Below the pieces are notes generated by a model that made no database searches, was not told the DNA's origin, and saw only the letters and a list, made by a program, of their open reading frames with translations. The position numbers were made by a program, and so were the translations under genes. A stretch of 64,000 nt of DNA from Pseudomonadota bacterium (GTDB lineage Bacteria > Pseudomonadota > Alphaproteobacteria > Sphingomonadales > Sphingomonadaceae): positions 2,382,367 to 2,446,366 of the forward strand of contig JBCBSU010000001.1 in NCBI GenBank assembly GCA_039818985.1, given 5' to 3'. Below are positions 1 through 64,000 of the stretch, in pieces (positions within the stretch are counted from its first letter, which is position 1; each line of letters starts with the position of its first letter).

Positions 1-2653
1 CGCGCTGGAAAGTGCGCAGACAAAACAGAATGAAACCACGCGCGCGCTGGCCGATGCCCGCAGCGCCGTCGAGCAAGCACGCCAGCGCAGCAGTGACGCA
101 GCGCACCATCTGGCGACGCTCACTGCCGAGCGCGACCGCGCCGAGGCGCGTCTCGGCGATCTGCAACAACAGGCGAACCGAATCGAGGAAGACCGGGCGC
201 GTGAAGACCGGCTGACCCATGATGCCGCTGCCGCGCTGGAAGCACTGGAAGAAGAAGCAGCGGAACTGGCCGCGAAAATCAAGACGATCGATGCCGATTT
301 ACCACAGCGTAAGGCAGCGCATGACAATGCCGAGCGCGCGGTGCGCGAAACCGAGGTCGAACTGGCGCGTGCCAGCGCCGAGGCCGCACGAATCGAAGCC
401 GATATCCGCGTAACCGAGGCGGCGTTCGACAATGCTCGCGGGCAATTGACCGAAGCCGAACGCGCACAGGCTGCTCTGGCCGCAGCCGAAGCGGCACTAG
501 AAGATAACGACGTACTCACCCGCCAATGGGAAGAAGCCAAATCGGCATCGGATGCCGCCGAAAAGGCCATCACCGAGACCGAAGCAAAAGTACAATCTCT
601 GGCCGAGCAACGCACCGCCATGCAACGTGCAAAGCAGGATGCCGAAGCAGAACTGTCCGCAGCGCGCGCTGAATTGAGTGGCCTCAGCCGCGAACATGAT
701 GCGCTGGAGCGCGATCTCGCCAAGCGACAAAGTGGCACCAGGCTGATTGACCAGCTGAGCGCTGATAGCGGCTATGAGCGCGCCCTTGCGGCAGCGCTGG
801 GCGATACGCTCAATGCCGGGCTGGCCGATCACGGTGGCGACAATGCGCGCTATTGGTCGGGCCAGGCGAGCGAAGCCCCCGATACCCTGCCCGCAGGCTC
901 CACCCGCCTCGCCGATCATGTCACAGCACCGGCAGAGCTGGCAGCGCGTTTGCAGGCGATACTGGTGTGCGACCGTGATGAAGGACAGGCATTGGCGCCA
1001 GGCCAGCGGCTGGTCACGCGTGACGGGGCGCTGCGCCGCTGGGATGGCTATGCAGCGCGCGGCGAACAGTCAGGCGCGGCGGAGCGGCTGGAACGCACCA
1101 ACAGGCTCGCCGAACTCAAGACAATCATCGCGGGAAATGAAGCGGTGCTGGCGCGGCACCAGACAGCGCTCGACACGGCGCAGACAGCGCTCGAGAACGC
1201 ACAACAGCAGACCCGCCAAGCCGAGGCCGCGCGCGCCGGCGCGCATGAAACGCATCGCCAGGCATTGCGCGATCTGGACACGGCTGAATTTGCGCGCCAG
1301 CGCAATGCCGAGCGACTGGCCGATCTTGGTGAACGGCGCGAACGCAGCGCGAATGCTATGACCAGCGCCAAAGCCGCCCTGGCCGAGGCTGAAGCCGCGC
1401 GTGCTGCACTGCCCGATGGTGCGGCACAGAAGCAGCGGCTGGTCGAGATGGAACAACAGAGCGAGACGATGCGCGCGGCGCTGCAAAAGGCACAGGCAGA
1501 GCTGGCCGCAGCCGAACAATCGGCAGCACAGACCAGCGAGCGGCTGGCGGTGGTCAAGGCAGAGATACGCGGCTGGCAGGCGCGCTCGGGCGAGGCCGAC
1601 CAGCGGTTGCAGGAACTCGGCCGCCGCGCCGGGGAAATCAGCGCCGAGCAAAAGCGCATCGCCGAACAGCCGGAAAAGCTCGCCCGCGCCATTGCCGAGG
1701 CCGAAGCCAAACGCACCGAGATCGACGCCACGCTCAGCCGCCATATCGAAACGCTCAACACCGCCGAAACCGCAGTCAGCGAAGCCGAGGCCGCCAGCCG
1801 TGACATTGCCGAGGCGTTGGCCCAGGCGCGCGAGGGCCGCGCGGCAGCGCGCACCCGGGCGGAAAATGCCGATATGCGCCGCGTCGAAATGGGCCGTATT
1901 TCAGGCGAGCGCTTTTCCTGCTCACCCCCGCTGCTGCCCGAAACCTGCGATTTCGACGAAGATGATGTCGGCGAGGCGGAGGCTGAGTCTGCCGAACTCG
2001 ACCGCCTGACCGCCTCGCGCGAGCGGCTGGGGCCGGTCAATCTGGTCGCTGCCGATGAGCTGGAGGAACTGGCGCTGGAGACCGAAAAGGCACGCACGGA
2101 GCAGGAGGATCTGGTCACCGCGATCGCCGAATTGCGCGGCTCGATCGGCAGCCTGAATCGCGAGGGACGCGCCCGGTTGCGCGCTGCCTTTGAAGAAGTG
2201 GACAACCATTTCCAGCGGCTGTTCGTGCGGTTGTTCAACGGCGGCAAGGCACATCTGGCGATGATCGACAGCGACGATCCGCTCGAGGCAGGCCTTGAAA
2301 TCATGGCCCAGCCGCCGGGCAAGAAACTGTCCTCGCTTACCCTGCTCTCGGGCGGCGAACAGGCGCTGACCGCAGTGGCGCTGATCTTCGCGCTGTTCCT
2401 CACCAACCCGGCGCCGATCTGCGTCCTCGATGAGGTCGATGCGCCGCTCGACGATGCCAATATCGACCGTTTCTGCGACCTGCTCGACCAGATGGTACGC
2501 GAAACCAACACCCGCTATCTGATCGTTACCCACAACGCCGTGACGATGAGCCGGATGCACCGGCTGTTTGGCGTCACCATGATCGAGAAGGGCATCAGCC
2601 GGCTGGTCTCGGTCGATCTTGGTGGAGCCGAGGAATTGCTCGCGGCGGAGTAG
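1..2653 (+). CDS. smc: Chromosome segregation ATPase SMC, 3' part (5' end outside window)
   Basis: The reading frame is already open at base 2 and gives about 883 residues of a condensin-type SMC protein; the N-terminal Walker A head is outside the window. A long Ala/Glu/Arg-rich coiled coil is interrupted near bases 735-1060 by a globular segment with the look of an SMC hinge, then the returning coil leads into the C-terminal ATPase half. That half carries the ABC signature LSGGEQAL near base 2346, followed by the Walker B stretch CVLDEVDAPLDDAN near 2420-2460. SMC dimers organise and help segregate the chromosome. The gene ends 2 bp before the convergent yghU-type gene. Family assignment is firm; only the start is missing. 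Confidence 0.95.
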   Translation, partial: ALESAQTKQNETTRALADARSAVEQARQRSSDAAHHLATLTAERDRAEARLGDLQQQANRIEEDRAREDRLTHDAAAALEALEEEAAELAAKIKTIDADLPQRKAAHDNAERAVRETEVELARASAEAARIEADIRVTEAAFDNARGQLTEAERAQAALAAAEAALEDNDVLTRQWEEAKSASDAAEKAITETEAKVQSLAEQRTAMQRAKQDAEAELSAARAELSGLSREHDALERDLAKRQSGTRLIDQLSADSGYERALAAALGDTLNAGLADHGGDNARYWSGQASEAPDTLPAGSTRLADHVTAPAELAARLQAILVCDRDEGQALAPGQRLVTRDGALRRWDGYAARGEQSGAAERLERTNRLAELKTIIAGNEAVLARHQTALDTAQTALENAQQQTRQAEAARAGAHETHRQALRDLDTAEFARQRNAERLADLGERRERSANAMTSAKAALAEAEAARAALPDGAAQKQRLVEMEQQSETMRAALQKAQAELAAAEQSAAQTSERLAVVKAEIRGWQARSGEADQRLQELGRRAGEISAEQKRIAEQPEKLARAIAEAEAKRTEIDATLSRHIETLNTAETAVSEAEAASRDIAEALAQAREGRAAARTRAENADMRRVEMGRISGERFSCSPPLLPETCDFDEDDVGEAEAESAELDRLTASRERLGPVNLVAADELEELALETEKARTEQEDLVTAIAELRGSIGSLNREGRARLRAAFEEVDNHFQRLFVRLFNGGKAHLAMIDSDDPLEAGLEIMAQPPGKKLSSLTLLSGGEQALTAVALIFALFLTNPAPICVLDEVDAPLDDANIDRFCDLLDQMVRETNTRYLIVTHNAVTMSRMHRLFGVTMIEKGISRLVSVDLGGAEELLAAE

Positions 2654-2655
2654 CG

Positions 2656-3540
2656 CTACACCGCGACCGGACTTTCGCCGCCAATCTTGTCCTGGGTGCG
2701 CAATTCGAAATCGCTGGCGTCGTGGCGCTCGAGCAATTGCTCGGACGGATCGCCAAAAGGCCGGTTGACCATCTTGCCGCGCTTCACCGCCGGGCGCTCG
2801 ACGAGCATCTTGCTCCAGCGCTGGACATGCTCATAGCCCTGGACCTGAAGAAATTCTCCAGCGCTATAGAGCAGGCCCAGCGCCAGTGCACCATACCAGG
2901 GGAAGATGGCAATATCGGCGATGCTGTACTCACTGCCGGCAATATATTCATTGTCGGCCAGCTGGCGGTCGAGCACGTCGAGCTGGCGCTTCACTTCCAT
3001 GGCGAAGCGGTTGATCGGATATTCCATCTTTGTCGGGGCATAGGCATAGAAATGGCCGAAACCGCCGCCGAGATAGGGCGCGCTGCCCATCTGCCAGAAT
3101 ACCCAGTTCATTACCTCGGTGCGCAGCGGGCCGGATGCGGGCAGAAATGCATCGAATTTTTCGGCAAGGTGGAACAGGATCGAGGCCGATTCGAAGACCC
3201 GCACCGGCGTGTCACCGCTGCGGTCCATCATCGCCGGGATCTTGCTGTTCGGGTTGACTGCGACAAAGCCGCTGGAGAACTGCTTGCCCTCCTGGATATT
3301 GATCAGCCAGGCATCATATTCGGCACCTTCATGGCCAAGCGCGAGCAATTCCTCGAGCATCACCGTCGCTTTGACCCCATTGGGCGTGCCCAGCGAATAA
3401 AGCTGATAGGGATGCTTGCCGACGGGCAGTTCCTTGTCGTGCGTTGCCCCGGCAATCGGCCGGTTGATGCTCGCGAAACGACCGCCGCTCTCGCTGTCCC
3501 AGGTCCAGATTTTCGGTGGGATATATTCGGCTTCGGCCAT
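2656..3540 (-). CDS. yghU: Glutathione S-transferase, YghU type (disulfide-bond oxidoreductase)
   Basis: This 294-residue protein has the full length and order of the YghU/Ure2p-like nu-class GST family. An N-terminal extension is followed by a thioredoxin-fold domain with QLYSLGTPNG (the T-x-N active-site element of this class) and NPNSKIPAM, then a helical domain with YAPTKMEYPINRF and SIADIAIFPW. Known members bind two glutathiones and reduce organic peroxides and mixed disulfides in the cytoplasm; that role is inferred here. It lies 102 bp upstream of soxR's stop on the same strand, so both flank a redox-responsive locus. Confidence 0.9.
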   Translation of the reverse strand: MAEAEYIPPKIWTWDSESGGRFASINRPIAGATHDKELPVGKHPYQLYSLGTPNGVKATVMLEELLALGHEGAEYDAWLINIQEGKQFSSGFVAVNPNSKIPAMMDRSGDTPVRVFESASILFHLAEKFDAFLPASGPLRTEVMNWVFWQMGSAPYLGGGFGHFYAYAPTKMEYPINRFAMEVKRQLDVLDRQLADNEYIAGSEYSIADIAIFPWYGALALGLLYSAGEFLQVQGYEHVQRWSKMLVERPAVKRGKMVNRPFGDPSEQLLERHDASDFELRTQDKIGGESPVAV

Positions 3541-3642
3541 GACGTGATTCCTTTGCTGCTGGGTTTCCCCGTCTACATAGAAACAAGTCGGCGCAACGCC
3601 AATACATCGTTACTTTGACGTATCGAGATTGGTTTATCGGTA

Positions 3643-4098
3643 TCAGTCGCCAAGGGCATCACCGAGCACGAACCGGGGGCCGCTGCCCTGTCGCCCGGCA
3701 CGGTCATCAGGGTTATAAAGCGCGCATTTCTCCAGCGACAGGCAACCACAGCCAATACAGCCATCGAGCCGGTCGCGGGTGCGCTCGAGCATGGCGATAC
3801 GCGCATCGATCAGTGCGCCAACCCGGGTGGCGATATATGACCAGTCCTGCTTCGTCGGCGCCTGGTCGCGGGGCAGCAGCGCCAGCGCCTCGGCAATTTC
3901 CGACAGGCTGAGCCCAAGCTGCTGCGCAATCAGAATGAAGGACAAACGGCGAATATCGGCACGCAGAAAGCGCCTCTGTCCACCGGCACTGCGTACCGGA
4001 TGGATCAGCCCCTTGCCCTCGTAGAAACGGATGGCGGACACCGAAAGCCCGGTGCGACTGGCCAGATCGCCAATGCTGAGCTGTGATGCTGCCGCCAT
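3643..4098 (-). CDS. soxR: Redox-sensing MerR-family regulator SoxR
   Basis: The 151-residue protein has an N-terminal MerR winged-helix domain (IGDLASRTGLSVSAIRFYEG), a dimerisation helix and the diagnostic [2Fe-2S] cluster motif C-x2-C-x-C-x5-C at residues 114, 117, 119 and 125 (CIGCGCLSLEKC). SoxR activates target promoters when its cluster is oxidised by redox-cycling compounds. No soxS is present nearby, as is usual outside enterics, so it probably acts directly. It is divergent from a VOC-family gene, and the gap between them holds a SoxR-box-like sequence. Confidence 0.95.
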   Translation of the reverse strand: MAAASQLSIGDLASRTGLSVSAIRFYEGKGLIHPVRSAGGQRRFLRADIRRLSFILIAQQLGLSLSEIAEALALLPRDQAPTKQDWSYIATRVGALIDARIAMLERTRDRLDGCIGCGCLSLEKCALYNPDDRAGRQGSGPRFVLGDALGD

Positions 4099-4129
4099 GA
4101 AACACGCCTGTATCGGAGAAAGATAAAGC

Positions 4130-4160
4130 TTGATCTCACCTTAGGTTGAGGTTGCACAAC
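4130..4160 (+). promoter_or_regulatory. Candidate SoxR box with long-spacer promoter
   Basis: A TTGATC -35-like hexamer at 4130-4135 is followed by the imperfect dyad CTCACCTTAGGTTGAG (4135-4150) and GGTT, with a weak -10 region near 4155-4160, giving a spacer of about 19 bp. Known SoxR boxes have the form CCTCAA-CTTAA-GTTGAGG inside a 19-20 bp spacer, which this resembles. It points towards the VOC gene and lies 32 bp from the soxR start. Assignment is by eye. Confidence 0.6.
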
Positions 4161-4240
4161 AGGCAAGAGGAGGTGATTCGGCGGGCTATTCCAAACCCGC
4201 CATGCTGCACCTCGTGATTGATGGAGAAAGGACGTGCCTC

Positions 4241-4636
4241 ATGCCCACAGCCGGAACTGCCCGAATAGAACATGTGAACATCACCGTCACCAACCCGAAG
4301 CAGACAGCGGATCTGCTGTGCGCGCTTTTTGGCTGGCATATCCGGTGGGAGGGGCCATCAATGCTGGGTGGCCATACGCTGCATGTCGGCGATGACAGCG
4401 ACTATATCGCTGTCTACAGCAATGACGATGCCACGTCCCCTGTCCGCAAATTTGCCAAGGGCCAGCCGCTGAATCATATCGGTATTGTCGTCGACGATCT
4501 CGACGCCATCGAACAAAAGGTCATCGCCGCCGGCCTCAAGCCCTTTTCGCATGGCGATTATGACCCTGGACGCCGCTTCTATTTCTTCGACCCGGACGGG
4601 ATCGAATATGAGATAGTCAGCTATCGCACGCAGTGA
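4241..4636 (+). CDS. VOC superfamily (glyoxalase/bleomycin-resistance fold) protein
   Basis: The product is 131 residues. I chose the ATG at 4241 because GGAGAAAGG lies just upstream; an in-frame ATG 39 bp earlier lacks a site. Two beta-alpha-beta-beta-beta modules carry the likely metal ligands: His11 in IEHVNI, His79 in LNHIGIV and Glu124 in GIEYEIV. VOC enzymes are glyoxalases, dioxygenases, epimerases or drug-binding proteins; the substrate cannot be told. Divergence from soxR and the intervening box suggest induction by redox-cycling compounds, hence a detoxification role (inference). Confidence 0.8.
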   Translation: MPTAGTARIEHVNITVTNPKQTADLLCALFGWHIRWEGPSMLGGHTLHVGDDSDYIAVYSNDDATSPVRKFAKGQPLNHIGIVVDDLDAIEQKVIAAGLKPFSHGDYDPGRRFYFFDPDGIEYEIVSYRTQ

Positions 4637-4654
4637 ACTGCAAACTGCTGCGGG

Positions 4655-5449
4655 CTATTTCCTGACCCGCCAGTCCTTCCGATAAGTCGATTCCTCGGTA
4701 TATTTTCGTTTCGCTGCGTCCTGCTGCTCAGCCAGTTCGGCCTCAGTCGATAGCCGTGCTCTACTGTCCTTCAACAGCGTATCGCGACGGATCGGGATGA
4801 GCTGGGCGATCGGTGTACCGGCGGGCAGATGGAAATCACCGATCGGCCCGGTCCAGGCAAAGGGGAGGTTAACCGTGGTGTCGAAACGGTCGCAATCGAC
4901 AAAGCCGGAAAAGCAGGTGAAGGGCAGGTCAGGCCGGCTGAGCGGCTGAGAGAACAGCACCGAATAGCCATTGGGCACCTTTATCCGCCACGGATTGATG
5001 AATTTGAGCGGCATCGTTGACTCGAACGGCGGATTGGGCGCGCCAATCTGGCCGGGATGATGCTGCTCGACCGGCTGGAACGGGACATCGGGGTGCCATC
5101 CCATCTGGATCGACACCCGGTCCTCGGGGATGCGGAACTGGACATCGAAAGGCAGCGGAAGGACGAAGCCAAGCGAAAAGGCATCGGTCATTGGCAGGCA
5201 TGCCTTGGCGGTGAGGCCGGGCAGACCATGCGCATCGTCCATGCCCATTTCGCGCTCCAGCCGCTTGAACCAGTCGGGTGCGAAACGGATGGCGCGTTCG
5301 GGTGCCGGGATCAGTCCCTGCAATGCCGGATCGCAGAGAAATTCGATCTGGTTTTCGGAGGAGGTTGGTGCCGCGCCCGCAGAACTGGCCGGGGCGGGAG
5401 CAGGGCTGGCGCTGTCGCCATAGTTGAAGCGGATTTTGAAATCGCTCAC
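4655..5449 (-). CDS. Conserved hypothetical protein, function unknown
   Basis: The protein is 264 residues long and I do not recognise its family with certainty. A low-complexity Ala/Pro/Ser stretch at residues 13-32 is followed by a Pro- and aromatic-rich, probably beta-rich soluble domain (for example PLPFDVQF, NPWRIKVPNGYSVLF, PAGTPIAQLIPIRRD) and a basic, charged C-terminal helix. No signal peptide or membrane segment is visible. It is convergent with the VOC gene and sits 24 bp downstream of ubiA on the same strand, so it may be co-transcribed with ubiA. The long, coherent composition supports a real gene. Confidence 0.75.
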   Translation of the reverse strand: MSDFKIRFNYGDSASPAPAPASSAGAAPTSSENQIEFLCDPALQGLIPAPERAIRFAPDWFKRLEREMGMDDAHGLPGLTAKACLPMTDAFSLGFVLPLPFDVQFRIPEDRVSIQMGWHPDVPFQPVEQHHPGQIGAPNPPFESTMPLKFINPWRIKVPNGYSVLFSQPLSRPDLPFTCFSGFVDCDRFDTTVNLPFAWTGPIGDFHLPAGTPIAQLIPIRRDTLLKDSRARLSTEAELAEQQDAAKRKYTEESTYRKDWRVRK

Positions 5450-5473
5450 ATCTTTCCCCTGTCCGGTCTCCGC

Positions 5474-6388
5474 TTATCCCGCCAGCCCCAGCGTCGCACA
5501 GGCGAGGAACATGAACAAGCCGGCATTGCGGTTGGAGCGGAATTTGGCCAGCGGATCGCCCGGGTCTTCGGGTTTCAGCGTCGCCACCTGCCACAACAGG
5601 TGCAGCGTCACCGGCAGCAGCGCCGCCAGCCCCAGCATATCGGGCCGCTTCAGCCACAGCGCCAGCGCCCATAGTCCGATGGCGGCAATATAGCATAGCG
5701 CCACCCCCAAGCGCACCGAGCCGCCCATGGCGCGGGCGCTCGAGCGGATGCCGACCAGCGCATCATCCTCGACATCCTGCAGCGCATAAATGGTGTCATA
5801 GCCGATGACCCAGGCGATGCAGCCGCCGTAAAGCGCCAGCACCATCGGCGGCAGCGCGCCGCTGACACTGGCCCCGGCGACCAGCGCGCCCCAGCTGAAC
5901 ACCATGCCAAGCCAGGCCTGGGGCCACCAGGTGATCCGCTTCATGAACGGATAGGCGGCGACCAACGCCAGGCTGGCGAGCGCAATGCCCTGGGCCAGCA
6001 ACGGCAGTTGCAACAGCACCACCAGCCCGATCAGGCAGAGCGCCACCAACCACATCCAGGCCGCGCGCAGCGACACCGCACCGCTGGGCAATGGGCGGCT
6101 GCGGGTGCGCGCCACCTGCGCATCGAGATCGCGGTCGACAATATCATTATAGACACAGCCCGCGCCGCGCATCGCGATGCTGCCGAGCAGGAACCACAGC
6201 AATAACGGCCAGTGATCGCGCACATCGCCCGCCAGCGCGGTGGCAAAGGCACAGGGCCAGAACAGCAGCCACCAGCCAATCGGTCGGTCAAATCGTGCCA
6301 GCAGCGCATAGGGCCGTGCTGCGGCGGGCAGCAAGCCGAGCAATCCGCGATATTCGCTATCGGGTGTGATCTGATTAGTTTCCGCCAT
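5474..6388 (-). CDS. ubiA: 4-hydroxybenzoate polyprenyltransferase UbiA
   Basis: This 304-residue polytopic membrane enzyme attaches the polyprenyl tail to 4-hydroxybenzoate in ubiquinone synthesis. Both Asp-rich prenyl-diphosphate/Mg binding motifs are present: CVYNDIVDRDLDAQVARTRS (NDxxDxxxD) and YDTIYALQDVEDDALVG. About eight to nine hydrophobic helices fit the family, as does the length. It is divergent from rsmE with 134 bp between the start codons. Other ubiquinone genes (ubiB, ubiE) are about 22 kb away in the same window. Confidence 0.95.
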   Translation of the reverse strand: MAETNQITPDSEYRGLLGLLPAAARPYALLARFDRPIGWWLLFWPCAFATALAGDVRDHWPLLLWFLLGSIAMRGAGCVYNDIVDRDLDAQVARTRSRPLPSGAVSLRAAWMWLVALCLIGLVVLLQLPLLAQGIALASLALVAAYPFMKRITWWPQAWLGMVFSWGALVAGASVSGALPPMVLALYGGCIAWVIGYDTIYALQDVEDDALVGIRSSARAMGGSVRLGVALCYIAAIGLWALALWLKRPDMLGLAALLPVTLHLLWQVATLKPEDPGDPLAKFRSNRNAGLFMFLACATLGLAG

Positions 6389-6522
6389 AACCGTTCGTTT
6401 CGTGCGCAGTCGAGAAACGGTAACGAGAGCATGTCTCGACTTCGCCCGACATGAGCGGCATTAAGGAAATGATTGGACAAAGGCAAAGAAAAGCCCCGAG
6501 AAGCGTCAGGACAGGAGAACAG

Positions 6523-7287
6523 ATGCCCGCAACCCCCGCCTGGCCACCGCAGTCACTGCCGCGGCTCTATGTTGCCCAGCCGCTTTCGGTCGGTCTCGAG
6601 GTTGTGCTGCAGGGCAATCCAGCGCATTATCTGGCGCATGTGCTGCGGCTGTCGGTCGATGCCCAACTGGTATTGTTCGACAATATCAGCGGCGAATATC
6701 TCGCCAGTATTACCGAAGTGAAGAAACGATCAGTCACATTGATCGCCGAGGAATGGATTCGCGAACGCGAAAGCGTCCCCGATCTGTGGCTCTGCGCCGC
6801 CCCGATAAAGCGCGAGCGCTGGCATTTCATGGCGGAAAAGGCATGCGAACTCGGCATTGACCGCTTCTGCCCGGTGCGCACGGAGCGCACCATGGGGGAT
6901 CGTATCCGGCTCGACAAGCTCGAGATGCATATGATCGAAGCGGCGGAACAGTGCGAACGCACTGCCCTGCCCGCTGTTGCGCCGATACAGGACCTGCCCA
7001 TCATGCTGGAAAAATGGCCCTCAGGACGACAGCTGTTTTTCGCTGATGAACGGCTGCATGAAAGCGGCGAAGGCGGCTTTGCCAATGCTGTCGCGGCGCA
7101 TCCGGGCCCGGCGGCGATCCTGATCGGCCCCGAAGGCGGTTTCAGCGACGCCGAGAACAGCCTGATCCGCAACCACCCGCAAGCGGTAGCGGTATCGCTC
7201 GGCCCCCGCATATTGCGCGCTGAAACGGCGGCACTGGCAGCAATCAGCCTGTGGATGGCCGAGGCAGGCGACTGGGCAGCGCGTTAA
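6523..7287 (+). CDS. rsmE: 16S rRNA (uracil1498-N3)-methyltransferase RsmE
   Basis: A 254-residue SPOUT-class methyltransferase. I placed the start at 6523 because AGGAGA precedes that ATG; an in-frame ATG at 6451 would add 24 residues with no family likeness. The N-terminal PUA-like domain contains AHYLAHVLRL. The C-terminal trefoil-knot SAM site is seen as LIGPEGGFSDAE and LGPRILRAETAALAA. RsmE methylates U1498 of 16S rRNA in the 30S decoding region. It is divergent from ubiA. Confidence 0.95.
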   Translation: MPATPAWPPQSLPRLYVAQPLSVGLEVVLQGNPAHYLAHVLRLSVDAQLVLFDNISGEYLASITEVKKRSVTLIAEEWIRERESVPDLWLCAAPIKRERWHFMAEKACELGIDRFCPVRTERTMGDRIRLDKLEMHMIEAAEQCERTALPAVAPIQDLPIMLEKWPSGRQLFFADERLHESGEGGFANAVAAHPGPAAILIGPEGGFSDAENSLIRNHPQAVAVSLGPRILRAETAALAAISLWMAEAGDWAAR

Positions 7288-7404
7288 CCTTTACGCCCTG
7301 ATGACCTGATTTTACACGTCGAGACCCACGCAAAGCCGGGGGTGTTTATGATTAATCAACCATTTGGGACGATAATTCACCGTTGACCAGATGGGGATTT
7401 TGAT

Positions 7405-9399
7405 TTGATGAGGCAGCGATCCCGACTGTCCGGCGTCTGCCCGGCGGGTGCCAGAGCCGGTGCGAGCGCGCTTTTTGCGCTGATCCTTCTGTGCCTGATG
7501 CCAAGTGCGGCATGGGCGCAGACGGTCAACAGTTATGTCAACAGCACCGATGGCGCGATCAACAGCGGCACATCATGCACCAGCCCGCTGGTGCGTAATT
7601 TCAACGTCACCGACAATTTCACCATATCCGATGTCGATATCGGCGTTTTCGCCACCCATTCATGGCGCGGCGACATCCGGCTGACTTTACAGTCACCCAG
7701 CGGCACCAGAGTACAGCTGACCAATGGCAATACCAACAATCTGAGCGGCGATAATTTCAACGTCCGCCTTAACGACGAGGGTACCCAGCTGGTCAATACC
7801 GATGGCAATACCGTCAACCATTCGACCGTGACACCGCCGCCTTTCCAGAATGATTTCATCCCCAATAGCGCACTGAGCGCCTTTGACGGCGAGAACAGCA
7901 ATGGCACATGGCGGCTTGAAATCTGCGACCTGTTTACTGGTGCCGATGATGGTCTGTTCCAGCATGCAGAGCTTTACCTGACCGAGCCGGCGGCAAACTC
8001 TGCCGACCTTTCGCTCAGCATGGGCGTCAGCAACAGCAATCCGACCAGCGGCAGCCAGGTCATCTATACCCTGACTGTGTCCAATGAGGCTTCATCGTCG
8101 CTATCAGCCAATGGCGTGCAGGTCCGCAAGAACCTGCCTGTCGGTGTCAGCTTTGTCAGCACCAGCGGCACCGGCAGCTATGATCCGGCAACCGGCATCT
8201 GGACCGTCGGCACCATAGCACCGGGTGGGTCAGCCACGATCAACATTACCGTCAATGTCGATGCCGGGGCGAGCGCAACTGTCACCAGCAGCGCAGAGAT
8301 CATTGCCTCTTCGGCACCGGACCCGGATTCGACGCCCGATAACGGTTCTACCAATGAAGATGACGATGATACCGCCCAGTTCACCGTGCAGGGCACGCGA
8401 ACCGCAGGGACGCCACCGGCGCTGATATGCCCGGCCGGGTCAAACCTGTTCGACTGGGACGGGCGCAGCTGGCCCAATGGCAGCCTCGACAATACCTATG
8501 CGCTGACCGGGCTCGGCGATATCCGTTTCCTGATCACCAATGACGGCACATTTCTCAACAATGCCGCCTTTGGTGGCCAGACACCCTTGTTGCAATCGGT
8601 CATTGATGGCGGCAATCCGGGACAGACACAGCTGCTGCTGCTGACCAATATGAACAACCAGTCGGATGAGGCAGTCACCACTATCACCCTGCCGAGCGCG
8701 GTCGACGGGGCGCAATTCGTCATCGCCGATGTCGACCATGCCGCCAACCAGTTCGCTGACCGGGTGGAGGTGACCGGGAGCTTCAACGGGGCACCGGTGA
8801 TACCGACACTGACCAATGGCATTGCCAACTTCGTCATCGGCAACAGCGCCTTTGGCGATGCCGGGGCCGACAGCGATACGGCCAATGGCAATGTCACGGT
8901 GACCTTTGACAGCCCGGTGGACACCATTGTCATCCGCTATGGCAACCACAATTTCAACATTCCGGCCGATCCCGGCCAGCAGGGCATCACCATTCAGGAT
9001 ATTAATCTGTGCGCCCCGACAACCACCCTTTCGGTCACCAAGATTTCGCAGGTGCTCGATGATGCCGTGAACAGCAGCAATCCCAAGGCGATCCCCGGGG
9101 CAACGCTGCGTTACTGCATATTGATCAGCAACAGCGGCAGCGCGACGGCGGAGAATATCATTGCCAGCGACAATATTCCCGCAACCGTGAGCTATGTCGC
9201 GGGAAGCCTGCAGACCGGCAGCGAATGTTCGGGCAGTCTGACAGCGGAAGACGATGATGCGGCAGGCGCCGATGAGAGCGATCCCTTTGGCGCCTCATTC
9301 GACGCCGGTGCATCGGTGAAAGGCCAGATTACCGGCACCGCCAGCGCGCTCGGCCCCAATGCCAATCTGGCGATCATCTTCAATGTTACCGTCGACTGA
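7405..9399 (+). CDS. Secreted protein with proprotein-convertase P-domain and DUF11-type repeats
   Basis: The 664-residue product has an N-terminal signal peptide ending near residue 39 (LMPSAAWAQ). Residues about 45-195 form a P-domain-like beta sandwich (SDVDIGVFATHSWRGDIRLTL, NGTWRLEICD). Residues about 200-320 form a DUF11-like Ig domain (YTLTVSNEASS, LPVGVSFVS). A further beta-rich region and a second DUF11-like domain at about 545-664 (GATLRYCILISNSG, DNIPATVSYVAGS) follow. No protease domain, sorting signal or membrane anchor is visible at the C-terminus. A surface or extracellular adhesive or structural role is inference. It stands alone, with gaps of 117 bp upstream and 78 bp downstream. 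Confidence 0.85.
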   Translation: MMRQRSRLSGVCPAGARAGASALFALILLCLMPSAAWAQTVNSYVNSTDGAINSGTSCTSPLVRNFNVTDNFTISDVDIGVFATHSWRGDIRLTLQSPSGTRVQLTNGNTNNLSGDNFNVRLNDEGTQLVNTDGNTVNHSTVTPPPFQNDFIPNSALSAFDGENSNGTWRLEICDLFTGADDGLFQHAELYLTEPAANSADLSLSMGVSNSNPTSGSQVIYTLTVSNEASSSLSANGVQVRKNLPVGVSFVSTSGTGSYDPATGIWTVGTIAPGGSATINITVNVDAGASATVTSSAEIIASSAPDPDSTPDNGSTNEDDDDTAQFTVQGTRTAGTPPALICPAGSNLFDWDGRSWPNGSLDNTYALTGLGDIRFLITNDGTFLNNAAFGGQTPLLQSVIDGGNPGQTQLLLLTNMNNQSDEAVTTITLPSAVDGAQFVIADVDHAANQFADRVEVTGSFNGAPVIPTLTNGIANFVIGNSAFGDAGADSDTANGNVTVTFDSPVDTIVIRYGNHNFNIPADPGQQGITIQDINLCAPTTTLSVTKISQVLDDAVNSSNPKAIPGATLRYCILISNSGSATAENIIASDNIPATVSYVAGSLQTGSECSGSLTAEDDDAAGADESDPFGASFDAGASVKGQITGTASALGPNANLAIIFNVTVD

Positions 9400-9477
9400 T
9401 TTGCATCGGCAATGCAAGGTCGTTTCGCGAACAAAATAACGCTGGAATCATGGCTTGCCAGACCCTAAGGCTCAGCC

Positions 9478-10866
9478 ATGAGCACCCGTACATCTGGCCC
9501 CTCCGACAGCCCGGTCATCGAAGATATCGCACAGCTTTGCGAGCCGATGCAGCGCGGCGAAAAACCCAAAGACAAATGGCGCATCGGCACTGAGCACGAA
9601 AAATTCGTGTTCTGCCGTCAGGACCGCCATGCGCCGAGCTATGATGAGCCCGGCGGCATTCGCGACCTGCTGATGGCACTCACCGAATTTGGCTGGGAGC
9701 CAGTGATTGAGCGCGGCGCCGATGGCATCGACAATGTCATCGCGATGCACGGACCCGATGGCACGGTCAGCCTGGAACCGGCGGGGCAGCTTGAACTGTC
9801 GGGCGCGCCGCTTGAGCATCTGCATGAGACCTGCAACGAGACCGGCCGCCATCTTGAGCAGGTCAAGGCGATCGGCGACAAGACCGGCAAGGGCTTTCTC
9901 GGTCTCGGCATGTGGCCGGACAAACGCCGCGAAGACCTTCCGGTTATGCCCAAGGGGCGCTACAAAATCATGATGCGCCACATGCCCAAGGTCGGCAATC
10001 TGGGTCTCGACATGATGCTGCGCACCTGCACCATCCAGGTCAATCTCGACTATTCATCCGAAGCCGATATGGCGCAGAAATTCCGTGTCGGGCTGGCGCT
10101 GCAGCCTCTGGCCACGGCGCTGTTCGCCAACTCGCCCTTCACCGAGGGGAAGCCCAATGGCTATCTCTCCTATCGCAGCCATATCTGGTCCGATACCGAC
10201 CCGGCCCGCACCGGGATGCTGCCTTTCGTCTTCGAAGAGGGTTTCGGCTACCAGCGCTATGTCGACTATATGCTCGACGTGCCGATGTATTTCGTCCACC
10301 GTGACGGACAATATATCGACGCGGCCGGACAGAGCTTCCGCGATTTTCTCAAAGGCAGGCTCCCCGCGCTCCCCGGCGAGCGCCCGACCATGGATGACTG
10401 GAACGACCATCTCTCCACCGCCTTTCCCGAGGTACGGCTGAAATCCTTCCTCGAGATGCGCGGTGCCGATGGCGGGCCGTGGAACCGCATCTGCGCCCTG
10501 CCTGCCTTATGGGTCGGCCTGCTCTACGATCAAAGCGCGCTCGATACCGCTTGGGATCTGGTCAGGGGCTGGTCGATGGAAGCGCGCCAGACACTGCGCG
10601 ACAGCGTTCCGAAAATGGGTTTCGATGCGCCGCTGGGCGATGGCCGCACCCTCCGCGACATAGCCGGACCGGTGCTCGATATTGCAGCCGCGGGACTTGC
10701 CAGCCGCAACCGGCTCAATAGCAGCGGCGACAATGAGACCGGCTTTCTCGAACCGCTGCGCGACATTGTGAACCGGGGACGGACACCGGCAGAACAGGTG
10801 CTGGCGCTCTATCACAGCGAATGGGCCGGTGATGTCGACCATATTTACGAGGCCATGAGCTTCTGA
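9478..10866 (+). CDS. gshA: Glutamate-cysteine ligase, plant/alphaproteobacterial type
   Basis: The 462-residue enzyme makes gamma-glutamylcysteine, the first step of glutathione synthesis, in the cytosol. It matches the GCS2-related class of alphaproteobacteria and plants: WRIGTEHEKF near the N-terminus (nucleotide/metal site), SLEPAGQLELSGAPL, MMLRTCTIQVNLDYSSE and LPALWVGLLYD. Length is normal. It is a lone gene between the P-domain protein and the TonB receptor. The YghU-type GST elsewhere in the window would use its end product. Confidence 0.93.
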   Translation: MSTRTSGPSDSPVIEDIAQLCEPMQRGEKPKDKWRIGTEHEKFVFCRQDRHAPSYDEPGGIRDLLMALTEFGWEPVIERGADGIDNVIAMHGPDGTVSLEPAGQLELSGAPLEHLHETCNETGRHLEQVKAIGDKTGKGFLGLGMWPDKRREDLPVMPKGRYKIMMRHMPKVGNLGLDMMLRTCTIQVNLDYSSEADMAQKFRVGLALQPLATALFANSPFTEGKPNGYLSYRSHIWSDTDPARTGMLPFVFEEGFGYQRYVDYMLDVPMYFVHRDGQYIDAAGQSFRDFLKGRLPALPGERPTMDDWNDHLSTAFPEVRLKSFLEMRGADGGPWNRICALPALWVGLLYDQSALDTAWDLVRGWSMEARQTLRDSVPKMGFDAPLGDGRTLRDIAGPVLDIAAAGLASRNRLNSSGDNETGFLEPLRDIVNRGRTPAEQVLALYHSEWAGDVDHIYEAMSF

Positions 10867-11091
10867 ATAACGGAACCGCCAGCAATGCGGCGCAACATGA
10901 TACTCAAAAAGTAACATAAATGACACAATAGCCGCATGAAATAGCAATAATCCCCATGATTCTGGGGCGCTCAGCTTGACCGCAGTGCAGCATTTTTTCA
11001 GGTCTCCCAGATAACGGGGGCATTAATGATCTCCGCATAATCCCGATTACATCGATTATCGTCACGCTGCCCTGACAGGAGATTGCAGATC

Positions 11092-13368
11092 ATGCGTTCC
11101 CATATCCAGAAAACCGCCTTCCGCGCCGTGCTCGCCTCTGCACTGGCGACCTCTTCACTTACCGCCATGCCGGCCATGGCCCAGCAGGGCGATGATGATG
11201 TTGCTACCGATGATCAGGGGCTGGACGTGCTTATCGTTTCGGCACAGCGCCGCGACGAGGACATTCAGGACGTGCCGCTGTCGGTATCGATCCTCAACGA
11301 TGAGGCGCTCGACGTATTGTCTTCGGGCGGTGCCGATATCCGCTCGCTGGCAGGCCGTGTCCCGGCGCTCAACATCGAGAGCTCCTTCGGCCGAACCTTC
11401 CCGCGTTTCTATATTCGCGGTCTCGGCAACACCGATTTCGACCTCAATGCATCGCAGCCGGTCAGCCTGGTCTATGACGATGTGGTCCTGGAAAATCCAA
11501 TCCTCAAAGGCTTTCCCGTGTTCGACCTGGAGCGCGTCGAGGTGCTGCGCGGCCCGCAAGGCACATTGTTCGGCCGCAACACCCCTGCCGGTATCGTCAA
11601 GTTCGACACCGTCAAGCCGGGTGAGACCGGCGGCTATGCCCGCGCCAGTGTCGGCAGCTTTGGTTCGGCGAATATCCAGGCCGCTGTGGGCGTTGCCGAT
11701 GACAGTGGCTTCTCGGTCCGCGCCTCGGGCTCCTATCAGCGGCGCAGCAACTGGATCGACAATGTCGATGCCCCGGGAGACGACAATCTTGGTGGTTTCG
11801 ATGACATCGCCGCGCGTATCCAGCTGCAATATGAGAGTGGCGGCTTTACCGGACGGCTGTTCGGCCAGACCCGCATTTTCGACGGCACTGCCATCGTCTT
11901 CCGCGCCAATGCGCTCGAACCCGGCACTGGCAACCTGATCGGCATTGGCGGACCTGGCACCGATTTCAGCCGCCGCGAGACCCGCGCCGATGGTATCAAC
12001 TTCCAGCGGCTCGAACTGTACAATGTCGGCGGCGCACTGGAATATGATTTCGGCGGTGTCACGCTTTACTCAATCACCTCCTACTGGAACGGCAATTTGT
12101 TCAGCCGCGGCGATATCGATGGTGGCTTCGGCAACCAGTTTGCGCCGGCGCAGGGTCCGGGCTTTATTCCGTTCAGTGCCCAGACCCAGGACAATGTGCC
12201 CAGTCTCGACCAGTTCACCCAGGAACTGCGCCTCGCCAGCAATGGTGACGGCCCGCTATCCTATCAGTTCGGCTTCTTCTATTTCAGCGAGAATCTCGAC
12301 ATTGAGACTTTCGACTTTGGCGGACCGCAAGATGTTATCCCTTCTGCCGTTGCGCTGCAGCGCCAGGAAAGCGAAGCCTTCGGCATTTTCGGCTCGGTCA
12401 GCTATGCCTTTGACAACGGCCTGACCCTGCAGGCCGGTGCGCGCTACAATGATGACTCGCGTGATTTTGTCGCTTCGCGCCCGGTCGACACTCGTCCCGG
12501 CTTTCTCGGCTTTGGCGGACCGGTTGCACCGATCACCAACAATGTCGATGCCAATCTGCTGACATGGGACCTCAGCGCGGTCTATGAAGTCAATCCGGAC
12601 GTCAACATCTTTGCCCGCGCCGCGCGCGGCTATCGTGCGCCGTCAATCCAGGGTCGCCTCGCTTTTGGACGCACCACCTCGGTGGCTGACTCCGAACGTA
12701 CCATGTCCTATGAGGCAGGTATCAAGTCGACCCTGTTTGGCGGCCTCGCCCGGTTCAACCTCACCGCCTATTATTCCAACACCGAAGACCTGCAGCTTAC
12801 CGCTGTTGGCGGCGGCACCAATTTCAATACGCTGCTCAATGCGGCCGATGTGGAAAGCTATGGTTTCGAGGCTGAGTTGCAGGCCCGTCCCGCCGATGGT
12901 CTCGACCTCAGCATCGGCATCGGCTTCAACGAGAATGAAATCCAGGATCCGCAGTTGCAGACTCAGGTTTGCGCCGCACCCTGCACCGTCCTCGATCCGA
13001 TCGTTGCCCCCGGCATCGCCTCGATCGACGGCAACCGCCTGCCCCAGTCGCCACGCTGGACGGTTAACTGGACCGCAGGCTATGCGCACCCCGTCGGCGG
13101 CGGTGAACTCTATGTCTTTACCGACTGGTACTATCGCAGCCGGATTCAGTTCTTCCTCTATAATTCGGTTGAATTTGCCGATGACAATCTGCTCGAGGGC
13201 GGCCTGCGCTTCGGTTATCGCACCCAGGATGGCAAGTTCGACCTAGCCGCCTTCGCGCGTAACATCACCAACGACACTTCGGCCGTTGGCGGTATCGACT
13301 TCAACAACCTGACCGCTTTCGTCAACGAACCGCGTATCTTCGGCGTGGAAATCGGAACCCGGTTCTAA
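11092..13368 (+). CDS. TonB-dependent outer-membrane receptor
   Basis: A 758-residue receptor. The ATG at 11092 is preceded by CAGGAG at 11076-11081; a TTG three codons earlier is less likely. A signal peptide ends near AMPAMAQQ. A TonB-box-like LDVLIVSAQRR leads into the plug domain (DVPLSVSILNDE, RGLGNTDFDLNASQPVSLV, LRGPQGTLFGRNTPAGIVKF). A 22-strand-type barrel follows, ending in a C-terminal Phe (EIGTRF) as needed for BAM insertion. Ligand is unknown; no siderophore or sugar-use genes adjoin it. A strong terminator follows. Confidence 0.92.
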   Translation: MRSHIQKTAFRAVLASALATSSLTAMPAMAQQGDDDVATDDQGLDVLIVSAQRRDEDIQDVPLSVSILNDEALDVLSSGGADIRSLAGRVPALNIESSFGRTFPRFYIRGLGNTDFDLNASQPVSLVYDDVVLENPILKGFPVFDLERVEVLRGPQGTLFGRNTPAGIVKFDTVKPGETGGYARASVGSFGSANIQAAVGVADDSGFSVRASGSYQRRSNWIDNVDAPGDDNLGGFDDIAARIQLQYESGGFTGRLFGQTRIFDGTAIVFRANALEPGTGNLIGIGGPGTDFSRRETRADGINFQRLELYNVGGALEYDFGGVTLYSITSYWNGNLFSRGDIDGGFGNQFAPAQGPGFIPFSAQTQDNVPSLDQFTQELRLASNGDGPLSYQFGFFYFSENLDIETFDFGGPQDVIPSAVALQRQESEAFGIFGSVSYAFDNGLTLQAGARYNDDSRDFVASRPVDTRPGFLGFGGPVAPITNNVDANLLTWDLSAVYEVNPDVNIFARAARGYRAPSIQGRLAFGRTTSVADSERTMSYEAGIKSTLFGGLARFNLTAYYSNTEDLQLTAVGGGTNFNTLLNAADVESYGFEAELQARPADGLDLSIGIGFNENEIQDPQLQTQVCAAPCTVLDPIVAPGIASIDGNRLPQSPRWTVNWTAGYAHPVGGGELYVFTDWYYRSRIQFFLYNSVEFADDNLLEGGLRFGYRTQDGKFDLAAFARNITNDTSAVGGIDFNNLTAFVNEPRIFGVEIGTRF

Positions 13369-13381
13369 GCTGCAACGACAG

Positions 13382-13432
13382 CCAAATCAAAAGGGCCCGT
13401 GGCGCATGGCGCTGCGGGCCCTTTTGATTTGG
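13382..13432. terminator. Bidirectional rho-independent-type terminator
   Basis: A perfect 18-bp inverted repeat (13382-13399 and 13415-13432; arm core AAAAGGGCCCG) encloses a 15-base loop. Each strand ends its stem with a T-rich run (CCCTTTTGATTT). It lies between the convergent TonB receptor and the ICMT-like gene and can serve both. Confidence 0.9.
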
Positions 13433-13449
13433 CATGTCCTGATTAAAGC

Positions 13450-14925
13450 CTATTCCGCCGGGGCGACATCGTCTGTGGCGCTGCCGCTATCGGGTTTTCC
13501 CTGCGGCGCAACCGGCTGCGGCCTGCGCCAGCCGACAAGCCGACCAGCCAGCGCGTTGATGCTGCGTGGGATCATGGCATTGCGGTCCATCCAAGCGGCA
13601 TAGGCGGCGTAATCGGGATCAGCCATAAGATGCTTTTCCTCGGTACGGGCGCGCCAGTAATACACGCCGCTGACCAGCGCCAGCAAAGCCGTATTACGCA
13701 CCATATCGGTGAACGAACCGCTGGTGGTGAGAAATGGCAGCGTCGCCAGCCACCAATAGAGATTTTTCGCCAGATAGGCCGGGTGCTTGGTCCAGCCATA
13801 GGGACCATGCGTCAGAATGCCGCGATGGGTGAGGTTGGAGAAGCGCAAGCCGAAGGCGACCGTGGCCCAGGCATAAACAGCGGTCAGGAACACCAGCGCC
13901 GCCCCCCAGACGATCAGCAGCGGCGTATTGCCGGCAAACCAATAGGCCCAGTCGGCGGTATTGACATGGTAGTTGAGCGGGCCGCCATCACCCATCAGGA
14001 TGAACGGCGGATAGCAGATCAGTGCCGCCAGCCAGCCGGCAAGATAGGGATTGGCGGTGCGGATATGCGCATCGAGCGGCTTCATCGTCAGCATATAGCC
14101 GACGGTGGCAAACTGCACATCAACAACGAACATGGCAATGATCAGCCAATGTGCGATCAGCACCGGGTTGCCGATGATATCAGCCAGACGCAGCTGCACG
14201 ATATCGGCAAAACCGCCGGGCACGATCGAGATCATGAAGGCGAGGAAGAAGCCCTTGACCAGCCAACTGCGCGCATGGTTGGCAATCGCTTCACGATCCC
14301 ATCCCGCCTGGCCACAGAGCATCGCGCCAAAATGCCAGGCGCCGTCCTTCGGTTCGACCAGATAGCGATCGAGCCAGATAACATAGGGGATCGACCCGAT
14401 GAACAGCAGCGGTGCCAGCGTGGTGAACACCTCCATCGAGAACACATATTGCCCGGCCCAATACCAGCGTGAAATGGCATAGATGGCGGCTATGATCGCC
14501 CAGGTCGCCCATAGCCCGGCGAGCTTGATCTGGCTGATGTCCATGACTTCGGACACCGGGCGGGGAGCCGACCAGTCGATACCGGTAGAAGCACGGCGGT
14601 GCACCTTGTCGACGAGCAGCGACCAGACGACCATCGCCACACCACAGAATATCGTCGCCATCAGCGCCGAATAGGGGCCCGAGGCACGCTCTGGCAGGAA
14701 TGTCATACCGAACAGTTCCGGGCCGATGCCCAGCATGGTCATGACGGCTCCGAAATTGCGGGCGATCATGATCCACAGTACCAGCCCGGCAAGGCCGGCA
14801 ATGCCGACACCATGGCCGACGGCACTTTGCGGGCGCGGATCACCTTTGCGATGCTTTCCGGAATCCCCTTCGGACAGCCGCAAGGGCTGCCGCGCATCGT
14901 CTGCCATGGGCGGAATATTGTCCAT
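13450..14925 (-). CDS. Isoprenylcysteine carboxyl methyltransferase-like polytopic membrane protein
   Basis: The product is about 491 residues with roughly ten or more hydrophobic helices. The C-terminal region has the ICMT/PEMT signature: HGPYGWTKHPAYLAKNLYWW, then RARTEEKHLMADPDYAAY, which bind S-adenosylmethionine in that fold. What it methylates is unknown; bacteria lack prenylated CaaX proteins, so a lipid or small substrate is more likely. The start is uncertain: ATGs lie at 14979, 14925 and 14907, none with a clear ribosome site, and an inverted repeat spans the region. I chose 14925, which gives MDNIPPMADD. Confidence 0.8.
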   Translation of the reverse strand: MDNIPPMADDARQPLRLSEGDSGKHRKGDPRPQSAVGHGVGIAGLAGLVLWIMIARNFGAVMTMLGIGPELFGMTFLPERASGPYSALMATIFCGVAMVVWSLLVDKVHRRASTGIDWSAPRPVSEVMDISQIKLAGLWATWAIIAAIYAISRWYWAGQYVFSMEVFTTLAPLLFIGSIPYVIWLDRYLVEPKDGAWHFGAMLCGQAGWDREAIANHARSWLVKGFFLAFMISIVPGGFADIVQLRLADIIGNPVLIAHWLIIAMFVVDVQFATVGYMLTMKPLDAHIRTANPYLAGWLAALICYPPFILMGDGGPLNYHVNTADWAYWFAGNTPLLIVWGAALVFLTAVYAWATVAFGLRFSNLTHRGILTHGPYGWTKHPAYLAKNLYWWLATLPFLTTSGSFTDMVRNTALLALVSGVYYWRARTEEKHLMADPDYAAYAAWMDRNAMIPRSINALAGRLVGWRRPQPVAPQGKPDSGSATDDVAPAE

Positions 14926-14980
14926 GACTGCCAGTTTAACCGTAAATGGTAAGCAAGCCATGAATAATATTCCGCCCATG
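14905..14980. repeat. Inverted repeat spanning the candidate starts of the ICMT-like gene
   Basis: The arms are 14905-14926 and 14959-14980. Each reads CATGGGCGGAATATT followed by three variable bases and CATG, in opposite orientation, with a 32-bp spacer. The 22-base arms differ at about three positions. Each arm contains possible start codons, so the repeat may form an mRNA hairpin over the initiation region or be an operator. Confidence 0.6.
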
Positions 14981-15029
14981 CCTTGACCGGCAGAGTGAGG
15001 ACGTACCGCCCGCCAATGATGCCCCCGGG

Positions 15030-15416
15030 TTAAAAGCCTCTTTTGAAAGCCCTGCCTTTCAGGCCTTTATGGAATCCCCGGCGATGGAAACCGCGATGAT
15101 GGATACCCCCGCGATAGACAAAGCCGTTTTTGAAGCCTTTACGGAAGCCGCGCTTGCGGAAATGACGCCCGCGAAAGCCGCGTCCCCTGAAGCCGCGTCC
15201 GCGAAAACTACGGCCCCGCGCTATGCGACGGCCACCTCGGATACCACGTCCACGGCGCAGTTCCGACTTGTCCTCGACTTGGGTGGCGCCGGGCGCAATA
15301 TCGACGACCGGCACGGCAAAAGACTTTGTAGTGCTGACAGGTACCGCAGCCTGCGCCGTCGGACCGAGGGCGAGAAAGGCGAATGCACCAGCGAAAGTGA
15401 GAGCAATTCTGTTCAT
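15030..15416 (-). CDS. Small secreted Arg/Gly/Phe-rich basic repeat protein
   Basis: The protein has 128 residues. Start at 15416 is backed by AGGAG just upstream; longer in-frame readings run over the divergent CHAP gene and look artificial. A clear signal peptide (MNRIALTFAGAFAFLALG, cleavage after AQA) precedes a short neutral spacer. Then comes an extremely basic tail built of RGRGF, RKRGF, RKGF, HRRGF and HKGL units rich in Gly, Arg, Phe and His, with no Cys. The charge suggests binding to nucleic acid, LPS or other polyanions outside the cell, but the function is unknown. It is divergent from the CHAP gene. Confidence 0.8.
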   Translation of the reverse strand: MNRIALTFAGAFAFLALGPTAQAAVPVSTTKSFAVPVVDIAPGATQVEDKSELRRGRGIRGGRRIARGRSFRGRGFRGRGFRGRHFRKRGFRKGFKNGFVYRGGIHHRGFHRRGFHKGLKGRAFKRGF

Positions 15417-15566
15417 GTTTACTATCTCCTGAATTAACAGGTCATTCGCAGAGCAGCCCCGGCTCGTTACACCGGCAGTGCCAATCCTTCTCCCTGTCCC
15501 AATCGCCGCCCAGCCCGCCGCTCCCGGTTTGCCGGATTTTAACGGTCCTGGACTAAGATCATCGTC

Positions 15567-16208
15567 ATGGGGAAACAGTTTTACCGGCGTACCGTCTTTC
15601 GGGCGCGCACTACAGCTATTGCTACAGGATTGATGATGGTCGCGCTCGCCGCGCCTGTCTCGGCCAATGGTGACGGCTATCTGCAATGCGTGCCCTATGC
15701 GCGCCAGCAGTCGGGCATCAGCATCTATGGCGATGCCCATACCTGGTGGCACCAGGCAGGCGGGCGCTATGCCCGGGGCAATCAACCAGCGGTCGGCGCG
15801 GTGCTGGCTTTCCGTCCCATCGGGCGGATGCGGCTTGGCCATGTCGCCACGGTCAGCGCGATTGTCGATGATCGCACCATCCTGCTCGACCATGCCAACT
15901 GGTCGCCGATCAACGGTCGGCGTGGCCAGATTGAGCGCGATGTCAGAGCTGTTGACGTATCGCCCGCCAATGACTGGTCACAGGTGCGGGTATGGTATGC
16001 ACCGATCAATGACCTCGGCACTACACGCTATCCGGTGCATGGCTTTATCTACAATGCACCGCCCGGAATGATTCCGGATGCCACATCCCGGCCCGATAAC
16101 CCGCAACGGATTTATACCGCCACTACGCGCGAGCCACAGACTCCGGCAGAGCCCACCGATCCGCTGGGCGAACTGCTCGGGAAACTGGATATCGGCACGG
16201 CCGAGTAA
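15567..16208 (+). CDS. CHAP-domain peptidoglycan amidase/peptidase
   Basis: This 213-residue protein has a signal peptide (TGLMMVALAAPVSA) and then a CHAP domain. The catalytic set is visible as Cys41 in QCVPYAR, His92 in RLGHVATV and Asn111 in DHANWSP. CHAP enzymes cut peptidoglycan as amidases or endopeptidases; the periplasmic or secreted location fits. The C-terminal 40 residues are Pro-rich and look disordered. It is convergent with the DUF3297 gene (6-bp gap) and divergent from the basic repeat protein. Confidence 0.88.
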   Translation: MGKQFYRRTVFRARTTAIATGLMMVALAAPVSANGDGYLQCVPYARQQSGISIYGDAHTWWHQAGGRYARGNQPAVGAVLAFRPIGRMRLGHVATVSAIVDDRTILLDHANWSPINGRRGQIERDVRAVDVSPANDWSQVRVWYAPINDLGTTRYPVHGFIYNAPPGMIPDATSRPDNPQRIYTATTREPQTPAEPTDPLGELLGKLDIGTAE

Positions 16209-16214
16209 GGACGC

Positions 16215-16496
16215 TCAGCCGGCCTTGGCCACCGGGGCGTCATCGCCCAGATCTTCGTACCAGGCTTCGACCGGACCGTTGATCCTGATCGTCAGCGGAC
16301 GTCCCTTGCGGTCGAGCGTCTTGCCCGCCTGCACCCGAATCCAGCCCTCGGAAATGCAATATTCCTCAACTGTGGTCTTGCGCTCGCCCTTGAAGCGGAT
16401 GCCGATACCACGGCCCAGCTTTTCCGGATCATAATGAGGGCTGCCGGGATGCACGGCGAGGCGATCGGGGGGAATGTCGGACGCATTATCGGTCAT
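16215..16496 (-). CDS. DUF3297 family protein
   Basis: A 93-residue soluble protein that fits DUF3297 in size and sequence (LGRGIGIRFKGERKTTVEEY, EGWIRVQAGKTLDRKGRP, GPVEAWYEDL). The family is common in proteobacteria, has no known function, and shows no signal peptide or membrane segment here. It is downstream of a DUF805 gene on the same strand with an 82-bp gap. Confidence 0.85.
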   Translation of the reverse strand: MTDNASDIPPDRLAVHPGSPHYDPEKLGRGIGIRFKGERKTTVEEYCISEGWIRVQAGKTLDRKGRPLTIRINGPVEAWYEDLGDDAPVAKAG

Positions 16497-16578
16497 GGAA
16501 CAAACTCGCTACTGGATGATGCGAGGCTGTTTATGCGCTGTGCAGCCAGGCTGCAAGGCGCATCTGACCAGCAGCGAC

Positions 16579-17202
16579 TCAGGCAAAAACCATTTCGTAA
16601 TTATCCGCGGATTTCGGATCGCCACCATATCGGTTGTCCCCCTTCTGACCCGGCATGAACATAACCACCAGAAAGATGATCGCGACAATACCGCCGACAA
16701 AAGGCAACATGGTAAGTCCATAATAGAGCAGCAGATACCAGCCGCTAAAGCCGACATCGTGAAGCCGACGCACGGTTACCGCCAGATTGGGAATAAAGGT
16801 CGCAAGCCACCAGATCGCCAGCAGGAAAATACTGGTCGATCCGACAAGCAATTCGGTCAGCGCATCGTCGCCAAGGCCGCCATCGTCGAAGCTGCTGTCG
16901 TTGAACACATTCTGTGCAGGGCCGATAGGCGCATCCGGCGCGGGCGAGGAGCAAAAGGGTTCGCATTTGCGCTTTCCCACTGCGGCGCTTGCATCCGCCA
17001 GCTGGACATAGGATTGGCTTCGGCTCGAAAAGGAACCCATCTCGCCACTGGTTGCCACTATGGACATCAGCGACGCCAGGATCGGCGCGATCAGCGCGAA
17101 AGTGACAACCAGGTTGAGCAGCTGGAAACACCAATATTCCCGCCGCCGCGAACGGCCCGAAAATTCTGCATAACGCCGGAACGGCAGGATAAACCAATGC
17201 AT
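16579..17202 (-). CDS. DUF805 family membrane protein with extended central loop
   Basis: The 207-residue protein begins with the DUF805 hallmark WFILPFRRYAEFSGRSRRRE and ends with the second hallmark, VRRLHDVGFSGWYLLLYYG and FMPGQKGDNRYG. Three to four hydrophobic helices are present. A Ser/Ala/Cys-containing segment of roughly 70 residues (near CEPFCSSPAPDAP) is inserted after the first helices, making it longer than the usual 110-150. Function is unknown. A shorter DUF805 paralogue lies at 18782-19222, on the far side of the peptide/oxygenase pair. Confidence 0.85.
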   Translation of the reverse strand: MHWFILPFRRYAEFSGRSRRREYWCFQLLNLVVTFALIAPILASLMSIVATSGEMGSFSSRSQSYVQLADASAAVGKRKCEPFCSSPAPDAPIGPAQNVFNDSSFDDGGLGDDALTELLVGSTSIFLLAIWWLATFIPNLAVTVRRLHDVGFSGWYLLLYYGLTMLPFVGGIVAIIFLVVMFMPGQKGDNRYGGDPKSADNYEMVFA

Positions 17203-17271
17203 TACAGGCCCCTCACGCTGTGAAGGATTGTGTGTAACAGGGGAGTGTCAAACAGCCGTTAACACGCAACT

Positions 17272-18468
17272 TTACTTGCGGGACGGCACAATATCGAACG
17301 AAATACAGATGCGCTCTTCTTCAAGGCCATGCGGCCATGTGCGGTGATGTAGCCAGGACGGGAACAGCAGCAGCATGCCTGGTGCCGGATGAATAATCTT
17401 CTCACCCAGCTTCTCGGATGCCCCTTCCCCCAGCAAGCGTTCCGACCAGCCAAAGCCGATAGCTCCCGCCTTGTCCGTGCCATGTACTATCGTTTCGGGC
17501 ACCGCGCTGTAATAGACACCGCTGATCCAGCCATCGGCATGCACATGCCATTTCTCATGGCCTTGTGCTCCGGTCAGCACCGCCCAGGGAGAAATGCGCG
17601 CGGTTTCAGGACGCCGCTCTTCGAAGAACTGGTGCGGCGGCAAATCCGCGAGTGCGCGCAGATGATCTTCCACCATATCGGCGATCCGGTCGAGCAGCCG
17701 CTTCACCATCGGGCCGTTGCGCATATAGAGTTCGTCGATCCGCCAGCTATTGCTGCTGGCACGCAGGGAATTTTCATAGCGTAGCGACGGATGGCGCTTC
17801 AGTTCATCATTGAGTCGGTCGTTGAACGCGGCCAGATCGGCAAATCCCTCTGGTGGTTCCAGCGATGTCTGGCGCAACAATGTTTCTTCACCGCGGATCG
17901 CCCGGGCTTCATCTTCGCGCCCAAGTGCCGCCAGAGCAGTAACATAGCTTGCCACCAACCGCGGTTGCCGTCCCCCTTTGGCGATCAGCTTCTCGGATTG
18001 GGCGAGCAGAGCGGCAAAGTTGCCGGTATCGGCCTGGATCACGGCATATTTGCGGATCGCGGTCGAATAGGTCGGATCAATTGCCAGCGCATCGAGCAGC
18101 CGCTCGCTGGCCGCATCATAATCGCCGCGTCGGCGCAGGATATCGCCAAGTTCGACCAGCACCCGCGATTGCAGCGCGTCGTCGAGGGGCCGGTCGAGCA
18201 GATGGCGCAACAGCGTTTCCGCTTCTGCTTGATGATCCAGGGTATCAGATCCGCGCAGGGCTCTTGCAGCCAGAAGCTGTGTCGCGGCTGTGGTATTGGC
18301 TTCGCCGATGTTCCGATAAAGTGCGACAGCCTCGTCAAACCGGTCGAGACGCAACAACAGATCGATTATCTGCCATTTCTGCTTTGTCGAAGGGGTGGCA
18401 ATCGCCTGCAAAAGCGTCAGACGCTGCTGCAGGTTGAGCGTAATCGGCGATGGCAGGTCAGGACGCAT
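17272..18468 (-). CDS. TPR-repeat protein with C-terminal 2OG-Fe(II) oxygenase domain
   Basis: The 398-residue protein has TPR-like helical pairs at about residues 30-195 and a C-terminal domain matching the putative 2OG-Fe(II) oxygenase family. Candidate metal-ligand histidines are in HEKWHVHADGWISGVYY (His308/His310) and LLFPSWLHHRTWPHG (His374/His375); Arg387 in EERICISFDI would hold 2-oxoglutarate. Such enzymes hydroxylate or otherwise oxidise protein or small-molecule substrates. It starts 39 bp after the stop of a 55-codon gene on the same strand, so the two probably form an operon and the TPR part may bind that peptide (inference). Confidence 0.82.
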   Translation of the reverse strand: MRPDLPSPITLNLQQRLTLLQAIATPSTKQKWQIIDLLLRLDRFDEAVALYRNIGEANTTAATQLLAARALRGSDTLDHQAEAETLLRHLLDRPLDDALQSRVLVELGDILRRRGDYDAASERLLDALAIDPTYSTAIRKYAVIQADTGNFAALLAQSEKLIAKGGRQPRLVASYVTALAALGREDEARAIRGEETLLRQTSLEPPEGFADLAAFNDRLNDELKRHPSLRYENSLRASSNSWRIDELYMRNGPMVKRLLDRIADMVEDHLRALADLPPHQFFEERRPETARISPWAVLTGAQGHEKWHVHADGWISGVYYSAVPETIVHGTDKAGAIGFGWSERLLGEGASEKLGEKIIHPAPGMLLLFPSWLHHRTWPHGLEEERICISFDIVPSRK

Positions 18469-18507
18469 TATCGGCCGACCTGTGGCAGAAAGAGTCTATG
18501 CCAATAA

Positions 18508-18675
18508 TCAGCTGTCGCCGGTCTCACCTCCCATGCCATCAATTCCTCCACCAAGAGCACCCTCAATCGCCAGCATGTCAACCTCCAGCTCGGTGAGTGC
18601 CGGCGGAGACCAGCTGCGCTTGAGGGTTACTGAATCGGTGGTTTCGGTCTGACGGCGCGTGTCACTGTTCTTCAT
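18508..18675 (-). CDS. Small 55-residue peptide, candidate RiPP-type precursor
   Basis: A complete ORF with ATG at 18675 and GGAG seven bases upstream. The N-terminal half is polar and charged (MKNSDTRRQTETTDS). Then comes SWSPPALTELEVDML and a tail rich in Gly, Asp and Glu (EGALGGGIDGMGGETGDS). The W-x-x-P-x-L element resembles the Y-x-x-P-x-L leader motif of lasso-peptide precursors. If the core starts at Gly39, Asp46 falls at core position 8, a usual macrolactam acceptor position. No cyclase or protease genes are nearby; the next gene is a TPR-2OG oxygenase. Real expression is likely from the ribosome site and spacing; the function is inference. Confidence 0.7.
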   Translation of the reverse strand: MKNSDTRRQTETTDSVTLKRSWSPPALTELEVDMLAIEGALGGGIDGMGGETGDS

Positions 18676-18781
18676 ATATTTGCTCCGGGGGCTGAGTAAG
18701 GGACTGTAGCGAAAACGCTAAGCATATCGTGACGATTCTGCGACCCCTAAATGGTCAACTGCCATGCCGCAGCGAGGCAGA

Positions 18782-19222
18782 TCAGGAAAATACCTCTTCC
18801 ACATCGCCACCGGCGCCTTTGGGATCGGGGCCGAAGCGATTGGGGCCACGCGTTCCCTCAAGGCACATGAACACCAGAATAATGATGCCGCCCACCAACG
18901 GAATAAATCCCAGCAGTACAAACCAGCCCGATTTATCCTGATCATGAAAACGCCGCACCTGTACGGCAAGGCTCGGAATCATGATCCCCAGGACAAATAG
19001 CCACAATAGCGGCCCCCCATCGTAATTCGCGCTGTAATTGGCGTTGTAGCCATCGCTTTCATATGTCGATGTTCCTATGCCGAGACCAAGAGCGTTCTCG
19101 ATTATGGCGACAATAATGGCAGCGATCATGATCAGCAGGAAGAACATCCAATATTCCTTGCGCCGCGACCGGCCCTGAAAATCGGCATAGCGTTTCAGGG
19201 GCATGATCATCCATTCCATCAT
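18782..19222 (-). CDS. DUF805 family membrane protein
   Basis: A 146-residue protein of normal DUF805 length. It opens with the positively charged cytoplasmic hallmark PLKRYADFQGRSRRKEYW, has four hydrophobic helices (MFFLLIMIAAIIVAII; LLWLFVLGIMIPSLAV; GWFVLLGFIPLVGGIIILVF) and carries VRRFHDQDKSGW and a PNRFGPDP tail. Function is unknown. It is 106 bp upstream of the 55-codon peptide gene on the same strand and is a paralogue of the DUF805 gene at 16579-17202. Confidence 0.88.
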   Translation of the reverse strand: MMEWMIMPLKRYADFQGRSRRKEYWMFFLLIMIAAIIVAIIENALGLGIGTSTYESDGYNANYSANYDGGPLLWLFVLGIMIPSLAVQVRRFHDQDKSGWFVLLGFIPLVGGIIILVFMCLEGTRGPNRFGPDPKGAGGDVEEVFS

Positions 19223-19297
19223 TATTGCCTTTCCTTGAGTGTCAAATTCAGGTTCTGAATAGCATTTGCAGCGGATTATACCAGTGCACCGGGTGCG

Positions 19298-21142
19298 CTA
19301 TGCCGCATCCTTCTTCCGCGCCGCTTTCTTGCGCTCATGCGGGTCGAGATGGACCTTGCGCAGGCGGATCGATTTGGGGGTCACCTCGACCATCTCGTCA
19401 TCGTCAATATAGGCAATCGCCTGTTCAAGGCTCATCAGCCGCGGCGGGGTCAGCCGGATCGCATCGTCCTTGCCGGTAGAGCGGAAATTGGTGAGCTGCT
19501 TCGATTTCATCGGGTTGACCTCAAGGTCTTCCGGCTTGGCATTTTCGCCGATGATCATGCCCTCATAGATCGGCACACCCGAGCCGATAAACAGCTCGCC
19601 GCGCTCTTCCAGCGCGTTGAGCGCATAGCCGACGCTCTCCCCGGTGCCGTTGGAGATGAGAACCCCATTTGGCCGCCCGGCAACGCTTCCCTTGTACGGC
19701 CCGTATTTCTCGAACAGCCGGTTCATGATGCCGGTGCCGCGGGTATCGGAAAGGAACTCGCCATGATAGCCGATCAGCCCGCGTGACGGCGCGCTGAATG
19801 TGATGCGGGTCTTGCCACCGCCCGAGGGCCGCATATCGGTCAGCTCGGCTTTGCGCAGCTGCATCTTCTCGACCACGGTGCCCGAATGCTCATCATCAAC
19901 ATCGATGACGACGGTCTCATAGGGCTCGGTGCGGTTGCCCACCTCATCCTCGCGGAACAGGACACGCGGACGGCTGATGCCAAGCTCAAAACCTTCGCGG
20001 CGCATTGTCTCGATCAGCACCCCAAGCTGCAATTCGCCGCGTCCGGCAACCTCGAAGCTGTCCTTGTCGGCGCTCTCGGTGATGCGGATGGCAACATTGC
20101 TCTCCGCCTCGCGCATCAGCCGGTCACGGATCATCCGGCTGGTAACCTTGTCGCCCTCGCGCCCGGCAAAGGGGCTATCATTAACGGCAAAGCGCATCGA
20201 CAGCGTCGGCGGATCGATTGGCTGGGCTGCGATCGGCGTGTCGACTTCGGGCGCGGCGATGGTGTTGGCCACAGTGGCGACGGTCAGGCCCGCCAGCGAG
20301 ATGATATCGCCGGCCGAAGCCGTTTCCACCGGCACCCGTTCAAGCCCGCGAAACGCCATGATCTTGGTCGCGCGCCCGGCCTCTACCTGATTGCCCTCGC
20401 GATCAAGCGCGCGGATCGGGTCGTTGATATTGAGCGTACCGGTGGCGATGCGTCCGGTGAGGATGCGCCCGACGAAATTGTCGCGGTCGAGCAAGGTCAC
20501 CAAAAAGCTGAACGGCGCGTCCCTGTCGACATCGGGGGCGGGCACATGATCGATAATGGTATCGAACAGCGGTGACAGGTCGCCATCGCGCGCATCGGCA
20601 TCGAGATTGGCATAGCCCGAACGACCCGAGGCGAACAGTGCCGGAAAATCGAGCTGCTCGTCATTGGCCCCGAGATTGACGAACAGGTCGAAACATTCGT
20701 CGAGCACTTCCTGCGGCCGACCATCGGGGCGATCAATCTTGTTGACCACAACAATCGGCTTGAGGCCCAGCGCCAATGCCTTGCCGGTAACGAACTTCGT
20801 TTGCGGCATTGGTCCTTCGGCGGCATCGACGAGCAGGATAACGCCATCGACCATGGAGAGGATGCGCTCGACCTCGGCGCCGAAATCGGCGTGCCCCGGC
20901 GTGTCGACAATGTTGATGCGCACCGGCTTGCCCTCACTGTCGGGGCGCTCGACGCTGGTGCATTTGGCGAGGATGGTGATGCCACGCTCTTTCTCCAGAT
21001 CATTGGAGTCCATGGCGCGCTCTTCCACCCGCTGATTGTCGCGAAAGGTACCCGACTGGCGGAACAGCTGGTCGACCAGCGTGGTCTTGCCATGGTCGAC
21101 ATGGGCGATGATGGCGATATTGCGCAGCGAGGCGTTGGACAT
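19298..21142 (-). CDS. typA: Ribosome-associated translational GTPase TypA/BipA
   Basis: At 614 residues this is full-length BipA. The GTPase motifs are G1 [10 protein letters not shown]2 around RGITILAK, G3 DTPGHADFG and G4 [13 protein letters not shown]-like domains III and V and the BipA-specific C-terminal domain follow ([20 protein letters not shown], with a Lys-rich tail [11 protein letters not shown]). BipA binds the 70S ribosome and supports 50S assembly and growth under stress. It is a single gene in this region, 75 bp upstream of the preceding DUF805 start. Confidence 0.97.
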
Positions 21143-21254
21143 GGGGACAGGCCTTATCGAGAGAGTGTGCGGCCCGGCAGAATATTGCGCCCGGGCATGC
21201 TTTGGCCGCGCCTATACAGCGCCCCATGCTGCGGCGCAACAACGATGATGGCGA

Positions 21255-22211
21255 TCAGTCGAGCGCGGCGCGCAGGCGCTCGCGATCATAGAGCGATCGG
21301 CCTTCCCTTTGCTCAAGCCGCCGGCGCAGATCCGCAAATCTCTGCCGCCATAGATAAAAGGCGACGCTGCGGCGGCCCTCTGCTGCTTCCTGCGCGGCGG
21401 CTTTCAGGGTGATGCTTGCCTGTTCTATGGAAGCGCGCATTTCGGCCAGATCATCCCCCGCGAAACGTTCATGGACAAGGCCGAGTATGTCGCGCGCGCC
21501 GGCGACCATAAGCTGGGCCTTTTCACTATCTCCGGTCTGGATGCGCAGTTCTGCCTGCGCTGCCGCCATTTCCACTAGCATCAGATCAGCAGTGAGGCCA
21601 TGCTGCATTCGACTTTCAGCGGAAGTCAGATCATTGCAGGATTTCAGCGCCCGAATATATTCGGCCAGTGCCCTGAGCGTCCGGCTGTCCGGTTCGGCTC
21701 CGGCAAATTCGGTGACGATCAGGGTTTTCAGAAACGCTTCCATCTCACCCGGTTCGCTGCGCGACACCTTGCCCGGTTGCGACAGGTCGGGAATGGCAAC
21801 CGGATCGAATATGCCATTGCCCCCGGCGGCGCTGAAAAAGCTGTTCGAGACATCCGCTGTTCCGGACGCACCGGAAGCGCCCGGGAAATGGAAATGGGGA
21901 TTGTCGCCGCCATTGACATGACAACTGGCGCAGGACAGCCGCGCCTTGCTCGCCTGCCCGCCAAGCAGTGTCGGGTTGCGGAACAATAGTGCCCCTTCCT
22001 TTGCGAGCAGCGAAGCGCCATTGGATAGGCAGACACCGGGATCATAATTGACCGCTGCGACCATGGCATCCGCGCCACCATCGACCTTGAGCCACTGCAT
22101 CGCCCGCAAGGGCAGCGTGTCGGTGGCGGCGGACAGCAGCGCCAGCGCCGCCAGTCCTGCAATAATAATGCTTAGCTGGCGGATGACCGCGCCTCGACCT
22201 CGACGATCCAG
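21255..22211 (-). CDS. Secreted monohaem cytochrome c-like protein with non-canonical start
   Basis: The frame encodes one haem-attachment motif, CASCH (LSCASCHVNGGDNPHFHFPG), followed by helical sequence (FLKTLIVTEF, TLRALAEYIRALKSC) and a basic C-terminus. No second CxxCH is seen, so it is not a classic dihaem peroxidase. The first normal start in frame (TTG at 22109) would cut off a convincing signal peptide (IIIAGLAALALLSAA). A complete secretion signal needs a CTG at 22211 or an ATC/ATT start, overlapping the end of the upstream TPR gene by 40 bp. Translational coupling to that gene is likely. Haem insertion needs export, which supports the longer reading. Confidence 0.7.
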   Translation of the reverse strand: MDRRGRGAVIRQLSIIIAGLAALALLSAATDTLPLRAMQWLKVDGGADAMVAAVNYDPGVCLSNGASLLAKEGALLFRNPTLLGGQASKARLSCASCHVNGGDNPHFHFPGASGASGTADVSNSFFSAAGGNGIFDPVAIPDLSQPGKVSRSEPGEMEAFLKTLIVTEFAGAEPDSRTLRALAEYIRALKSCNDLTSAESRMQHGLTADLMLVEMAAAQAELRIQTGDSEKAQLMVAGARDILGLVHERFAGDDLAEMRASIEQASITLKAAAQEAAEGRRSVAFYLWRQRFADLRRRLEQREGRSLYDRERLRAALD

Positions 22212-23122
22212 CGGCGCAGCTCATCGGCCTCGTAACAGCCGAAGCTGCACAGATCTTCCAGCTTCGCCAGATGCTGTTTTGCACCTGCCATGTCACCACG
22301 CTCCAGCTTGAGTTCGCCATAATATTCCCAGGCACCGCGATGATCGGGTGCCAGGGCCAGCGCGCGGTTATAATGATATTCCGCCGCGGCCAGCCGCTTG
22401 AGCTTGCGGTTGGCAAAGCCCTGATAGGTGACAATGTCGGGATGCGGGCCAAAGGCCAGCGCCGCCTGTTCAAGCGCTTGCAGCGCTTCGGCATAGCGCT
22501 GCTGGTTGATCAGGCCGATGGCTGCGGAATAGAGCGCATCGCCGCTGGCGGCATCGGCCAGCTGTGTCACATCCGGGCCGTAGCGGCTGACGGCAGCACC
22601 GCTCATGGCGCCCTTGATGGCGGCAATGGCTTCATCCAGCGCTGCGGCATCGCTGCAGCTTCCGGCACAGTCAGCCTTCAGAGCATTGAGGCGATCAAGC
22701 GTGGCTTCAGCATCACCATTCTTGTCGAGCCGGACATAGGTGATGCCGAGATCGCGATGCGCGATGATCATGCCCGGCGCATATCTAATCGCCTTTTCCA
22801 GACGCTTCAGCGCCTTTTTAAAATCACCGCTACGCATATAGGTGACACCCAGCATATATTGCGCATTGGCATCTTCAGGCGAGACGCGGATGACGCGCTT
22901 CAATGCTTTTTCCGCCTCGCGATAGTCCTCCGCTTCGAGCGCGGCCAGTCCCTTCTGATATTCGGCAGCGGCATCATATTGCGGCGCGCTGCGGCTTGGG
23001 CCGGAACTCGAGCCGGCAGCATGGAGCGGCGCGGAAAGCGGCATGGCCATGATCAACCCAAGAGCCAATGCGGACTTGATGGCAGTGGATATGGATGTGG
23101 CGGGTTTGGTCATGTTCAGCAT
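22172..23122 (-). CDS. Exported TPR protein with two CxxxC elements
   Basis: The product is 316 residues from the ATG at 23122, which has GGAGAG upstream; 18 extra in-frame codons upstream have no site. A signal peptide (LALGLIMAMPLSAPLHAAG) is followed by TPR units (YQKGLAALEAEDYREAEKAL, ANAQYMLGVTYMRSGDFKKA) and a second set near the C-terminus. Each set ends in a similar helix with paired cysteines, ADCAGSC and DLCSFGC. Its 3' end overlaps the cytochrome-like gene, so the two periplasmic proteins probably act together. Role unknown. Confidence 0.85.
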   Translation of the reverse strand: MLNMTKPATSISTAIKSALALGLIMAMPLSAPLHAAGSSSGPSRSAPQYDAAAEYQKGLAALEAEDYREAEKALKRVIRVSPEDANAQYMLGVTYMRSGDFKKALKRLEKAIRYAPGMIIAHRDLGITYVRLDKNGDAEATLDRLNALKADCAGSCSDAAALDEAIAAIKGAMSGAAVSRYGPDVTQLADAASGDALYSAAIGLINQQRYAEALQALEQAALAFGPHPDIVTYQGFANRKLKRLAAAEYHYNRALALAPDHRGAWEYYGELKLERGDMAGAKQHLAKLEDLCSFGCYEADELRRWIVEVEARSSAS

Positions 23123-23184
23123 AGTGTCTCTCCGGCTGTTCGCAGCAATATGTCCCCGTTTGTCGTCCAACGCCATACAGGTTC

Positions 23185-23622
23185 TTAGGTTCCGGTCGAG
23201 CCGAAACCACCGGCACCGCGCTCGGTCTCGTCCAGTTCGTCGACCTCGACCATCCTTGCCCGCTGCACCGGGGCGGCAACGATCTGGGCGACGCGCTCAC
23301 CGCGATCGACAAGGAAATCGACCCGACCGAGATTGATCAGGATGATGCCCAGCTCGCCGCGATAATCGCTGTCGATTGTCCCCGGCGTATTGGGCACCGA
23401 AATGCCGTGTTTCAGGGCGAGGCCGGAACGCGGGCGCACCTGCACTTCATAGCCATCGGGCACGGCAATCGCGAAGCCGGTCGGCACCAGCGCGGTCGAG
23501 CCGGGCGGGATGATGACGTCCTGCGCCGCACGCACATCCATGCCGGCGGACCCCGGCGTTTCATATTGCGGCAGTGGCAGGCCCTCGCCATGGGACAAGC
23601 GTTTCAGTTTGATTTCAATCAT
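23185..23622 (-). CDS. dut: dUTP diphosphatase
   Basis: This 145-residue trimeric dUTPase has all five family motifs: SAGMDVRA (I), [10 protein letters not shown] (II), [13 protein letters not shown] (III), RGERVAQIV (IV) and the C-terminal Gly-rich [10 protein letters not shown] (V). It hydrolyses dUTP to dUMP, protecting DNA from uracil and feeding dTMP synthesis. Its start overlaps the stop of the upstream hydrolase gene by 8 bp, and it belongs to the coaBC-hydrolase-dut run. Confidence 0.97.
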
Positions 23623-24415
23623 GGTTTCCCACCAGCAATGTAAGCATCGATAAGACTTCCCAACTGTTCAGCATTTCATGGTCCTTATCCGCCAGCACGA
23701 AAAAATGTGCGGCTACACTCCGCTGTTTCAACCGATCATAATAAAGCTTCGATAAGGATGACGGTGTCACCTGGTCATCTTCCCCCACCATAATGGTGAT
23801 CCGCTTGTCCTGGTTGATCCTTTCCACCATGTTGAGCGGATTGATGCTCGTAACAGGCTGATCAAATGGCGCATCAGGAGCAATGGAAAGCATGTGTTCG
23901 CGCCATTGATCCAACACACAGGGGCAGGAAACCAGCAGCGCAGAATCAACAAGCTGCGGATAAAGCGCGGCAAGATTGGCCGCAATCGCCGCACCGCCGG
24001 AATGACCAACAATAACAGCATCAGAGCCGGGATATTTTTGACGCTCTGCAGCGATGACTTCAGCAATGGCAGCGATGCGATCAGCGGTGTAATTGTCGCC
24101 GGTGGCCATGCCCTTCTTACCCGCTGACTGATTGCCAAGGCCGTCACTATAACCGGGACGAAGAATCGCAATAATACGGCTATTGGGGATTTGCTCTGCC
24201 GCTTTCCGGGCAAAGGCATAATGATAAGAAGGCGGCGCGAAGGGGGCGTCGCCATGGAGCACAAAAATCAGGGTTTTGGTATCATCCTGTTCTTCGCTGC
24301 CATAGCTTTTCGTGTAAAGCTCACTGCCTTGCGCCGCGTCATCCGAAGCATAAGCCAGCGATGAAAGACAGAGAAAAAGCACCGCCAAGAGCCAGCGCGC
24401 ACCGACATATATCAT
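23615..24415 (-). CDS. Exported alpha/beta-hydrolase
   Basis: The 266-residue protein begins with a signal peptide ([15 protein letters not shown]) and has an alpha/beta-hydrolase core. The visible elements are [14 protein letters not shown] (oxyanion strand), the nucleophile elbow VGHSGGAA, an acid strand [10 protein letters not shown] and a terminal histidine in ADKDHEMLN. Substrate is unknown. It overlaps coaBC by 4 bp and dut by 8 bp, an insertion into the usual coaBC-dut pair. By eye its codon use is more AT-rich than its neighbours. Confidence 0.82.
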
Positions 24416-25671
24416 AGACTTGCAGCAATCCTTTCGACAAGCAGGCGCGCAACCTGATCCTTGGGTAATGTGTCGAGACTTTCTACGCCGTCACTGCGAA
24501 CGATATGGACGCTATTCGACATACCGCCCATAACATCCCCCGAAACGTCATTGGCGATGATCCAGTCACAGCCCTTGCGCGCCAGCTTGGCCTGGGCATG
24601 GGCGATGACATTTTCGGTCTCGGCAGCAAAACCTATAAGCAGGCCGGGGCGCTGATCATGGCCGGCGAGACCAGCAAGAATATCCGGGTTCTCGGCCAGC
24701 GGCAGTGGCTCTGGAGCACCGCCCTTTTTCTTGATCTTCTGTTCAGCCTGATCCGCAGCGCGCCAGTCAGCAACAGCAGCGACCATGATCGCAATGTCCG
24801 CTGGCAATGCCTGTTCCACTGCCGCCTGCATCTGGCGCGCGGTTTCGATATTGATGCGGGTGACGCCCTGTGGCGTCTCCAGCGTCACCGGCCCGGCGAC
24901 CAATGTTACCTGCGCACCGGCCTCGGCGGCGGCGGCGGCAAGGGCAAAACCCTGCCGCCCGGAGGAGCGATTGGCGATATAGCGCACCGGATCAATCGGC
25001 TCATGCGTAGGCCCGGCGGTGACCAGCACATGCCGACCATGCAGCGGGCGGTGGGCCGTGGCGGCAAAGGCGGGTTGATCGGTCAGAGGACTGGACGTGT
25101 TCCCGGCAAATGGTTTTGTGAGGGCTTTCCCGATCTCCCCCATCACAAATTCCGGCTCGGGCAATCTTCCTGCACCATATTCGCCGCAGGCCATCGCGCC
25201 TTCATCCGGATCAAGCACCGTCACCCCATCCGCGCGCAATTGCGCCACATTGCGCTGGGTCGCAGCGTGGTGCCACATGCGGACATTCATCGCCGGGACC
25301 GCCATCACCGGCGTATCGGTGGCGAGCAGCACTGTGGTGGCCAGACTGTCGGAGATACCCGCCGCCATCTTGGCCATCAGGTCCGCCGTGGCCGGGCACA
25401 CAACAATTAGATCGGCCTCGCGGCTGAGCTGGATATGCCCCATCTCGGTTTCGTTTTTGAGATCCCAGAGCGTGGTGAACACTTCATTCTCGCTCAGCGC
25501 TGCCAGCGTCATCGGGGTGATAAAATGCGCTCCACCCTCGGTCAGAACACAGCGCACCGTCATGCCCGCCTTGCGGATCAGCCGGATCAGCTCGCACGCC
25601 TTATAAGCGGCGATGCCACCGCCGATAATCAGCAATATATGTTGCGACCGGGAAGCAGAATCTTCTGTCAT
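24412..25671 (-). CDS. coaBC: Bifunctional phosphopantothenoylcysteine decarboxylase / phosphopantothenate-cysteine ligase
   Basis: The 419-residue enzyme performs two steps of coenzyme A synthesis. I took the ATG at 25671 because 26 extra upstream codons lack family likeness. The N-terminal flavoprotein CoaC domain has ILLIIGGGIAAYKACELIR, HIQLSREADLIVVCPATADL and PAMNVRMWHH. The C-terminal CoaB domain has VLVTAGPTHEPIDPVRYIAN and NRSSGRQGFALA. Length and domain order are standard. It overlaps the downstream hydrolase by ATGA and is divergent from the lipoprotein gene. Confidence 0.97.
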   Translation of the reverse strand: MTEDSASRSQHILLIIGGGIAAYKACELIRLIRKAGMTVRCVLTEGGAHFITPMTLAALSENEVFTTLWDLKNETEMGHIQLSREADLIVVCPATADLMAKMAAGISDSLATTVLLATDTPVMAVPAMNVRMWHHAATQRNVAQLRADGVTVLDPDEGAMACGEYGAGRLPEPEFVMGEIGKALTKPFAGNTSSPLTDQPAFAATAHRPLHGRHVLVTAGPTHEPIDPVRYIANRSSGRQGFALAAAAAEAGAQVTLVAGPVTLETPQGVTRINIETARQMQAAVEQALPADIAIMVAAVADWRAADQAEQKIKKKGGAPEPLPLAENPDILAGLAGHDQRPGLLIGFAAETENVIAHAQAKLARKGCDWIIANDVSGDVMGGMSNSVHIVRSDGVESLDTLPKDQVARLLVERIAASL

Positions 25672-25808
25672 GTCCCGTATCTGGCACCACCTTGCATGGC
25701 TGTCTATCCATCTTTGCCGAAGCGAAAGCCGGGTAAACGGCGCTTTCATGCTATACAGGCGATGTAAATTGCGGGTTTATGGCGAGTCTCACAGGGGAGG
25801 AGCAGATC

Positions 25809-26795
25809 ATGACCACATATGGAGGGATCAAAAACGGGCTGAGTGTTGCAGGACTGGCGGTGCTGGCCAGTCTCATTCTGTCAGGCTGTGACGCACCGCA
25901 ACGGTCGCCATCCGAAGAAACGGTGCTGGCATCCCCGTCGAACGACTTTGATGACGACTACCCCGCTGATGCCGATGAAGCCGCGGGCGACGCCGCCGAA
26001 GGCGATGCCGAGGAAGGCGACGAAGGTGGGGAAAGCGGGTCCGAAGAGGGGGCAGAAGACGACCAGCCTGGGACTCCTGTCGCCTATAGCCTCAGAATGG
26101 GCGAAATCTATTGCGATGTCGTGCGCCGACGCACCACGCGCGAGCAATGCGAACAATATCGCGAGGAAAAGGCGGCGCTGGCCAATGGCGTTGCCGCGTT
26201 CGACCCGCCGCGTAACATGGTCAAGGGACAACCCACCGATGTCCGTCTGGCGATCGGTCCCGAAGATCAGCGCGATGCGGTGATCGGTCAGGCACTGGGC
26301 GATGCCGATACCGCAGTGGCCCCCATTGCCATCGGCGCCAAGGTGCGCATCCGGCTGATCGGCAATGCCTTTGCCATCGACCCGACGGAACCGATTGAAA
26401 AGGCCATGGGCGGGGCATCCTTCGGCGTCTGGTCATGGCAGGTGACGCCACAGCGCGAAGGCGAGCATCCGCTCTCGGCTCAGATCGACATATTGTCCGA
26501 GACCGGAACCGTGCTCGAGCGCTATCCCAGCAACCTGGTCAAGGTGACGATCACCATTTCCGAAGAGGAACAGCGCCGCCGCAAGCGCGAGCGCACCGTC
26601 GAGGACCTCGACTGGTACACCCAGCTGTTCAAGCTGCTCGAGGACTTCTGGTGGGCGGTGGTGGCCTTCATCGTCGCGGTCATCGGTGGTATCTGGCAAA
26701 TTCGCCGCGCGACATCGGGCGAGACACCCGAACCCGGGGATGAAGGCGAGGACGACAGCGGCGAAGGCGATGAAGACAATCAGGACCAGCCATGA
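25809..26795 (+). CDS. Acidic lipoprotein with C-terminal membrane helix
   Basis: The product is 328 residues. GGGGAGGAG lies just upstream of the ATG. The signal ends in a lipobox (LASLILSGCD), so a lipidated Cys is likely. A strongly acidic low-complexity stretch (GDAAEGDAEEGDEGGESG) is followed by a domain of about 180 residues (RMGEIYCDVVRRRTTREQCE). A single helix, WWAVVAFIVAVIGGIWQIRR, and another acidic tail (EPGDEGEDDSGEGDEDN) complete it. The basic RRRKRERT before the helix and the acidic tail after it suggest a two-anchor protein. I do not recognise the family. Confidence 0.8.
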   Translation: MTTYGGIKNGLSVAGLAVLASLILSGCDAPQRSPSEETVLASPSNDFDDDYPADADEAAGDAAEGDAEEGDEGGESGSEEGAEDDQPGTPVAYSLRMGEIYCDVVRRRTTREQCEQYREEKAALANGVAAFDPPRNMVKGQPTDVRLAIGPEDQRDAVIGQALGDADTAVAPIAIGAKVRIRLIGNAFAIDPTEPIEKAMGGASFGVWSWQVTPQREGEHPLSAQIDILSETGTVLERYPSNLVKVTITISEEEQRRRKRERTVEDLDWYTQLFKLLEDFWWAVVAFIVAVIGGIWQIRRATSGETPEPGDEGEDDSGEGDEDNQDQP

Positions 26796-26856
26796 CGCTG
26801 CGTCCTTGGCAGCACGGCAGGCACACTATAGGCTGATACAAAATCCGGGGGTGTTC

Positions 26857-27234
26857 ATGTCAGCCATTATGCGCGGCCTTATCGGTCTGCTCAGCCTGTT
26901 ATATCTGTTTCTCGCGGGGTCTTTCCTGCTGAACCCGGTCGAGTCCGGTGCGGATTTCGCCCTGAGCCCGATCGGGGCCCAGGGTCTGGCCAGCCTGCGC
27001 GCCGATTTTACTGCCTATTTTCTGGTTACTGGCGGCACGATGCTCTGGGGCGCCGTGACCAACCGTCCAATGCTCTACTGGGTCGCGATTGCAATCCTCG
27101 GTATCACTTTTTGCGGTCGCGCTTTCAGCCTTGTTGTCGACGGTGCCGGGATCGCGCCCTATCCACCGATGGCAGTCGAAGCGATGACAGTGGTGTTGCT
27201 GCTGATCGGACTACGGGTGCAGCGGCAGACATAA
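26857..27234 (+). CDS. DUF4345-like small membrane protein
   Basis: This 125-residue protein has four hydrophobic helices (LIGLLSLLYLFLAGSFLL; FTAYFLVTGGTMLWGAV; LYWVAIAILGITFCGRAFSL; AVEAMTVVLLLIGL). It fits the DUF4345 type of four-helix membrane protein (function unknown). The ATG at 26857 was chosen; a GTG two codons earlier is possible. It probably follows the lipoprotein gene in one transcript. Its stop codon abuts the ubiB stop codon directly, with no intergenic base. Confidence 0.75.
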   Translation: MSAIMRGLIGLLSLLYLFLAGSFLLNPVESGADFALSPIGAQGLASLRADFTAYFLVTGGTMLWGAVTNRPMLYWVAIAILGITFCGRAFSLVVDGAGIAPYPPMAVEAMTVVLLLIGLRVQRQT

Positions 27235-28788
27235 TCAGCCGAACCACCACATCGCTGTGGCTCCGGCGCCGCCGGCGATCATCGCAATCAACGCATAACG
27301 CCACAGGCTGCCGCGACCGGGATCGCCACGCTGCTCCCAGATCAGCGGGATATCGGGCACAGGCGGTGGTTCTGGCGCGCCGCCCTTGGCAGGGAATTTC
27401 TCCTCGATCCGGCGGATCAGGTCGGGCAGCCGCATCAGCGTTGACAGGTCGGTGTTGATACGATCGGCAATCGCCGATTCCGGACCCAGCTCATCGCGTA
27501 TCCATGAACGGACATAGGGACCGGATGTGTCCCACATATTGATTTCCGGGTCGAGTGCCGTCGCCACGCCCTCGACCATCACCATCGTCTTTTGCAGCAG
27601 CAACAGATGCGGCTGGGTCTGCATGTCGAAATCACGGGTGATAGCGAACAGCCCGTCAAGCATCTGCCCGACGCTGAGTTCATTCACCGGCTTGCCGCGC
27701 ATCGGCTCGCCCACCGCACGCAGCGCCGTCGCGAATTCGTCGACATTGTGATAATCGGGGACATATTTCGCCTCGAAATGAATCTCGGCAACGCGCTTGT
27801 AATTGCCCGTGGTCAGACCATAGAGAATCTCCGCAAGCCAATAGCGCGCCTGGCGATTGATGCGGCCCATGATACCGAAATCGATGGCAACAATGGTGCC
27901 ATCGGCTTTCACGAACAAATTCCCCTGATGCATGTCAGCGTGGAAGAAGCCCGAGGCGATGGCCTGTTTGAGAAAGGCCAGCACCAGCCGCTTGGCCAGA
28001 GCCGGCAGGTCATGACCGGCGGCGCGCAGTTCATCGACGCGCGATATCTTGATGCCGTCCACCCATTCGAGCGTCATCACCGTGCCGCAGGTACGGTCCC
28101 AGTCAATCTCGGGAATGGTATAGCCCGGCTCCGCTTCCATCGCCGCCGCCAGTTCCGAGGCGCTGGCCGCCTCGCGCCGCAAATCGAGCTCGGTATTGGT
28201 CCAGCGCTTGAAATTGGCAATCACCAGTTCGGGACGCAGCCGCGCCGCCTCACCGCCCATGGCACCGACATGCGCGGCGGCCCATTCATAGGTGGCGATA
28301 TCCTGCGCAAATTTGCGCCGCACGCCAGGGCGCAGCACCTTGATCGCGACATCGCGGCCATCGATGGTGACCGCGCGATGCACCTGCGCAACCGACGCAG
28401 CCCCTACAGGTTCCGGGTCAACATGGCTGAAAAATTCGTCGAGCGGGCCATCAAGCCCGGCCTCTATCTCGCAAACAATCTCGTCATAGGCGACCGGCGG
28501 CAGCTTGTCCTGCAACTCCTGTAAATTGCGCGCGGCCTCTTCGCCGACCAGATCGGGCCGGGTCGCCAAGGTCTGCCCCAGCTTGATCGCTGCCGGACCG
28601 ATGGCGCGAAAGGCCCCGGCATAATCGGGCGTCCTGGGCTGGATGGTGCCGAAACGGGCGATGCGGCACAGACGCTTGACCGGTGCCGGCGTGGTCGGCG
28701 ATTCCTCCAGCCCGCGCAGCGCGCCATGCCGTGCCAATATGCGCCCCCATTTCAGCAGGCGAAGAATATGCGTTGTCGGGCGGGTCAT
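27235..28788 (-). CDS. ubiB: Ubiquinone biosynthesis ATPase/kinase-like protein UbiB
   Basis: A 517-residue ABC1/ADCK-family atypical kinase needed for ubiquinone synthesis. The family motif is seen as IKLGQTLATRPDLVG, the P-loop-like Ala-rich element as AASVAQVHRA, the catalytic loop as FHADMHQGNLFV and the metal site as IAIDFGIMG. C-terminal hydrophobic helices (YALIAMIAGGAGATAMWW) anchor it to the inner membrane. It starts 18 bp after ubiE on the same strand, forming a ubiE-ubiB operon. Confidence 0.96.
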   Translation of the reverse strand: MTRPTTHILRLLKWGRILARHGALRGLEESPTTPAPVKRLCRIARFGTIQPRTPDYAGAFRAIGPAAIKLGQTLATRPDLVGEEAARNLQELQDKLPPVAYDEIVCEIEAGLDGPLDEFFSHVDPEPVGAASVAQVHRAVTIDGRDVAIKVLRPGVRRKFAQDIATYEWAAAHVGAMGGEAARLRPELVIANFKRWTNTELDLRREAASASELAAAMEAEPGYTIPEIDWDRTCGTVMTLEWVDGIKISRVDELRAAGHDLPALAKRLVLAFLKQAIASGFFHADMHQGNLFVKADGTIVAIDFGIMGRINRQARYWLAEILYGLTTGNYKRVAEIHFEAKYVPDYHNVDEFATALRAVGEPMRGKPVNELSVGQMLDGLFAITRDFDMQTQPHLLLLQKTMVMVEGVATALDPEINMWDTSGPYVRSWIRDELGPESAIADRINTDLSTLMRLPDLIRRIEEKFPAKGGAPEPPPVPDIPLIWEQRGDPGRGSLWRYALIAMIAGGAGATAMWWFG

Positions 28789-28806
28789 CGGTAATCCGGC
28801 GCTGCG

Positions 28807-29559
28807 TTAAATCTTCCAGCCGCTATGGATAGCAACAGCACCGCCCATAATCGGTTCTACACGCGTCTGCGAGAAGCCCGCCTCTTGGATCATGGCCTCA
28901 AATTCGGGCATGGTTGGGAAACGACGAATGGACTCCACTAAATAGCGATAGCTATCTTCATCATTGGCAATCAATTTACCCAATTTCGGCATGATATTAT
29001 GCGAGTAAAGATCATAAATCTCACTGAAACCCGGCCATTGTGTGGTTGAAAATTCGAGGCAGAAAAAACGACCACCATAGCGCAAGACCCGATGGGCTTC
29101 TTTCAATGCCCGATCGATATGGGTGACGTTCCGAATACCAAGGGCGATGGTATAGGCATCAAAACTGTTATCGGGAAAGGCCAGATCTTCAGCATCCTGA
29201 CGTGACCAGACCAGCGAATCCTCACCACGTTTGACCGCCCGTTCCAACCCGACATCAAGCATCTCCTGGTTGATATCCGCAACCGTCACGCGTGCGCCCG
29301 ATCTGGCCAGCCGAAATGCAACATCGCCCGTGCCGCCGGCCATATCCAATATGTCTTCATCGGCTTGTGGCTTGACCCGGCGTACAAGCTGATTCTTCCA
29401 TAGCCTGTGCGTGCCGCCAGACATCGCATCATTCATGATGTCATATTTGTCTGCAACACCGGAAAAGATGGCACCTACACGGCCCTCCTTCTCGCTGGCA
29501 TCAATATCCTGATAGCCAAAGGAAACGGTCTCTCGATCAGTCTGTGTCATCCGCTCCAT
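28807..29559 (-). CDS. ubiE: Demethylmenaquinone/2-methoxy-6-polyprenyl-benzoquinol methylase UbiE
   Basis: This 250-residue SAM-dependent class I methyltransferase performs the C-methylation of ubiquinone synthesis. Seen are the UbiE N-terminal motif YDIMNDAMSGGTHRLWK, SAM motif I ILDMAGGTGDVAFRLA and ALGIRNVTHIDRALKEAHRV. ATGs at 29559 and 29550 are both possible. By eye the gene is noticeably more AT-rich than ubiB and mutM. It is divergent from mutM with 60 bp between the starts, and leads the ubiE-ubiB operon. Confidence 0.96.
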   Translation of the reverse strand: MERMTQTDRETVSFGYQDIDASEKEGRVGAIFSGVADKYDIMNDAMSGGTHRLWKNQLVRRVKPQADEDILDMAGGTGDVAFRLARSGARVTVADINQEMLDVGLERAVKRGEDSLVWSRQDAEDLAFPDNSFDAYTIALGIRNVTHIDRALKEAHRVLRYGGRFFCLEFSTTQWPGFSEIYDLYSHNIMPKLGKLIANDEDSYRYLVESIRRFPTMPEFEAMIQEAGFSQTRVEPIMGGAVAIHSGWKI

Positions 29560-29619
29560 GTAGAGGCTGTTGCCTGCAATAAAAAGCCTGTTAAGGCGAA
29601 ATAATGAGAGCGGTCCTTT

Positions 29620-30441
29620 ATGCCTGAATTACCTGAAGTCGAAACCACCGTGCGCGGCCTTGCAGCTGTGCTGGATGGCGTGCGTCTGACCAGCGTGATA
29701 CCACGCCGCGCCGATCTGCGTCACCCAATCCCTGCAGATTTGCGCCAGCGAATGACCGGCGCAACGGTGACCGGGCTTTCGCGCCGCGCCAAATATGGCC
29801 TTATCGACACCGACCGCGGCGATACCATGATCTTTCATCTCGGCATGTCCGGACGCTGGCGCATCGATCCCGAAACACCCGACAAACATGACCATTTGCT
29901 GCTTGAGACCGATAGCGGGCACCAATTGGCGCTGAATGATCCACGCCGCTTCGGCTCGGTCGATCTGGTGACTACAGAAACACTGGGCGACTTTCCCGCC
30001 TTCGCCAAAATGGGGCCCGAACCCTTGAGCGACAACTTTGACGGCGCGTATCTGGCTGCCGCCTTTTCCGGACGGATGCGGCCGGTCAAGGCGCTGCTGC
30101 TCGATCAGCATGTGGTCGCCGGTCTGGGCAATATCTATGTCTGCGAGGCGCTCAATATCGCGTGCATATCGCCCAATCGCAAAGGCGCCTTTATCGGGCG
30201 GCAGCGAATCAACGCGCTGGTGGACGCGATCAAGCTGGTGCTGGAAAAGGCGATAGCCGATGGCGGCTCCACCTTGCGCGATTATGCCAGGCCCGATGGC
30301 GAGCTCGGCTATTTCTCGACCCAATGGCGTGCTTATGGTCGTGAGGGTGAACCGTGCCCCTGCGGACGCCCCGGCGTCACCATAAGGCGCATCGTTCAGT
30401 CGGGCCGCTCCACCTTTTATTGCCCGCATTGCCAACGATAA
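29620..30441 (+). CDS. mutM: Formamidopyrimidine-DNA glycosylase
   Basis: The 273-residue repair enzyme removes 8-oxoguanine and formamidopyrimidines. The mature N-terminus PELPEVETTVRG supplies the catalytic Pro and Glu; LSRRAKYGL carries the conserved Lys. The helix-two-turn-helix region is around LLLDQHVVAGLGNIYVCEAL. The C-terminal zinc finger reads EPCPCGRPG...YCPHCQR; the first cysteine pair is spaced CxC rather than the CxxC of E. coli. It is divergent from ubiE. Confidence 0.96.
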   Translation: MPELPEVETTVRGLAAVLDGVRLTSVIPRRADLRHPIPADLRQRMTGATVTGLSRRAKYGLIDTDRGDTMIFHLGMSGRWRIDPETPDKHDHLLLETDSGHQLALNDPRRFGSVDLVTTETLGDFPAFAKMGPEPLSDNFDGAYLAAAFSGRMRPVKALLLDQHVVAGLGNIYVCEALNIACISPNRKGAFIGRQRINALVDAIKLVLEKAIADGGSTLRDYARPDGELGYFSTQWRAYGREGEPCPCGRPGVTIRRIVQSGRSTFYCPHCQR

Positions 30442-30456
30442 AGTCGGCGTTAAGTG

Positions 30457-30485
30457 TTGACGAATCTCCATGCTCCGGCTAAGCG
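30457..30485 (+). promoter_or_regulatory. Candidate sigma70-type promoter of rpsT
   Basis: TTGACG at 30457-30462 and TAAGCG at 30480-30485 are separated by exactly 17 bp and lie 67 bp upstream of the rpsT start. The -35 is good and the -10 weak; assignment by eye. Confidence 0.4.
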
Positions 30486-30551
30486 CCGCACTTTCGCGGA
30501 ACGGGCGATGACCCAGTTGCCGCCGTTTCACGCAGATTGATCGAGGAATTT

Positions 30552-30815
30552 ATGGCCAACACGCCACAGGCACGCAAGCGTATCCGCCGCAACAATCGCC
30601 GCGCGGCAATCAACACCAACCGGATGAGCCGGATTCGCACTTACATCAAGGCGGTCGAGACTGCCGTTGAAGCCGGCGACAAGGAACAGGCCGTTGCGGC
30701 TCTCAAGACCGTGCAGCCGGAAATCGCTCGCGGCGTCGCCCGTGGCGTGCTGCACAAGAATACGGCAGCGCGCAAGTTCTCGCGCCTGACCAAAAGGGTC
30801 GCTGCACTGAGCTGA
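30552..30815 (+). CDS. rpsT: 30S ribosomal protein S20
   Basis: This 87-residue basic helical protein is standard S20: [16 protein letters not shown] at the start, [17 protein letters not shown] in the middle and [18 protein letters not shown] at the end. S20 binds the 5' domain of 16S rRNA early in 30S assembly. The ATG at 30552 follows GAGGAATTT; an earlier in-frame start adds five residues not seen in the family. The gene sits between mutM and dnaA and has its own terminator. Confidence 0.98.
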
Positions 30816-30848
30816 TCCCTGCAGCACCTGTCGGTACTACAGGTTCGA

Positions 30849-30877
30849 GGCACGGTGTAATCACGCCGTGCCTTTTT
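30849..30877 (+). terminator. Rho-independent terminator of rpsT
   Basis: Stem GGCACGG (30849-30855) pairs with CCGTGCC (30866-30872) around a 10-base loop and is followed by TTTTT. It is placed 33 bp after the rpsT stop. Confidence 0.88.
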
Positions 30878-31554
30878 CATTGGGTAACCAACGCCTCGTG
30901 ACCGGAAAATATGACCGCCGCCAAGGCCAGCAAATAGGCTAGCGGATCATCGTGATCGAAGTTGCGATCCGATAGCGTGTCACGTGACCATGCCGTGAGG
31001 TAAATCCACTTTGACATTTTCGTGACGACTTTGTCATATTTTGCGCACGCCATGTGACGGCCAAGCCTAGCTTTTCTCGCGATTCGCACCTGCTTGTTTA
31101 GGGCATGCGAAAAAAAGAACAATAAAATCATTACCTTGAATAGCTAATGGTGGTTTTTCCATATCTTAGGTCGAGTCAATATTCATTATTTCAGTTTTTT
31201 TACCGCGCCACCCTTGCTCGACTCGCCGACCGCTGTTTAGTGTCACAAATGAAGCGGCGGACATCGACCTTTCCGTCACTTCCGCACTACATAATGCATA
31301 CACTATGGAGAGCGGCTTGTCCGCACTCCTGAGGTATCTTTTGCCTGCGCGAGGGGCCTTTGCGCGCATAAGCAGGGCAAGCTGTTTTCAGCTTATAAAC
31401 CTGCGGCGTCACAATGGCGTATGGCAAAGCCGTGTCTGCCGAAAGTGGGTGCTGCGGATATATCCCGTCGGGCAATTGGCACTGCCAATGAGAAGGGGGA
31501 CATATATCCGCCGTTTGAAAGTGGGAAGAGCAAGCGGAAAGGATATACAGTCTG
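30878..31554. other. Long non-coding region upstream of dnaA
   Basis: No convincing gene lies in these 677 bp. The part from about 31100 to 31205 is AT-rich for this window, with A and T runs. Three GANTC sites occur (31081, 31173, 31220), the recognition site of the CcrM methylase that times dnaA transcription in Caulobacter. I see no cluster of good DnaA boxes, only weak matches such as TTTTCCATA near 31155. It most likely holds the dnaA promoter and leader; an origin role is possible but unsupported. Confidence 0.5.
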
Positions 31555-33075
31555 ATGGGCACAGCGGCACAAGACAGGGGCGAAATGGCGGACGTGATGG
31601 TGACCGAAAACGGCACCGCACAGAAACGCAATTCCAGCCGCGCCGAAACTTCCCAAAGCGATACAGGCCAGACCGACTCCGCGCAGAATGAAGTCTGCAG
31701 CCAGGAGCTGCTCGCCGACTGGCAGGATATCAGCGCCGGACTGCGCAAGGATATTGGTGCCCAGCAGCACAGCCAGTGGATTCGCCCGATTACACCGGGA
31801 CGGTTCTGCGCCAAGACTGGTACGCTTGAATTGTGTCTGCCTTCGGAATTTTCCGCCAATTGGGTCAATGACCGCTTTGCCGACCGGCTGAGCCTGGCAT
31901 GGAAGATCGCGCGCCCCGATGTGCGCCATGTCAAGATCATCGCCCAGCCCGGTCTCGACCGCATGCAGCGTGTCCGCACCGCTCAGGGAGAACCACCGGT
32001 CGAAGCGATCCCGCAGGAATTTGCGGTCACTGCCGACTCGAGCGAGATCGGCGCCTCGGGCATTGACGGCAACATGACCTTCGCCAACTTCATCGTCGGC
32101 GAGAACAACATATTGGCGCGCAATGCCGGGGAGCGCATGGCGGCGCGCGACAAGCCGCAATTCAGCCCGCTCTACATCAAGGCGCAGACTGGCCAGGGCA
32201 AAACCCATTTGATGCACGCCATTGCCAATCTGTTCGCCGAGAACATGCCCGGTGCCCGCATCTATTATTGCTCGGCAGAAAAATTCATGATCGAATTCGT
32301 CTCGGCGATGCGGCGCAACGAGGTGATGGAGTTCAAGAACCGGCTGCGCAGCTTCGACATGCTGCTGGTCGACGACATCCAGTTCATCATCGGCAAGAAT
32401 TCGACCCAGGAGGAGTTCCTCCACACCATCGACGCGCTGATGACCGCAGGCAAAAGGCTGGTCTTCGCCTCCGACCGTGCACCCCAGGCACTGGATGGCG
32501 TTGACCAGAGACTGTTGTCGCGCCTCTCCATGGGGCTGGTCGCCGATATCGCTCCTGCCGGTGTCGAATTGCGGCGCAAAATCCTCGAGCATCGCATTGC
32601 CGGCATGGAGCCGCCGCCGTTGACCGAGGAGGTGATCGATTTCCTTGCCCGCACCATCAGCCGCAACCTGCGCGAGCTGGTCGGCGCAATGAACAAGCTG
32701 ATCGCCTATACCCAGCTTACCGGCCAACCCATGTCGCTCAGCGTCGCCGAAAGCCAGCTCACCGATATTCTCAGCGCCAATCGCCGCCGGGTCACCATTG
32801 ACGAGATTCAGCGCACCGTGTGCCAGTTCTACAAGCTCGACCGCAGCGAAATGGCGTCCAAGCGCCGCGCCCGCGCCGTGGTGCGTCCGCGCCAGGTAGC
32901 GATGTATCTCGCCAAGGTTCTGACGCCGCGCTCCTATCCTGAAATCGGTCGCAAGTTCGGCGGCCGCGATCACAGCACCGTCATCCATGCGGTGCGACTG
33001 ATCGAGGATTTGCGCACCCGCGACAGCGATATGGACGGCGATGTCCGCAGCCTGTTGCAGCAGCTGGAAAGCTGA
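31555..33075 (+). CDS. dnaA: Chromosomal replication initiator DnaA
   Basis: The product is 506 residues with all four DnaA domains. An N-terminal helical domain (WIRPITPGRFCAKTGTLELC) follows a 40-residue polar lead. The AAA+ domain has Walker A QTGQGKTHL near residue 213 and Walker B LLVDDIQFI near 271. The C-terminal DNA-binding domain carries RPRQVAMYLAKVLTPRSYPE and the GRDHSTVIHA signature. DnaA opens the origin and is also a transcription factor. An in-frame ATG at 31585 is an alternative start. Confidence 0.97.
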   Translation: MGTAAQDRGEMADVMVTENGTAQKRNSSRAETSQSDTGQTDSAQNEVCSQELLADWQDISAGLRKDIGAQQHSQWIRPITPGRFCAKTGTLELCLPSEFSANWVNDRFADRLSLAWKIARPDVRHVKIIAQPGLDRMQRVRTAQGEPPVEAIPQEFAVTADSSEIGASGIDGNMTFANFIVGENNILARNAGERMAARDKPQFSPLYIKAQTGQGKTHLMHAIANLFAENMPGARIYYCSAEKFMIEFVSAMRRNEVMEFKNRLRSFDMLLVDDIQFIIGKNSTQEEFLHTIDALMTAGKRLVFASDRAPQALDGVDQRLLSRLSMGLVADIAPAGVELRRKILEHRIAGMEPPPLTEEVIDFLARTISRNLRELVGAMNKLIAYTQLTGQPMSLSVAESQLTDILSANRRRVTIDEIQRTVCQFYKLDRSEMASKRRARAVVRPRQVAMYLAKVLTPRSYPEIGRKFGGRDHSTVIHAVRLIEDLRTRDSDMDGDVRSLLQQLES

Positions 33076-33127
33076 TCACATCACAGGCAGGTTCGCATAG
33101 CGCGTCTCCTTCACCTATATAGCGCGC

Positions 33128-33913
33128 ATGAGAGAACTGACCGATACCGAGCTCGATCGCTATCAGCGCCAGATCATCCTGCCCGATATAGGCGGGCGCG
33201 GGCAGACGCTGCTCGCCAATGCCCATGTGCTGGTCATCGGTGCCGGCGGTATTGGCTGCCCGGCACTGGCCTATCTCGCGGCCGGTGGCATCGGCCGGAT
33301 CACCATCTATGACGATGATGTTGTCGAGGACAGCAATTTGCAGCGGCAGATCCTCTTCGGCGATTCCGACATTGGCATGCCCAAGGCCGAATGTGCAGCA
33401 AAACACCTGCAGCAATTGCACCCTGAAACAAAAATTATTCATTATAATAAAAAGTTTACCGCGCAGCATGGATGGAACGAGAAAAAACTTCCTGATGTTC
33501 TGATCGATGGCACGGACAGCTTTGCCAGCAGGCTTTCGATCAATGACTGGGCGGTTGCCAGCCGGGTGCCGCTGGTCTCTGCGGCGATCGGCCAGTTTCA
33601 GGGCCAGCTCGGCGTGTTTCGCGGTTATTTGCCCGATCAGCCCTGTTATCGCTGCTTTGTCGGCGACGCTTTTGACAGCGATGATTGCGACACCTGTGCC
33701 GAAAATGGCGTGCTCGGCGCGATGGTCGGGATGATCGGCTGCATGGCGGCGGTGGAGGCGGTGCGGGTGATTACCGGCTTCGGCACGCGCCCGGCGAACA
33801 GCCTGCAGGTCGTCGATGGCCGCACCATGGCGATGCGCAGCATCACCCTGCATCCCGACCCGGACTGCCGGACTTGTGGTCAGCCTTGCGACGCCAACGA
33901 AAATACCGGATAG
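33128..33913 (+). CDS. ThiF/MoeB/HesA-family adenylyltransferase (E1-like)
   Basis: This 261-residue enzyme has the E1-like Rossmann ATP site VIGAGGIGCPAL and YDDDVVEDSNLQRQILF, DGTDSFASRL, a cysteine in DDCDTCAENG near the expected catalytic position, and zinc-binding pairs CYRC and CRTC. It would adenylate the C-terminus of a small sulfur carrier such as MoaD or ThiS; no carrier gene is adjacent, so MoeB versus ThiF cannot be decided. A local AT-rich patch lies within it near 33420-33500. It follows dnaA by 52 bp. Confidence 0.88.
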   Translation: MRELTDTELDRYQRQIILPDIGGRGQTLLANAHVLVIGAGGIGCPALAYLAAGGIGRITIYDDDVVEDSNLQRQILFGDSDIGMPKAECAAKHLQQLHPETKIIHYNKKFTAQHGWNEKKLPDVLIDGTDSFASRLSINDWAVASRVPLVSAAIGQFQGQLGVFRGYLPDQPCYRCFVGDAFDSDDCDTCAENGVLGAMVGMIGCMAAVEAVRVITGFGTRPANSLQVVDGRTMAMRSITLHPDPDCRTCGQPCDANENTG

Positions 33914-33953
33914 TCCGGTGCGATCATCACTTTCGAGAAAGGGGGCGTCCGAT

Positions 33954-34367
33954 ATGACCTTACCCGTAACCGCACTCACCGCCGCGATCCTGGCGATCAT
34001 GATATTGGCCACCGCCATCTCCACCGTGCGCCAGCGCTTCAAGGCCGGCACCCCCTTTGGCGATGGCAAGGTCGAAGAATTGGTAAAGGCGATGCGCGCT
34101 CATGGCAATCTGGTCGAACATGCGCCGATGGCGGTGATCATGATCGCCCTTCTCGAAATGGTGCCCGCCAATCACTGGATATTGACCGGCATCGCGGTGC
34201 TGTTCCTCGCCTCGCGCGCGGCGCACATTGTCGGCATCCACCAGCAGACCGAACCGAGCAAGCCGCCGCTCGGTCGCAGCCTCGGCGTGATCGGCACCTG
34301 GCTGACTTATGCGCTGCTGATCCTGTGGATTTTCTGGAAGATTATCAGCGTCGAATTCGGGCTGTAA
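33954..34367 (+). CDS. MAPEG-family membrane protein
   Basis: The product is 137 residues with four hydrophobic helices. It matches the MAPEG family (membrane-associated proteins in eicosanoid and glutathione metabolism): RQRFKAGTPFGDGKVEEL, AMRAHGNLVEHAPMAVIMIA with the conserved N-x-x-E, and FLASRAAHIVGI. AAGGGGG precedes the ATG at 33954. Bacterial MAPEG members are often glutathione transferases of unknown substrate. It is convergent with cobB, 5 bp apart. Confidence 0.9.
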   Translation: MTLPVTALTAAILAIMILATAISTVRQRFKAGTPFGDGKVEELVKAMRAHGNLVEHAPMAVIMIALLEMVPANHWILTGIAVLFLASRAAHIVGIHQQTEPSKPPLGRSLGVIGTWLTYALLILWIFWKIISVEFGL

Positions 34368-34372
34368 CAGTC

Positions 34373-35089
34373 TCAACCGCCCAGCATCTCCTCAACCCAT
34401 AAGGGCACCAGCACGCCCGCTGGACCGCGACGGCTTTCGTCGAACAGATGCGAGCCTTCCGACTCTTCGAGATTAAGCTCGAGCGTCCTGGCTCCATAAG
34501 CGCGCGCCATCTGGACAAAACCGGCAGCAGGATAAACCGCGCCCGATGTGCCGATGGAGACAAACAGATCGGCACGGGCCAGCGCGCCTTCTATCGTCTC
34601 CATATGATAGGGCATCTCGCCAAACCAGACGATATCCGGGCGCAGCGCGGGCGCGCCGCAAGCCGGACAGGCCGGCTGGTCGATCAGCGGCCCCGCCCAC
34701 GCGCTGCGCGCATCGCAGGCAAGGCACCAGGCACTTTTCAGCAACCCGTGCATATGCAGCAACCGCCCGCCCCCGGCCGGATCGACGCCGCCGCGCTCGT
34801 GCAGGTCATCGACATTCTGCGTCACCAGCAGCAATTCACCCGACCATTCACGATCGAGCCGCGCCAGCGCCTGATGCGCCGCATTGGGTTCGACCGTGAC
34901 CAGCTTCGCGCGCCGTTCATCATAGAAGCGCTGCACCATGACGGGATTGCGGGCAAAGGCCTCGGGCGTCGCGACATCCTCGACCCGGTGCCCTTCCCAC
35001 AGACCATCGGGCCCGCGAAAGGTCGCCACACCGCTTTCGGCGCTGATCCCGGCACCGGTGAGGATCACGATATTGTTGATGGCACGCAT
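34373..35089 (-). CDS. cobB: NAD-dependent protein deacylase, sirtuin class III
   Basis: The 238-residue sirtuin has NAD-binding GAGISAESGVATFRGPDGLW, catalytic QNVDDLHERGG with HMHG, zinc cysteines CLAC and CPAC, and the class III element FYDERR, whose Tyr-x-x-Arg pair favours succinyl- and malonyl-lysine. The ATG at 35089 has GGAG upstream. A longer reading would run into the REP-like repeat at 35099-35124, which is a good reason to reject it. It removes acyl groups from protein lysines. Confidence 0.95.
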   Translation of the reverse strand: MRAINNIVILTGAGISAESGVATFRGPDGLWEGHRVEDVATPEAFARNPVMVQRFYDERRAKLVTVEPNAAHQALARLDREWSGELLLVTQNVDDLHERGGVDPAGGGRLLHMHGLLKSAWCLACDARSAWAGPLIDQPACPACGAPALRPDIVWFGEMPYHMETIEGALARADLFVSIGTSGAVYPAAGFVQMARAYGARTLELNLEESEGSHLFDESRRGPAGVLVPLWVEEMLGG

Positions 35090-35098
35090 TCCATGCTC

Positions 35099-35124
35099 CG
35101 TTCGTCCTGAGCCTGTCGAAGGAC
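35099..35124 (+). repeat. REP-like repeat, left copy
   Basis: The 26-base unit begins CGTTCGTCCTGAGCCTGTCG. It matches the inverse of the copy at 35163-35188 with few differences and is of the TTCGACAAGCTCAGGACGAAC kind that recurs in many sphingomonad genomes (from memory). It lies between the divergent cobB and dapB starts. Confidence 0.8.
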
Positions 35125-35162
35125 TGTTCTCTTTTGACAAGCCTGGAAAAAAGCGCAAGGCA

Positions 35163-35188
35163 GGGCTTCGACAAGCTCAGCCCGAACG
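35163..35188 (-). repeat. REP-like repeat, right copy (inverted)
   Basis: The unit GGGCTTCGACAAGCTCAGCC plus CGAACG is the reverse complement, with four or so changes, of the left copy. The two arms, 38 bp apart, could fold the intervening transcript into a long hairpin just ahead of dapB. Confidence 0.8.
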
Positions 35189-35216
35189 GTTATGGGGCTG
35201 AGAAAAGGGCAAAGCT

Positions 35217-35972
35217 ATGACCAATATTCGTATCGGCATTATCGGCAGCAAGGGGCGGATGGGCGAGGCATTGAAGGTCGCCATTGCCGAAGCCGCTTAT
35301 GGCTATGCCGGCGGTGTCGATGCCGGTGATGGCAATGATACATTGGCGGCGCTGGCCGAGGCCTCTGACGTGCTGATCGATTTTTCCGCGCCACAAGCGC
35401 TCGAGGCCAGTCTCGATGCCGCGCGCGCCGCGGCGACGCCGATGGTGATCGGCACCACCGGACTGGAGGAGCGGCATCACTGGCTGATCGACAGCGCCAG
35501 CGAAGAGATTGCGGTGCTGCAAACCGGCAATACCTCGCTCGGCGTCACCCTGCTCGCCTGGCTGGTGCGCGAAGCAGCGGCACGGCTGGGCGAGGACTGG
35601 GATATCGAGATTGCCGAGATGCACCACCGCCACAAGGTTGACGCCCCCTCGGGCACCGCGCTGCTGCTCGGCGAAGCGGCGGCAGACGGACGCGGAGCGG
35701 ACCTCGCCGATATCAGCGACCGCGGCCGGGCCAGAGGTTTTGGGGGCATCACCCGCGCACGCAAGCCGGGCGATATCGGCCTTGTCTCGCTGCGCGGCGG
35801 CTCGGTCGCGGGCGAGCATCAGGTCCTGTTCGCCACCGAGCATGAGCGGCTGGAACTCACCCACCGCGCCGAAAACCGCGCGCTGTTTGCGCGCGGTGCG
35901 TTAAGGGCGGCAGAATGGCTGATGGAACGGCCAGCAGGGCGCTATGCGATGACGGATGTGCTGGGGTTGTGA
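35217..35972 (+). CDS. dapB: 4-hydroxy-tetrahydrodipicolinate reductase
   Basis: This 251-residue enzyme works in the diaminopimelate/lysine pathway. The Rossmann site is IRIGIIGSKGRMGEALKVA, the hinge is GTTGLEE and GNTSLGVTLL, and the active-site signature is EMHHRHKVDAPSGTAL. Length is standard. DAP feeds peptidoglycan. It is divergent from cobB and convergent with the repeat-rich TPR gene, 12 bp apart. Confidence 0.97.
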   Translation: MTNIRIGIIGSKGRMGEALKVAIAEAAYGYAGGVDAGDGNDTLAALAEASDVLIDFSAPQALEASLDAARAAATPMVIGTTGLEERHHWLIDSASEEIAVLQTGNTSLGVTLLAWLVREAAARLGEDWDIEIAEMHHRHKVDAPSGTALLLGEAAADGRGADLADISDRGRARGFGGITRARKPGDIGLVSLRGGSVAGEHQVLFATEHERLELTHRAENRALFARGALRAAEWLMERPAGRYAMTDVLGL

Positions 35973-35984
35973 TATGGGAGCAGC

Positions 35985-38186
35985 CTAGGCACAGCCAATA
36001 TCGACAAGCGCTTTCTGAAATTCCGGATCGTCGCGGATGGTGTCGAAATCTTTGTCTGCAGCGATATGTGCGCAACCGGGAAAATTAACACCATTTTCCT
36101 TGCTATGGCGCAGCCACTTGGCCGCCTCACGGGCGTCTTTTTGCATCCCGGCAATACAGGCAAGATTGTAACTCCCAACTCCTTGCACGATGTCATTCGC
36201 TTGCAAACATAGATTTCTCGCTTCGACCAACAAATCAGCGCGGTCATCACCTTTTTTTTGGTGCGCCTGGTAGATGAGAGCATTGCTCCAGTTGTTCAGC
36301 GCCTCGTACTTGTCCGGCTTGATCTTCAGCGCGGTGGCATATTTCGCATAAGCCTCGGTCCAGAGACGATCTGCCTCGTCACCCTCCTTAAGCCTAGCGT
36401 GCGCAGCAAGGGAAGCACCCCAATTGTTAAGAGCTTCATGAAGATCTGGCTTGATCTTCAGCACAGCAGCATATTTTGCACAGGCTTCCTCCCAGAGACG
36501 ATCCGCTTCTTCACCCTCTTTGACCTGAGCCTGAGCAGCGAGCGTAGATCCCCAGTTGAATAGCACTTCGGGCTTGTCCGGCTTGATCTTCAGCGCGGTG
36601 GCATATCTCTCACAGGCTTCGACACGAAGACTTTCCGCCTCGTCACCGTCCTTCACACGCGCTTGGGCAGAAAGGGCAAGAGCCCAGTTAAGCCACGCCT
36701 CATGCTTATCTGGTTCGATCTGCAATGCAGCAGTATATTTTTTATACGCCTCGTCCCAAAAGCGATCTGCTTCATCAGCATTCTTCACAGGCGCCTGGGT
36801 AGCAAATGCAAGGCCCCAGTTATTCAGTGCTTTGTGAAGGTCCGGCTTGATCTCTAGAGCATTAGCATATTTTGTACGCGCTTCTTCCCACAGATGATCA
36901 GCCTCTTCACCCTCCTTGGTCCTTGCTTTAGCAGCAAGCGCAAGGCCCCAGTTATTTAGTGCCTCGTGAAGGTCCGGTTTGATCTCAAGGGAAGTGGCAT
37001 ATTTGGCATAGGCTTCGGCCCAGAGACTATCAGCTTCATCGTCCTTAGCCCGCGCCTGTGCATCAAGCGCGGTGCCCCAATTGAACAGCGTTTCATGCTT
37101 ATTCGGTTTGATCTTTAACGCAGCAGCATATTTCCCATAGGCATCAGTCCAGAGGCGATCAGCTTCATTACCCGCTTTGGCCCTCTTTGCCTGCTCAGAA
37201 AGCGTGTTACCCCAGTTATTTAACGCTTCACTATTGTCGGGTGTAATCTCCAGTGCAGTGACATATTTCTTACAGGCTTCATCCAGAAGGCGGTCAGCTT
37301 CACCGCGGTCCTTGATCCGTGCTTGGGCAGTAAGCGCGTACCCCCAGTTGTTCAGCGCTGCTGATCGATAAGCGGTCGATGCATTAGGACATTGTTCGAG
37401 AAACTGCTGATAATAGGCGGCAGCCTGGTCGTGGTTTTCAAGCTTGCTGCTAGCATAAGCTTTGGCAAAAAGAGCGGAAGTTCGATCATCCAGATTTTTA
37501 TGGTGCAGGAAGGCCATACCCTGCGCGAGCCGCAAATATTCGTTCCAATCGCCGTTCTTTTCCGCCAGATCATATAGCATGAGCCGGAAATCATCAGCGG
37601 ACCATTGTGCTTCGGGCTTATCCTTCAACAACGTAATCGCGTCTGTCAGTTCCTGTTTTTCTTCCTCGCTGTCCTCTTCATCAGCACCGGTGCCGGGCGG
37701 CGCATCAATTTTTGCCTGAAGCTCAGCACTCAACTGAATAACTTGCTGATGCGTATCTTCAATCTCACCAAGCAGTTTGCGCGCTTTTTCACCAAACTCC
37801 AGAACCTGCAATCGTGCAGCCTTGGCGGCCTCCTCACCTGCAGTCTCGGCAGCAATTTGCGCCTGCTCAGCGGACCTATCTGCTGCCTTGTATGTAAAGA
37901 ATCCTGCGACGATAGCGATCACGGCAATCACCAACCCGTAGAGGCCAATCCATTTTTCCAACCGGCTGTTGGCGGCTTCTTTGAGTTCCCCCTTCGCGGT
38001 TTCTATCGCCGCCTTGAGTTGCTGCTCGCGACGCTTTTCCTCGGACTCGCGGAGCTTTTCCTGCAACTCCGTGATCTGCTGTTCGCTGTTTGCGGTCTGC
38101 TCATTCTGCGGCTGCGCAGCGGCAGGCACCGCCATGACAAGCACGACTGCCAGTATCGCCATCACCAGGCCATAAGCAAAACGCAT
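35985..38186 (-). CDS. Exported or membrane-anchored TPR protein with nine long tandem repeats
   Basis: The protein has 733 residues from the ATG at 38186 (a TTG six codons earlier is less likely). A signal sequence (LVMAILAVVLVMAVPAAAQ) is followed by a charged coiled coil, a second hydrophobic helix (LYGLVIAVIAIVAGFFTY) and more coiled coil. Nine tandem TPR-like units of 43-45 residues come next; the consensus is built around EALNNWGLALAAQAR, EADRLW-EAY-KYA and ALKIKPDLH. The C-terminus is non-repetitive with several cysteines. The gene is visibly more AT-rich than its neighbours. Probably a periplasmic scaffold; function unknown. Confidence 0.85.
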   Translation of the reverse strand: MRFAYGLVMAILAVVLVMAVPAAAQPQNEQTANSEQQITELQEKLRESEEKRREQQLKAAIETAKGELKEAANSRLEKWIGLYGLVIAVIAIVAGFFTYKAADRSAEQAQIAAETAGEEAAKAARLQVLEFGEKARKLLGEIEDTHQQVIQLSAELQAKIDAPPGTGADEEDSEEEKQELTDAITLLKDKPEAQWSADDFRLMLYDLAEKNGDWNEYLRLAQGMAFLHHKNLDDRTSALFAKAYASSKLENHDQAAAYYQQFLEQCPNASTAYRSAALNNWGYALTAQARIKDRGEADRLLDEACKKYVTALEITPDNSEALNNWGNTLSEQAKRAKAGNEADRLWTDAYGKYAAALKIKPNKHETLFNWGTALDAQARAKDDEADSLWAEAYAKYATSLEIKPDLHEALNNWGLALAAKARTKEGEEADHLWEEARTKYANALEIKPDLHKALNNWGLAFATQAPVKNADEADRFWDEAYKKYTAALQIEPDKHEAWLNWALALSAQARVKDGDEAESLRVEACERYATALKIKPDKPEVLFNWGSTLAAQAQVKEGEEADRLWEEACAKYAAVLKIKPDLHEALNNWGASLAAHARLKEGDEADRLWTEAYAKYATALKIKPDKYEALNNWSNALIYQAHQKKGDDRADLLVEARNLCLQANDIVQGVGSYNLACIAGMQKDAREAAKWLRHSKENGVNFPGCAHIAADKDFDTIRDDPEFQKALVDIGCA

Positions 38187-38248
38187 GAAATTTGCCCCGC
38201 GCAAAAAGAGAATTGCCTAAATACCGTATCGCTGCAAAAGTCGATAGT

Positions 38249-38896
38249 ATGAAAAAATCCGATATCTTCGAGTTTTACCGGCGCCTTGCCGAGGGTAATC
38301 CCGAGCCCGAGACCGAACTTAATTTTGGCAATGATTATCAGCTGCTGGTGGCGGTGACGCTGTCGGCGCAGTCGACCGATGTCGGGGTCAACAAGGCGAC
38401 GAAAGCGCTGTTCGAGCAGGTGACGACGCCCGAGCAGATGGTGGCGCTGGGGCTGGACGGGCTGAAACAGCATATCAAGACCATTGGCCTGTATAACAAC
38501 AAGGCAAAGAACGTCATCGCGCTGTCCGAGGCGCTGATCCGCGATCATGGCGGCCAGGTGCCCGATGATCGCGAGGCGCTGGTGGCACTGCCGGGCGTCG
38601 GGCGCAAGACCGCCAATGTGGTGATGAACTGTGCCTTTGGTGCCGAGACCTTCGCCGTCGACACCCATATTTTTCGCGTCGGCAATCGCACCGGGCTGGC
38701 GCCGGGCAAGACGGTGCTGGCGGTCGAGAAGAAGCTCGACAAGGGCACGCCCAAGCCCTTCCGCGTCGGCGCGCATCACTGGCTGATCCTGCATGGCCGC
38801 TATATCTGCAAGGCGCGGACGCCCGAATGCTGGCGCTGCCCGGTCGATGATTTGTGCCGCTTCAAAAAGAAGACACCCGACCCCAAAGCGGCTTGA
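38249..38896 (+). CDS. nth: Endonuclease III
   Basis: This 215-residue DNA glycosylase/AP lyase removes oxidised pyrimidines. The helix-hairpin-helix with catalytic Lys is ALPGVGRKTANVVMNCAFG, the catalytic Asp lies in VDTHIFRVGNRTGLAPG, and the [4Fe-4S] cluster motif is C-x6-C-x2-C-x5-C (CKARTPECWRCPVDDLC). I chose the ATG at 38249, which begins MKKSDIFEFYRRL as in the family. It is divergent from the TPR gene, 62 bp between starts. Confidence 0.96.
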   Translation: MKKSDIFEFYRRLAEGNPEPETELNFGNDYQLLVAVTLSAQSTDVGVNKATKALFEQVTTPEQMVALGLDGLKQHIKTIGLYNNKAKNVIALSEALIRDHGGQVPDDREALVALPGVGRKTANVVMNCAFGAETFAVDTHIFRVGNRTGLAPGKTVLAVEKKLDKGTPKPFRVGAHHWLILHGRYICKARTPECWRCPVDDLCRFKKKTPDPKAA

Positions 38897-38903
38897 AACG
38901 CCC

Positions 38904-38926
38904 GCTGGACCGACAAGCAGTCCAGC
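38904..38926 (+). terminator. Stem-loop after nth, possible terminator
   Basis: GCTGGAC (38904-38910) pairs with GTCCAGC (38920-38926) around a 9-base loop, 8 bp after the nth stop. There is no T-run, so intrinsic termination is doubtful. Confidence 0.35.
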
Positions 38927-39024
38927 CATCATGACATAGATTTCATCTATGGTTCAGCACGACTCCTAAAGACTGCATCATTCACGCTTATCTGCTATAA
39001 GGACAATCAACCGGGAGACGGAAT

Positions 39025-39462
39025 ATGGTATCTCGTTCGCATGCATTTCCGGCAATGTTGCTGGCAGCAACCGCATCCATGGCTCTGACCGGCTGCGCCA
39101 ATGGCGGCGACAGCAACAGCGCCCGGGCACAGAGCAAGGCACCCGCGGCCACACCGATCGGCAACCCGCGCACCTGCATCCCGATCCAGCGCATCAAGCG
39201 CACCGTGGTGCATGATGACTATACCATCGATTTCGTGCTCAATGGCGGCAAGACCTATCGCAACACGCTGAGCGCGCGCTGTGGCGGTCTGGAATATGAA
39301 AAGGCGTTTACCTACAGCACTTCGCTGACCCAGCTGTGCCGCGCCGATATCATCACCGTCATCGCCAATTTCGGCCCCGGCATCCAGCCGCGCGGCAGTT
39401 GCGGGCTGAACGACTTTCAGCAGATCGAACCGATAGAAGAGGAGAAGGATGAAGACAGCTAG
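39025..39462 (+). CDS. Four-cysteine secreted paralogue 1 (lipoprotein)
   Basis: The 145-residue product has a lipoprotein signal (ATASMALTGCAN). Its mature part has four cysteines in a pattern shared with the next two genes: RTCIPIQRIKR, YTIDFVLNGG, ARCGGLEYEK, LTQLCRADIITV and a final Cys. The tail is acidic. Function is unknown. It overlaps the next gene by 14 bp, so the group is translationally coupled. It is 128 bp after nth and probably starts the operon. Confidence 0.8.
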   Translation: MVSRSHAFPAMLLAATASMALTGCANGGDSNSARAQSKAPAATPIGNPRTCIPIQRIKRTVVHDDYTIDFVLNGGKTYRNTLSARCGGLEYEKAFTYSTSLTQLCRADIITVIANFGPGIQPRGSCGLNDFQQIEPIEEEKDEDS

Positions 39463-39925
39463 ACAAATCATCTCCGCTGCGGTGCTGGTATTTGGCGGCA
39501 TCGGCACCATTGCCCAGGCCATGCCCGAAAATGGCGACGCTATCGCCATACAGGGTGAGGCCGCGTCGACAGAGACGAATGCGGACAACACGCACAGCGA
39601 TGGCATCGTCGTTACCGGTGATACACGCTGGGGCGCGAGGGATATTGCCCGGGGCTGTCTGTGGCTGCGCCATATCCGTCGTCACGAAGTCACCGATGAT
39701 GGCCAACTCGACTTCATCTACAAGCGCAACCAGCCGGTGCGCACCCATTTCACCAGACATTGCGAAGGCCTGACCAAGCGCAGCATAGTTGCCTATGGCA
39801 TCGGACCGCGGCGCCTGTGTGTCGGCAATGTTGTCGGCGTCGGCACCCGCTTCTTCTCGACCGATCTTTGCCAGATCAGCGGCTTCAGCTTTGCCGAAGA
39901 TCTCGAACCAGAGGATGAAGGATGA
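39449..39925 (+). CDS. Four-cysteine secreted paralogue 2
   Basis: This 158-residue protein has a signal peptide (SAAVLVFGGIGTIAQA) and no lipobox, a polar acidic linker and the shared domain: GCLWLRHIRRHEV, GQLDFIYKRN, RHCEGLTKRS, RRLCVGNVVGV and DLCQISGFSF. The four cysteines align with those of its neighbours. It starts inside gene 1 (14-bp overlap) and ends with a 4-bp ATGA overlap with gene 3. The family is not recognised with certainty. Confidence 0.8.
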   Translation: MKTARQIISAAVLVFGGIGTIAQAMPENGDAIAIQGEAASTETNADNTHSDGIVVTGDTRWGARDIARGCLWLRHIRRHEVTDDGQLDFIYKRNQPVRTHFTRHCEGLTKRSIVAYGIGPRRLCVGNVVGVGTRFFSTDLCQISGFSFAEDLEPEDEG

Positions 39926-40335
39926 AACACCCGCTGACTTTTGCTGTTGTCGCAATCTCGATGTTCGGTGCCGCCGGTCTCGCACTGGCCGCGCCCATGG
40001 ACCAGGATTCGGGCGAGGATGACGAGACGGATAGCCCGGCAGAAACGGCAGATGCGCCCGATCCCGATATGCTGTGTCTGTGGGTGCGACAGATCCGCGA
40101 TCACCGTGTGCCCGAACCGGGGCAGCTGGAGTTTCGCATCAAGGCCAACAGTTTCGTCAAGGTGCATTTCCAGCAGGAATGCGGTTCGCTGACCCGGCGC
40201 AGCCTGCTCTCCTATCGTTCGGTCGGCAGCCAGCTGTGCCGCAATGACCGCATCGCGGTGCTGCGCTCGCTCGGCACCTCATCGGTGCTTGACGACCAAT
40301 GCTTTGTCGCCGGTTTCAGTGCGGTAGAGAAATAG
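39922..40335 (+). CDS. Four-cysteine secreted paralogue 3
   Basis: The 137-residue product carries a signal peptide (ISMFGAAGLALA), a short acidic linker and the same domain: MLCLWVRQIRDHRV, GQLEFRIKAN, QECGSLTRRS, SQLCRNDRIAV and DQCFVAGFS. The even cysteine number and export suggest two disulfides. It is 8 bp upstream of the L,D-transpeptidase gene, so the operon ends in a peptidoglycan enzyme. Confidence 0.8.
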   Translation: MKHPLTFAVVAISMFGAAGLALAAPMDQDSGEDDETDSPAETADAPDPDMLCLWVRQIRDHRVPEPGQLEFRIKANSFVKVHFQQECGSLTRRSLLSYRSVGSQLCRNDRIAVLRSLGTSSVLDDQCFVAGFSAVEK

Positions 40336-40343
40336 CCGCGGCT

Positions 40344-40865
40344 ATGCGGCTATGGGTGCTGGCGGCCGCCCTGCTCATGGCGGGATGCGAAACGGCATCC
40401 GAACCCGCAGATTCATTCGGCGGTGCTGCCGCGATTGCACAGGGGTTGCAGGCGGATAGAATTCTGATCGACAAAAGCGAACGCACGCTTTTGCTGTACA
40501 GCGACGGTGTTGTGATCGCGCGCTATGGCAATATCCGTTTCGGCGCATCGCCAAAAGGGCATAAACGCTTTGAAGGCGATGAACGCACCCCCGAGGGTCG
40601 CTACACCATCGACCGGCGCAACCCGGACAGCATTGCCCACCTTTCGCTCGGCATTTCCTATCCCAATGCCAAAGACCGCGCCTATGCCGAAGAACACGGA
40701 AAATCACCGGGCGGCAACATCTTTATCCATGGCCAGATGAACGGCTGGAAAGGCCCGGCCCTGCCATATGACTGGACCGATGGCTGTGTTGCGGTGAGCA
40801 ATAGCGAAATGGATGAACTGTGGCAGCTGGTGCCAATGGGTACGGATGTTGAGATACGCCCGTAA
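40344..40865 (+). CDS. L,D-transpeptidase (YkuD/ErfK family) lipoprotein
   Basis: The product is 173 residues with a lipobox signal (LAAALLMAGCE). The YkuD domain has LIDKSERTLLLYSDG, SPKGHKRFEGDERTPEG, the conserved IFIHGQMNG and the catalytic WTDGCVAVSN. It would form 3-3 cross-links or attach proteins to peptidoglycan in the periplasm. I chose the ATG at 40344; an earlier in-frame start overlaps gene 3 and breaks the signal. It is last in the operon and convergent with the GNAT gene. Confidence 0.9.
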   Translation: MRLWVLAAALLMAGCETASEPADSFGGAAAIAQGLQADRILIDKSERTLLLYSDGVVIARYGNIRFGASPKGHKRFEGDERTPEGRYTIDRRNPDSIAHLSLGISYPNAKDRAYAEEHGKSPGGNIFIHGQMNGWKGPALPYDWTDGCVAVSNSEMDELWQLVPMGTDVEIRP

Positions 40866-40867
40866 TT

Positions 40868-41485
40868 TCACACTGGCTGTCGCGGCGCGCGCCACATCGC
40901 TTCCAATGGCGGACCGCCCTCGCCACAGGCAAAAATCTCGCGCCGCTCAAAACCATGGGCGGCGTAAAAGCCGTGATTGGCCGGGTTGGAGTTTTCCAGA
41001 TAGCAGGCCATGCCTTCACGGTCACACGCCGCCAGCACCGGGGCCAGCAGTGCTTTGCCCAGTCCCTTGCCCCGCGCCGCCTTTCGGGCGGCGATGGTGA
41101 ACAGATAAAGATGCGGCTCATGCGGGTGATGCCGGTCCATGATCTCACCGGCCGCCATGGCGCGGCGAAGTGCCCCCTTGCTGCCATGGCGCAACTGGCC
41201 GGCAGCGAGCAGCAGCATTACCCAAAAGGGTCCACCGCCCGGCGGCCCGGCGCGACAGTCCATCCACATCGTAGCACCGTCTTCTCCGGCAAGATGGCAG
41301 ATGCCACCGGGCGCATAGACATGCCGCGCCAGCACCCGGAACGCCGAGCGAATGGCGCGCGGATTGCCGAAAATCCAGCGGCTGACCGGGTCCTCGGCAA
41401 AGGCGTCAGCGGTGATATCGGCTAGCCGCCGCCATTCACCGGGGCGGGCCTGTGACAGCGAATCGGGAAGCGTGATATCGAGCAT
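40868..41485 (-). CDS. GNAT-family N-acetyltransferase
   Basis: The 205-residue protein has a C-terminal acetyl-CoA site, LFTIAARKAARGKGLGKALL (the R-x-x-G-x-G/A loop), followed by CYLENSNPANHGFYAAHGF, which is typical of GNAT enzymes. The substrate is unknown. The ATG at 41485 was chosen; a TTG upstream overlaps the symporter. Only 35 bp separate it from the upstream symporter gene on the same strand, and 2 bp from the convergent L,D-transpeptidase. Confidence 0.85.
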   Translation of the reverse strand: MLDITLPDSLSQARPGEWRRLADITADAFAEDPVSRWIFGNPRAIRSAFRVLARHVYAPGGICHLAGEDGATMWMDCRAGPPGGGPFWVMLLLAAGQLRHGSKGALRRAMAAGEIMDRHHPHEPHLYLFTIAARKAARGKGLGKALLAPVLAACDREGMACYLENSNPANHGFYAAHGFERREIFACGEGGPPLEAMWRAPRQPV

Positions 41486-41520
41486 GATGCAGCGATTATA
41501 GCGGCACCGGCGCGACCGAC

Positions 41521-42759
41521 TCAAACGTCATCGGCGCTGATCATTTCTTCGGTGTCGATCTCGCCGGTCATCGCCGCCACCGTGGTCGCCACTGCGGCAT
41601 CGCCCGAGACATTGGTGGTGGTGCGCATCATGTCCATGATCCGGTCGACACCGGCGACGAGACCGATAGTTTCCAACGGCACATTGACCGCGCCAAAGAC
41701 CAGCGACATCATGATCAGCCCGGCCCCGGGAATGCCCGCTGCGCCGACTGCACCGAGTGTGCCCAGTATCGATATCAGGAAATAGTCACCCCAGCTCAGA
41801 TCGACACCGAAAACCTGTGCCCCGAACAAAGTAGCGAGGCCGAGATACATGGCGGTGCCATTCATGTTGACCGTCGCGCCCAGCGACACGACAAAGCTCG
41901 ACACGCTGGTCGAGACGCCCAGATTGCGCTGGGTACAGCGCAGCGTTACCGGCAACGTGGCGTTGGACGATGCGGTCGAATAGCTGACGGCAATGGCATC
42001 GACGATGCCGCGGAAAAAATCCACCACCGGCAGTTTGGCGAGCAGCTTGATCATCAGCGAATACATGCCGAATATGATGATCAGGCAGCCGAGATAGTTG
42101 AGCCCGACCAGCTTGGCCAGCGCCAGCAGCGCATCGGTGCCGAGCGTCCCGGCAACCCAGGCCATCAGCGCGAAAACGCCGAATGGCGTCAGTTCCATCA
42201 CCACGATGGTCACTTTCTGCATGATCACCGCGCCGCTGTCGAAGATGCGCTGCACCGGTTCGCCCTCTTCTTTGGCCATCAATATACCGATGCCGACCAG
42301 AAGCGCGAAAACGATCAGCGGCAGCACATTGACATCGGCCATCACCTGTACCGGGCTTTCGGGTACGATGGAGAGGATCATGTCGGTAGCGCTGGTTTCC
42401 TTGGCCTCGGGTGTCTCACCTTTGGGGATGCCGCTGGTGTCGAGGCCGATGCCGGGCTTGATGAAAGTGCCGAGCGCGAGGCCGAGCCATACTGCAATCT
42501 GACCGGTGACCACGAACAGCAGCAGTGCCCGTCCACCGACGCTGCCCAGCTTGCGCAGATCGCCGATTGCAGCGACACCGGAGACCAGCGAGAAGAAGAT
42601 CAGCGGCACCACCAGCATCTTGATCGACTTGATGAAGAAATCGCCGATCCATTTCACCGCAACCGCATCGGGGCCCCAGAAAACACCTGCCCCGACGCCT
42701 AGTATCAGTGCAGCGATGACCCGCTGCCACAAAGGAATGGCGAACCAGAAACGCAGCAT
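41521..42759 (-). CDS. Dicarboxylate/amino acid:cation symporter (DAACS family)
   Basis: This 412-residue inner-membrane carrier matches the GltP/DctA family. Visible are the conserved serine-rich loop AVSYSTASSNATLPVTL, the motif VSLGATVNMNGTAMY, LGTLGAVGAAGIPGAG (re-entrant loop) and GLVAGVDRIMDMMRTTTNV. It couples Na+ or H+ to uptake of glutamate, aspartate or C4-dicarboxylates; which one is not decidable. AGGGG precedes the ATG at 42759. Confidence 0.94.
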   Translation of the reverse strand: MLRFWFAIPLWQRVIAALILGVGAGVFWGPDAVAVKWIGDFFIKSIKMLVVPLIFFSLVSGVAAIGDLRKLGSVGGRALLLFVVTGQIAVWLGLALGTFIKPGIGLDTSGIPKGETPEAKETSATDMILSIVPESPVQVMADVNVLPLIVFALLVGIGILMAKEEGEPVQRIFDSGAVIMQKVTIVVMELTPFGVFALMAWVAGTLGTDALLALAKLVGLNYLGCLIIIFGMYSLMIKLLAKLPVVDFFRGIVDAIAVSYSTASSNATLPVTLRCTQRNLGVSTSVSSFVVSLGATVNMNGTAMYLGLATLFGAQVFGVDLSWGDYFLISILGTLGAVGAAGIPGAGLIMMSLVFGAVNVPLETIGLVAGVDRIMDMMRTTTNVSGDAAVATTVAAMTGEIDTEEMISADDV

Positions 42760-42851
42760 GAAATCCCCTATATTTATTGCAGCAAAACCGCTTTGTAGCC
42801 GGATCGTGCAGCGCAGCAAGGGCTGTTACACAATTGCAACGGCGGCGCGGC

Positions 42852-44639
42852 TCACATCATGAAGAAGGATATCGCAAAGCAGGTCGATATGCCGACGCCA
42901 AAGGTGAGCGGAATGCCAGCGGTGAAAAAGTCGGTGAAGCGGTAGTTGCCGGCGGCATAGACCAGCGTATTGGTCTGATAGCCAATCGGGGTGGCGAAGC
43001 TCGCCGATGCGGCGAACATGACCGCGATCACCAGCGGTCGCGGATCGATCCCCAGCTGTCCTGCCAGGCTGATCACAATCGGGGTGACAATAATCGCCAC
43101 CGCATTGTTGGTGATGATCTCGGTCATTACCACCGAAAACAGATAGACCGCAAAGATGATCGCCACCGGTGGCACATCATGGAGGAACGGGGTCAGTACC
43201 TCGACCAGCAGCGCGACACTGCCGGCACGTTCCAGCCCGACCCCAACGCCCAGCATGGCGAAGATCAGCACCAGCACATTGCCGTCAATCGAGCTCCAGG
43301 CCTCTTCGGCATCGATGCAGCGCGCCAGCAATATCGCGCCGACACCGAGTATCGCGGCCACCGCTATGGTCAGCACATTGAGCGCCGCCAGCAGCACCAC
43401 CAGAACCAGCGCGGTGATGGCTATCGGCGCGCGGTCACGGCGAAACGCACGGGTCGTGGTCTGGACAATGCCGAACAGATTGGGGTTTTCGTACATCCGC
43501 TTGATATCTTCTTTCGACCCGGTGACCAGCAGCCGGTCCGCAGCATGGATGCGGGTATTGGGCAGGTCCGAACGCGGCAGCGCGCGATAGCGGCTCAACC
43601 CCAATATCCGCACATTGAGCTGGCTGAGAAACGGAATGTCGTAAAGCCGGTTGCCAATGGCCGGGTGCCCCGGCGCCACCGTCGCCTCGACCAGTGTCTC
43701 GCCCATCGGCCCGACATCACCCTTGCGCACAATGCCGACCTTGTAATCGTCAGACTCGCGCAGTGACAGCAGCTCCTCCAGATCGAGTCGGACGACGATA
43801 CGGTCGCCGGCACCGAGCATCTCGTCCTCAAGCTTGTGGCGGATGGTAACCCCGTCACGCTTGATTGCGGTCGCGGTGATCCGCGCGCGCTTGGCTATCG
43901 GCAATTGTCCGAACCGCTTGTCAATGGCCTCGCTGCGGTTGCGCACCGTCAACTCGGTGAAGAATTGCGATTCGTCGCTGGGGGCAAGATCGGCATCTCC
44001 GCCCGGCAGCAGCCAGCTACTGAACAGCAGCAACACGATGACGCCGACAATTGCGGCGATCAGGCCGAAGGGCGTGATTTCGAAGATACCGAAAGGCTCC
44101 AGTCCGGCGTCGCGCGCCACCGCGTCGACGATCAGGTTGGTCGAGGTGCCGATCAGCGTCGTAGTGCCGCCCAATATGCAGATGAATGACAGCGGGATCA
44201 GCAGCTTCTTGGGCGAATAGCCGGTTTCCTGCCCCAACTTCATGATGATCGGGATCATCACCAGCACCACCGGCGTGTTGTTCATAAAGGCCGAGGCGAC
44301 AAAGGCACCAAGGAACATCTCGCCTACCGCCAGCTTGGGGTGCTTGCGCGCCCGCTGGATGATCATGTCAGCCACCGCATCGATGGTGCCGGTCCGGAGC
44401 AGTGCACCGGAGAGAATGAACATCGCGCCGATGGTAATCGGGGCGGTGTTGGAGAATACCGAGAATAGCCCGTCGCTGTCGATGATACCGAGAAACAGGA
44501 AGGAACAGGCGCCCAATATGGCTACGACCGCCGCCGGGAAGCGTTCGAGCACGAAGCCGATAAACATCAGCGCCAGGATGACAAGGCCGATCTGGGCCGA
44601 CCATTGATCGATGATGGCGCGTATGGCTTCGAGGATCAT
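42852..44639 (-). CDS. SLC13/DASS-type permease with RCK (TrkA-C) domains
   Basis: The 595-residue protein has two six-helix halves. They flank a soluble segment at about residues 210-390 with RCK-C-like features (LEDEMLGAGDRIVVRLDLEE, HAADRLLVTGSKEDIKRMY). Transport motifs include AFVASAFMNNTPVVLVM, GGTTTLIGTSTNLIVD and, in the second half, ITNNAVAIIVTPI and ASFATPIGYQTNTLV. Members carry dicarboxylates, sulfate or citrate. It starts 7 bp after aroC's stop, so it is likely co-transcribed with it. Confidence 0.92.
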   Translation of the reverse strand: MILEAIRAIIDQWSAQIGLVILALMFIGFVLERFPAAVVAILGACSFLFLGIIDSDGLFSVFSNTAPITIGAMFILSGALLRTGTIDAVADMIIQRARKHPKLAVGEMFLGAFVASAFMNNTPVVLVMIPIIMKLGQETGYSPKKLLIPLSFICILGGTTTLIGTSTNLIVDAVARDAGLEPFGIFEITPFGLIAAIVGVIVLLLFSSWLLPGGDADLAPSDESQFFTELTVRNRSEAIDKRFGQLPIAKRARITATAIKRDGVTIRHKLEDEMLGAGDRIVVRLDLEELLSLRESDDYKVGIVRKGDVGPMGETLVEATVAPGHPAIGNRLYDIPFLSQLNVRILGLSRYRALPRSDLPNTRIHAADRLLVTGSKEDIKRMYENPNLFGIVQTTTRAFRRDRAPIAITALVLVVLLAALNVLTIAVAAILGVGAILLARCIDAEEAWSSIDGNVLVLIFAMLGVGVGLERAGSVALLVEVLTPFLHDVPPVAIIFAVYLFSVVMTEIITNNAVAIIVTPIVISLAGQLGIDPRPLVIAVMFAASASFATPIGYQTNTLVYAAGNYRFTDFFTAGIPLTFGVGISTCFAISFFMM

Positions 44640-44646
44640 GGCGCGC

Positions 44647-45735
44647 CTATCCGTTTTGGCCGTTTTGGCCGCACTGACCGCGATGCAGCAGCTTCTGGTC
44701 AGCCAGCACAAGCGCCATCATCGCTTCGACCACCGGGGTGCCGCGAATTCCGACGCACGGATCATGGCGGCCCCTGGTGACGATCTGGGTCGCCTGGCCA
44801 TCGCGGGTGACGGTATCGACCGGGGTCAGGATGGAACTGGTCGGCTTGAACGCGACGCGGCACACCAGCGGCTGGCCGGTGGTGATGCCACCGGCAGTAC
44901 CACCGGCATGATTGGCGGTGAATAGTGGCTGGCCATTTTCACCCGGCCGCATCGGATCCGCATTCTCCTCGCCCGACAGCCGCGCTGCGGCAAAGCCATC
45001 ACCGATTTCGACGCCCTTGGTGGCGTTGATGCTCATCATGGCCGCTGCCAGTTCGCTGTCCATCTTGGCATAGACCGGCGCGCCCCACCCCGCAGGCACA
45101 CCAGTGGCGACGCATTCGACCACCGCACCGAGCGAGCTGCCTGCCTTGCGCGCGCTATCGACCTTTTCGGCCCAGCGCTGCACCGCTGAAGCATCGGGGC
45201 AGAAAAACGGGTTCCGGGCGATCTGTGCCACATCGAAATTGTCGCGATCAATGGCATCGCCCCCCAGCTCACAGACAAAGGCGGCAAGGCTGACCTCGGG
45301 GATGATCTTGCGCGCCACCGCTCCGGCAGCGACACGGGCTGCTGTTTCACGCGCACTCGAACGCCCGCCGCCGCGATAATCGCGAAAACCATATTTGGCG
45401 TCATAGCTGTAGTCAGCATGACCCGGCCGGTATTTCTGGGCGATCTCGCTATAGTCTTTCGACCTCTGGTCGGTGTTTTCGATCATCAGGCTGATCGGCG
45501 TGCCGGTGGTCTTTCCCTCGAACACGCCCGAAAGGATGCGCACTGCATCCGCCTCGCGCCGCTGGGTAGTGAAGCGCGATGTGCCGGGCTTGCGCGCATC
45601 CATGAACGGCTGGATATCGTCCTCGGTAAGCGTCAGCCCCGGCGGGCAGCCATCGATAATGGCACCCAGCGCCGGACCATGGCTTTCACCCCAGGTCGAA
45701 AAACGCAATATCCGGCCAAATGTGTTGAAGCTCAT
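44647..45735 (-). CDS. aroC: Chorismate synthase
   Basis: This 362-residue flavoenzyme makes chorismate, the last step of the shikimate pathway. It starts [20 protein letters not shown], then [15 protein letters not shown], the signature [15 protein letters not shown] with [20 protein letters not shown], and [16 protein letters not shown]. The ATG at 45735 was chosen; the long upstream extension has no family likeness. An odd C-terminal tail, [10 protein letters not shown], is present. It is 50 bp after fabI on the same strand. Confidence 0.97.
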
Positions 45736-45785
45736 GCAACCCCCATGATTCCCGCAGCATAAGGCCGGTTGGCAGGTCTTGGCAA

Positions 45786-46634
45786 TTACTTGTCGAGCGC
45801 AATGTCTGGCGCATCTTCCTGCTTCATGCCGACGACATGATAGCCGGCATCGACATGCAGGTTTTCGCCAGTCACACCGGAGGACATGTCGGAGCAGAGA
45901 TACAGCCCGGCACCGCCGACATCCTCTATGGTGACATTGCGGCGCAGCGGCGAGTTGAGTTCGTTCCATTTGAGGATGTAGCGGAAGTCGCCAATGCCGC
46001 TGGCGGCGAGCGTCTTGATCGGTCCTGCACTGATGGCGTTGACGCGGATATTCTTCGGACCGAGGTCATTGGCGAGATATTGCACGCTGGTCTCCAGCGC
46101 CGCCTTGGCGACGCCCATGACATTATAATGCGGGATCACCTTCTCGGCGCCATAATAGGTCAGTGTCACGATGCTGCCGCCTGCGGGCATCATCTTCGCC
46201 GCACGCTGGGTGACCGCGACCAGTGAATAGGCCGAGATGTTCATCGTCATCAGGAAATTGTCGAGACTGGTGTCGACATATTGACCCCGCAGCTCGTTCT
46301 TGTCGGAAAAGCCGATGGCGTGGACGACAAAATCGAGGCTGTCCCAGCGCTGTTTCAGCGTATCGAAAGCGGTATCGAGATTGGCCATGTCGGAGACATC
46401 ACAGGGAATGAGAAAATCCGATCCCAGCTCCGCCGCCAGCGGTCGCACCCGCTTTTCCAGTGCCTCGCCCTGATAGGAAAAGGCAAGTTCCGCCCCGGCA
46501 TCGGACAGCGCCCGGGCAATCCCCCAGGCCAGTGACTTGTTGTTCGCCAGCCCCATGATCAGCCCGCGCTTGCCCTGCATCAAACCGGTCGATTTTGATC
46601 CACTTTCTGCCGAACCATTTGCTGTTGCGCTCAT
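45786..46634 (-). CDS. fabI: Enoyl-[acyl-carrier-protein] reductase (NADH) FabI
   Basis: At 282 residues this SDR-type enzyme is slightly long owing to a polar 17-residue N-terminal lead. The NADH site is [17 protein letters not shown], the catalytic pair is in [20 protein letters not shown] (Tyr-x6-Lys), and [12 protein letters not shown] is the flexible substrate loop. It performs the last reduction in fatty-acid elongation. It is 47 bp downstream of the BrkB-like gene. Confidence 0.96.
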
Positions 46635-46681
46635 AACCCTCTCACATCTCGTGCCATTTATCGCTTCATACCGCCTGGCGT

Positions 46682-47560
46682 TCAGCCTGTCACGGGCTCA
46701 TCCGTCGCCGTCGGCGCCCGCTGGCGCGAAAGCGCGGCGTTGAGTTCGGCCCCGATCACCATCGACAGGCCGATCAGGAAGAAGAAGATCAGGCTGACCA
46801 TCACCCCGGCGAGGCTGCCATAGGTCAGGTCATAGCTTGCGATATTGTTGAGAAACACCGGCAACAACGCCAGCAGGCCCATCCACCACAGGGTAATGAA
46901 CAGCGGCCCCGGCCATAGCCGGTCGCGCGCCCGACGAAAACTGCGCGGAGTCAGCAGCCGGAACAGCAGGAAAAGTGCACCGAACAGCACCAGCCCCGTC
47001 GCCAGCTGGCCAAAGGCGATAAAGCCCAGCACACTGGTCGAAAAAGGCAGCACCGCATCGACAAATTCCTGCGCCCCCTGGAGCAGAACGCCGAGGCTGA
47101 ACGCCAGCATCGTCACCAGCACCATCAAGATGATGCCGATGATCGAACCCAGCCGGTAATGCCAGAAGGGCCGCATATCGGTTACGACATAGGCACGGCG
47201 GATAATATCGCGGATGGTCTCGATCAGGCTGGCCGTGGTCCACAGCCCGACCACCACCGAAAACCATAGCAGCGGGCCGCTACGCGCGGTCAGTGTCGAT
47301 TGCACCGGCTCGGACAGCGCCCGGGCAACCGAAGGCGGCAGCGCGATGAGAAAGGCCTCGACCGCATCATAGCCATATTCGGTGCGTCCGAAGGTGCCGG
47401 CGATGGTGGTGGCAACAATGAAGAATGGGAAAATGGCAAGCAGCGAGAGATAGGCGAAATTCCCCGCCAGGACAAAGCCGTCTTCATAGGTGCGCTCGAA
47501 CACATCCCGGATGACGCGCAACGTGGTGCTCCGGCTCAGCAATCTGTCTCTATTGCGCAT
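46682..47560 (-). CDS. YihY/BrkB-family inner-membrane protein
   Basis: The product is 292 residues with about six membrane helices. Family motifs are GNFAYLSLLAIFPFFIVA near the start, FRLLTPRSFRRARDRLWPG and LAGVMVSLIFFFLIGLSMVI near the end. The family was once called ribonuclease BN by mistake; its true role is unknown. It is 113 bp from the upstream DnaJ-class gene and 47 bp before fabI. Confidence 0.9.
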   Translation of the reverse strand: MRNRDRLLSRSTTLRVIRDVFERTYEDGFVLAGNFAYLSLLAIFPFFIVATTIAGTFGRTEYGYDAVEAFLIALPPSVARALSEPVQSTLTARSGPLLWFSVVVGLWTTASLIETIRDIIRRAYVVTDMRPFWHYRLGSIIGIILMVLVTMLAFSLGVLLQGAQEFVDAVLPFSTSVLGFIAFGQLATGLVLFGALFLLFRLLTPRSFRRARDRLWPGPLFITLWWMGLLALLPVFLNNIASYDLTYGSLAGVMVSLIFFFLIGLSMVIGAELNAALSRQRAPTATDEPVTG

Positions 47561-47673
47561 GCCGCATCCTGACTGCCATCGCCACCGCTGCCCCTATCAT
47601 GATGCACATATCATGGCGCAAATGCGCGCCGGGTCATTTACCGTCTGGAGCCAAAGCCGGTCAAACCGGAAAT

Positions 47674-48603
47674 TCACATGCCGAAATGCGCGCGTGGATC
47701 GTGGCGGCTGTCCCAGCCATCGACAAAGGCCTTTAATGCGGCGTCATCTTCGGGAATGGCGATCCGCAACGTCACCATCTGGTCGCCGCGCCCGCCGGAC
47801 TTGCGGTGAAAGCCCTTGCCCTTGAGGCGCATCACCTGGCCGCCAGTGCTTCCGGGCATCACCGTCATCATCACCGGGCCATCAACCGTGGGGATTTTGA
47901 TCTTGCCGCCCTTTACCGCCTCGGTCAGGCTGATCGGAAGGTCGAGCAGTACATCATCGCCATCGCGGCGGAAATGCGGGTGCTTGCCGATGGTGATGGT
48001 GACGATCGCATCGCCCGGCCCTGCGGCACCGGGCTGCCCCTTGCCGCCAAGGCGTATCTTGCTGCCGGTCTCTACCCCGACGGGCAGCTTGATCGATACC
48101 GTCTTGCCGTCCGACAAAGTCACCGTCTGGGATGCCAGCGTGGCAGCGCCGATAAAGTCGACCATCAGATTATAGCCGACATTGGCGCCCTTGCTCGGCG
48201 GCTGGCGACCGGAAAAGCCGCTGGTCGGGCGCGACGAACCGCCACCGCCGAACAGGCCGTCAAAAATATCGGCAAAATCGATGCCATCATTGCCGAAACC
48301 GCCAAAATCGCCGCCCGAGGATTGCGAGCGGGTGCGATAGGTGCTTGGCCCGCCGCCGCCAAAACCGAAGGGCGCGGTCGGATTGCCCTCAATATCGATC
48401 TCGCCCCGGTCGAAACGGGCGCGCTTGTCGCTGTCAGTCAGCAGGTCATAGGCCTGAGTCACTTCGGAGAAGCGTTCGGCCGCCTTGGGATTGTCCTTGT
48501 TGCGGTCCGGGTGCAGCTCCTTCGCCAGCTTGCGATAGGCACTCTTGATCTCTTTCTCGCTCGCGCCGCGCGCGACACCCAATATCTTATAGGGATCAGC
48601 CAT
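47674..48603 (-). CDS. DnaJ-class co-chaperone (CbpA-like)
   Basis: The 309-residue protein has an N-terminal J domain (DPYKILGVARGASEKEIKSA, with the HPD motif in ELHPDRNKD), a Gly/Phe-rich linker (FGGFGNDGIDFADIFDGLFG) and two C-terminal substrate-binding domains. It lacks the Cys-rich zinc domain of true DnaJ, so it is CbpA-like. It would stimulate DnaK's ATPase. The ATG at 48603 begins MADPYKIL; an ATG five codons earlier also exists. It is divergent from pdxH. Confidence 0.92.
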   Translation of the reverse strand: MADPYKILGVARGASEKEIKSAYRKLAKELHPDRNKDNPKAAERFSEVTQAYDLLTDSDKRARFDRGEIDIEGNPTAPFGFGGGGPSTYRTRSQSSGGDFGGFGNDGIDFADIFDGLFGGGGSSRPTSGFSGRQPPSKGANVGYNLMVDFIGAATLASQTVTLSDGKTVSIKLPVGVETGSKIRLGGKGQPGAAGPGDAIVTITIGKHPHFRRDGDDVLLDLPISLTEAVKGGKIKIPTVDGPVMMTVMPGSTGGQVMRLKGKGFHRKSGGRGDQMVTLRIAIPEDDAALKAFVDGWDSRHDPRAHFGM

Positions 48604-48880
48604 CACATGCACCGCCATTGTCCGTCTGCCTCACTCCGTGCCTATCCTGGCTGCCAGCATGACGCCAGAAATAACTGTTGCAAATATACAACACAATTTG
48701 GTTTGTACCCCGGCCATTTTCAAGTCCTGATACTTTCTTTTTCCTTATCATCACCCTATCTCACAGCCAGGTAACAAATAGATAATGACAGGGTCATATC
48801 CCTACTGTCTTATATTGGCAAGACAGGTGGCCGCCCATCGCTATTGGCCACGTCCGCGAAACACAGGAACACTCCTCCTC

Positions 48881-49477
48881 ATGACCAATGCCGCCGACCC
48901 TTTTTCCTTGTTCGACGACTGGTTCGCCGAAGCCCGTGGCACCGAAATCAATGACTCCAACGCAATGGCGCTGGCCACCGCGGACAGTTTCGGGATGCCG
49001 TCGGTACGTATGGTGTTGCTCAAGGGCCATGACCGGCAGGGTTTTGTCTTCTACACCAATCTCGGCAGCAACAAGGCGAGCGACCTCAAGGCCAATGCGC
49101 AGGCGGCACTGCTGTTCCACTGGAAATCGCTGCGGCGCCAGATCCGTATCGCCGGACAGGTCAGCCCGGTCGATGATGCCACCGCCGACGCCTATTTCGC
49201 CAGCCGCAGCCGCGATTCCCAGCTGGGCGCATGGGCCTCGCTGCAATCACAGCCACTAGACCGTCGCGACAGCTTCATGGCGCGCTATGACGAGTATCGC
49301 GTGCGCTATGACGGGCAGGATGTACCGCGACCGCCGCACTGGTCGGGCTTTCGCATCGCCCCGCAGCGTTTTGAATTCTGGGAAGACCGCGAACACCGGC
49401 TGCACCATCGCCGCGTCTTCCTGCCGGCCAAGGAAGCCGGAAGCGATAAATGGACCGAAGGACTGCTCTACCCATGA
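48881..49477 (+). CDS. pdxH: Pyridoxamine 5'-phosphate oxidase
   Basis: This 198-residue FMN enzyme makes pyridoxal 5'-phosphate. Seen are MALATADSFGMPSVRMVLLK, GFVFYTNLGSNKASDL, AALLFHWKSLRRQIR, SRDSQLGAWAS and the C-terminal signature FWEDREHRLHHRRVF. The ATG at 48881 was chosen over a reading 32 codons longer that has no family likeness. It overlaps the PhzF-family gene by ATGA. A 277-bp divergent gap upstream contains AT-rich sequence and probably both promoters. Confidence 0.96.
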   Translation: MTNAADPFSLFDDWFAEARGTEINDSNAMALATADSFGMPSVRMVLLKGHDRQGFVFYTNLGSNKASDLKANAQAALLFHWKSLRRQIRIAGQVSPVDDATADAYFASRSRDSQLGAWASLQSQPLDRRDSFMARYDEYRVRYDGQDVPRPPHWSGFRIAPQRFEFWEDREHRLHHRRVFLPAKEAGSDKWTEGLLYP

Positions 49478-50295
49478 CCAGCATGACCCTGCCCTATGCC
49501 CATATCGACGCCTTTGCCGACCGCCCGTTCACCGGCAATCAGGCGGCGGTGATGCCTCTGGAGACATGGCTGCCCTATGAGACTCTGCTCGCCATCGCCG
49601 AGGAAAACAATTTCGCCGAAACCGCCTATTTCCTGCCCGACACTACAGGCGAGGCGGATTATGAGCTGCGCTGGTTTACCCCCACCAGCGAGGTCGATCT
49701 GTGCGGCCATGCGACGCTGGCCTCGGGCCATTATGTGTTGAGCCAGGATGCAGAGCGCGACAGTGTCACCTTTCGCACCCGCAAGGCAGGCATATTGAAA
49801 GTATCACGCGGCGAGGCAGGCTATGACATGGCCCTGCCCGCCACCTTTGTCGAAGCCTATGAGCATCCCGAGCTCAGCACTGCGCTGGGCACCGGCGATG
49901 CCCCGGTTTTCAAGGCAGTGCGCGGCGTGGAAAAGACCACGATCATCCTGATGGACAATGCCGATGCGGTGCGCAATGTCTCGGTCGACATGGCAGCGCT
50001 GATCGATATTCCGGTGATGGCCATCGTCACCGCGCCGGGGGATGCGCAAAGCGGCACCGATGTCATCAGCCGCGTCTTCGTCCCCGCCTGGGGCGTGCCC
50101 GAGGACAGCGTCACCGGCTCGGCGCATTGCGCCCTTGCGACCTTTTGGTCCGAACGCCTGGGCCGCGACAGCTTCAGCGCCTATCAGGCAAGCCAGCGCG
50201 GCGGCATCGTCCAATGCCGCCATGATGGCGATGAAGCAGTGCTGACAGGCCAATGCTTTACCGTGGTGGAGGGGCAATTCCACCTGCGAGATTAA
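49474..50295 (+). CDS. PhzF-family isomerase/epimerase-like protein
   Basis: The 273-residue protein matches the PhzF family (diaminopimelate epimerase-like fold): HIDAFADRPFTGNQAAVMPL, the catalytic Glu in NNFAETAYFL, RWFTPTSEVDLCGHATLA and EDSVTGSAHCALATFW. PhzF itself acts in phenazine synthesis, but no other phenazine gene is present, so a different isomerisation is likely. It overlaps pdxH by 4 bp, which couples their translation. Confidence 0.93.
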   Translation: MTSMTLPYAHIDAFADRPFTGNQAAVMPLETWLPYETLLAIAEENNFAETAYFLPDTTGEADYELRWFTPTSEVDLCGHATLASGHYVLSQDAERDSVTFRTRKAGILKVSRGEAGYDMALPATFVEAYEHPELSTALGTGDAPVFKAVRGVEKTTIILMDNADAVRNVSVDMAALIDIPVMAIVTAPGDAQSGTDVISRVFVPAWGVPEDSVTGSAHCALATFWSERLGRDSFSAYQASQRGGIVQCRHDGDEAVLTGQCFTVVEGQFHLRD

Positions 50296-50307
50296 TCTCA
50301 GAACCGA

Positions 50308-51474
50308 TCAGAGCGCGGCCAGTATCTCACCCATCTTGGCGTGGATCGGCTGGCCGACATCATCCTGGGTCTTGCCGAGGCGTATCATGGTCACCCGCTT
50401 GTTGGGCGAGACCACCACCTGTTGCCCCAGATGGCCGAGCATGGCGAAGACATTGTCCGGACCGTTATCCGGGAAAAGCACCGGATTGCGCCCGCCGGTC
50501 CGCTTCCTGTTAAGCCAGATATGGCCGCCATAGGCCGGATCGAGCTCCGACGAGGTCAGCATGAAGCGGACCCAGCTTTTAGGCAGGACCTGGTTGCCGT
50601 CGACCGCACCCTGGTTGCGCAGAAACTCGCCGAATTTGACCCAGTCCCTCGCCGTGGCGTGGATCAGGCTGCCGCCCAGCATGGTGCCCGAGGCATCATA
50701 TTCGGGGAACATGCTGGTCAGGCCCAGCGGCTCGGTCAGTCGGCCCTTGATAAATTCGGACATCGCCTTTTGCCGGGTATCGGGATCATCACTGTCGGTC
50801 AGCTCGCGGGTGATGATGTCGGCGAGGATGATCGAGGTGTTGGTGCTGTATTCGAACTGTTCGCCCGGCTTCGCCTCGAGCGTCTTGGCCTTGGCATAGC
50901 CTGCGGCATCCTGCGCGCCATCGAGGAACAGCGAACGCACCTCGTCCGATTCATAGGGCGGATCGCCCGCCTCTGTATGATCGAGACCGGAGGACATGTG
51001 CAGCAGCTGGCGCAGTGTGATCGCGCCGCGCGGATCGCCCGGACGTTGCCATTCGGGCACCGGTGCCGGTTCATCGAGCGCCAGCCGGCCATCCGACACC
51101 AATATCCCGATCAGCACAGAGGTCACCGTTTTGGCCATCGACCAACTGATAAAGCGCGTCTCACGGTCATAACCAGGGGCATAGCGCTCGGCGATAATCT
51201 CACCATCCTGCATGACAATCACGGCGCGGGTTTCGTGATAGTCTTCCGCCTCGAACATCGGCTCGACAACGCGGCGCAGGCCATCGGCACTGATCTGTGC
51301 GCCATCGCGATAGACCGCAATCGGGCCATCACTGTTGCTGGCTTCGGCACTCGGCGCGGAAACCGGTGTGGGCGCGGCAGAGGCCAGCATCAGCGCGCCT
51401 CCCGCCAATGCGGTGGACAACAGGCCGAGCGACAATATGCGGGTAGAGAAACGCATTGACAGGGTGACTTTCAT
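50308..51474 (-). CDS. Exported serine hydrolase, beta-lactamase class C/esterase fold
   Basis: This 388-residue protein has a signal peptide (LGLLSTALAGGALMLASAA) and a penicillin-binding-like domain. The Ser-x-x-Lys motif is SMAKTVTS near residue 112, followed by QLLHMSSGLDHTE and a Tyr-x-Asn-type element in FEYSTNTSII. It may be an esterase, DD-peptidase or beta-lactamase; sequence alone does not decide. GGAAG precedes the ATG at 51474. It is convergent with the PhzF gene and divergent from the next hypothetical. Confidence 0.87.
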   Translation of the reverse strand: MKVTLSMRFSTRILSLGLLSTALAGGALMLASAAPTPVSAPSAEASNSDGPIAVYRDGAQISADGLRRVVEPMFEAEDYHETRAVIVMQDGEIIAERYAPGYDRETRFISWSMAKTVTSVLIGILVSDGRLALDEPAPVPEWQRPGDPRGAITLRQLLHMSSGLDHTEAGDPPYESDEVRSLFLDGAQDAAGYAKAKTLEAKPGEQFEYSTNTSIILADIITRELTDSDDPDTRQKAMSEFIKGRLTEPLGLTSMFPEYDASGTMLGGSLIHATARDWVKFGEFLRNQGAVDGNQVLPKSWVRFMLTSSELDPAYGGHIWLNRKRTGGRNPVLFPDNGPDNVFAMLGHLGQQVVVSPNKRVTMIRLGKTQDDVGQPIHAKMGEILAAL

Positions 51475-51569
51475 AGGCTTCCAAGGGATGTCAAAGGTCA
51501 GGGACTGACCATCTGGCGGCCATCCCGTCGCCAGCACATTATGCCATTTTTCAGGGGACGCAACGCTTC

Positions 51570-51956
51570 ATGTCGGCAGCAACACCATCCGATGGCCCGG
51601 CGCGCGCCACGCGCCCGCGCAAGGGCCGCATCATTCTCTGGATATTTCTCGCCCTCCTCGCGGTGGCGATTATCGGCCTGTTGTGGAACCTCGGCGCCAT
51701 TCGCAGCTATACCAACGTTGGTTCCGCCTATGCCGCGCGGGTTGTCTGCTCCTGTCGCTATGTCGGCGGTCGCGAGTTGGGTGATTGCGAAAAAGACCTC
51801 GAGCCGGGTATGGAAGTGGTCTCGCTCAGCGACGACAATGACGTAAAACGTGTCACTGCCTATGTCCCGCTGCTGGCCGAGCAGCAGGCGGAATTCCGTG
51901 ACGGCTATGGCTGTGTGCTGCTGACAGAGGCAGAGCGCGAGGCGCAGAAACAATAG
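51570..51956 (+). CDS. Small membrane-anchored protein with a CSCRY motif, unknown function
   Basis: The product is 128 residues: a basic cytoplasmic lead (PARATRPRKGR), one helix (IILWIFLALLAVAIIGLLW) and a periplasmic domain with YAARVVCSCRYVGGRELGDC and YGCVLLTEAERE. The cluster of cysteines (C-x-C-x10-C) followed by another suggests disulfides or metal. No family is recognised. It starts 95 bp from the divergent serine hydrolase and is convergent with envC, 20 bp apart. Confidence 0.75.
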   Translation: MSAATPSDGPARATRPRKGRIILWIFLALLAVAIIGLLWNLGAIRSYTNVGSAYAARVVCSCRYVGGRELGDCEKDLEPGMEVVSLSDDNDVKRVTAYVPLLAEQQAEFRDGYGCVLLTEAEREAQKQ

Positions 51957-51976
51957 ATACAGGCAGATGCGGGCGC

Positions 51977-53203
51977 CTATTGCGCCGCGATCAGCGTTGC
52001 CACATCGACCGGCTGGCCATTGCGTCGCAATTCGATGATGATATCGCCACCCTCACCCGCCGGCGCACGACCAATTGGTGTGCCCTGGGCAATATCGTCG
52101 CCGACCGCAGCATCGACCTTGCCCAGTCCGGTGATCAGCGTCGTCCAGCCGCCATCATGTTCGAGGATGATGATCTTGCCGAAGCCGCGATAGTTGCCGG
52201 CATAGGCCACCCGGCTACTGGCCGGTGCGACAATCTGCGCTGCATCGCCAGCGCGGATGGTGATGCCCCGTGCGGTCACCCCGCTGTCGGAAACTTCACC
52301 AAAGCCGGTGATCAGTGCGCCGATAACGGGCACCACATAGGCCGGACGTGTCGAACGGCGCGCGGCCCGGTTGGCACCAGTGACGACGGTCGACAGTTCC
52401 GGGCGATCGGGGCGCAAGCGCGGTCCGTCAAGCGCCGCCAGCTGCTCTCGCAGGCTGCCGCTGACAGTGATCCGGTCGATCAGTTCGTCGAGGTCGCGGG
52501 CATTTTCCGCCAGCGCGATGGCGCGATCTTCCTCGAGCTGGGCCCCGCCGGTCAGCTCGCGCGATTCCAGCCGTGCCCGGGTTTCCAGTCGTGCCAGCGC
52601 CAGGCGCCTGTCCTCCAGCCGTTGCCGCGCGTCGCGCAGCAATGCCGCCGCCTCTTCGGCCTGCTCGCGCAACAACCGGCTGCGGGCAATATCATCGCGC
52701 AGCTCCTGTGACAGCGCATCGACCTGCGGCCGGATCGAAGCCATCAGCGCCCGCACCCTTACCGTCTCTTCCAGCGAGCCCGGCTTGACCAATGCCAGCG
52801 CGGTCGGTCGACGACTGAGCTGTTGCAGCGCCGCGGTCAGCCGGATCACCGGCTCCTGCCGCCGGGCGAGACGCCGTTCCTGCGCCTGTTTCAGCCGGTC
52901 GATAATGGCGATCCGTGCCTCAGCCGCAGCGATACGTGCCTCGGATTCCTGTACCCGCGCGGCCATGACCTGGATATCGGCCTTGGCCCTGTCGGCTTTA
53001 CGTACCGCCTTGTCGGCCCGATCCTGTAATGCTTCGGCACGCTCCAGTGCGGCTTTTGCCTGAGCCTCGGCAGCCTCCATCGCCTGACGCGTTTCGGCAA
53101 CGCTCTGGCCCGGCAGCACTGCATTTTGTGCAATGGCTGACCAGCTTGCAGCCGCAAAGCCGGTGGCGGTCAAGGCAATGGCAAGGAGATAACGCGCCGT
53201 CAT
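51977..53203 (-). CDS. envC: EnvC-type murein hydrolase activator (degenerate M23/LytM domain)
   Basis: The 408-residue protein has a signal peptide, a long coiled coil (residues about 30-230, rich in Ala, Glu and Arg) and a C-terminal LytM domain (GFGKIIILEHDGGWTTLITG). The zinc ligands of active M23 enzymes are missing: the H-x-H position reads DIIIELRRNG and the first ligand region reads TARGITIRAG. This matches EnvC proteins that activate amidases at division without cutting the wall. It starts 4 bp after rlmH's stop on the same strand. Confidence 0.9.
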   Translation of the reverse strand: MTARYLLAIALTATGFAAASWSAIAQNAVLPGQSVAETRQAMEAAEAQAKAALERAEALQDRADKAVRKADRAKADIQVMAARVQESEARIAAAEARIAIIDRLKQAQERRLARRQEPVIRLTAALQQLSRRPTALALVKPGSLEETVRVRALMASIRPQVDALSQELRDDIARSRLLREQAEEAAALLRDARQRLEDRRLALARLETRARLESRELTGGAQLEEDRAIALAENARDLDELIDRITVSGSLREQLAALDGPRLRPDRPELSTVVTGANRAARRSTRPAYVVPVIGALITGFGEVSDSGVTARGITIRAGDAAQIVAPASSRVAYAGNYRGFGKIIILEHDGGWTTLITGLGKVDAAVGDDIAQGTPIGRAPAGEGGDIIIELRRNGQPVDVATLIAAQ

Positions 53204-53207
53204 GCCC

Positions 53208-53651
53208 CTAGCCCTCGCGATGATAGGGATGACCGGCCAATATGCTGGTCGCCCGCCATAGCTGTTCAGCCAGCATGGCCCGCGCCATCATATGCGGCCA
53301 GGTTGCGTTGCCGAAGGAGAGCAGCAGATCCGCGCTGTTGCGATCATCATCGCCAAAGCCATCGGCACCACCGATGAATAGTCGCGTCTCACGTACGCCA
53401 TCATCGCGCCAGCGCCCCAATATCCCGGAAAAGGCGACGGAGGAGAGGTTCTTGCCCTTTTCATCGAGCAATATGCTGCGGCATGGCGTGATTGTAGGAA
53501 GTTTGGCCATGGCCCCACTTCTTATATTGGGGAGGCGGTCGGGCAGTTCGGTCACCTGCCATGGCCATGACAGGCGTTCCATATAGCGGCTCACCAGTTC
53601 CGCTTCGGCACTGCGGCCGATCTTGCCCCGGGCGATGATATGCAGCTTCAT
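53208..53651 (-). CDS. rlmH: 23S rRNA (pseudouridine1915-N3)-methyltransferase RlmH
   Basis: This 147-residue SPOUT enzyme methylates pseudouridine 1915 in helix 69 of 23S rRNA. Motifs are MKLHIIARGKIGRSAEAELV, LDEKGKNLSSVAF, LFIGGADGFGDD (knot) and LSFGNATWPHMMARAMLAEQ with WRATSILAGHPYHR. It lies between rsfS (38-bp gap) and envC (4-bp gap) in a conserved alphaproteobacterial run. Confidence 0.96.
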   Translation of the reverse strand: MKLHIIARGKIGRSAEAELVSRYMERLSWPWQVTELPDRLPNIRSGAMAKLPTITPCRSILLDEKGKNLSSVAFSGILGRWRDDGVRETRLFIGGADGFGDDDRNSADLLLSFGNATWPHMMARAMLAEQLWRATSILAGHPYHREG

Positions 53652-53689
53652 GCGAGAACCATTATACCATCGCGAAGGATGATAACAGC

Positions 53690-54100
53690 TTAGGCGTTAC
53701 CCTCGGCTGTATCGTCAAAGCCCCACATCCGCTCAAGATTATAGAAGCTGCGCACTTCCGGGCGGAACAGATGGACAATGACGTCACCGGCGTCGATCAG
53801 CACCCAGTCGGCATTGGGCAGACCCTCGATCCGGGCAGCACCACCGGATTTCTTGATCCGCTCGACCATTTTCTGCGCCATGGCGGCAACCTGGCGAGTC
53901 GAACGGCCCGAAGCAATGACCATATGGTCGGCAATGCTGCTCTTGCCTTCCAGATCGATGGCCACCACGTCCTGTGCTTGGTCATCGTCAAGTGACTGAC
54001 GGACCAGTGACAGCAGGGCATCAGCCTCCGGCTGGTTGTCGGAAGCCGCTGCAAGGGGTGCTGAAGGCCTTTCGGCCACGGTTTCGCTAATGTGAGTCAA
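53690..54100 (-). CDS. rsfS: Ribosomal silencing factor RsfS
   Basis: The 136-residue protein has a poorly conserved N-terminal 30 residues and the RsfS (DUF143/Iojap) domain: LDDDQAQDVVAIDLEGKSSI, ADHMVIASGRSTRQVAAMAQ, ADWVLIDAGDVIVHLFRPEV and FYNLERMWG. It binds L14 on the 50S subunit and blocks joining during starvation. It is 61 bp downstream of nadD, its usual partner. Confidence 0.96.
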   Translation of the reverse strand: MTHISETVAERPSAPLAAASDNQPEADALLSLVRQSLDDDQAQDVVAIDLEGKSSIADHMVIASGRSTRQVAAMAQKMVERIKKSGGAARIEGLPNADWVLIDAGDVIVHLFRPEVRSFYNLERMWGFDDTAEGNA

Positions 54101-54161
54101 AAGAGTTCCTCATCTCTGGTGGCGCATTGCGGCTGTTCCCACCCAGCCTGCACCACGTTGC

Positions 54162-54824
54162 TCACAGCAGTTCACGGGTCACATCGTCACGGACGATGCG
54201 TCCAGCATAGCTGCTGTGCCAATGGGGGGTGCTCCGGCGAATATTGGTCGCCGAACGCGGATCGGAACGATAGCGCAGTATCACAAGCGCTGGCGTGCTC
54301 CACTTTGTCCAATGCACACTCTGGTCCCGGGGTCGGACAAAACGCCCGAGCCAAGCCATTGCCTTCGAAGCAACAGCCCCTTGTGTATAACCCGGTCTGG
54401 CGATGACCGCAATCGGCATTAATCGTGCAATTTCACGCCATTGGCGCCATTGATCAAAATTTACCAGATTGTCAGCACCCATGATCCAGATGAACTGATG
54501 GCGCGGATAGCGGTTCACCAGCACCCGTAATGTATCAATGGTATAGCGTGTCTGCATTGTCCGTTCGATGGCGGTGGCCTTGATCGGTGCGTTGCGTGAC
54601 AGTTCCTGCGCCGAGGCCAGCCTTGCATAAAGCGGGGCCATGTCGGTTGCGTCAGCCTTCAGCGGATTGCCGGGTGAGACCAGCCACCAGCATTCGTTCA
54701 GCCGCAATGCCTTGATGGCAAACAGGGTGATGCTGCGATGGCCGCCATGCGCCGGGTTGAACGACCCGCCCATAAGGCCGACGGGCTTGCGCCCGCTGCT
54801 GCGAAACGATCTGCTTGTCATCAT
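54162..54824 (-). CDS. nadD: Nicotinate-nucleotide adenylyltransferase
   Basis: This 220-residue enzyme makes deamido-NAD. The nucleotide-binding motif is GLMGGSFNPAHGGHRSITLF, the second is WIMGADNLVNFDQW and the SSTxIR-type element is SATNIRR. Its start overlaps the stop of proA by 4 bp, so translation is coupled. Confidence 0.95.
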   Translation of the reverse strand: MMTSRSFRSSGRKPVGLMGGSFNPAHGGHRSITLFAIKALRLNECWWLVSPGNPLKADATDMAPLYARLASAQELSRNAPIKATAIERTMQTRYTIDTLRVLVNRYPRHQFIWIMGADNLVNFDQWRQWREIARLMPIAVIARPGYTQGAVASKAMAWLGRFVRPRDQSVHWTKWSTPALVILRYRSDPRSATNIRRSTPHWHSSYAGRIVRDDVTRELL

Positions 54825-56101
54825 GGGCGGATCTGGCCCTCACCCTCGACCAGCCATTTATAGGTCGTCAGTGCCTCCAGCCCCACCGGGCCGCGCGCAT
54901 GCAGTCGACCGGTGGCGATGCCGATTTCGGCACCAAGCCCGAATTCGCCGCCATCGGCAAATTGGGTCGAGGCGTTAACCATGACAATGGCGCTGTCGAC
55001 CCCTGACTGGAACTGTCCGGCTACGGAGACATCGTCCGTTATGATCGCTTCGCTATGACCCGACCCATGCCGCGCAATATGCGCCATGGCTTCCTCGACA
55101 CCGGCGACAAAGCGCACCGCGATGACCGGGGCGAGAAATTCCTGCCCCCAATCGTCATCCATGGCTGGCACCACCCGGCTGTCCAGCTCCATCGCCATAT
55201 CATCGCCGCGCACCTCGCATCCGGCGTCGATCAATGCCACGATCACGCGTGCCGGTTCGGCAAAATCCTGATCGATCAGCAGTGTCTCAGTGGCACCGCA
55301 AATCCCGGTGCGCCGCATCTTGGCATTGACGACAATGGCTTCAGCCATAGCTGGATCGGCAGCGGCATGAACATAGCTGTGACAAATGCCATCGAGATGC
55401 GCCAGCACCGGCACCCTTGCCTCCTGCTGCACCCGCTCAACCAGCGAACGCCCGCCGCGTGGAATGATCAGGTCAATGCCCTCACTGGCGCGCAGCATTG
55501 CGCCCACCAGCGCCCGGTCCTGATCCGCCACCCGCTGCACCGCCGCTTCAGCCAGTCCACCGGACACCAGCCCGTCGACCATTGCCCGGTGCAACGCGGC
55601 ATTGCTGTGCTGTGCCTCGCTGCCGCCGCGCAGAATCACCGCATTGCCGGCCCGCACGCACAGAGCCGCCGCATCGACCGTGACATTGGGCCGACTCTCA
55701 TAGATCATTCCGATCACCCCGAGCGGCACGGTGACGCGGCGGATAACCAGTCCATTGGGTCGGGTGCGCCGGTCGAGTTCGCGGTCGAGTGGATCGGGCA
55801 GATCGGCAATGCCGCGCACCGCCATGACAATGGCATCGAGCCGGGCATCGTCGAGCGCAAGGCGGTCACACATGGCGGCGCTCAACCCTTTGGCCCGCGC
55901 CGCTGCCACATCATCGGCATTGGCCTGCAATATGCCATTGCGCGCTGCAGCCAGCGTATCAGCCGCCGCCAGCAAGGCCGCCTGACGCTGTGCAGAGTCA
56001 CTGGTGGCAAGCTGTCGACGCGCATGCTGTGCCGCATGGGTCAACCTTGCGATCGCGGTAACGGCATCCTGCGCCGGGAAAGGGGCATTATGGCTGTTCA
56101 T
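54821..56101 (-). CDS. proA: Glutamate-5-semialdehyde dehydrogenase (gamma-glutamyl phosphate reductase)
   Basis: The 426-residue aldehyde-dehydrogenase-fold enzyme performs the second step of proline synthesis. Seen are VPLGVIGMIYESRPNVTVDA, CVRAGNAVILRGGSEAQHSN, DLIIPRGGRSLVERVQQEA, the catalytic Cys region KMRRTGICGATETLL, and GLGAEIGIATGRLHARGPVG. The ATG at 56101 was chosen; a longer reading runs into the GC-poor promoter region. It heads the proA-nadD-rsfS-rlmH-envC run. proB is not in the window. Confidence 0.96.
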   Translation of the reverse strand: MNSHNAPFPAQDAVTAIARLTHAAQHARRQLATSDSAQRQAALLAAADTLAAARNGILQANADDVAAARAKGLSAAMCDRLALDDARLDAIVMAVRGIADLPDPLDRELDRRTRPNGLVIRRVTVPLGVIGMIYESRPNVTVDAAALCVRAGNAVILRGGSEAQHSNAALHRAMVDGLVSGGLAEAAVQRVADQDRALVGAMLRASEGIDLIIPRGGRSLVERVQQEARVPVLAHLDGICHSYVHAAADPAMAEAIVVNAKMRRTGICGATETLLIDQDFAEPARVIVALIDAGCEVRGDDMAMELDSRVVPAMDDDWGQEFLAPVIAVRFVAGVEEAMAHIARHGSGHSEAIITDDVSVAGQFQSGVDSAIVMVNASTQFADGGEFGLGAEIGIATGRLHARGPVGLEALTTYKWLVEGEGQIRP

Positions 56102-56313
56102 AATTCTGCGGATAGGATGGCCGATGGCTGATCGCAAGCACCGGCTGCCACAATAACCCGCGAGTCGCCGCGTCAATCTGACCATGTAGTGAATATTGTA
56201 AATCCGTTTATCGCACAGTGGCTTCGACTCGTCACGAGTCCGCCGAGTCGGATTCGCTTCAGCTTCAAGGCTTTGCTAGGCCCTCCGCAAGCTAGGGTAA
56301 GGAATACAGGGTC
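56102..56313. promoter_or_regulatory. Divergent promoter region with dense GANTC cluster
   Basis: This 212-bp gap separates proA from the M23/bactofilin genes. Five GANTC sites occur: 56162-56166, 56226-56230, 56236-56240, 56245-56249 and 56251-56255. The last four fall within 30 bp. The segment 56226-56240 (GACTCGTCACGAGTC) is a perfect palindrome around a central C. GANTC is the CcrM methylation site in alphaproteobacteria, so cell-cycle control of the downstream genes is plausible (inference). Confidence 0.6.
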
Positions 56314-57501
56314 GTGAAAATATTACGTGCGGGCAGTGCGCTTTATGCGCGCTTGCTGCAATGGTTCCCAGATCGCGAATTTTTCATGCGCGCAGACGGT
56401 CAGGTGAAATTCCTGAAAGTCTCGTCACGCCTGCAAATCACTGTATTTCTGGCATTTGTTGCGGCCATATTGATCTGGCTGCTGATCACGATCGCCATGG
56501 CAATCAGCCAGTATAGCGTTTCTCTCGACCGCATGGCGCTCAACGCCAAGGAAGCCGAGGTCGCCGACTCGGAAAGCCGCGTCAAAGCCTATCGCGACTC
56601 GGTCGAGAAAGTCGCCAGCGACCTTGAACGCCGCCAGGATCAGCTCGATTCCCTGGCCCAACGCTATTTTCCCGAAACATCGGCTAATGATGGCGACGGA
56701 AACGCCCCCAGCAAAAGCGAGGCGGAAAAAACCGTAGTGAAAATCAGCGCCCTCATTCCCGAGGCCAGCGCTCTTGCCCGTGTCGAGGCGCGTCAGCTTG
56801 CCTTTGTCGACCGCCTGTCCAGCGAGGCTGATCGCCGCGCCGCCGCCGCTGAGTCAGCGATCCGGCAGCTCGGCCTCAACCCCACGGCCATCGCCCGCGA
56901 CAACGGCACCGCACAGGGTGGTCCATTCCTGCCGTTCCTTGCCAGCAAGAAGGACGCGGACAATATGGATCCGCGGTTCATAAGACTGGGCCGCAAGCTG
57001 GCACGCATGGATGCGCTTGAGCGTGGCCTGGCCCGCATACCTTCGTCAGAACCGGCGGACATGAATTTCATCAGCAGCGGCTTTGGCTATCGCCGCGACC
57101 CGTTCAGCGGCCGCGCGGCCATGCATAACGGCCTTGATTTCAAGGGTGCCTATGGCCAGCCAATCATGGCAGCGGCGCGTGGTCGGGTCATTTTCTCTGG
57201 CTGGAAAGGCGGTTATGGCCGCACTGTCGAGATCGATCATGGTAACGGTCTGGTAACCCGTTACGCGCATCTTTCACGGCTTGATACGACAGTCGGCAGC
57301 GAAGTTCTTGAGGGGGCAAAAATAGGCGCAATGGGCAATAGCGGTCGTTCGACCGGCACCCATTTGCATTTCGAGGTCCGCATGAATGGCCGGGCCATTA
57401 ACCCCAAACCCTTTTTGGAAGCGCATAACGATGTTCTCAAAATCCAAGCCAACGCCCAGCAACGCACGCGAACGGACGACACGGACAACGGAGACGTCTA
57501 G
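56314..57501 (+). CDS. Membrane-anchored M23 (LytM) peptidoglycan endopeptidase
   Basis: The product is 395 residues from a GTG start with AAGGA and AGGG upstream. A cytoplasmic lead is followed by one helix (QITVFLAFVAAILIWLLITI, residues 41-60), a periplasmic coiled coil (about 75-115) and a C-terminal LytM domain with intact zinc ligands: His271 and Asp275 in MHNGLDFKG, and His350-x-His352 in THLHFEVRMNG. It should cut peptide cross-links. Unlike EnvC in this window it looks catalytically competent. Its 3' end overlaps the bactofilin gene. Confidence 0.92.
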   Translation: MKILRAGSALYARLLQWFPDREFFMRADGQVKFLKVSSRLQITVFLAFVAAILIWLLITIAMAISQYSVSLDRMALNAKEAEVADSESRVKAYRDSVEKVASDLERRQDQLDSLAQRYFPETSANDGDGNAPSKSEAEKTVVKISALIPEASALARVEARQLAFVDRLSSEADRRAAAAESAIRQLGLNPTAIARDNGTAQGGPFLPFLASKKDADNMDPRFIRLGRKLARMDALERGLARIPSSEPADMNFISSGFGYRRDPFSGRAAMHNGLDFKGAYGQPIMAAARGRVIFSGWKGGYGRTVEIDHGNGLVTRYAHLSRLDTTVGSEVLEGAKIGAMGNSGRSTGTHLHFEVRMNGRAINPKPFLEAHNDVLKIQANAQQRTRTDDTDNGDV

Positions 57502-57901
57502 CATGAGTCGCGGATCGACCTTTTCCGTTATCGGCTCCGATGTCGTGATTACCGGTAATGTCGCCGCCAAGGTCGACCTGCATGTCGACGGTCGCGTCAA
57601 TGGCGATCTGAAATGCGCTTCACTGGTACAGGGCGAGAGCAGCGAAATTCACGGTGCCATTATTGCCGAGACCGCACGGCTTGCCGGCTTGGTCGAGGGA
57701 TCGATCGATGCCCGCGATCTGGTGATCGAGAGCAGCGCCCGCATCACCGGTGATATCGCCTATGAGAATATCACCATTGAGCAGGGTGGCCATGTCGAGG
57801 GCCAGTTCAGCCACAAGAACAAGGCAGCGACGACGCCTCAAATCACCGCGCGTGACGACAGCAAGACAACGCTCGACCTGACCCCCGACAAGGCAGCCTG
57901 A
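57431..57901 (+). CDS. Bactofilin
   Basis: The 156-residue protein has a short basic, Thr/Ser-rich tail (MFSKSKPTPSNARERTTRTT) and the bactofilin beta-helix of about 110 residues: STFSVIGSDVVITGNV, LHVDGRVNGDLKCASLVQGE, GAIIAETARLAGLVEGSIDA. Bactofilins polymerise into membrane-associated scaffolds that place cell-wall enzymes. The MFSK start at 57431 (GGAAG upstream) overlaps the M23 gene by 71 bp. An ATG at 57503 with GGAG upstream would give a tail-less form. The M23-bactofilin pairing is common and functional. Confidence 0.92.
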   Translation: MFSKSKPTPSNARERTTRTTETSSMSRGSTFSVIGSDVVITGNVAAKVDLHVDGRVNGDLKCASLVQGESSEIHGAIIAETARLAGLVEGSIDARDLVIESSARITGDIAYENITIEQGGHVEGQFSHKNKAATTPQITARDDSKTTLDLTPDKAA

Positions 57902-58101
57902 CCCGCCAACAGGCCCGTGTCTCCTGCTTGCTGTCCAGACAGCAACCCGCAGACTTTCAGCTCTGTGCCAATCGGGTATATTTCATCATTCATGATTTGC
58001 GGCAAAGCCCCTTTCCGAGGCGGTTTGGATTTGCATCCATGCGGCAAAAATCATAGACCCATGTGACAATATACCATTGTCCATTTTCCCGAGGTTCTCC
58101 C

Positions 58102-60270
58102 ATGAAAAATCCCAAGCTCCTGATCTCTTCGCTTGCACTGGCGGGTGTCATTGCAACCCCACTGGCAGCCAAGGAAGGGATGTTCACCCCCGACCAGCTT
58201 GCAGAGATAGCTGAGGACCTGCGCGAGACCGGGCTCGAAATCGATGCCGAAGCACTGACCGATCTGACCGCCTTCCCGATGGGCGCGGTCGTGTCTCTGG
58301 GCGGTTGCTCGGCCAGCTTTGTGTCGCCAGAAGGTCTGGTCGTCACCAACCATCACTGCGCGCGTGGATCGGTGCAGTTCAACTCGACGGCAGAGAAAAA
58401 CTATCTGGAAGACGGGTTTCTGGCCAGGACCAAGGCAGGCGAACTCCCCGCTGCGCCGGGGTCACGGATCTATGTCACCACCAAAGTAACCGATGTCACC
58501 GATCAGATGCGTGCCGGTACAGAGGAACTGGGCAGCAGCGAGCGATATGATCTGGTCGAGCAGCGCAGCAAGGATATTGTCGCGGCATGCGAGCAGGACA
58601 AAGGCTATCGCTGCCAGGTCGCGGGATTTTACGGCGGTTCGCAGTATAAGCTGATCAAGCGGCTGGAAATCCGCGATGTCCGTCTGGTCTATGCTCCGGC
58701 GGACTCGATCGGCAAATATGGCGGCGATATCGATAACTGGCAGTGGCCGCGCCATACCGGCGATTTCGCATTCTACCGCGCCTATGTCGCCCCCGATGGC
58801 TCCTCTGCCGAATATTCCGAGGACAATGTCCCCTATCAGCCGGAACATCATCTGAAGGTCAGCGCGGCAGGCCTGAAGGAAGGCGATTTCGTCATGGCGG
58901 CAGGCTATCCCGGATCGACCCAGCGCTATGCCCGCCTGGCCGAGGTGGAGAACACATTTGACTGGCAATATCCGGTCTTCGTCACGCTGATCAATGACTG
59001 GATCGACACCATCGAAACCGCTGCCCCTGAAGGATCGGATGCGCGGGTAAAATATGAGTCACGACTCGCCGGTCTCAACAATTTCGAAAAGAATCTGCGC
59101 GGACAGATTGACGGCGCGCGCCGGGTCGGGCTGGTCGACCGCCGCCGCGCCCGTGAAGCCGCGCTGTCCGAATGGGTTGCCGCCGATGCATCGCGGGCGG
59201 CGTATGGCACCGCCATCGCCGAACTTGATGCGCTGACCGAGGAAAGCGCTACGGCAACACGCGCCAATTTCTGGTACAATTACGCCACCAATACGCAGCT
59301 GCTTTCGGCAGCGCAGCGGCTCTATCGCCTTGCGAAAGAGCGTCAGAAGCCGGATGCGGAACGCGATCCCGGCTACCAGGAACGCGATATGGCGTTTTTC
59401 CGTCAGGGCCTGCAGGCGCTGGACCGCCGCTTCGACCCGCAGGTAGAGAAGGCCGAGTGGATGATGTTCCTCGACCTCTATCTCGCCCAGCCGCAAGAAT
59501 CGCGGGTCGCGTTGCTGGATGATCTGCTCGGGCTGACCGGCGAGATCGATCGCGATGCCCTCGCCAGCAGGATCGATGGCTATTATGCCGATACCGGATT
59601 GGCCTCGGCCGAACAGCGGCTGGCGCTGATGGAAGCGACGCCAGCCCAAATCGAAGCCAGTGACGACCCTTTCCTGAAAATGGCGGTGGCGCTGCACGAT
59701 CACGAAGAGAGCATCAGAAATGCGCGCGAGAAGCGTACCGGGCAGGCTCTGGCGCTTCGCCCGGCCTATATGGACGCGATGATCGCATGGCAGCGTTCCA
59801 AGGGCGAAGTCACCTATCCCGATGCCAACAGCACGCTGCGCGTCACCTATGGTACCGTGCTCGGTGGCTCGCCGCGCGATGGCATGGTGTACGCGCCCTT
59901 CACCACTTTGGAGGGTATTACCGAGAAGGATACCAGTGAAGATCCGTTCAACGCCCCCAAAGCGCAACTGGCAAAGATCGAGGCCAGGGACTATGGCCGC
60001 TACAGGCTGGAAAGCCTGGGCTCGGTACCGGTCAACTTCCTTTCCGATCTCGATTCAACCGGCGGCAATAGCGGCTCGGCAACGCTCAATGCCCGGGCGG
60101 AACTGGTCGGCCTGCTGTTCGATGGCACCTTTGAAAGCGTCAATTCCGACTGGGATTTCGACCCACGCACCACGCGCACTATCCATGTCGACACCCGCTA
60201 TATGCTGTGGGTCATGGAGAAGGTCGACGGCGCCGAAGCCCTGATCGCCGAGATGGATATTGTCGGCTGA
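58102..60270 (+). CDS. S46-family dipeptidyl peptidase
   Basis: This 722-residue exported peptidase has a signal peptide (LLISSLALAGVIATPLAAK) and a chymotrypsin-like double-barrel with a helical insert. The catalytic His is in LVVTNHHCARGS (residues 84-85), GDIDNWQWPRHTGDFAFYR is the S46 hallmark, and the catalytic Ser657 lies in STGGNSGSATLN, followed by LVGLLFDGTFES. DPP7/DPP11-type enzymes release dipeptides from peptides in the periplasm. GAGG precedes the ATG at 58102. It stands alone, 200 bp after the bactofilin gene. Confidence 0.94.
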   Translation: MKNPKLLISSLALAGVIATPLAAKEGMFTPDQLAEIAEDLRETGLEIDAEALTDLTAFPMGAVVSLGGCSASFVSPEGLVVTNHHCARGSVQFNSTAEKNYLEDGFLARTKAGELPAAPGSRIYVTTKVTDVTDQMRAGTEELGSSERYDLVEQRSKDIVAACEQDKGYRCQVAGFYGGSQYKLIKRLEIRDVRLVYAPADSIGKYGGDIDNWQWPRHTGDFAFYRAYVAPDGSSAEYSEDNVPYQPEHHLKVSAAGLKEGDFVMAAGYPGSTQRYARLAEVENTFDWQYPVFVTLINDWIDTIETAAPEGSDARVKYESRLAGLNNFEKNLRGQIDGARRVGLVDRRRAREAALSEWVAADASRAAYGTAIAELDALTEESATATRANFWYNYATNTQLLSAAQRLYRLAKERQKPDAERDPGYQERDMAFFRQGLQALDRRFDPQVEKAEWMMFLDLYLAQPQESRVALLDDLLGLTGEIDRDALASRIDGYYADTGLASAEQRLALMEATPAQIEASDDPFLKMAVALHDHEESIRNAREKRTGQALALRPAYMDAMIAWQRSKGEVTYPDANSTLRVTYGTVLGGSPRDGMVYAPFTTLEGITEKDTSEDPFNAPKAQLAKIEARDYGRYRLESLGSVPVNFLSDLDSTGGNSGSATLNARAELVGLLFDGTFESVNSDWDFDPRTTRTIHVDTRYMLWVMEKVDGAEALIAEMDIVG

Positions 60271-60277
60271 TTCATCT

Positions 60278-60306
60278 CCCCGCGCCTGCTCATCGCAAGC
60301 GCGGGG
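60278..60306 (+). terminator. GC-rich stem-loop after the S46 peptidase gene
   Basis: CCCCGCGC (60278-60285) pairs with GCGCGGGG (60299-60306) around a 13-base loop, 7 bp after the stop. No T-run follows, so it may stabilise or end the transcript only partly. Confidence 0.5.
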
Positions 60307-60399
60307 CAGTCACATACACAATACGACCATCTGCTCTGTCAGGGCGGTCATCATGCACAGGCCGCTATGGTGTTATGGACAACCGCATCCAGAATCTCT

Positions 60400-60418
60400 A
60401 ATGTAATACTATATCATT
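60400..60418. promoter_or_regulatory. AT-rich dyad upstream of the ABC operon, candidate operator
   Basis: The 19-bp sequence AATGTAATACTATATCATT has dyad symmetry of the form AATG-N2-ATA-N-TAT-N2-CATT and ends 22 bp before the ABC ATPase start. Such dyads over the -10 region are common for GntR/YtrA- or PadR-type repressors of ABC exporters. No regulator gene is in view; the site is a suggestion. Confidence 0.4.
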
Positions 60419-60440
60419 GGATGCTTCGGAGGGTTGGCAA

Positions 60441-61202
60441 ATGCTGGAGGCAAAGGGCCTGACCAAGACATTCGGGTCGGTCAGGGCGCTCGATAATCTC
60501 AACCTCAAGGTCGAAGCGGGGGAGATTGTCTGCCTGCTCGGCGCAAATGGCGCTGGCAAAACGACGACAATCAATCTGTTTCTCGGATTTCTCGAGCCGA
60601 CATCGGGCACAGCCCTGGTCAATGGCGTCGATGTTGTGTCTGCACCGAGAGAGACCAAGCAACATCTGGCCTATATCCCCGAACAGGTTGCGCTCTATCC
60701 GCAATTGTCGGGTATCGAGAATCTCGATTATTTCATGCGACTCGCCGGGCTGAAACAGTCGAAAACCGAATTGCTGGCGGTACTTGAACAATCCGGACTG
60801 GATGCAAAGGCAGCGTCACGCCGGGCCTCCTCCTATTCCAAAGGCATGCGCCAGAAAGTCGGCATAGCGATTGCGCTGGCCAAAGATGCCCGAGCACTGC
60901 TGCTCGACGAACCGCTTTCCGGACTAGACCCTTCGGCAGCTAACGGATTGTGCCTGTTGCTGAAACAGCTGCGCGATGACGGACGCGCGATCCTGATGGC
61001 GACCCATGACGTTTTTCGCGCCAAGGAAATCGGTACCAGAATCGGCATTATGAAAGCCGGGCATCTGGTTGATATGCTCGACACGGCATCGCTGGGTGCC
61101 GATGAGATCGAGCGCATCTATCTGGCGCATATGCAGGCACCCTCCGGGGATGACCAACCAAAAATACCCGGGAATTCCCATGCTGACGCGGTGAACGCAT
61201 GA
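60441..61202 (+). CDS. ABC transporter ATP-binding protein
   Basis: The 253-residue ATPase has Walker A GANGAGKTTTIN, a Q-loop region near AYIPEQVALYPQLSG, the signature SYSKGMRQKVGIA (a variant of LSGGQ), Walker B ARALLLDEPLSGLDPSA and H-loop LMATHDVFRAKEIG. It belongs to the ABC-2 exporter class. GGAGGG precedes the ATG at 60441. It overlaps the following permease by 4 bp and powers the two DUF3526 permeases. Confidence 0.95.
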   Translation: MLEAKGLTKTFGSVRALDNLNLKVEAGEIVCLLGANGAGKTTTINLFLGFLEPTSGTALVNGVDVVSAPRETKQHLAYIPEQVALYPQLSGIENLDYFMRLAGLKQSKTELLAVLEQSGLDAKAASRRASSYSKGMRQKVGIAIALAKDARALLLDEPLSGLDPSAANGLCLLLKQLRDDGRAILMATHDVFRAKEIGTRIGIMKAGHLVDMLDTASLGADEIERIYLAHMQAPSGDDQPKIPGNSHADAVNA

Positions 61203-62614
61203 TAGCCTCCATCGCGCGCAATGACTGGCGCATGAATCTTCGCAGCGGTGTCTTTATTGGCCTCGTCATCGCCATTATAGCCTTGCTGATCGGCGCCGCT
61301 GCCCTGTCATCACAACGCCTGGCATCGTTTGAGCGCGAGCGCAGCGCTGCCGAGGCCGTCGACCGTGAAGTCTGGGATTCGCAGGGCGCACGCAATCCCC
61401 ATTCTGCGGCCCATTTCTCACGCTATGCTTTCAAGCCCCTATCCCCGCTGATGGCCTTTGACCCGGGTGTCACCGATTATGCCGGTCTCGCGGTGTGGAT
61501 GGAAGCCCATTACCAGAACCCGGCGGTCTTCCGCCGAGCCGAAGATCTTGGCGATGCCGGGCGTTTTGCCGATCTCTCTCCGGCTTGGATATTGCAGTAT
61601 ATTGCGCCATTGTTCCTGTTTCTGATCCTGTTCCCCGTCATCGCCGGAGAGCGCGAACAGGGCACATTGCAGCAGATGACGGCAGCGGGCATCAGCGCGA
61701 CAACGCTATTATGGGGTAAGCTGACAGGCGCTTTGGCAATCATTGCCGCTCTGCTCGTTATTGCTCTGCTGCTCGGCTTCTGGTCTGCAGGGTCTGGCGG
61801 AGCGGAGATATTACCCGACAGCACCCTGCGTACATTGGGCCTTGCGGCAGCTTACACAGTCTATCTGGTCGCTGCGGGCGCGATCGCCATTGGCATTTCG
61901 GCGCGGTGCAGGGAAAAGCGAACCGCACTGATAGCGCTTGTGGGTGTCTGGGCCGTCTGCTTCATTCTTGTCCCGCGCCTTGCTGCAAGCGCGGCGATAT
62001 CGTTTTACCCCGCACCCGACGCAACACATGTTACCCACGAACTCAGTGAGGCATCGTCAGCCTTTTATGAGGATGATGACTATCGCGCTGAGCTCGAGGC
62101 CACGATGCTCGAGAAATACGATGTACAGACGGTGGAGGAATTGCCGATAAATTATGGCGGTTATTCGCTCCAGGCGAGCGAAGAGCATGCCGAACCGCTT
62201 TTCGAGGCCGTTTACGCCCGGCTCGACGGGATTTATCGGCAGCAGGAGGCGCTGATCACTGCTGCATCCATTTTCTCTCCGGTGCTGGCCATGGAATCTC
62301 TCTCCGCAGGGCTTGCAGGGACCGACCGGGTGCATCACCGCGACTTTGCCCTTGCCGCTGAAGAGCATCGCCGGACGATTATCCAGCAGCTCAACGATGA
62401 CCTGACCTATAATGCCGGAGACGCTGGCTATGAATATACCAATGACAAGGCGCTGTGGCAGAGCATCGCCGATTTCGAGCATCGCGCACCACGCTTTGCC
62501 AGCTTGGCACCCGGCTATTTTTTGAGCGCATTGATACTGCTGCTCTATATGCTGGCCAGCCTGGCTTTTGCGACCTGGGCCGTGCGCCGCGCCCAGAGGA
62601 CGGTTGCATCATGA
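61199..62614 (+). CDS. ABC-2 type permease, DUF3526-like (first)
   Basis: This 471-residue membrane protein has an N-terminal helix (SGVFIGLVIAIIALLIGAAA), a long extracytoplasmic segment of about 100 residues and a cluster of helices beginning IAPLFLFLILFPVIAGERE. That last element, with EREQGTLQQMTAAGISATTL, is typical of ABC-2 permeases. A second long acidic segment (EDDDYRAELEATML) precedes the last helix (LSALILLLYMLASLAFATWA). It overlaps both neighbours by 4 bp. Substrate unknown. Confidence 0.88.
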   Translation: MIASIARNDWRMNLRSGVFIGLVIAIIALLIGAAALSSQRLASFERERSAAEAVDREVWDSQGARNPHSAAHFSRYAFKPLSPLMAFDPGVTDYAGLAVWMEAHYQNPAVFRRAEDLGDAGRFADLSPAWILQYIAPLFLFLILFPVIAGEREQGTLQQMTAAGISATTLLWGKLTGALAIIAALLVIALLLGFWSAGSGGAEILPDSTLRTLGLAAAYTVYLVAAGAIAIGISARCREKRTALIALVGVWAVCFILVPRLAASAAISFYPAPDATHVTHELSEASSAFYEDDDYRAELEATMLEKYDVQTVEELPINYGGYSLQASEEHAEPLFEAVYARLDGIYRQQEALITAASIFSPVLAMESLSAGLAGTDRVHHRDFALAAEEHRRTIIQQLNDDLTYNAGDAGYEYTNDKALWQSIADFEHRAPRFASLAPGYFLSALILLLYMLASLAFATWAVRRAQRTVAS

Positions 62615-64000
62615 CGATACAATCCGCCGCCTTGCTGGAACGCCGGCTTTTTTTGCTGGCACCGCCGGGACTGATCGCTTTTGCGGCGATTATTGCTGTC
62701 GTCATCTTCGCCTCGCTGGGCGGGCACTCCGCTGTGGAACGCTCGGCACAGGCCCAGACCGCTTTCACCGCCGAACGCGAGGCGTCGCGCACCGAATGGC
62801 GCGAAAGCATGGCACAGATTGAAGCAGCAGGCAGCGCCGAGGCACCCTATGAGGCGCGGCCGATGAACATCCGCATACCGGCGGTTCTGCCGCCAACACC
62901 ATTGGGCGATTTTGCCATCGGTGACACAGAGATATTGCCGAATACCACCGAAATCAGCGGCTGGTCCAACCCTGCAAATCTTTTCAGCGAATATGAATTC
63001 GATAATCCGACACCGCTCAGTCTCGGCAGCTTCGACATGACCTTTATCGTCGTGGTGCTGATGCCCTTGCTGATGATAGCTGTATCTTTCGACTTATTCG
63101 CCAGCGACCGCGAACGCGGACGGGCGAGATTGCTGGCGGCCCAGACAGGCCAAATCGCGCCGACAATCTGGCGCAGGCTAATCATTCGCAATGCCGCGCT
63201 TTGGGCTGTGTTTGCAGCCAGCACCGCTATTGCCGCGCTTCTCGCCCCCATGGGCGCCGATACAGGGCTGCGCCTCACACATTTTGTTGTCTGGCTGACA
63301 ATTGCGCTGCTCTATGGCCTGTTCTGGTTCGCCGCGATCACTCTGGTCAGCGCGATCCTCAGAAGAAGCGAAACTGTGGCTTCGGCGCTGTTCGCGCTAT
63401 GGGCGATTTTTGTCTTCGCCGTTCCTGCTGTCGGCGGCGCTATTGCCGAAGCGTCCTATCCACCGCCCTCGCGGCTCGCCTATTTGTCACAAATGCGCCA
63501 GGGTGAGGTTAAGGCGGTGCGCGAGACTGCAGAGCTGACATCCGGTTTTCTGGCCGATCACCCGGAAATGACCGTCAGCGATGAGGATGTGCCCGGCTAT
63601 TTCAGCAGCACCTTTCTTGCCAATGAGGAAGCGCGAAAGCGTACGGCACCGGTGCTGGAGGCTTTCAACAACAGCCGCCAGCAACGCATGGCGCTGGTTG
63701 CAAAACTGCAATATCTCTCGCCAGCCCTGATCGCCGACCGTGCCATGACGGCAGTTGCCGGCGGTGGCGATGCGCGCGGTCTTGCCTTTCAGGATCAGGC
63801 CTACATCGCCCTTAATGATCTGGTACAACGGATCGGGCCGGCCGTCGTGGCTCGCCAGCGCATATCGCTGGCCGAATATGATGCCATCCCCGCCTTCGCT
63901 TTCCGCGAACGCAGCATGGGGGAGATTTTCTCCACCATGATGCTGCCCATGGTTGTCCTGCTATTGCTGACCATCGCCCTGTTGATCATCGCCTATCGGC
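62611..64000 (+). CDS. ABC-2 type permease, DUF3526-like (second), 3' end outside window
   Basis: An open frame from the ATG at 62611, overlapping the previous stop by ATGA, runs to the window edge (463 codons seen). It repeats the layout of the preceding gene: N-terminal helix (GLIAFAAIIAVVIFASLGG), long extracytoplasmic segment with AEREASRTEWRESMAQI, then a helix cluster with VVVLMPLLMIAVSFDLFASD followed by RERGRARLLAAQTG. A late segment ends in further helices (MMLPMVVLLLLTIALLII). The two permeases are paralogues and probably form a heterodimer with the ATPase. Confidence 0.88.
   Translation, partial: MTIQSAALLERRLFLLAPPGLIAFAAIIAVVIFASLGGHSAVERSAQAQTAFTAEREASRTEWRESMAQIEAAGSAEAPYEARPMNIRIPAVLPPTPLGDFAIGDTEILPNTTEISGWSNPANLFSEYEFDNPTPLSLGSFDMTFIVVVLMPLLMIAVSFDLFASDRERGRARLLAAQTGQIAPTIWRRLIIRNAALWAVFAASTAIAALLAPMGADTGLRLTHFVVWLTIALLYGLFWFAAITLVSAILRRSETVASALFALWAIFVFAVPAVGGAIAEASYPPPSRLAYLSQMRQGEVKAVRETAELTSGFLADHPEMTVSDEDVPGYFSSTFLANEEARKRTAPVLEAFNNSRQQRMALVAKLQYLSPALIADRAMTAVAGGGDARGLAFQDQAYIALNDLVQRIGPAVVARQRISLAEYDAIPAFAFRERSMGEIFSTMMLPMVVLLLLTIALLIIAYR

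Follow-up and report, generated by a model that had tools for sequence, protein, structure and literature searches.

The window analysed here is a 64,000-nucleotide stretch of a sphingomonad genome ("own genome" below). On its minus strand it carries a short potential precursor gene followed by an oxygenase gene. The features recognized were:

18508..18675, minus strand: potential precursor gene P0001, 55 codons, stop included in the coordinates, translation as the earlier note gave
18683..18686, minus strand: ribosome site GGAG, 7 nucleotides 5' of the precursor ATG, read from the sequence
18595..18612, minus strand: W22-S-P-P25-A-L27, the W-x-x-P-x-L recognition motif (-17/-14/-12)
18565..18567, minus strand: Ile37, position -2, penultimate leader residue, in the Ile/Val column of the family
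18511..18561, minus strand: predicted core G39 to S55 (GALGGGIDGMGGETGDS), with Gly1 and a C-terminal Ser, cleavage site inferred
18538..18540, minus strand: Asp46, core Asp8, predicted isopeptide acceptor
17272..18468, minus strand: TPR-2OG-Fe(II) oxygenase gene P0002, 398 codons
17878..18432, minus strand: helical TPR part, residues ~13-197, from the predicted structure and Pfam TPR matches
17293..17586, minus strand: PF13759 oxygenase domain, residues 295-392, with conserved H308, H310, H375 and R386
18782..19222, minus strand: DUF805 gene between bipA and the pair, context
19298..21142, minus strand: bipA/typA, upstream of the pair, context and not pathway (TIGR01394, 905.7 bits)

The 55-codon gene with a good ribosome site, described in an earlier note on this DNA, was thus confirmed. 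The oxygenase gene starts 39 bases past the precursor stop, and its assignment as TPR plus 2OG-Fe(II) oxygenase was borne out by Pfam, with 71.1 bits for PF13759 (2OG-FeII_Oxy_5; cut-off 27) and further matches to TPR models. No RRE, cyclase or protease was found with Pfam and NCBIfam among the nine window proteins scanned, and none of the B2 and Asn_synthase matches of the whole genome fell inside the 64-kb window, in agreement with the claim that no cyclase or protease lies beside the 55-mer. The pair is therefore no canonical clustered lasso BGC, with A, B and C genes adjacent. A sigma-70 promoter-like site was not found directly upstream of the pair. Two DUF805 genes flank it (16579-17202 and 18782-19222); the one between bipA and the precursor is absent in two related loci, L128 and L133.

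The 55-mer belongs to a recognizable family. A profile built from six peptides, all from other genomes and hence non-circular for the window, ranked it first of the 797 window ORFs (E 2.8e-7, next 1.4). With a 14-row profile lacking the 55-mer it was found at E 2.2e-6 (next window ORF 0.042), which ruled out a chance reading frame. P0001 had no match in Pfam or NCBIfam, with 0 families at E<=1 and thus no match to NF033524, the paeninodin family. One of 12 family peptides matched NF033524 at 5.7e-4; apart from such weak matches of single peptides, the curated libraries leave the family unnamed. As a single query, P0001 detected weak paralogues in the own and one congeneric genome (E 0.004 to 0.09). 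Of two congeners searched in this way, one had no match at E<=0.1 and the other only distant paralogues (best E 0.004). More W-x-x-P-x-L...Ser peptides were present at the paralogue places, among them five in tandem in the own genome, and the congener G002 had three precursor copies beside lasso-type genes. The 15-row family profile, which includes the window peptide, gave 12 precursor matches at seven places in the own genome, one copy being frameshifted, and matches in 31 of the 397 genomes of the taxonomic family. Trp and Pro were invariant in the 15 peptides. Judged by its sequence, the 55-mer is a member of a family of short putative precursors with W-x-x-P, usually Ile/Val/Thr(-2), Asp/Glu at core position 8 and a Ser end.

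For the core layout, the 38 peptides with E<2e-6, from a set of 69 distinct ones, were tabulated. In 26 of the 38, an Asp or Glu stood 24 residues C-terminal of the Trp (shuffles: mean 3.4, maximum 11 in 20,000), and Ile or Val was the 16th residue (Trp = 1), nine residues before that column, in 27; these column statistics are partly circular, because the peptides were collected with a profile already containing the Asp. All 38 ended in Ser. When the spacing was allowed to slide, [IVT](-2) together with [DE]8 occurred in 14/15 oxygenase-linked peptides (shuffle mean 2.5) and in 32/43 others (shuffle mean 6.4). These 58 peptides leave out, from the 69, one truncated copy and 10 with E>2e-4; two further matches without the W-x-x-P-x-[LIVC] pattern were also left out. 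The peptides of L102, L103 and L105 read W-x-x-P-E-[LV]...LGT..D[VI]A without Asp/Glu at 8, and may represent another RiPP type.

If the leader is cut after E38, W22, P25, L27, I37, G39 and D46 of the window peptide take positions -17, -14, -12, -2, +1 and +8. The layout given in the accessible part of PMC10368454 has Tyr(-17), Pro(-14) and Leu(-12). There, cleavage behind an Ile(-2) leader was shown for BsfA of Bradymonas sediminis, Gly1 and Asp8 were assigned, and Sphingomonadales precursors with Ile/Val(-2) were reported in silico. Since the positions match, the core guessed in the earlier note fits the published layout. The window peptide has the features of an Ile/Val(-2) lasso precursor, i.e., an aromatic-x-x-P-x-L at -17 to -12 (W22/P25/L27), Thr/Ile/Val at -2 (Ile37), and Asp/Glu at core position 7-9 (Asp46 = 8), in a column enriched over shuffles. 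The lasso-like Gly1/Asp8 spacing proposed from the window alone proved to be a family pattern. The same note had remarked that the usual Thr(-2) is replaced by Ile; the residue is indeed Ile, and no departure from the rule, as Ile/Val at -2 is both published (PMC10368454, in part) and the family norm, so the "missing Thr" is no anomaly.

Peptides of a second architecture, in clusters with a conserved ORF "X", kept Thr(-2) and Asp8, but their core starts two residues closer to the Trp. ORF "X" (~300 aa) is conserved in these Thr(-2) lasso clusters (L067:12657-13571, L047:2006-3217). For the L067 copy, neither Pfam nor NCBIfam gave a match at E<=0.01; a low-confidence model of it (pLDDT 69) was nearly all beta and, by eye, propeller-like.

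Several parts of such a system are already known, namely Ile(-2) lasso precursors, paeninodin-type kinases, and a lasso 2OG hydroxylase. The Bsf system (BsfA/BsfB1/BsfB2/BsfK) shares with the window peptide the aromatic-x-x-P-x-L at -17 to -12, Ile(-2), Gly1 and Asp8, and with the genes described below the split B1/B2 and the HprK-like kinase. It differs in that its genes are clustered, with no oxygenase among those named, and in the C-terminal residue, which is Asp in BsfA and Ser in nearly all precursors here; BsfA carries its phosphate on Ser3 (PMC10368454, as far as accessible). Paeninodin-type clusters have in common with the present genes a kinase, sulfotransferase, nucleotidyltransferase, split B1/B2, cyclase, transporter and a C-terminal Ser (PMC9266682, PMC8498205, both in part); here, however, the genes are dispersed, an oxygenase is added, and the window peptide lacks an NF033524 match. 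A Sphingomonas lasso operon comprises precursor, B2, C, isopeptidase and TonB receptor genes, and the words searched in the accessible text gave no oxygenase (PMC11006600). For citrulassin a distant tailoring gene is known, the reverse of the present arrangement (PMC9266682, in part). The accessible part of a 2026 review (PMC13352647) contained neither "Sphingomon" nor "orphan". In the open-licence PMC literature, with one search restricted to 2024 onward, we found among the matches listed no description of PF13759/TPR oxygenases in lasso clusters, nor of a common hub that serves lasso precursors dispersed over the genome.

Relatives of the oxygenase formed a distinct group. In the profile search of the 397 family genomes, full-length members of ~400 residues scored 248-600 bits (10 genes in 8 genomes), and generic TPR-2OG proteins 182 bits or less. 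Four more genomes with the oxygenase (G494, G496, G590, G606) came from an order-level sample of 396 genomes, and in a class-level sample of 385 genomes no match from outside the family exceeded 219 bits. The Sphingomonas hylomeconis oxygenase was added from a contig search. In the 27-row tree, 18 rows made up a supported clade (SH-aLRT 100). The window oxygenase grouped with those of G329 (96) and G358 (92), and then with the G227 enzyme from a complete operon (87). The sister group had 12 rows, mostly from X-type clusters (support 95). The rows of G387 and G714 were basal outliers of the clade; G714 belongs to another family.

For 15 of the 18 clade rows, in 12 loci, a precursor at E<1e-3 was present in the same locus; the precursors of three of these loci had supplied rows of the profile itself. 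A cyclase gene was present in nine of the 12 and a PqqD match in seven; the three bipA-linked loci had neither. Of the other clade members, those of G387 and G714 had only weak W-x-x-P peptides upstream (E 0.02-0.6), and L179 (G204) had no detectable precursor. Among the 397 genomes, precursors were detected by profile in 6/8 with a clade oxygenase vs 25/389 without (p 3.5e-6). The expectation that homologues of the 55-mer always precede the oxygenase held in one direction only: most clade oxygenases have a precursor, but 43/58 precursor peptides had no clade oxygenase in the loci examined, many of which covered only ~1.5 kb on each side. A pairing of every TPR-PF13759 enzyme with such peptides was ruled out, as the nine generic TPR-2OG rows (generic enzymes being nearly all >450 aa) had no precursor in the loci examined, which in part extended ~1.5 kb to either side; the own genome's remaining three PF13759 genes also lacked one. 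In G714, from another alphaproteobacterial family, weak W-x-x-P-M-L peptides flank the oxygenase (L187:8788-9282 and 11221-11556), one of them 43 bases upstream.

Two kinds of loci stood out. L180 is a complete operon on one strand, with precursor, oxygenase (12 bases later), HprK, PqqD, B2 and AsnB. The order bipA-precursor-oxygenase was found in three genera, in the window, L128 and L133, with BipA recognized there by PF21018 (BipA_C). L128 had two precursors, the second weak (E 2e-3), and L133 three. The enzymes of the three bipA-linked genera were 41-47% identical. The position of the pair downstream of bipA in three genera could mean that the oxygenase acts on a housekeeping protein (BipA or a ribosomal factor), the peptide being incidental or a modulator; a Pseudomonas putida P4H in complex with EF-Tu (PDB 4iw3) was also among the fold matches of the enzyme. 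We consider such a target very improbable, as other clade members lie in lasso clusters where, by eye only, no bipA was seen.

In the oxygenase model (7-row alignment, pLDDT 90), a TPR solenoid precedes a beta-rich oxygenase domain at the C-terminus, the order of domains also found in human AspH. When P0002 was scanned with Pfam, PF13759 was the only oxygenase family to match, and AspH sits in another Pfam family. The best Foldseek match was the AspH TPR plus oxygenase structure (6yyy and others; E 1e-10, 14% identity). The rmsd of ~16 over both domains indicates that their orientation differs from AspH. By VIA Z, the oxygenase part was closest to 3bvc, 2rg4 and P4H/PHD (Z ~15), and AspH was not among the best 50 structures. 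H308, H310, H375 and R386 were invariant in the alignments, and the HxH is common to 2rg4 and 3bvc. As in AspH, which has two His as its only metal ligands, no acidic ligand is named beside the HxH...H set found here; the TPR domain of AspH joins in substrate binding (PMC6817910, in part).

In the oxygenase-linked cores the ring Asp was at position 8 in 14/15 and at 9 in one, and was the sole residue nearly fixed in position; 14/15 had a further Asp at varying positions. All 15 had Asp at the ring position, compared with 35 Asp, five Glu and three without either among the 43 others, a contrast too weak to name the target residue. We lean toward Asp8 as the first candidate for hydroxylation, because of its near-fixed position in the 15 cores, and toward the tail Asp16 as the next, by analogy with AspH and CanE. 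CanE, of the canucin A pathway, is an Fe/2OG hydroxylase that acts on the linear lasso precursor, aided by B1; unlike the dispersed pair of the window, it is encoded in a clustered Streptomyces BGC (PMC9266682, in part).

The earlier note had advised a search for asparagine-synthetase-like and transglutaminase-like genes elsewhere in the genome; AsnB-type cyclase genes and B2 were found. L065 had an AsnB-type cyclase, a PqqD protein, a sulfotransferase (PF00685) and an HprK-like kinase together, with one precursor ~2 kb off. A second AsnB, in L064, had two tandem precursors upstream (10431-11300), one of them the frameshifted copy. The other large contig carries, in L048, a B2 protein that exceeds the lasso_biosyn_B2 cut-off, together with a nucleotidyltransferase and an ABC transporter. 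The genome thus has an RRE, a B2 protease and a cyclase to offer, all at other loci than the window. Kinase, sulfotransferase, nucleotidyltransferase, B2 and transporter make up the paeninodin-type set (PMC8498205, PMC9266682, both in part). The cyclases and PqqD were over the Pfam cut-offs and under the NCBIfam lasso cut-offs, with 69.5 of 80 bits for the L065 PqqD (lasso_PqqD_Bac, E 2e-19) and 148-203 of 525 bits for the cyclases (L064, L065, L180, L219). The L065 kinase reached 35 bits against the TIGR04352 cut-off of 200.

B2 was present in 31/31 precursor-bearing genomes vs 14/49 others (Fisher p 1.8e-11), the latter being low-numbered genomes without a precursor match and no random draw; the association is partly expected, because many precursors sit in B2-containing clusters. 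A hub with PqqD, sulfotransferase, HprK, AsnB and B2 was found in G358, which also carries the orphan pair, and in G212. Precursors lie elsewhere in these genomes, with no family match below E 0.46 in ~20 kb around the hubs. In the own genome the PqqD/AsnB hub and B2 are on different contigs and the hub has its own precursor, which counts against a shared hub.

The low cyclase scores, far under the NCBIfam cut-off, would also fit a RiPP of the same family that is unthreaded, i.e., linear or a simple macrocycle, hydroxylated, perhaps phosphorylated, and possibly a signal. The related W-x-x-P peptides without Asp/Glu at 8 point the same way. This we regard as unlikely, given that Asp/Glu 8 and the conserved -2 residue are far above shuffles and that B2, PqqD and AsnB accompany the precursor family. 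A decayed system is a further explanation: an operon such as L180 would have broken up, leaving a bipA-linked remnant that makes no product. In the tree, the enzyme of the complete operon stands as sister to the three bipA-linked oxygenases, and the own genome does have a frameshifted precursor. Against a relic, which we find quite improbable, both window genes are intact, the ribosome site is present, the pair has kept its place in three genera with enzymes still similar in sequence, and G358 retains a full hub elsewhere.

What the sequences themselves show is a family with conserved positions, a pair that recurs, and machinery at other loci; from these we infer all the chemistry that follows. 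The RiPP-like, lasso-type reading of the earlier note gains support from the family, from the recurrence of the pair in other genera and from the oxygenase relatives in lasso clusters. Its suggestion of a peptide "fed by enzymes encoded elsewhere" agrees with the machinery at other loci, and a lone system is less likely than one served in trans. We consider it fairly probable that the 55-mer is an Ile/Val(-2) lasso precursor, that the neighbouring oxygenase hydroxylates it, and that a shared, paeninodin-like set of enzymes closes the ring in trans. The W-x-x-P-x-L motif at -17 to -12 would be bound by a PqqD-type recognition protein from another locus, and the adjacent oxygenase would hydroxylate the linear core, as CanE does. 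The B2 protease would then cut after ...AIE, an AsnB-type cyclase would join Gly1 to Asp8, and the C-terminal Ser55 is a possible target of an HprK-like kinase. The enzymes that act after the oxygenase, encoded at other loci, would be common to about a dozen dispersed precursors. As a wider and more tentative proposal, possible rather than probable, some sphingomonads may have a hub-and-spoke arrangement. One RRE/protease/cyclase/kinase set would serve up to about a dozen precursors at housekeeping loci. A spoke could bring a tailoring enzyme of its own, in this case an AspH-like TPR oxygenase that would beta-hydroxylate the ring Asp8, whether the ring is already closed or not.

Genome mining for lasso peptides usually looks for compact clusters. 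With precursors far from cyclase and protease, at seven places in one genome, cluster-based mining would miss most of them. If the lasso reading is true, the TPR-PF13759 oxygenases would be a lasso-tailoring family beyond CanE, with an architecture like that of human AspH. As all parts were identified in one genome, the system is open to co-expression.

Several orphan precursors sit among housekeeping genes. One orphan lasso-type precursor in G002 adjoins the genes for ribosomal proteins S12 and S7 (L120:9571-10028). Another lies beside P450 and aldehyde dehydrogenase genes (L117:9456-9710), with the same order, by eye, in a congener (L119:9512-9661). Two or three ~210 aa proteins accompany lasso precursors in L065:6380-8407, L009:7760-9828, L121:6725-9434 and L130:9621-11614. 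So does a ~206 aa protein that neither Pfam nor NCBIfam recognizes, and the ~210 aa protein at L065 has a Phage Tail Collar domain (PF07484).
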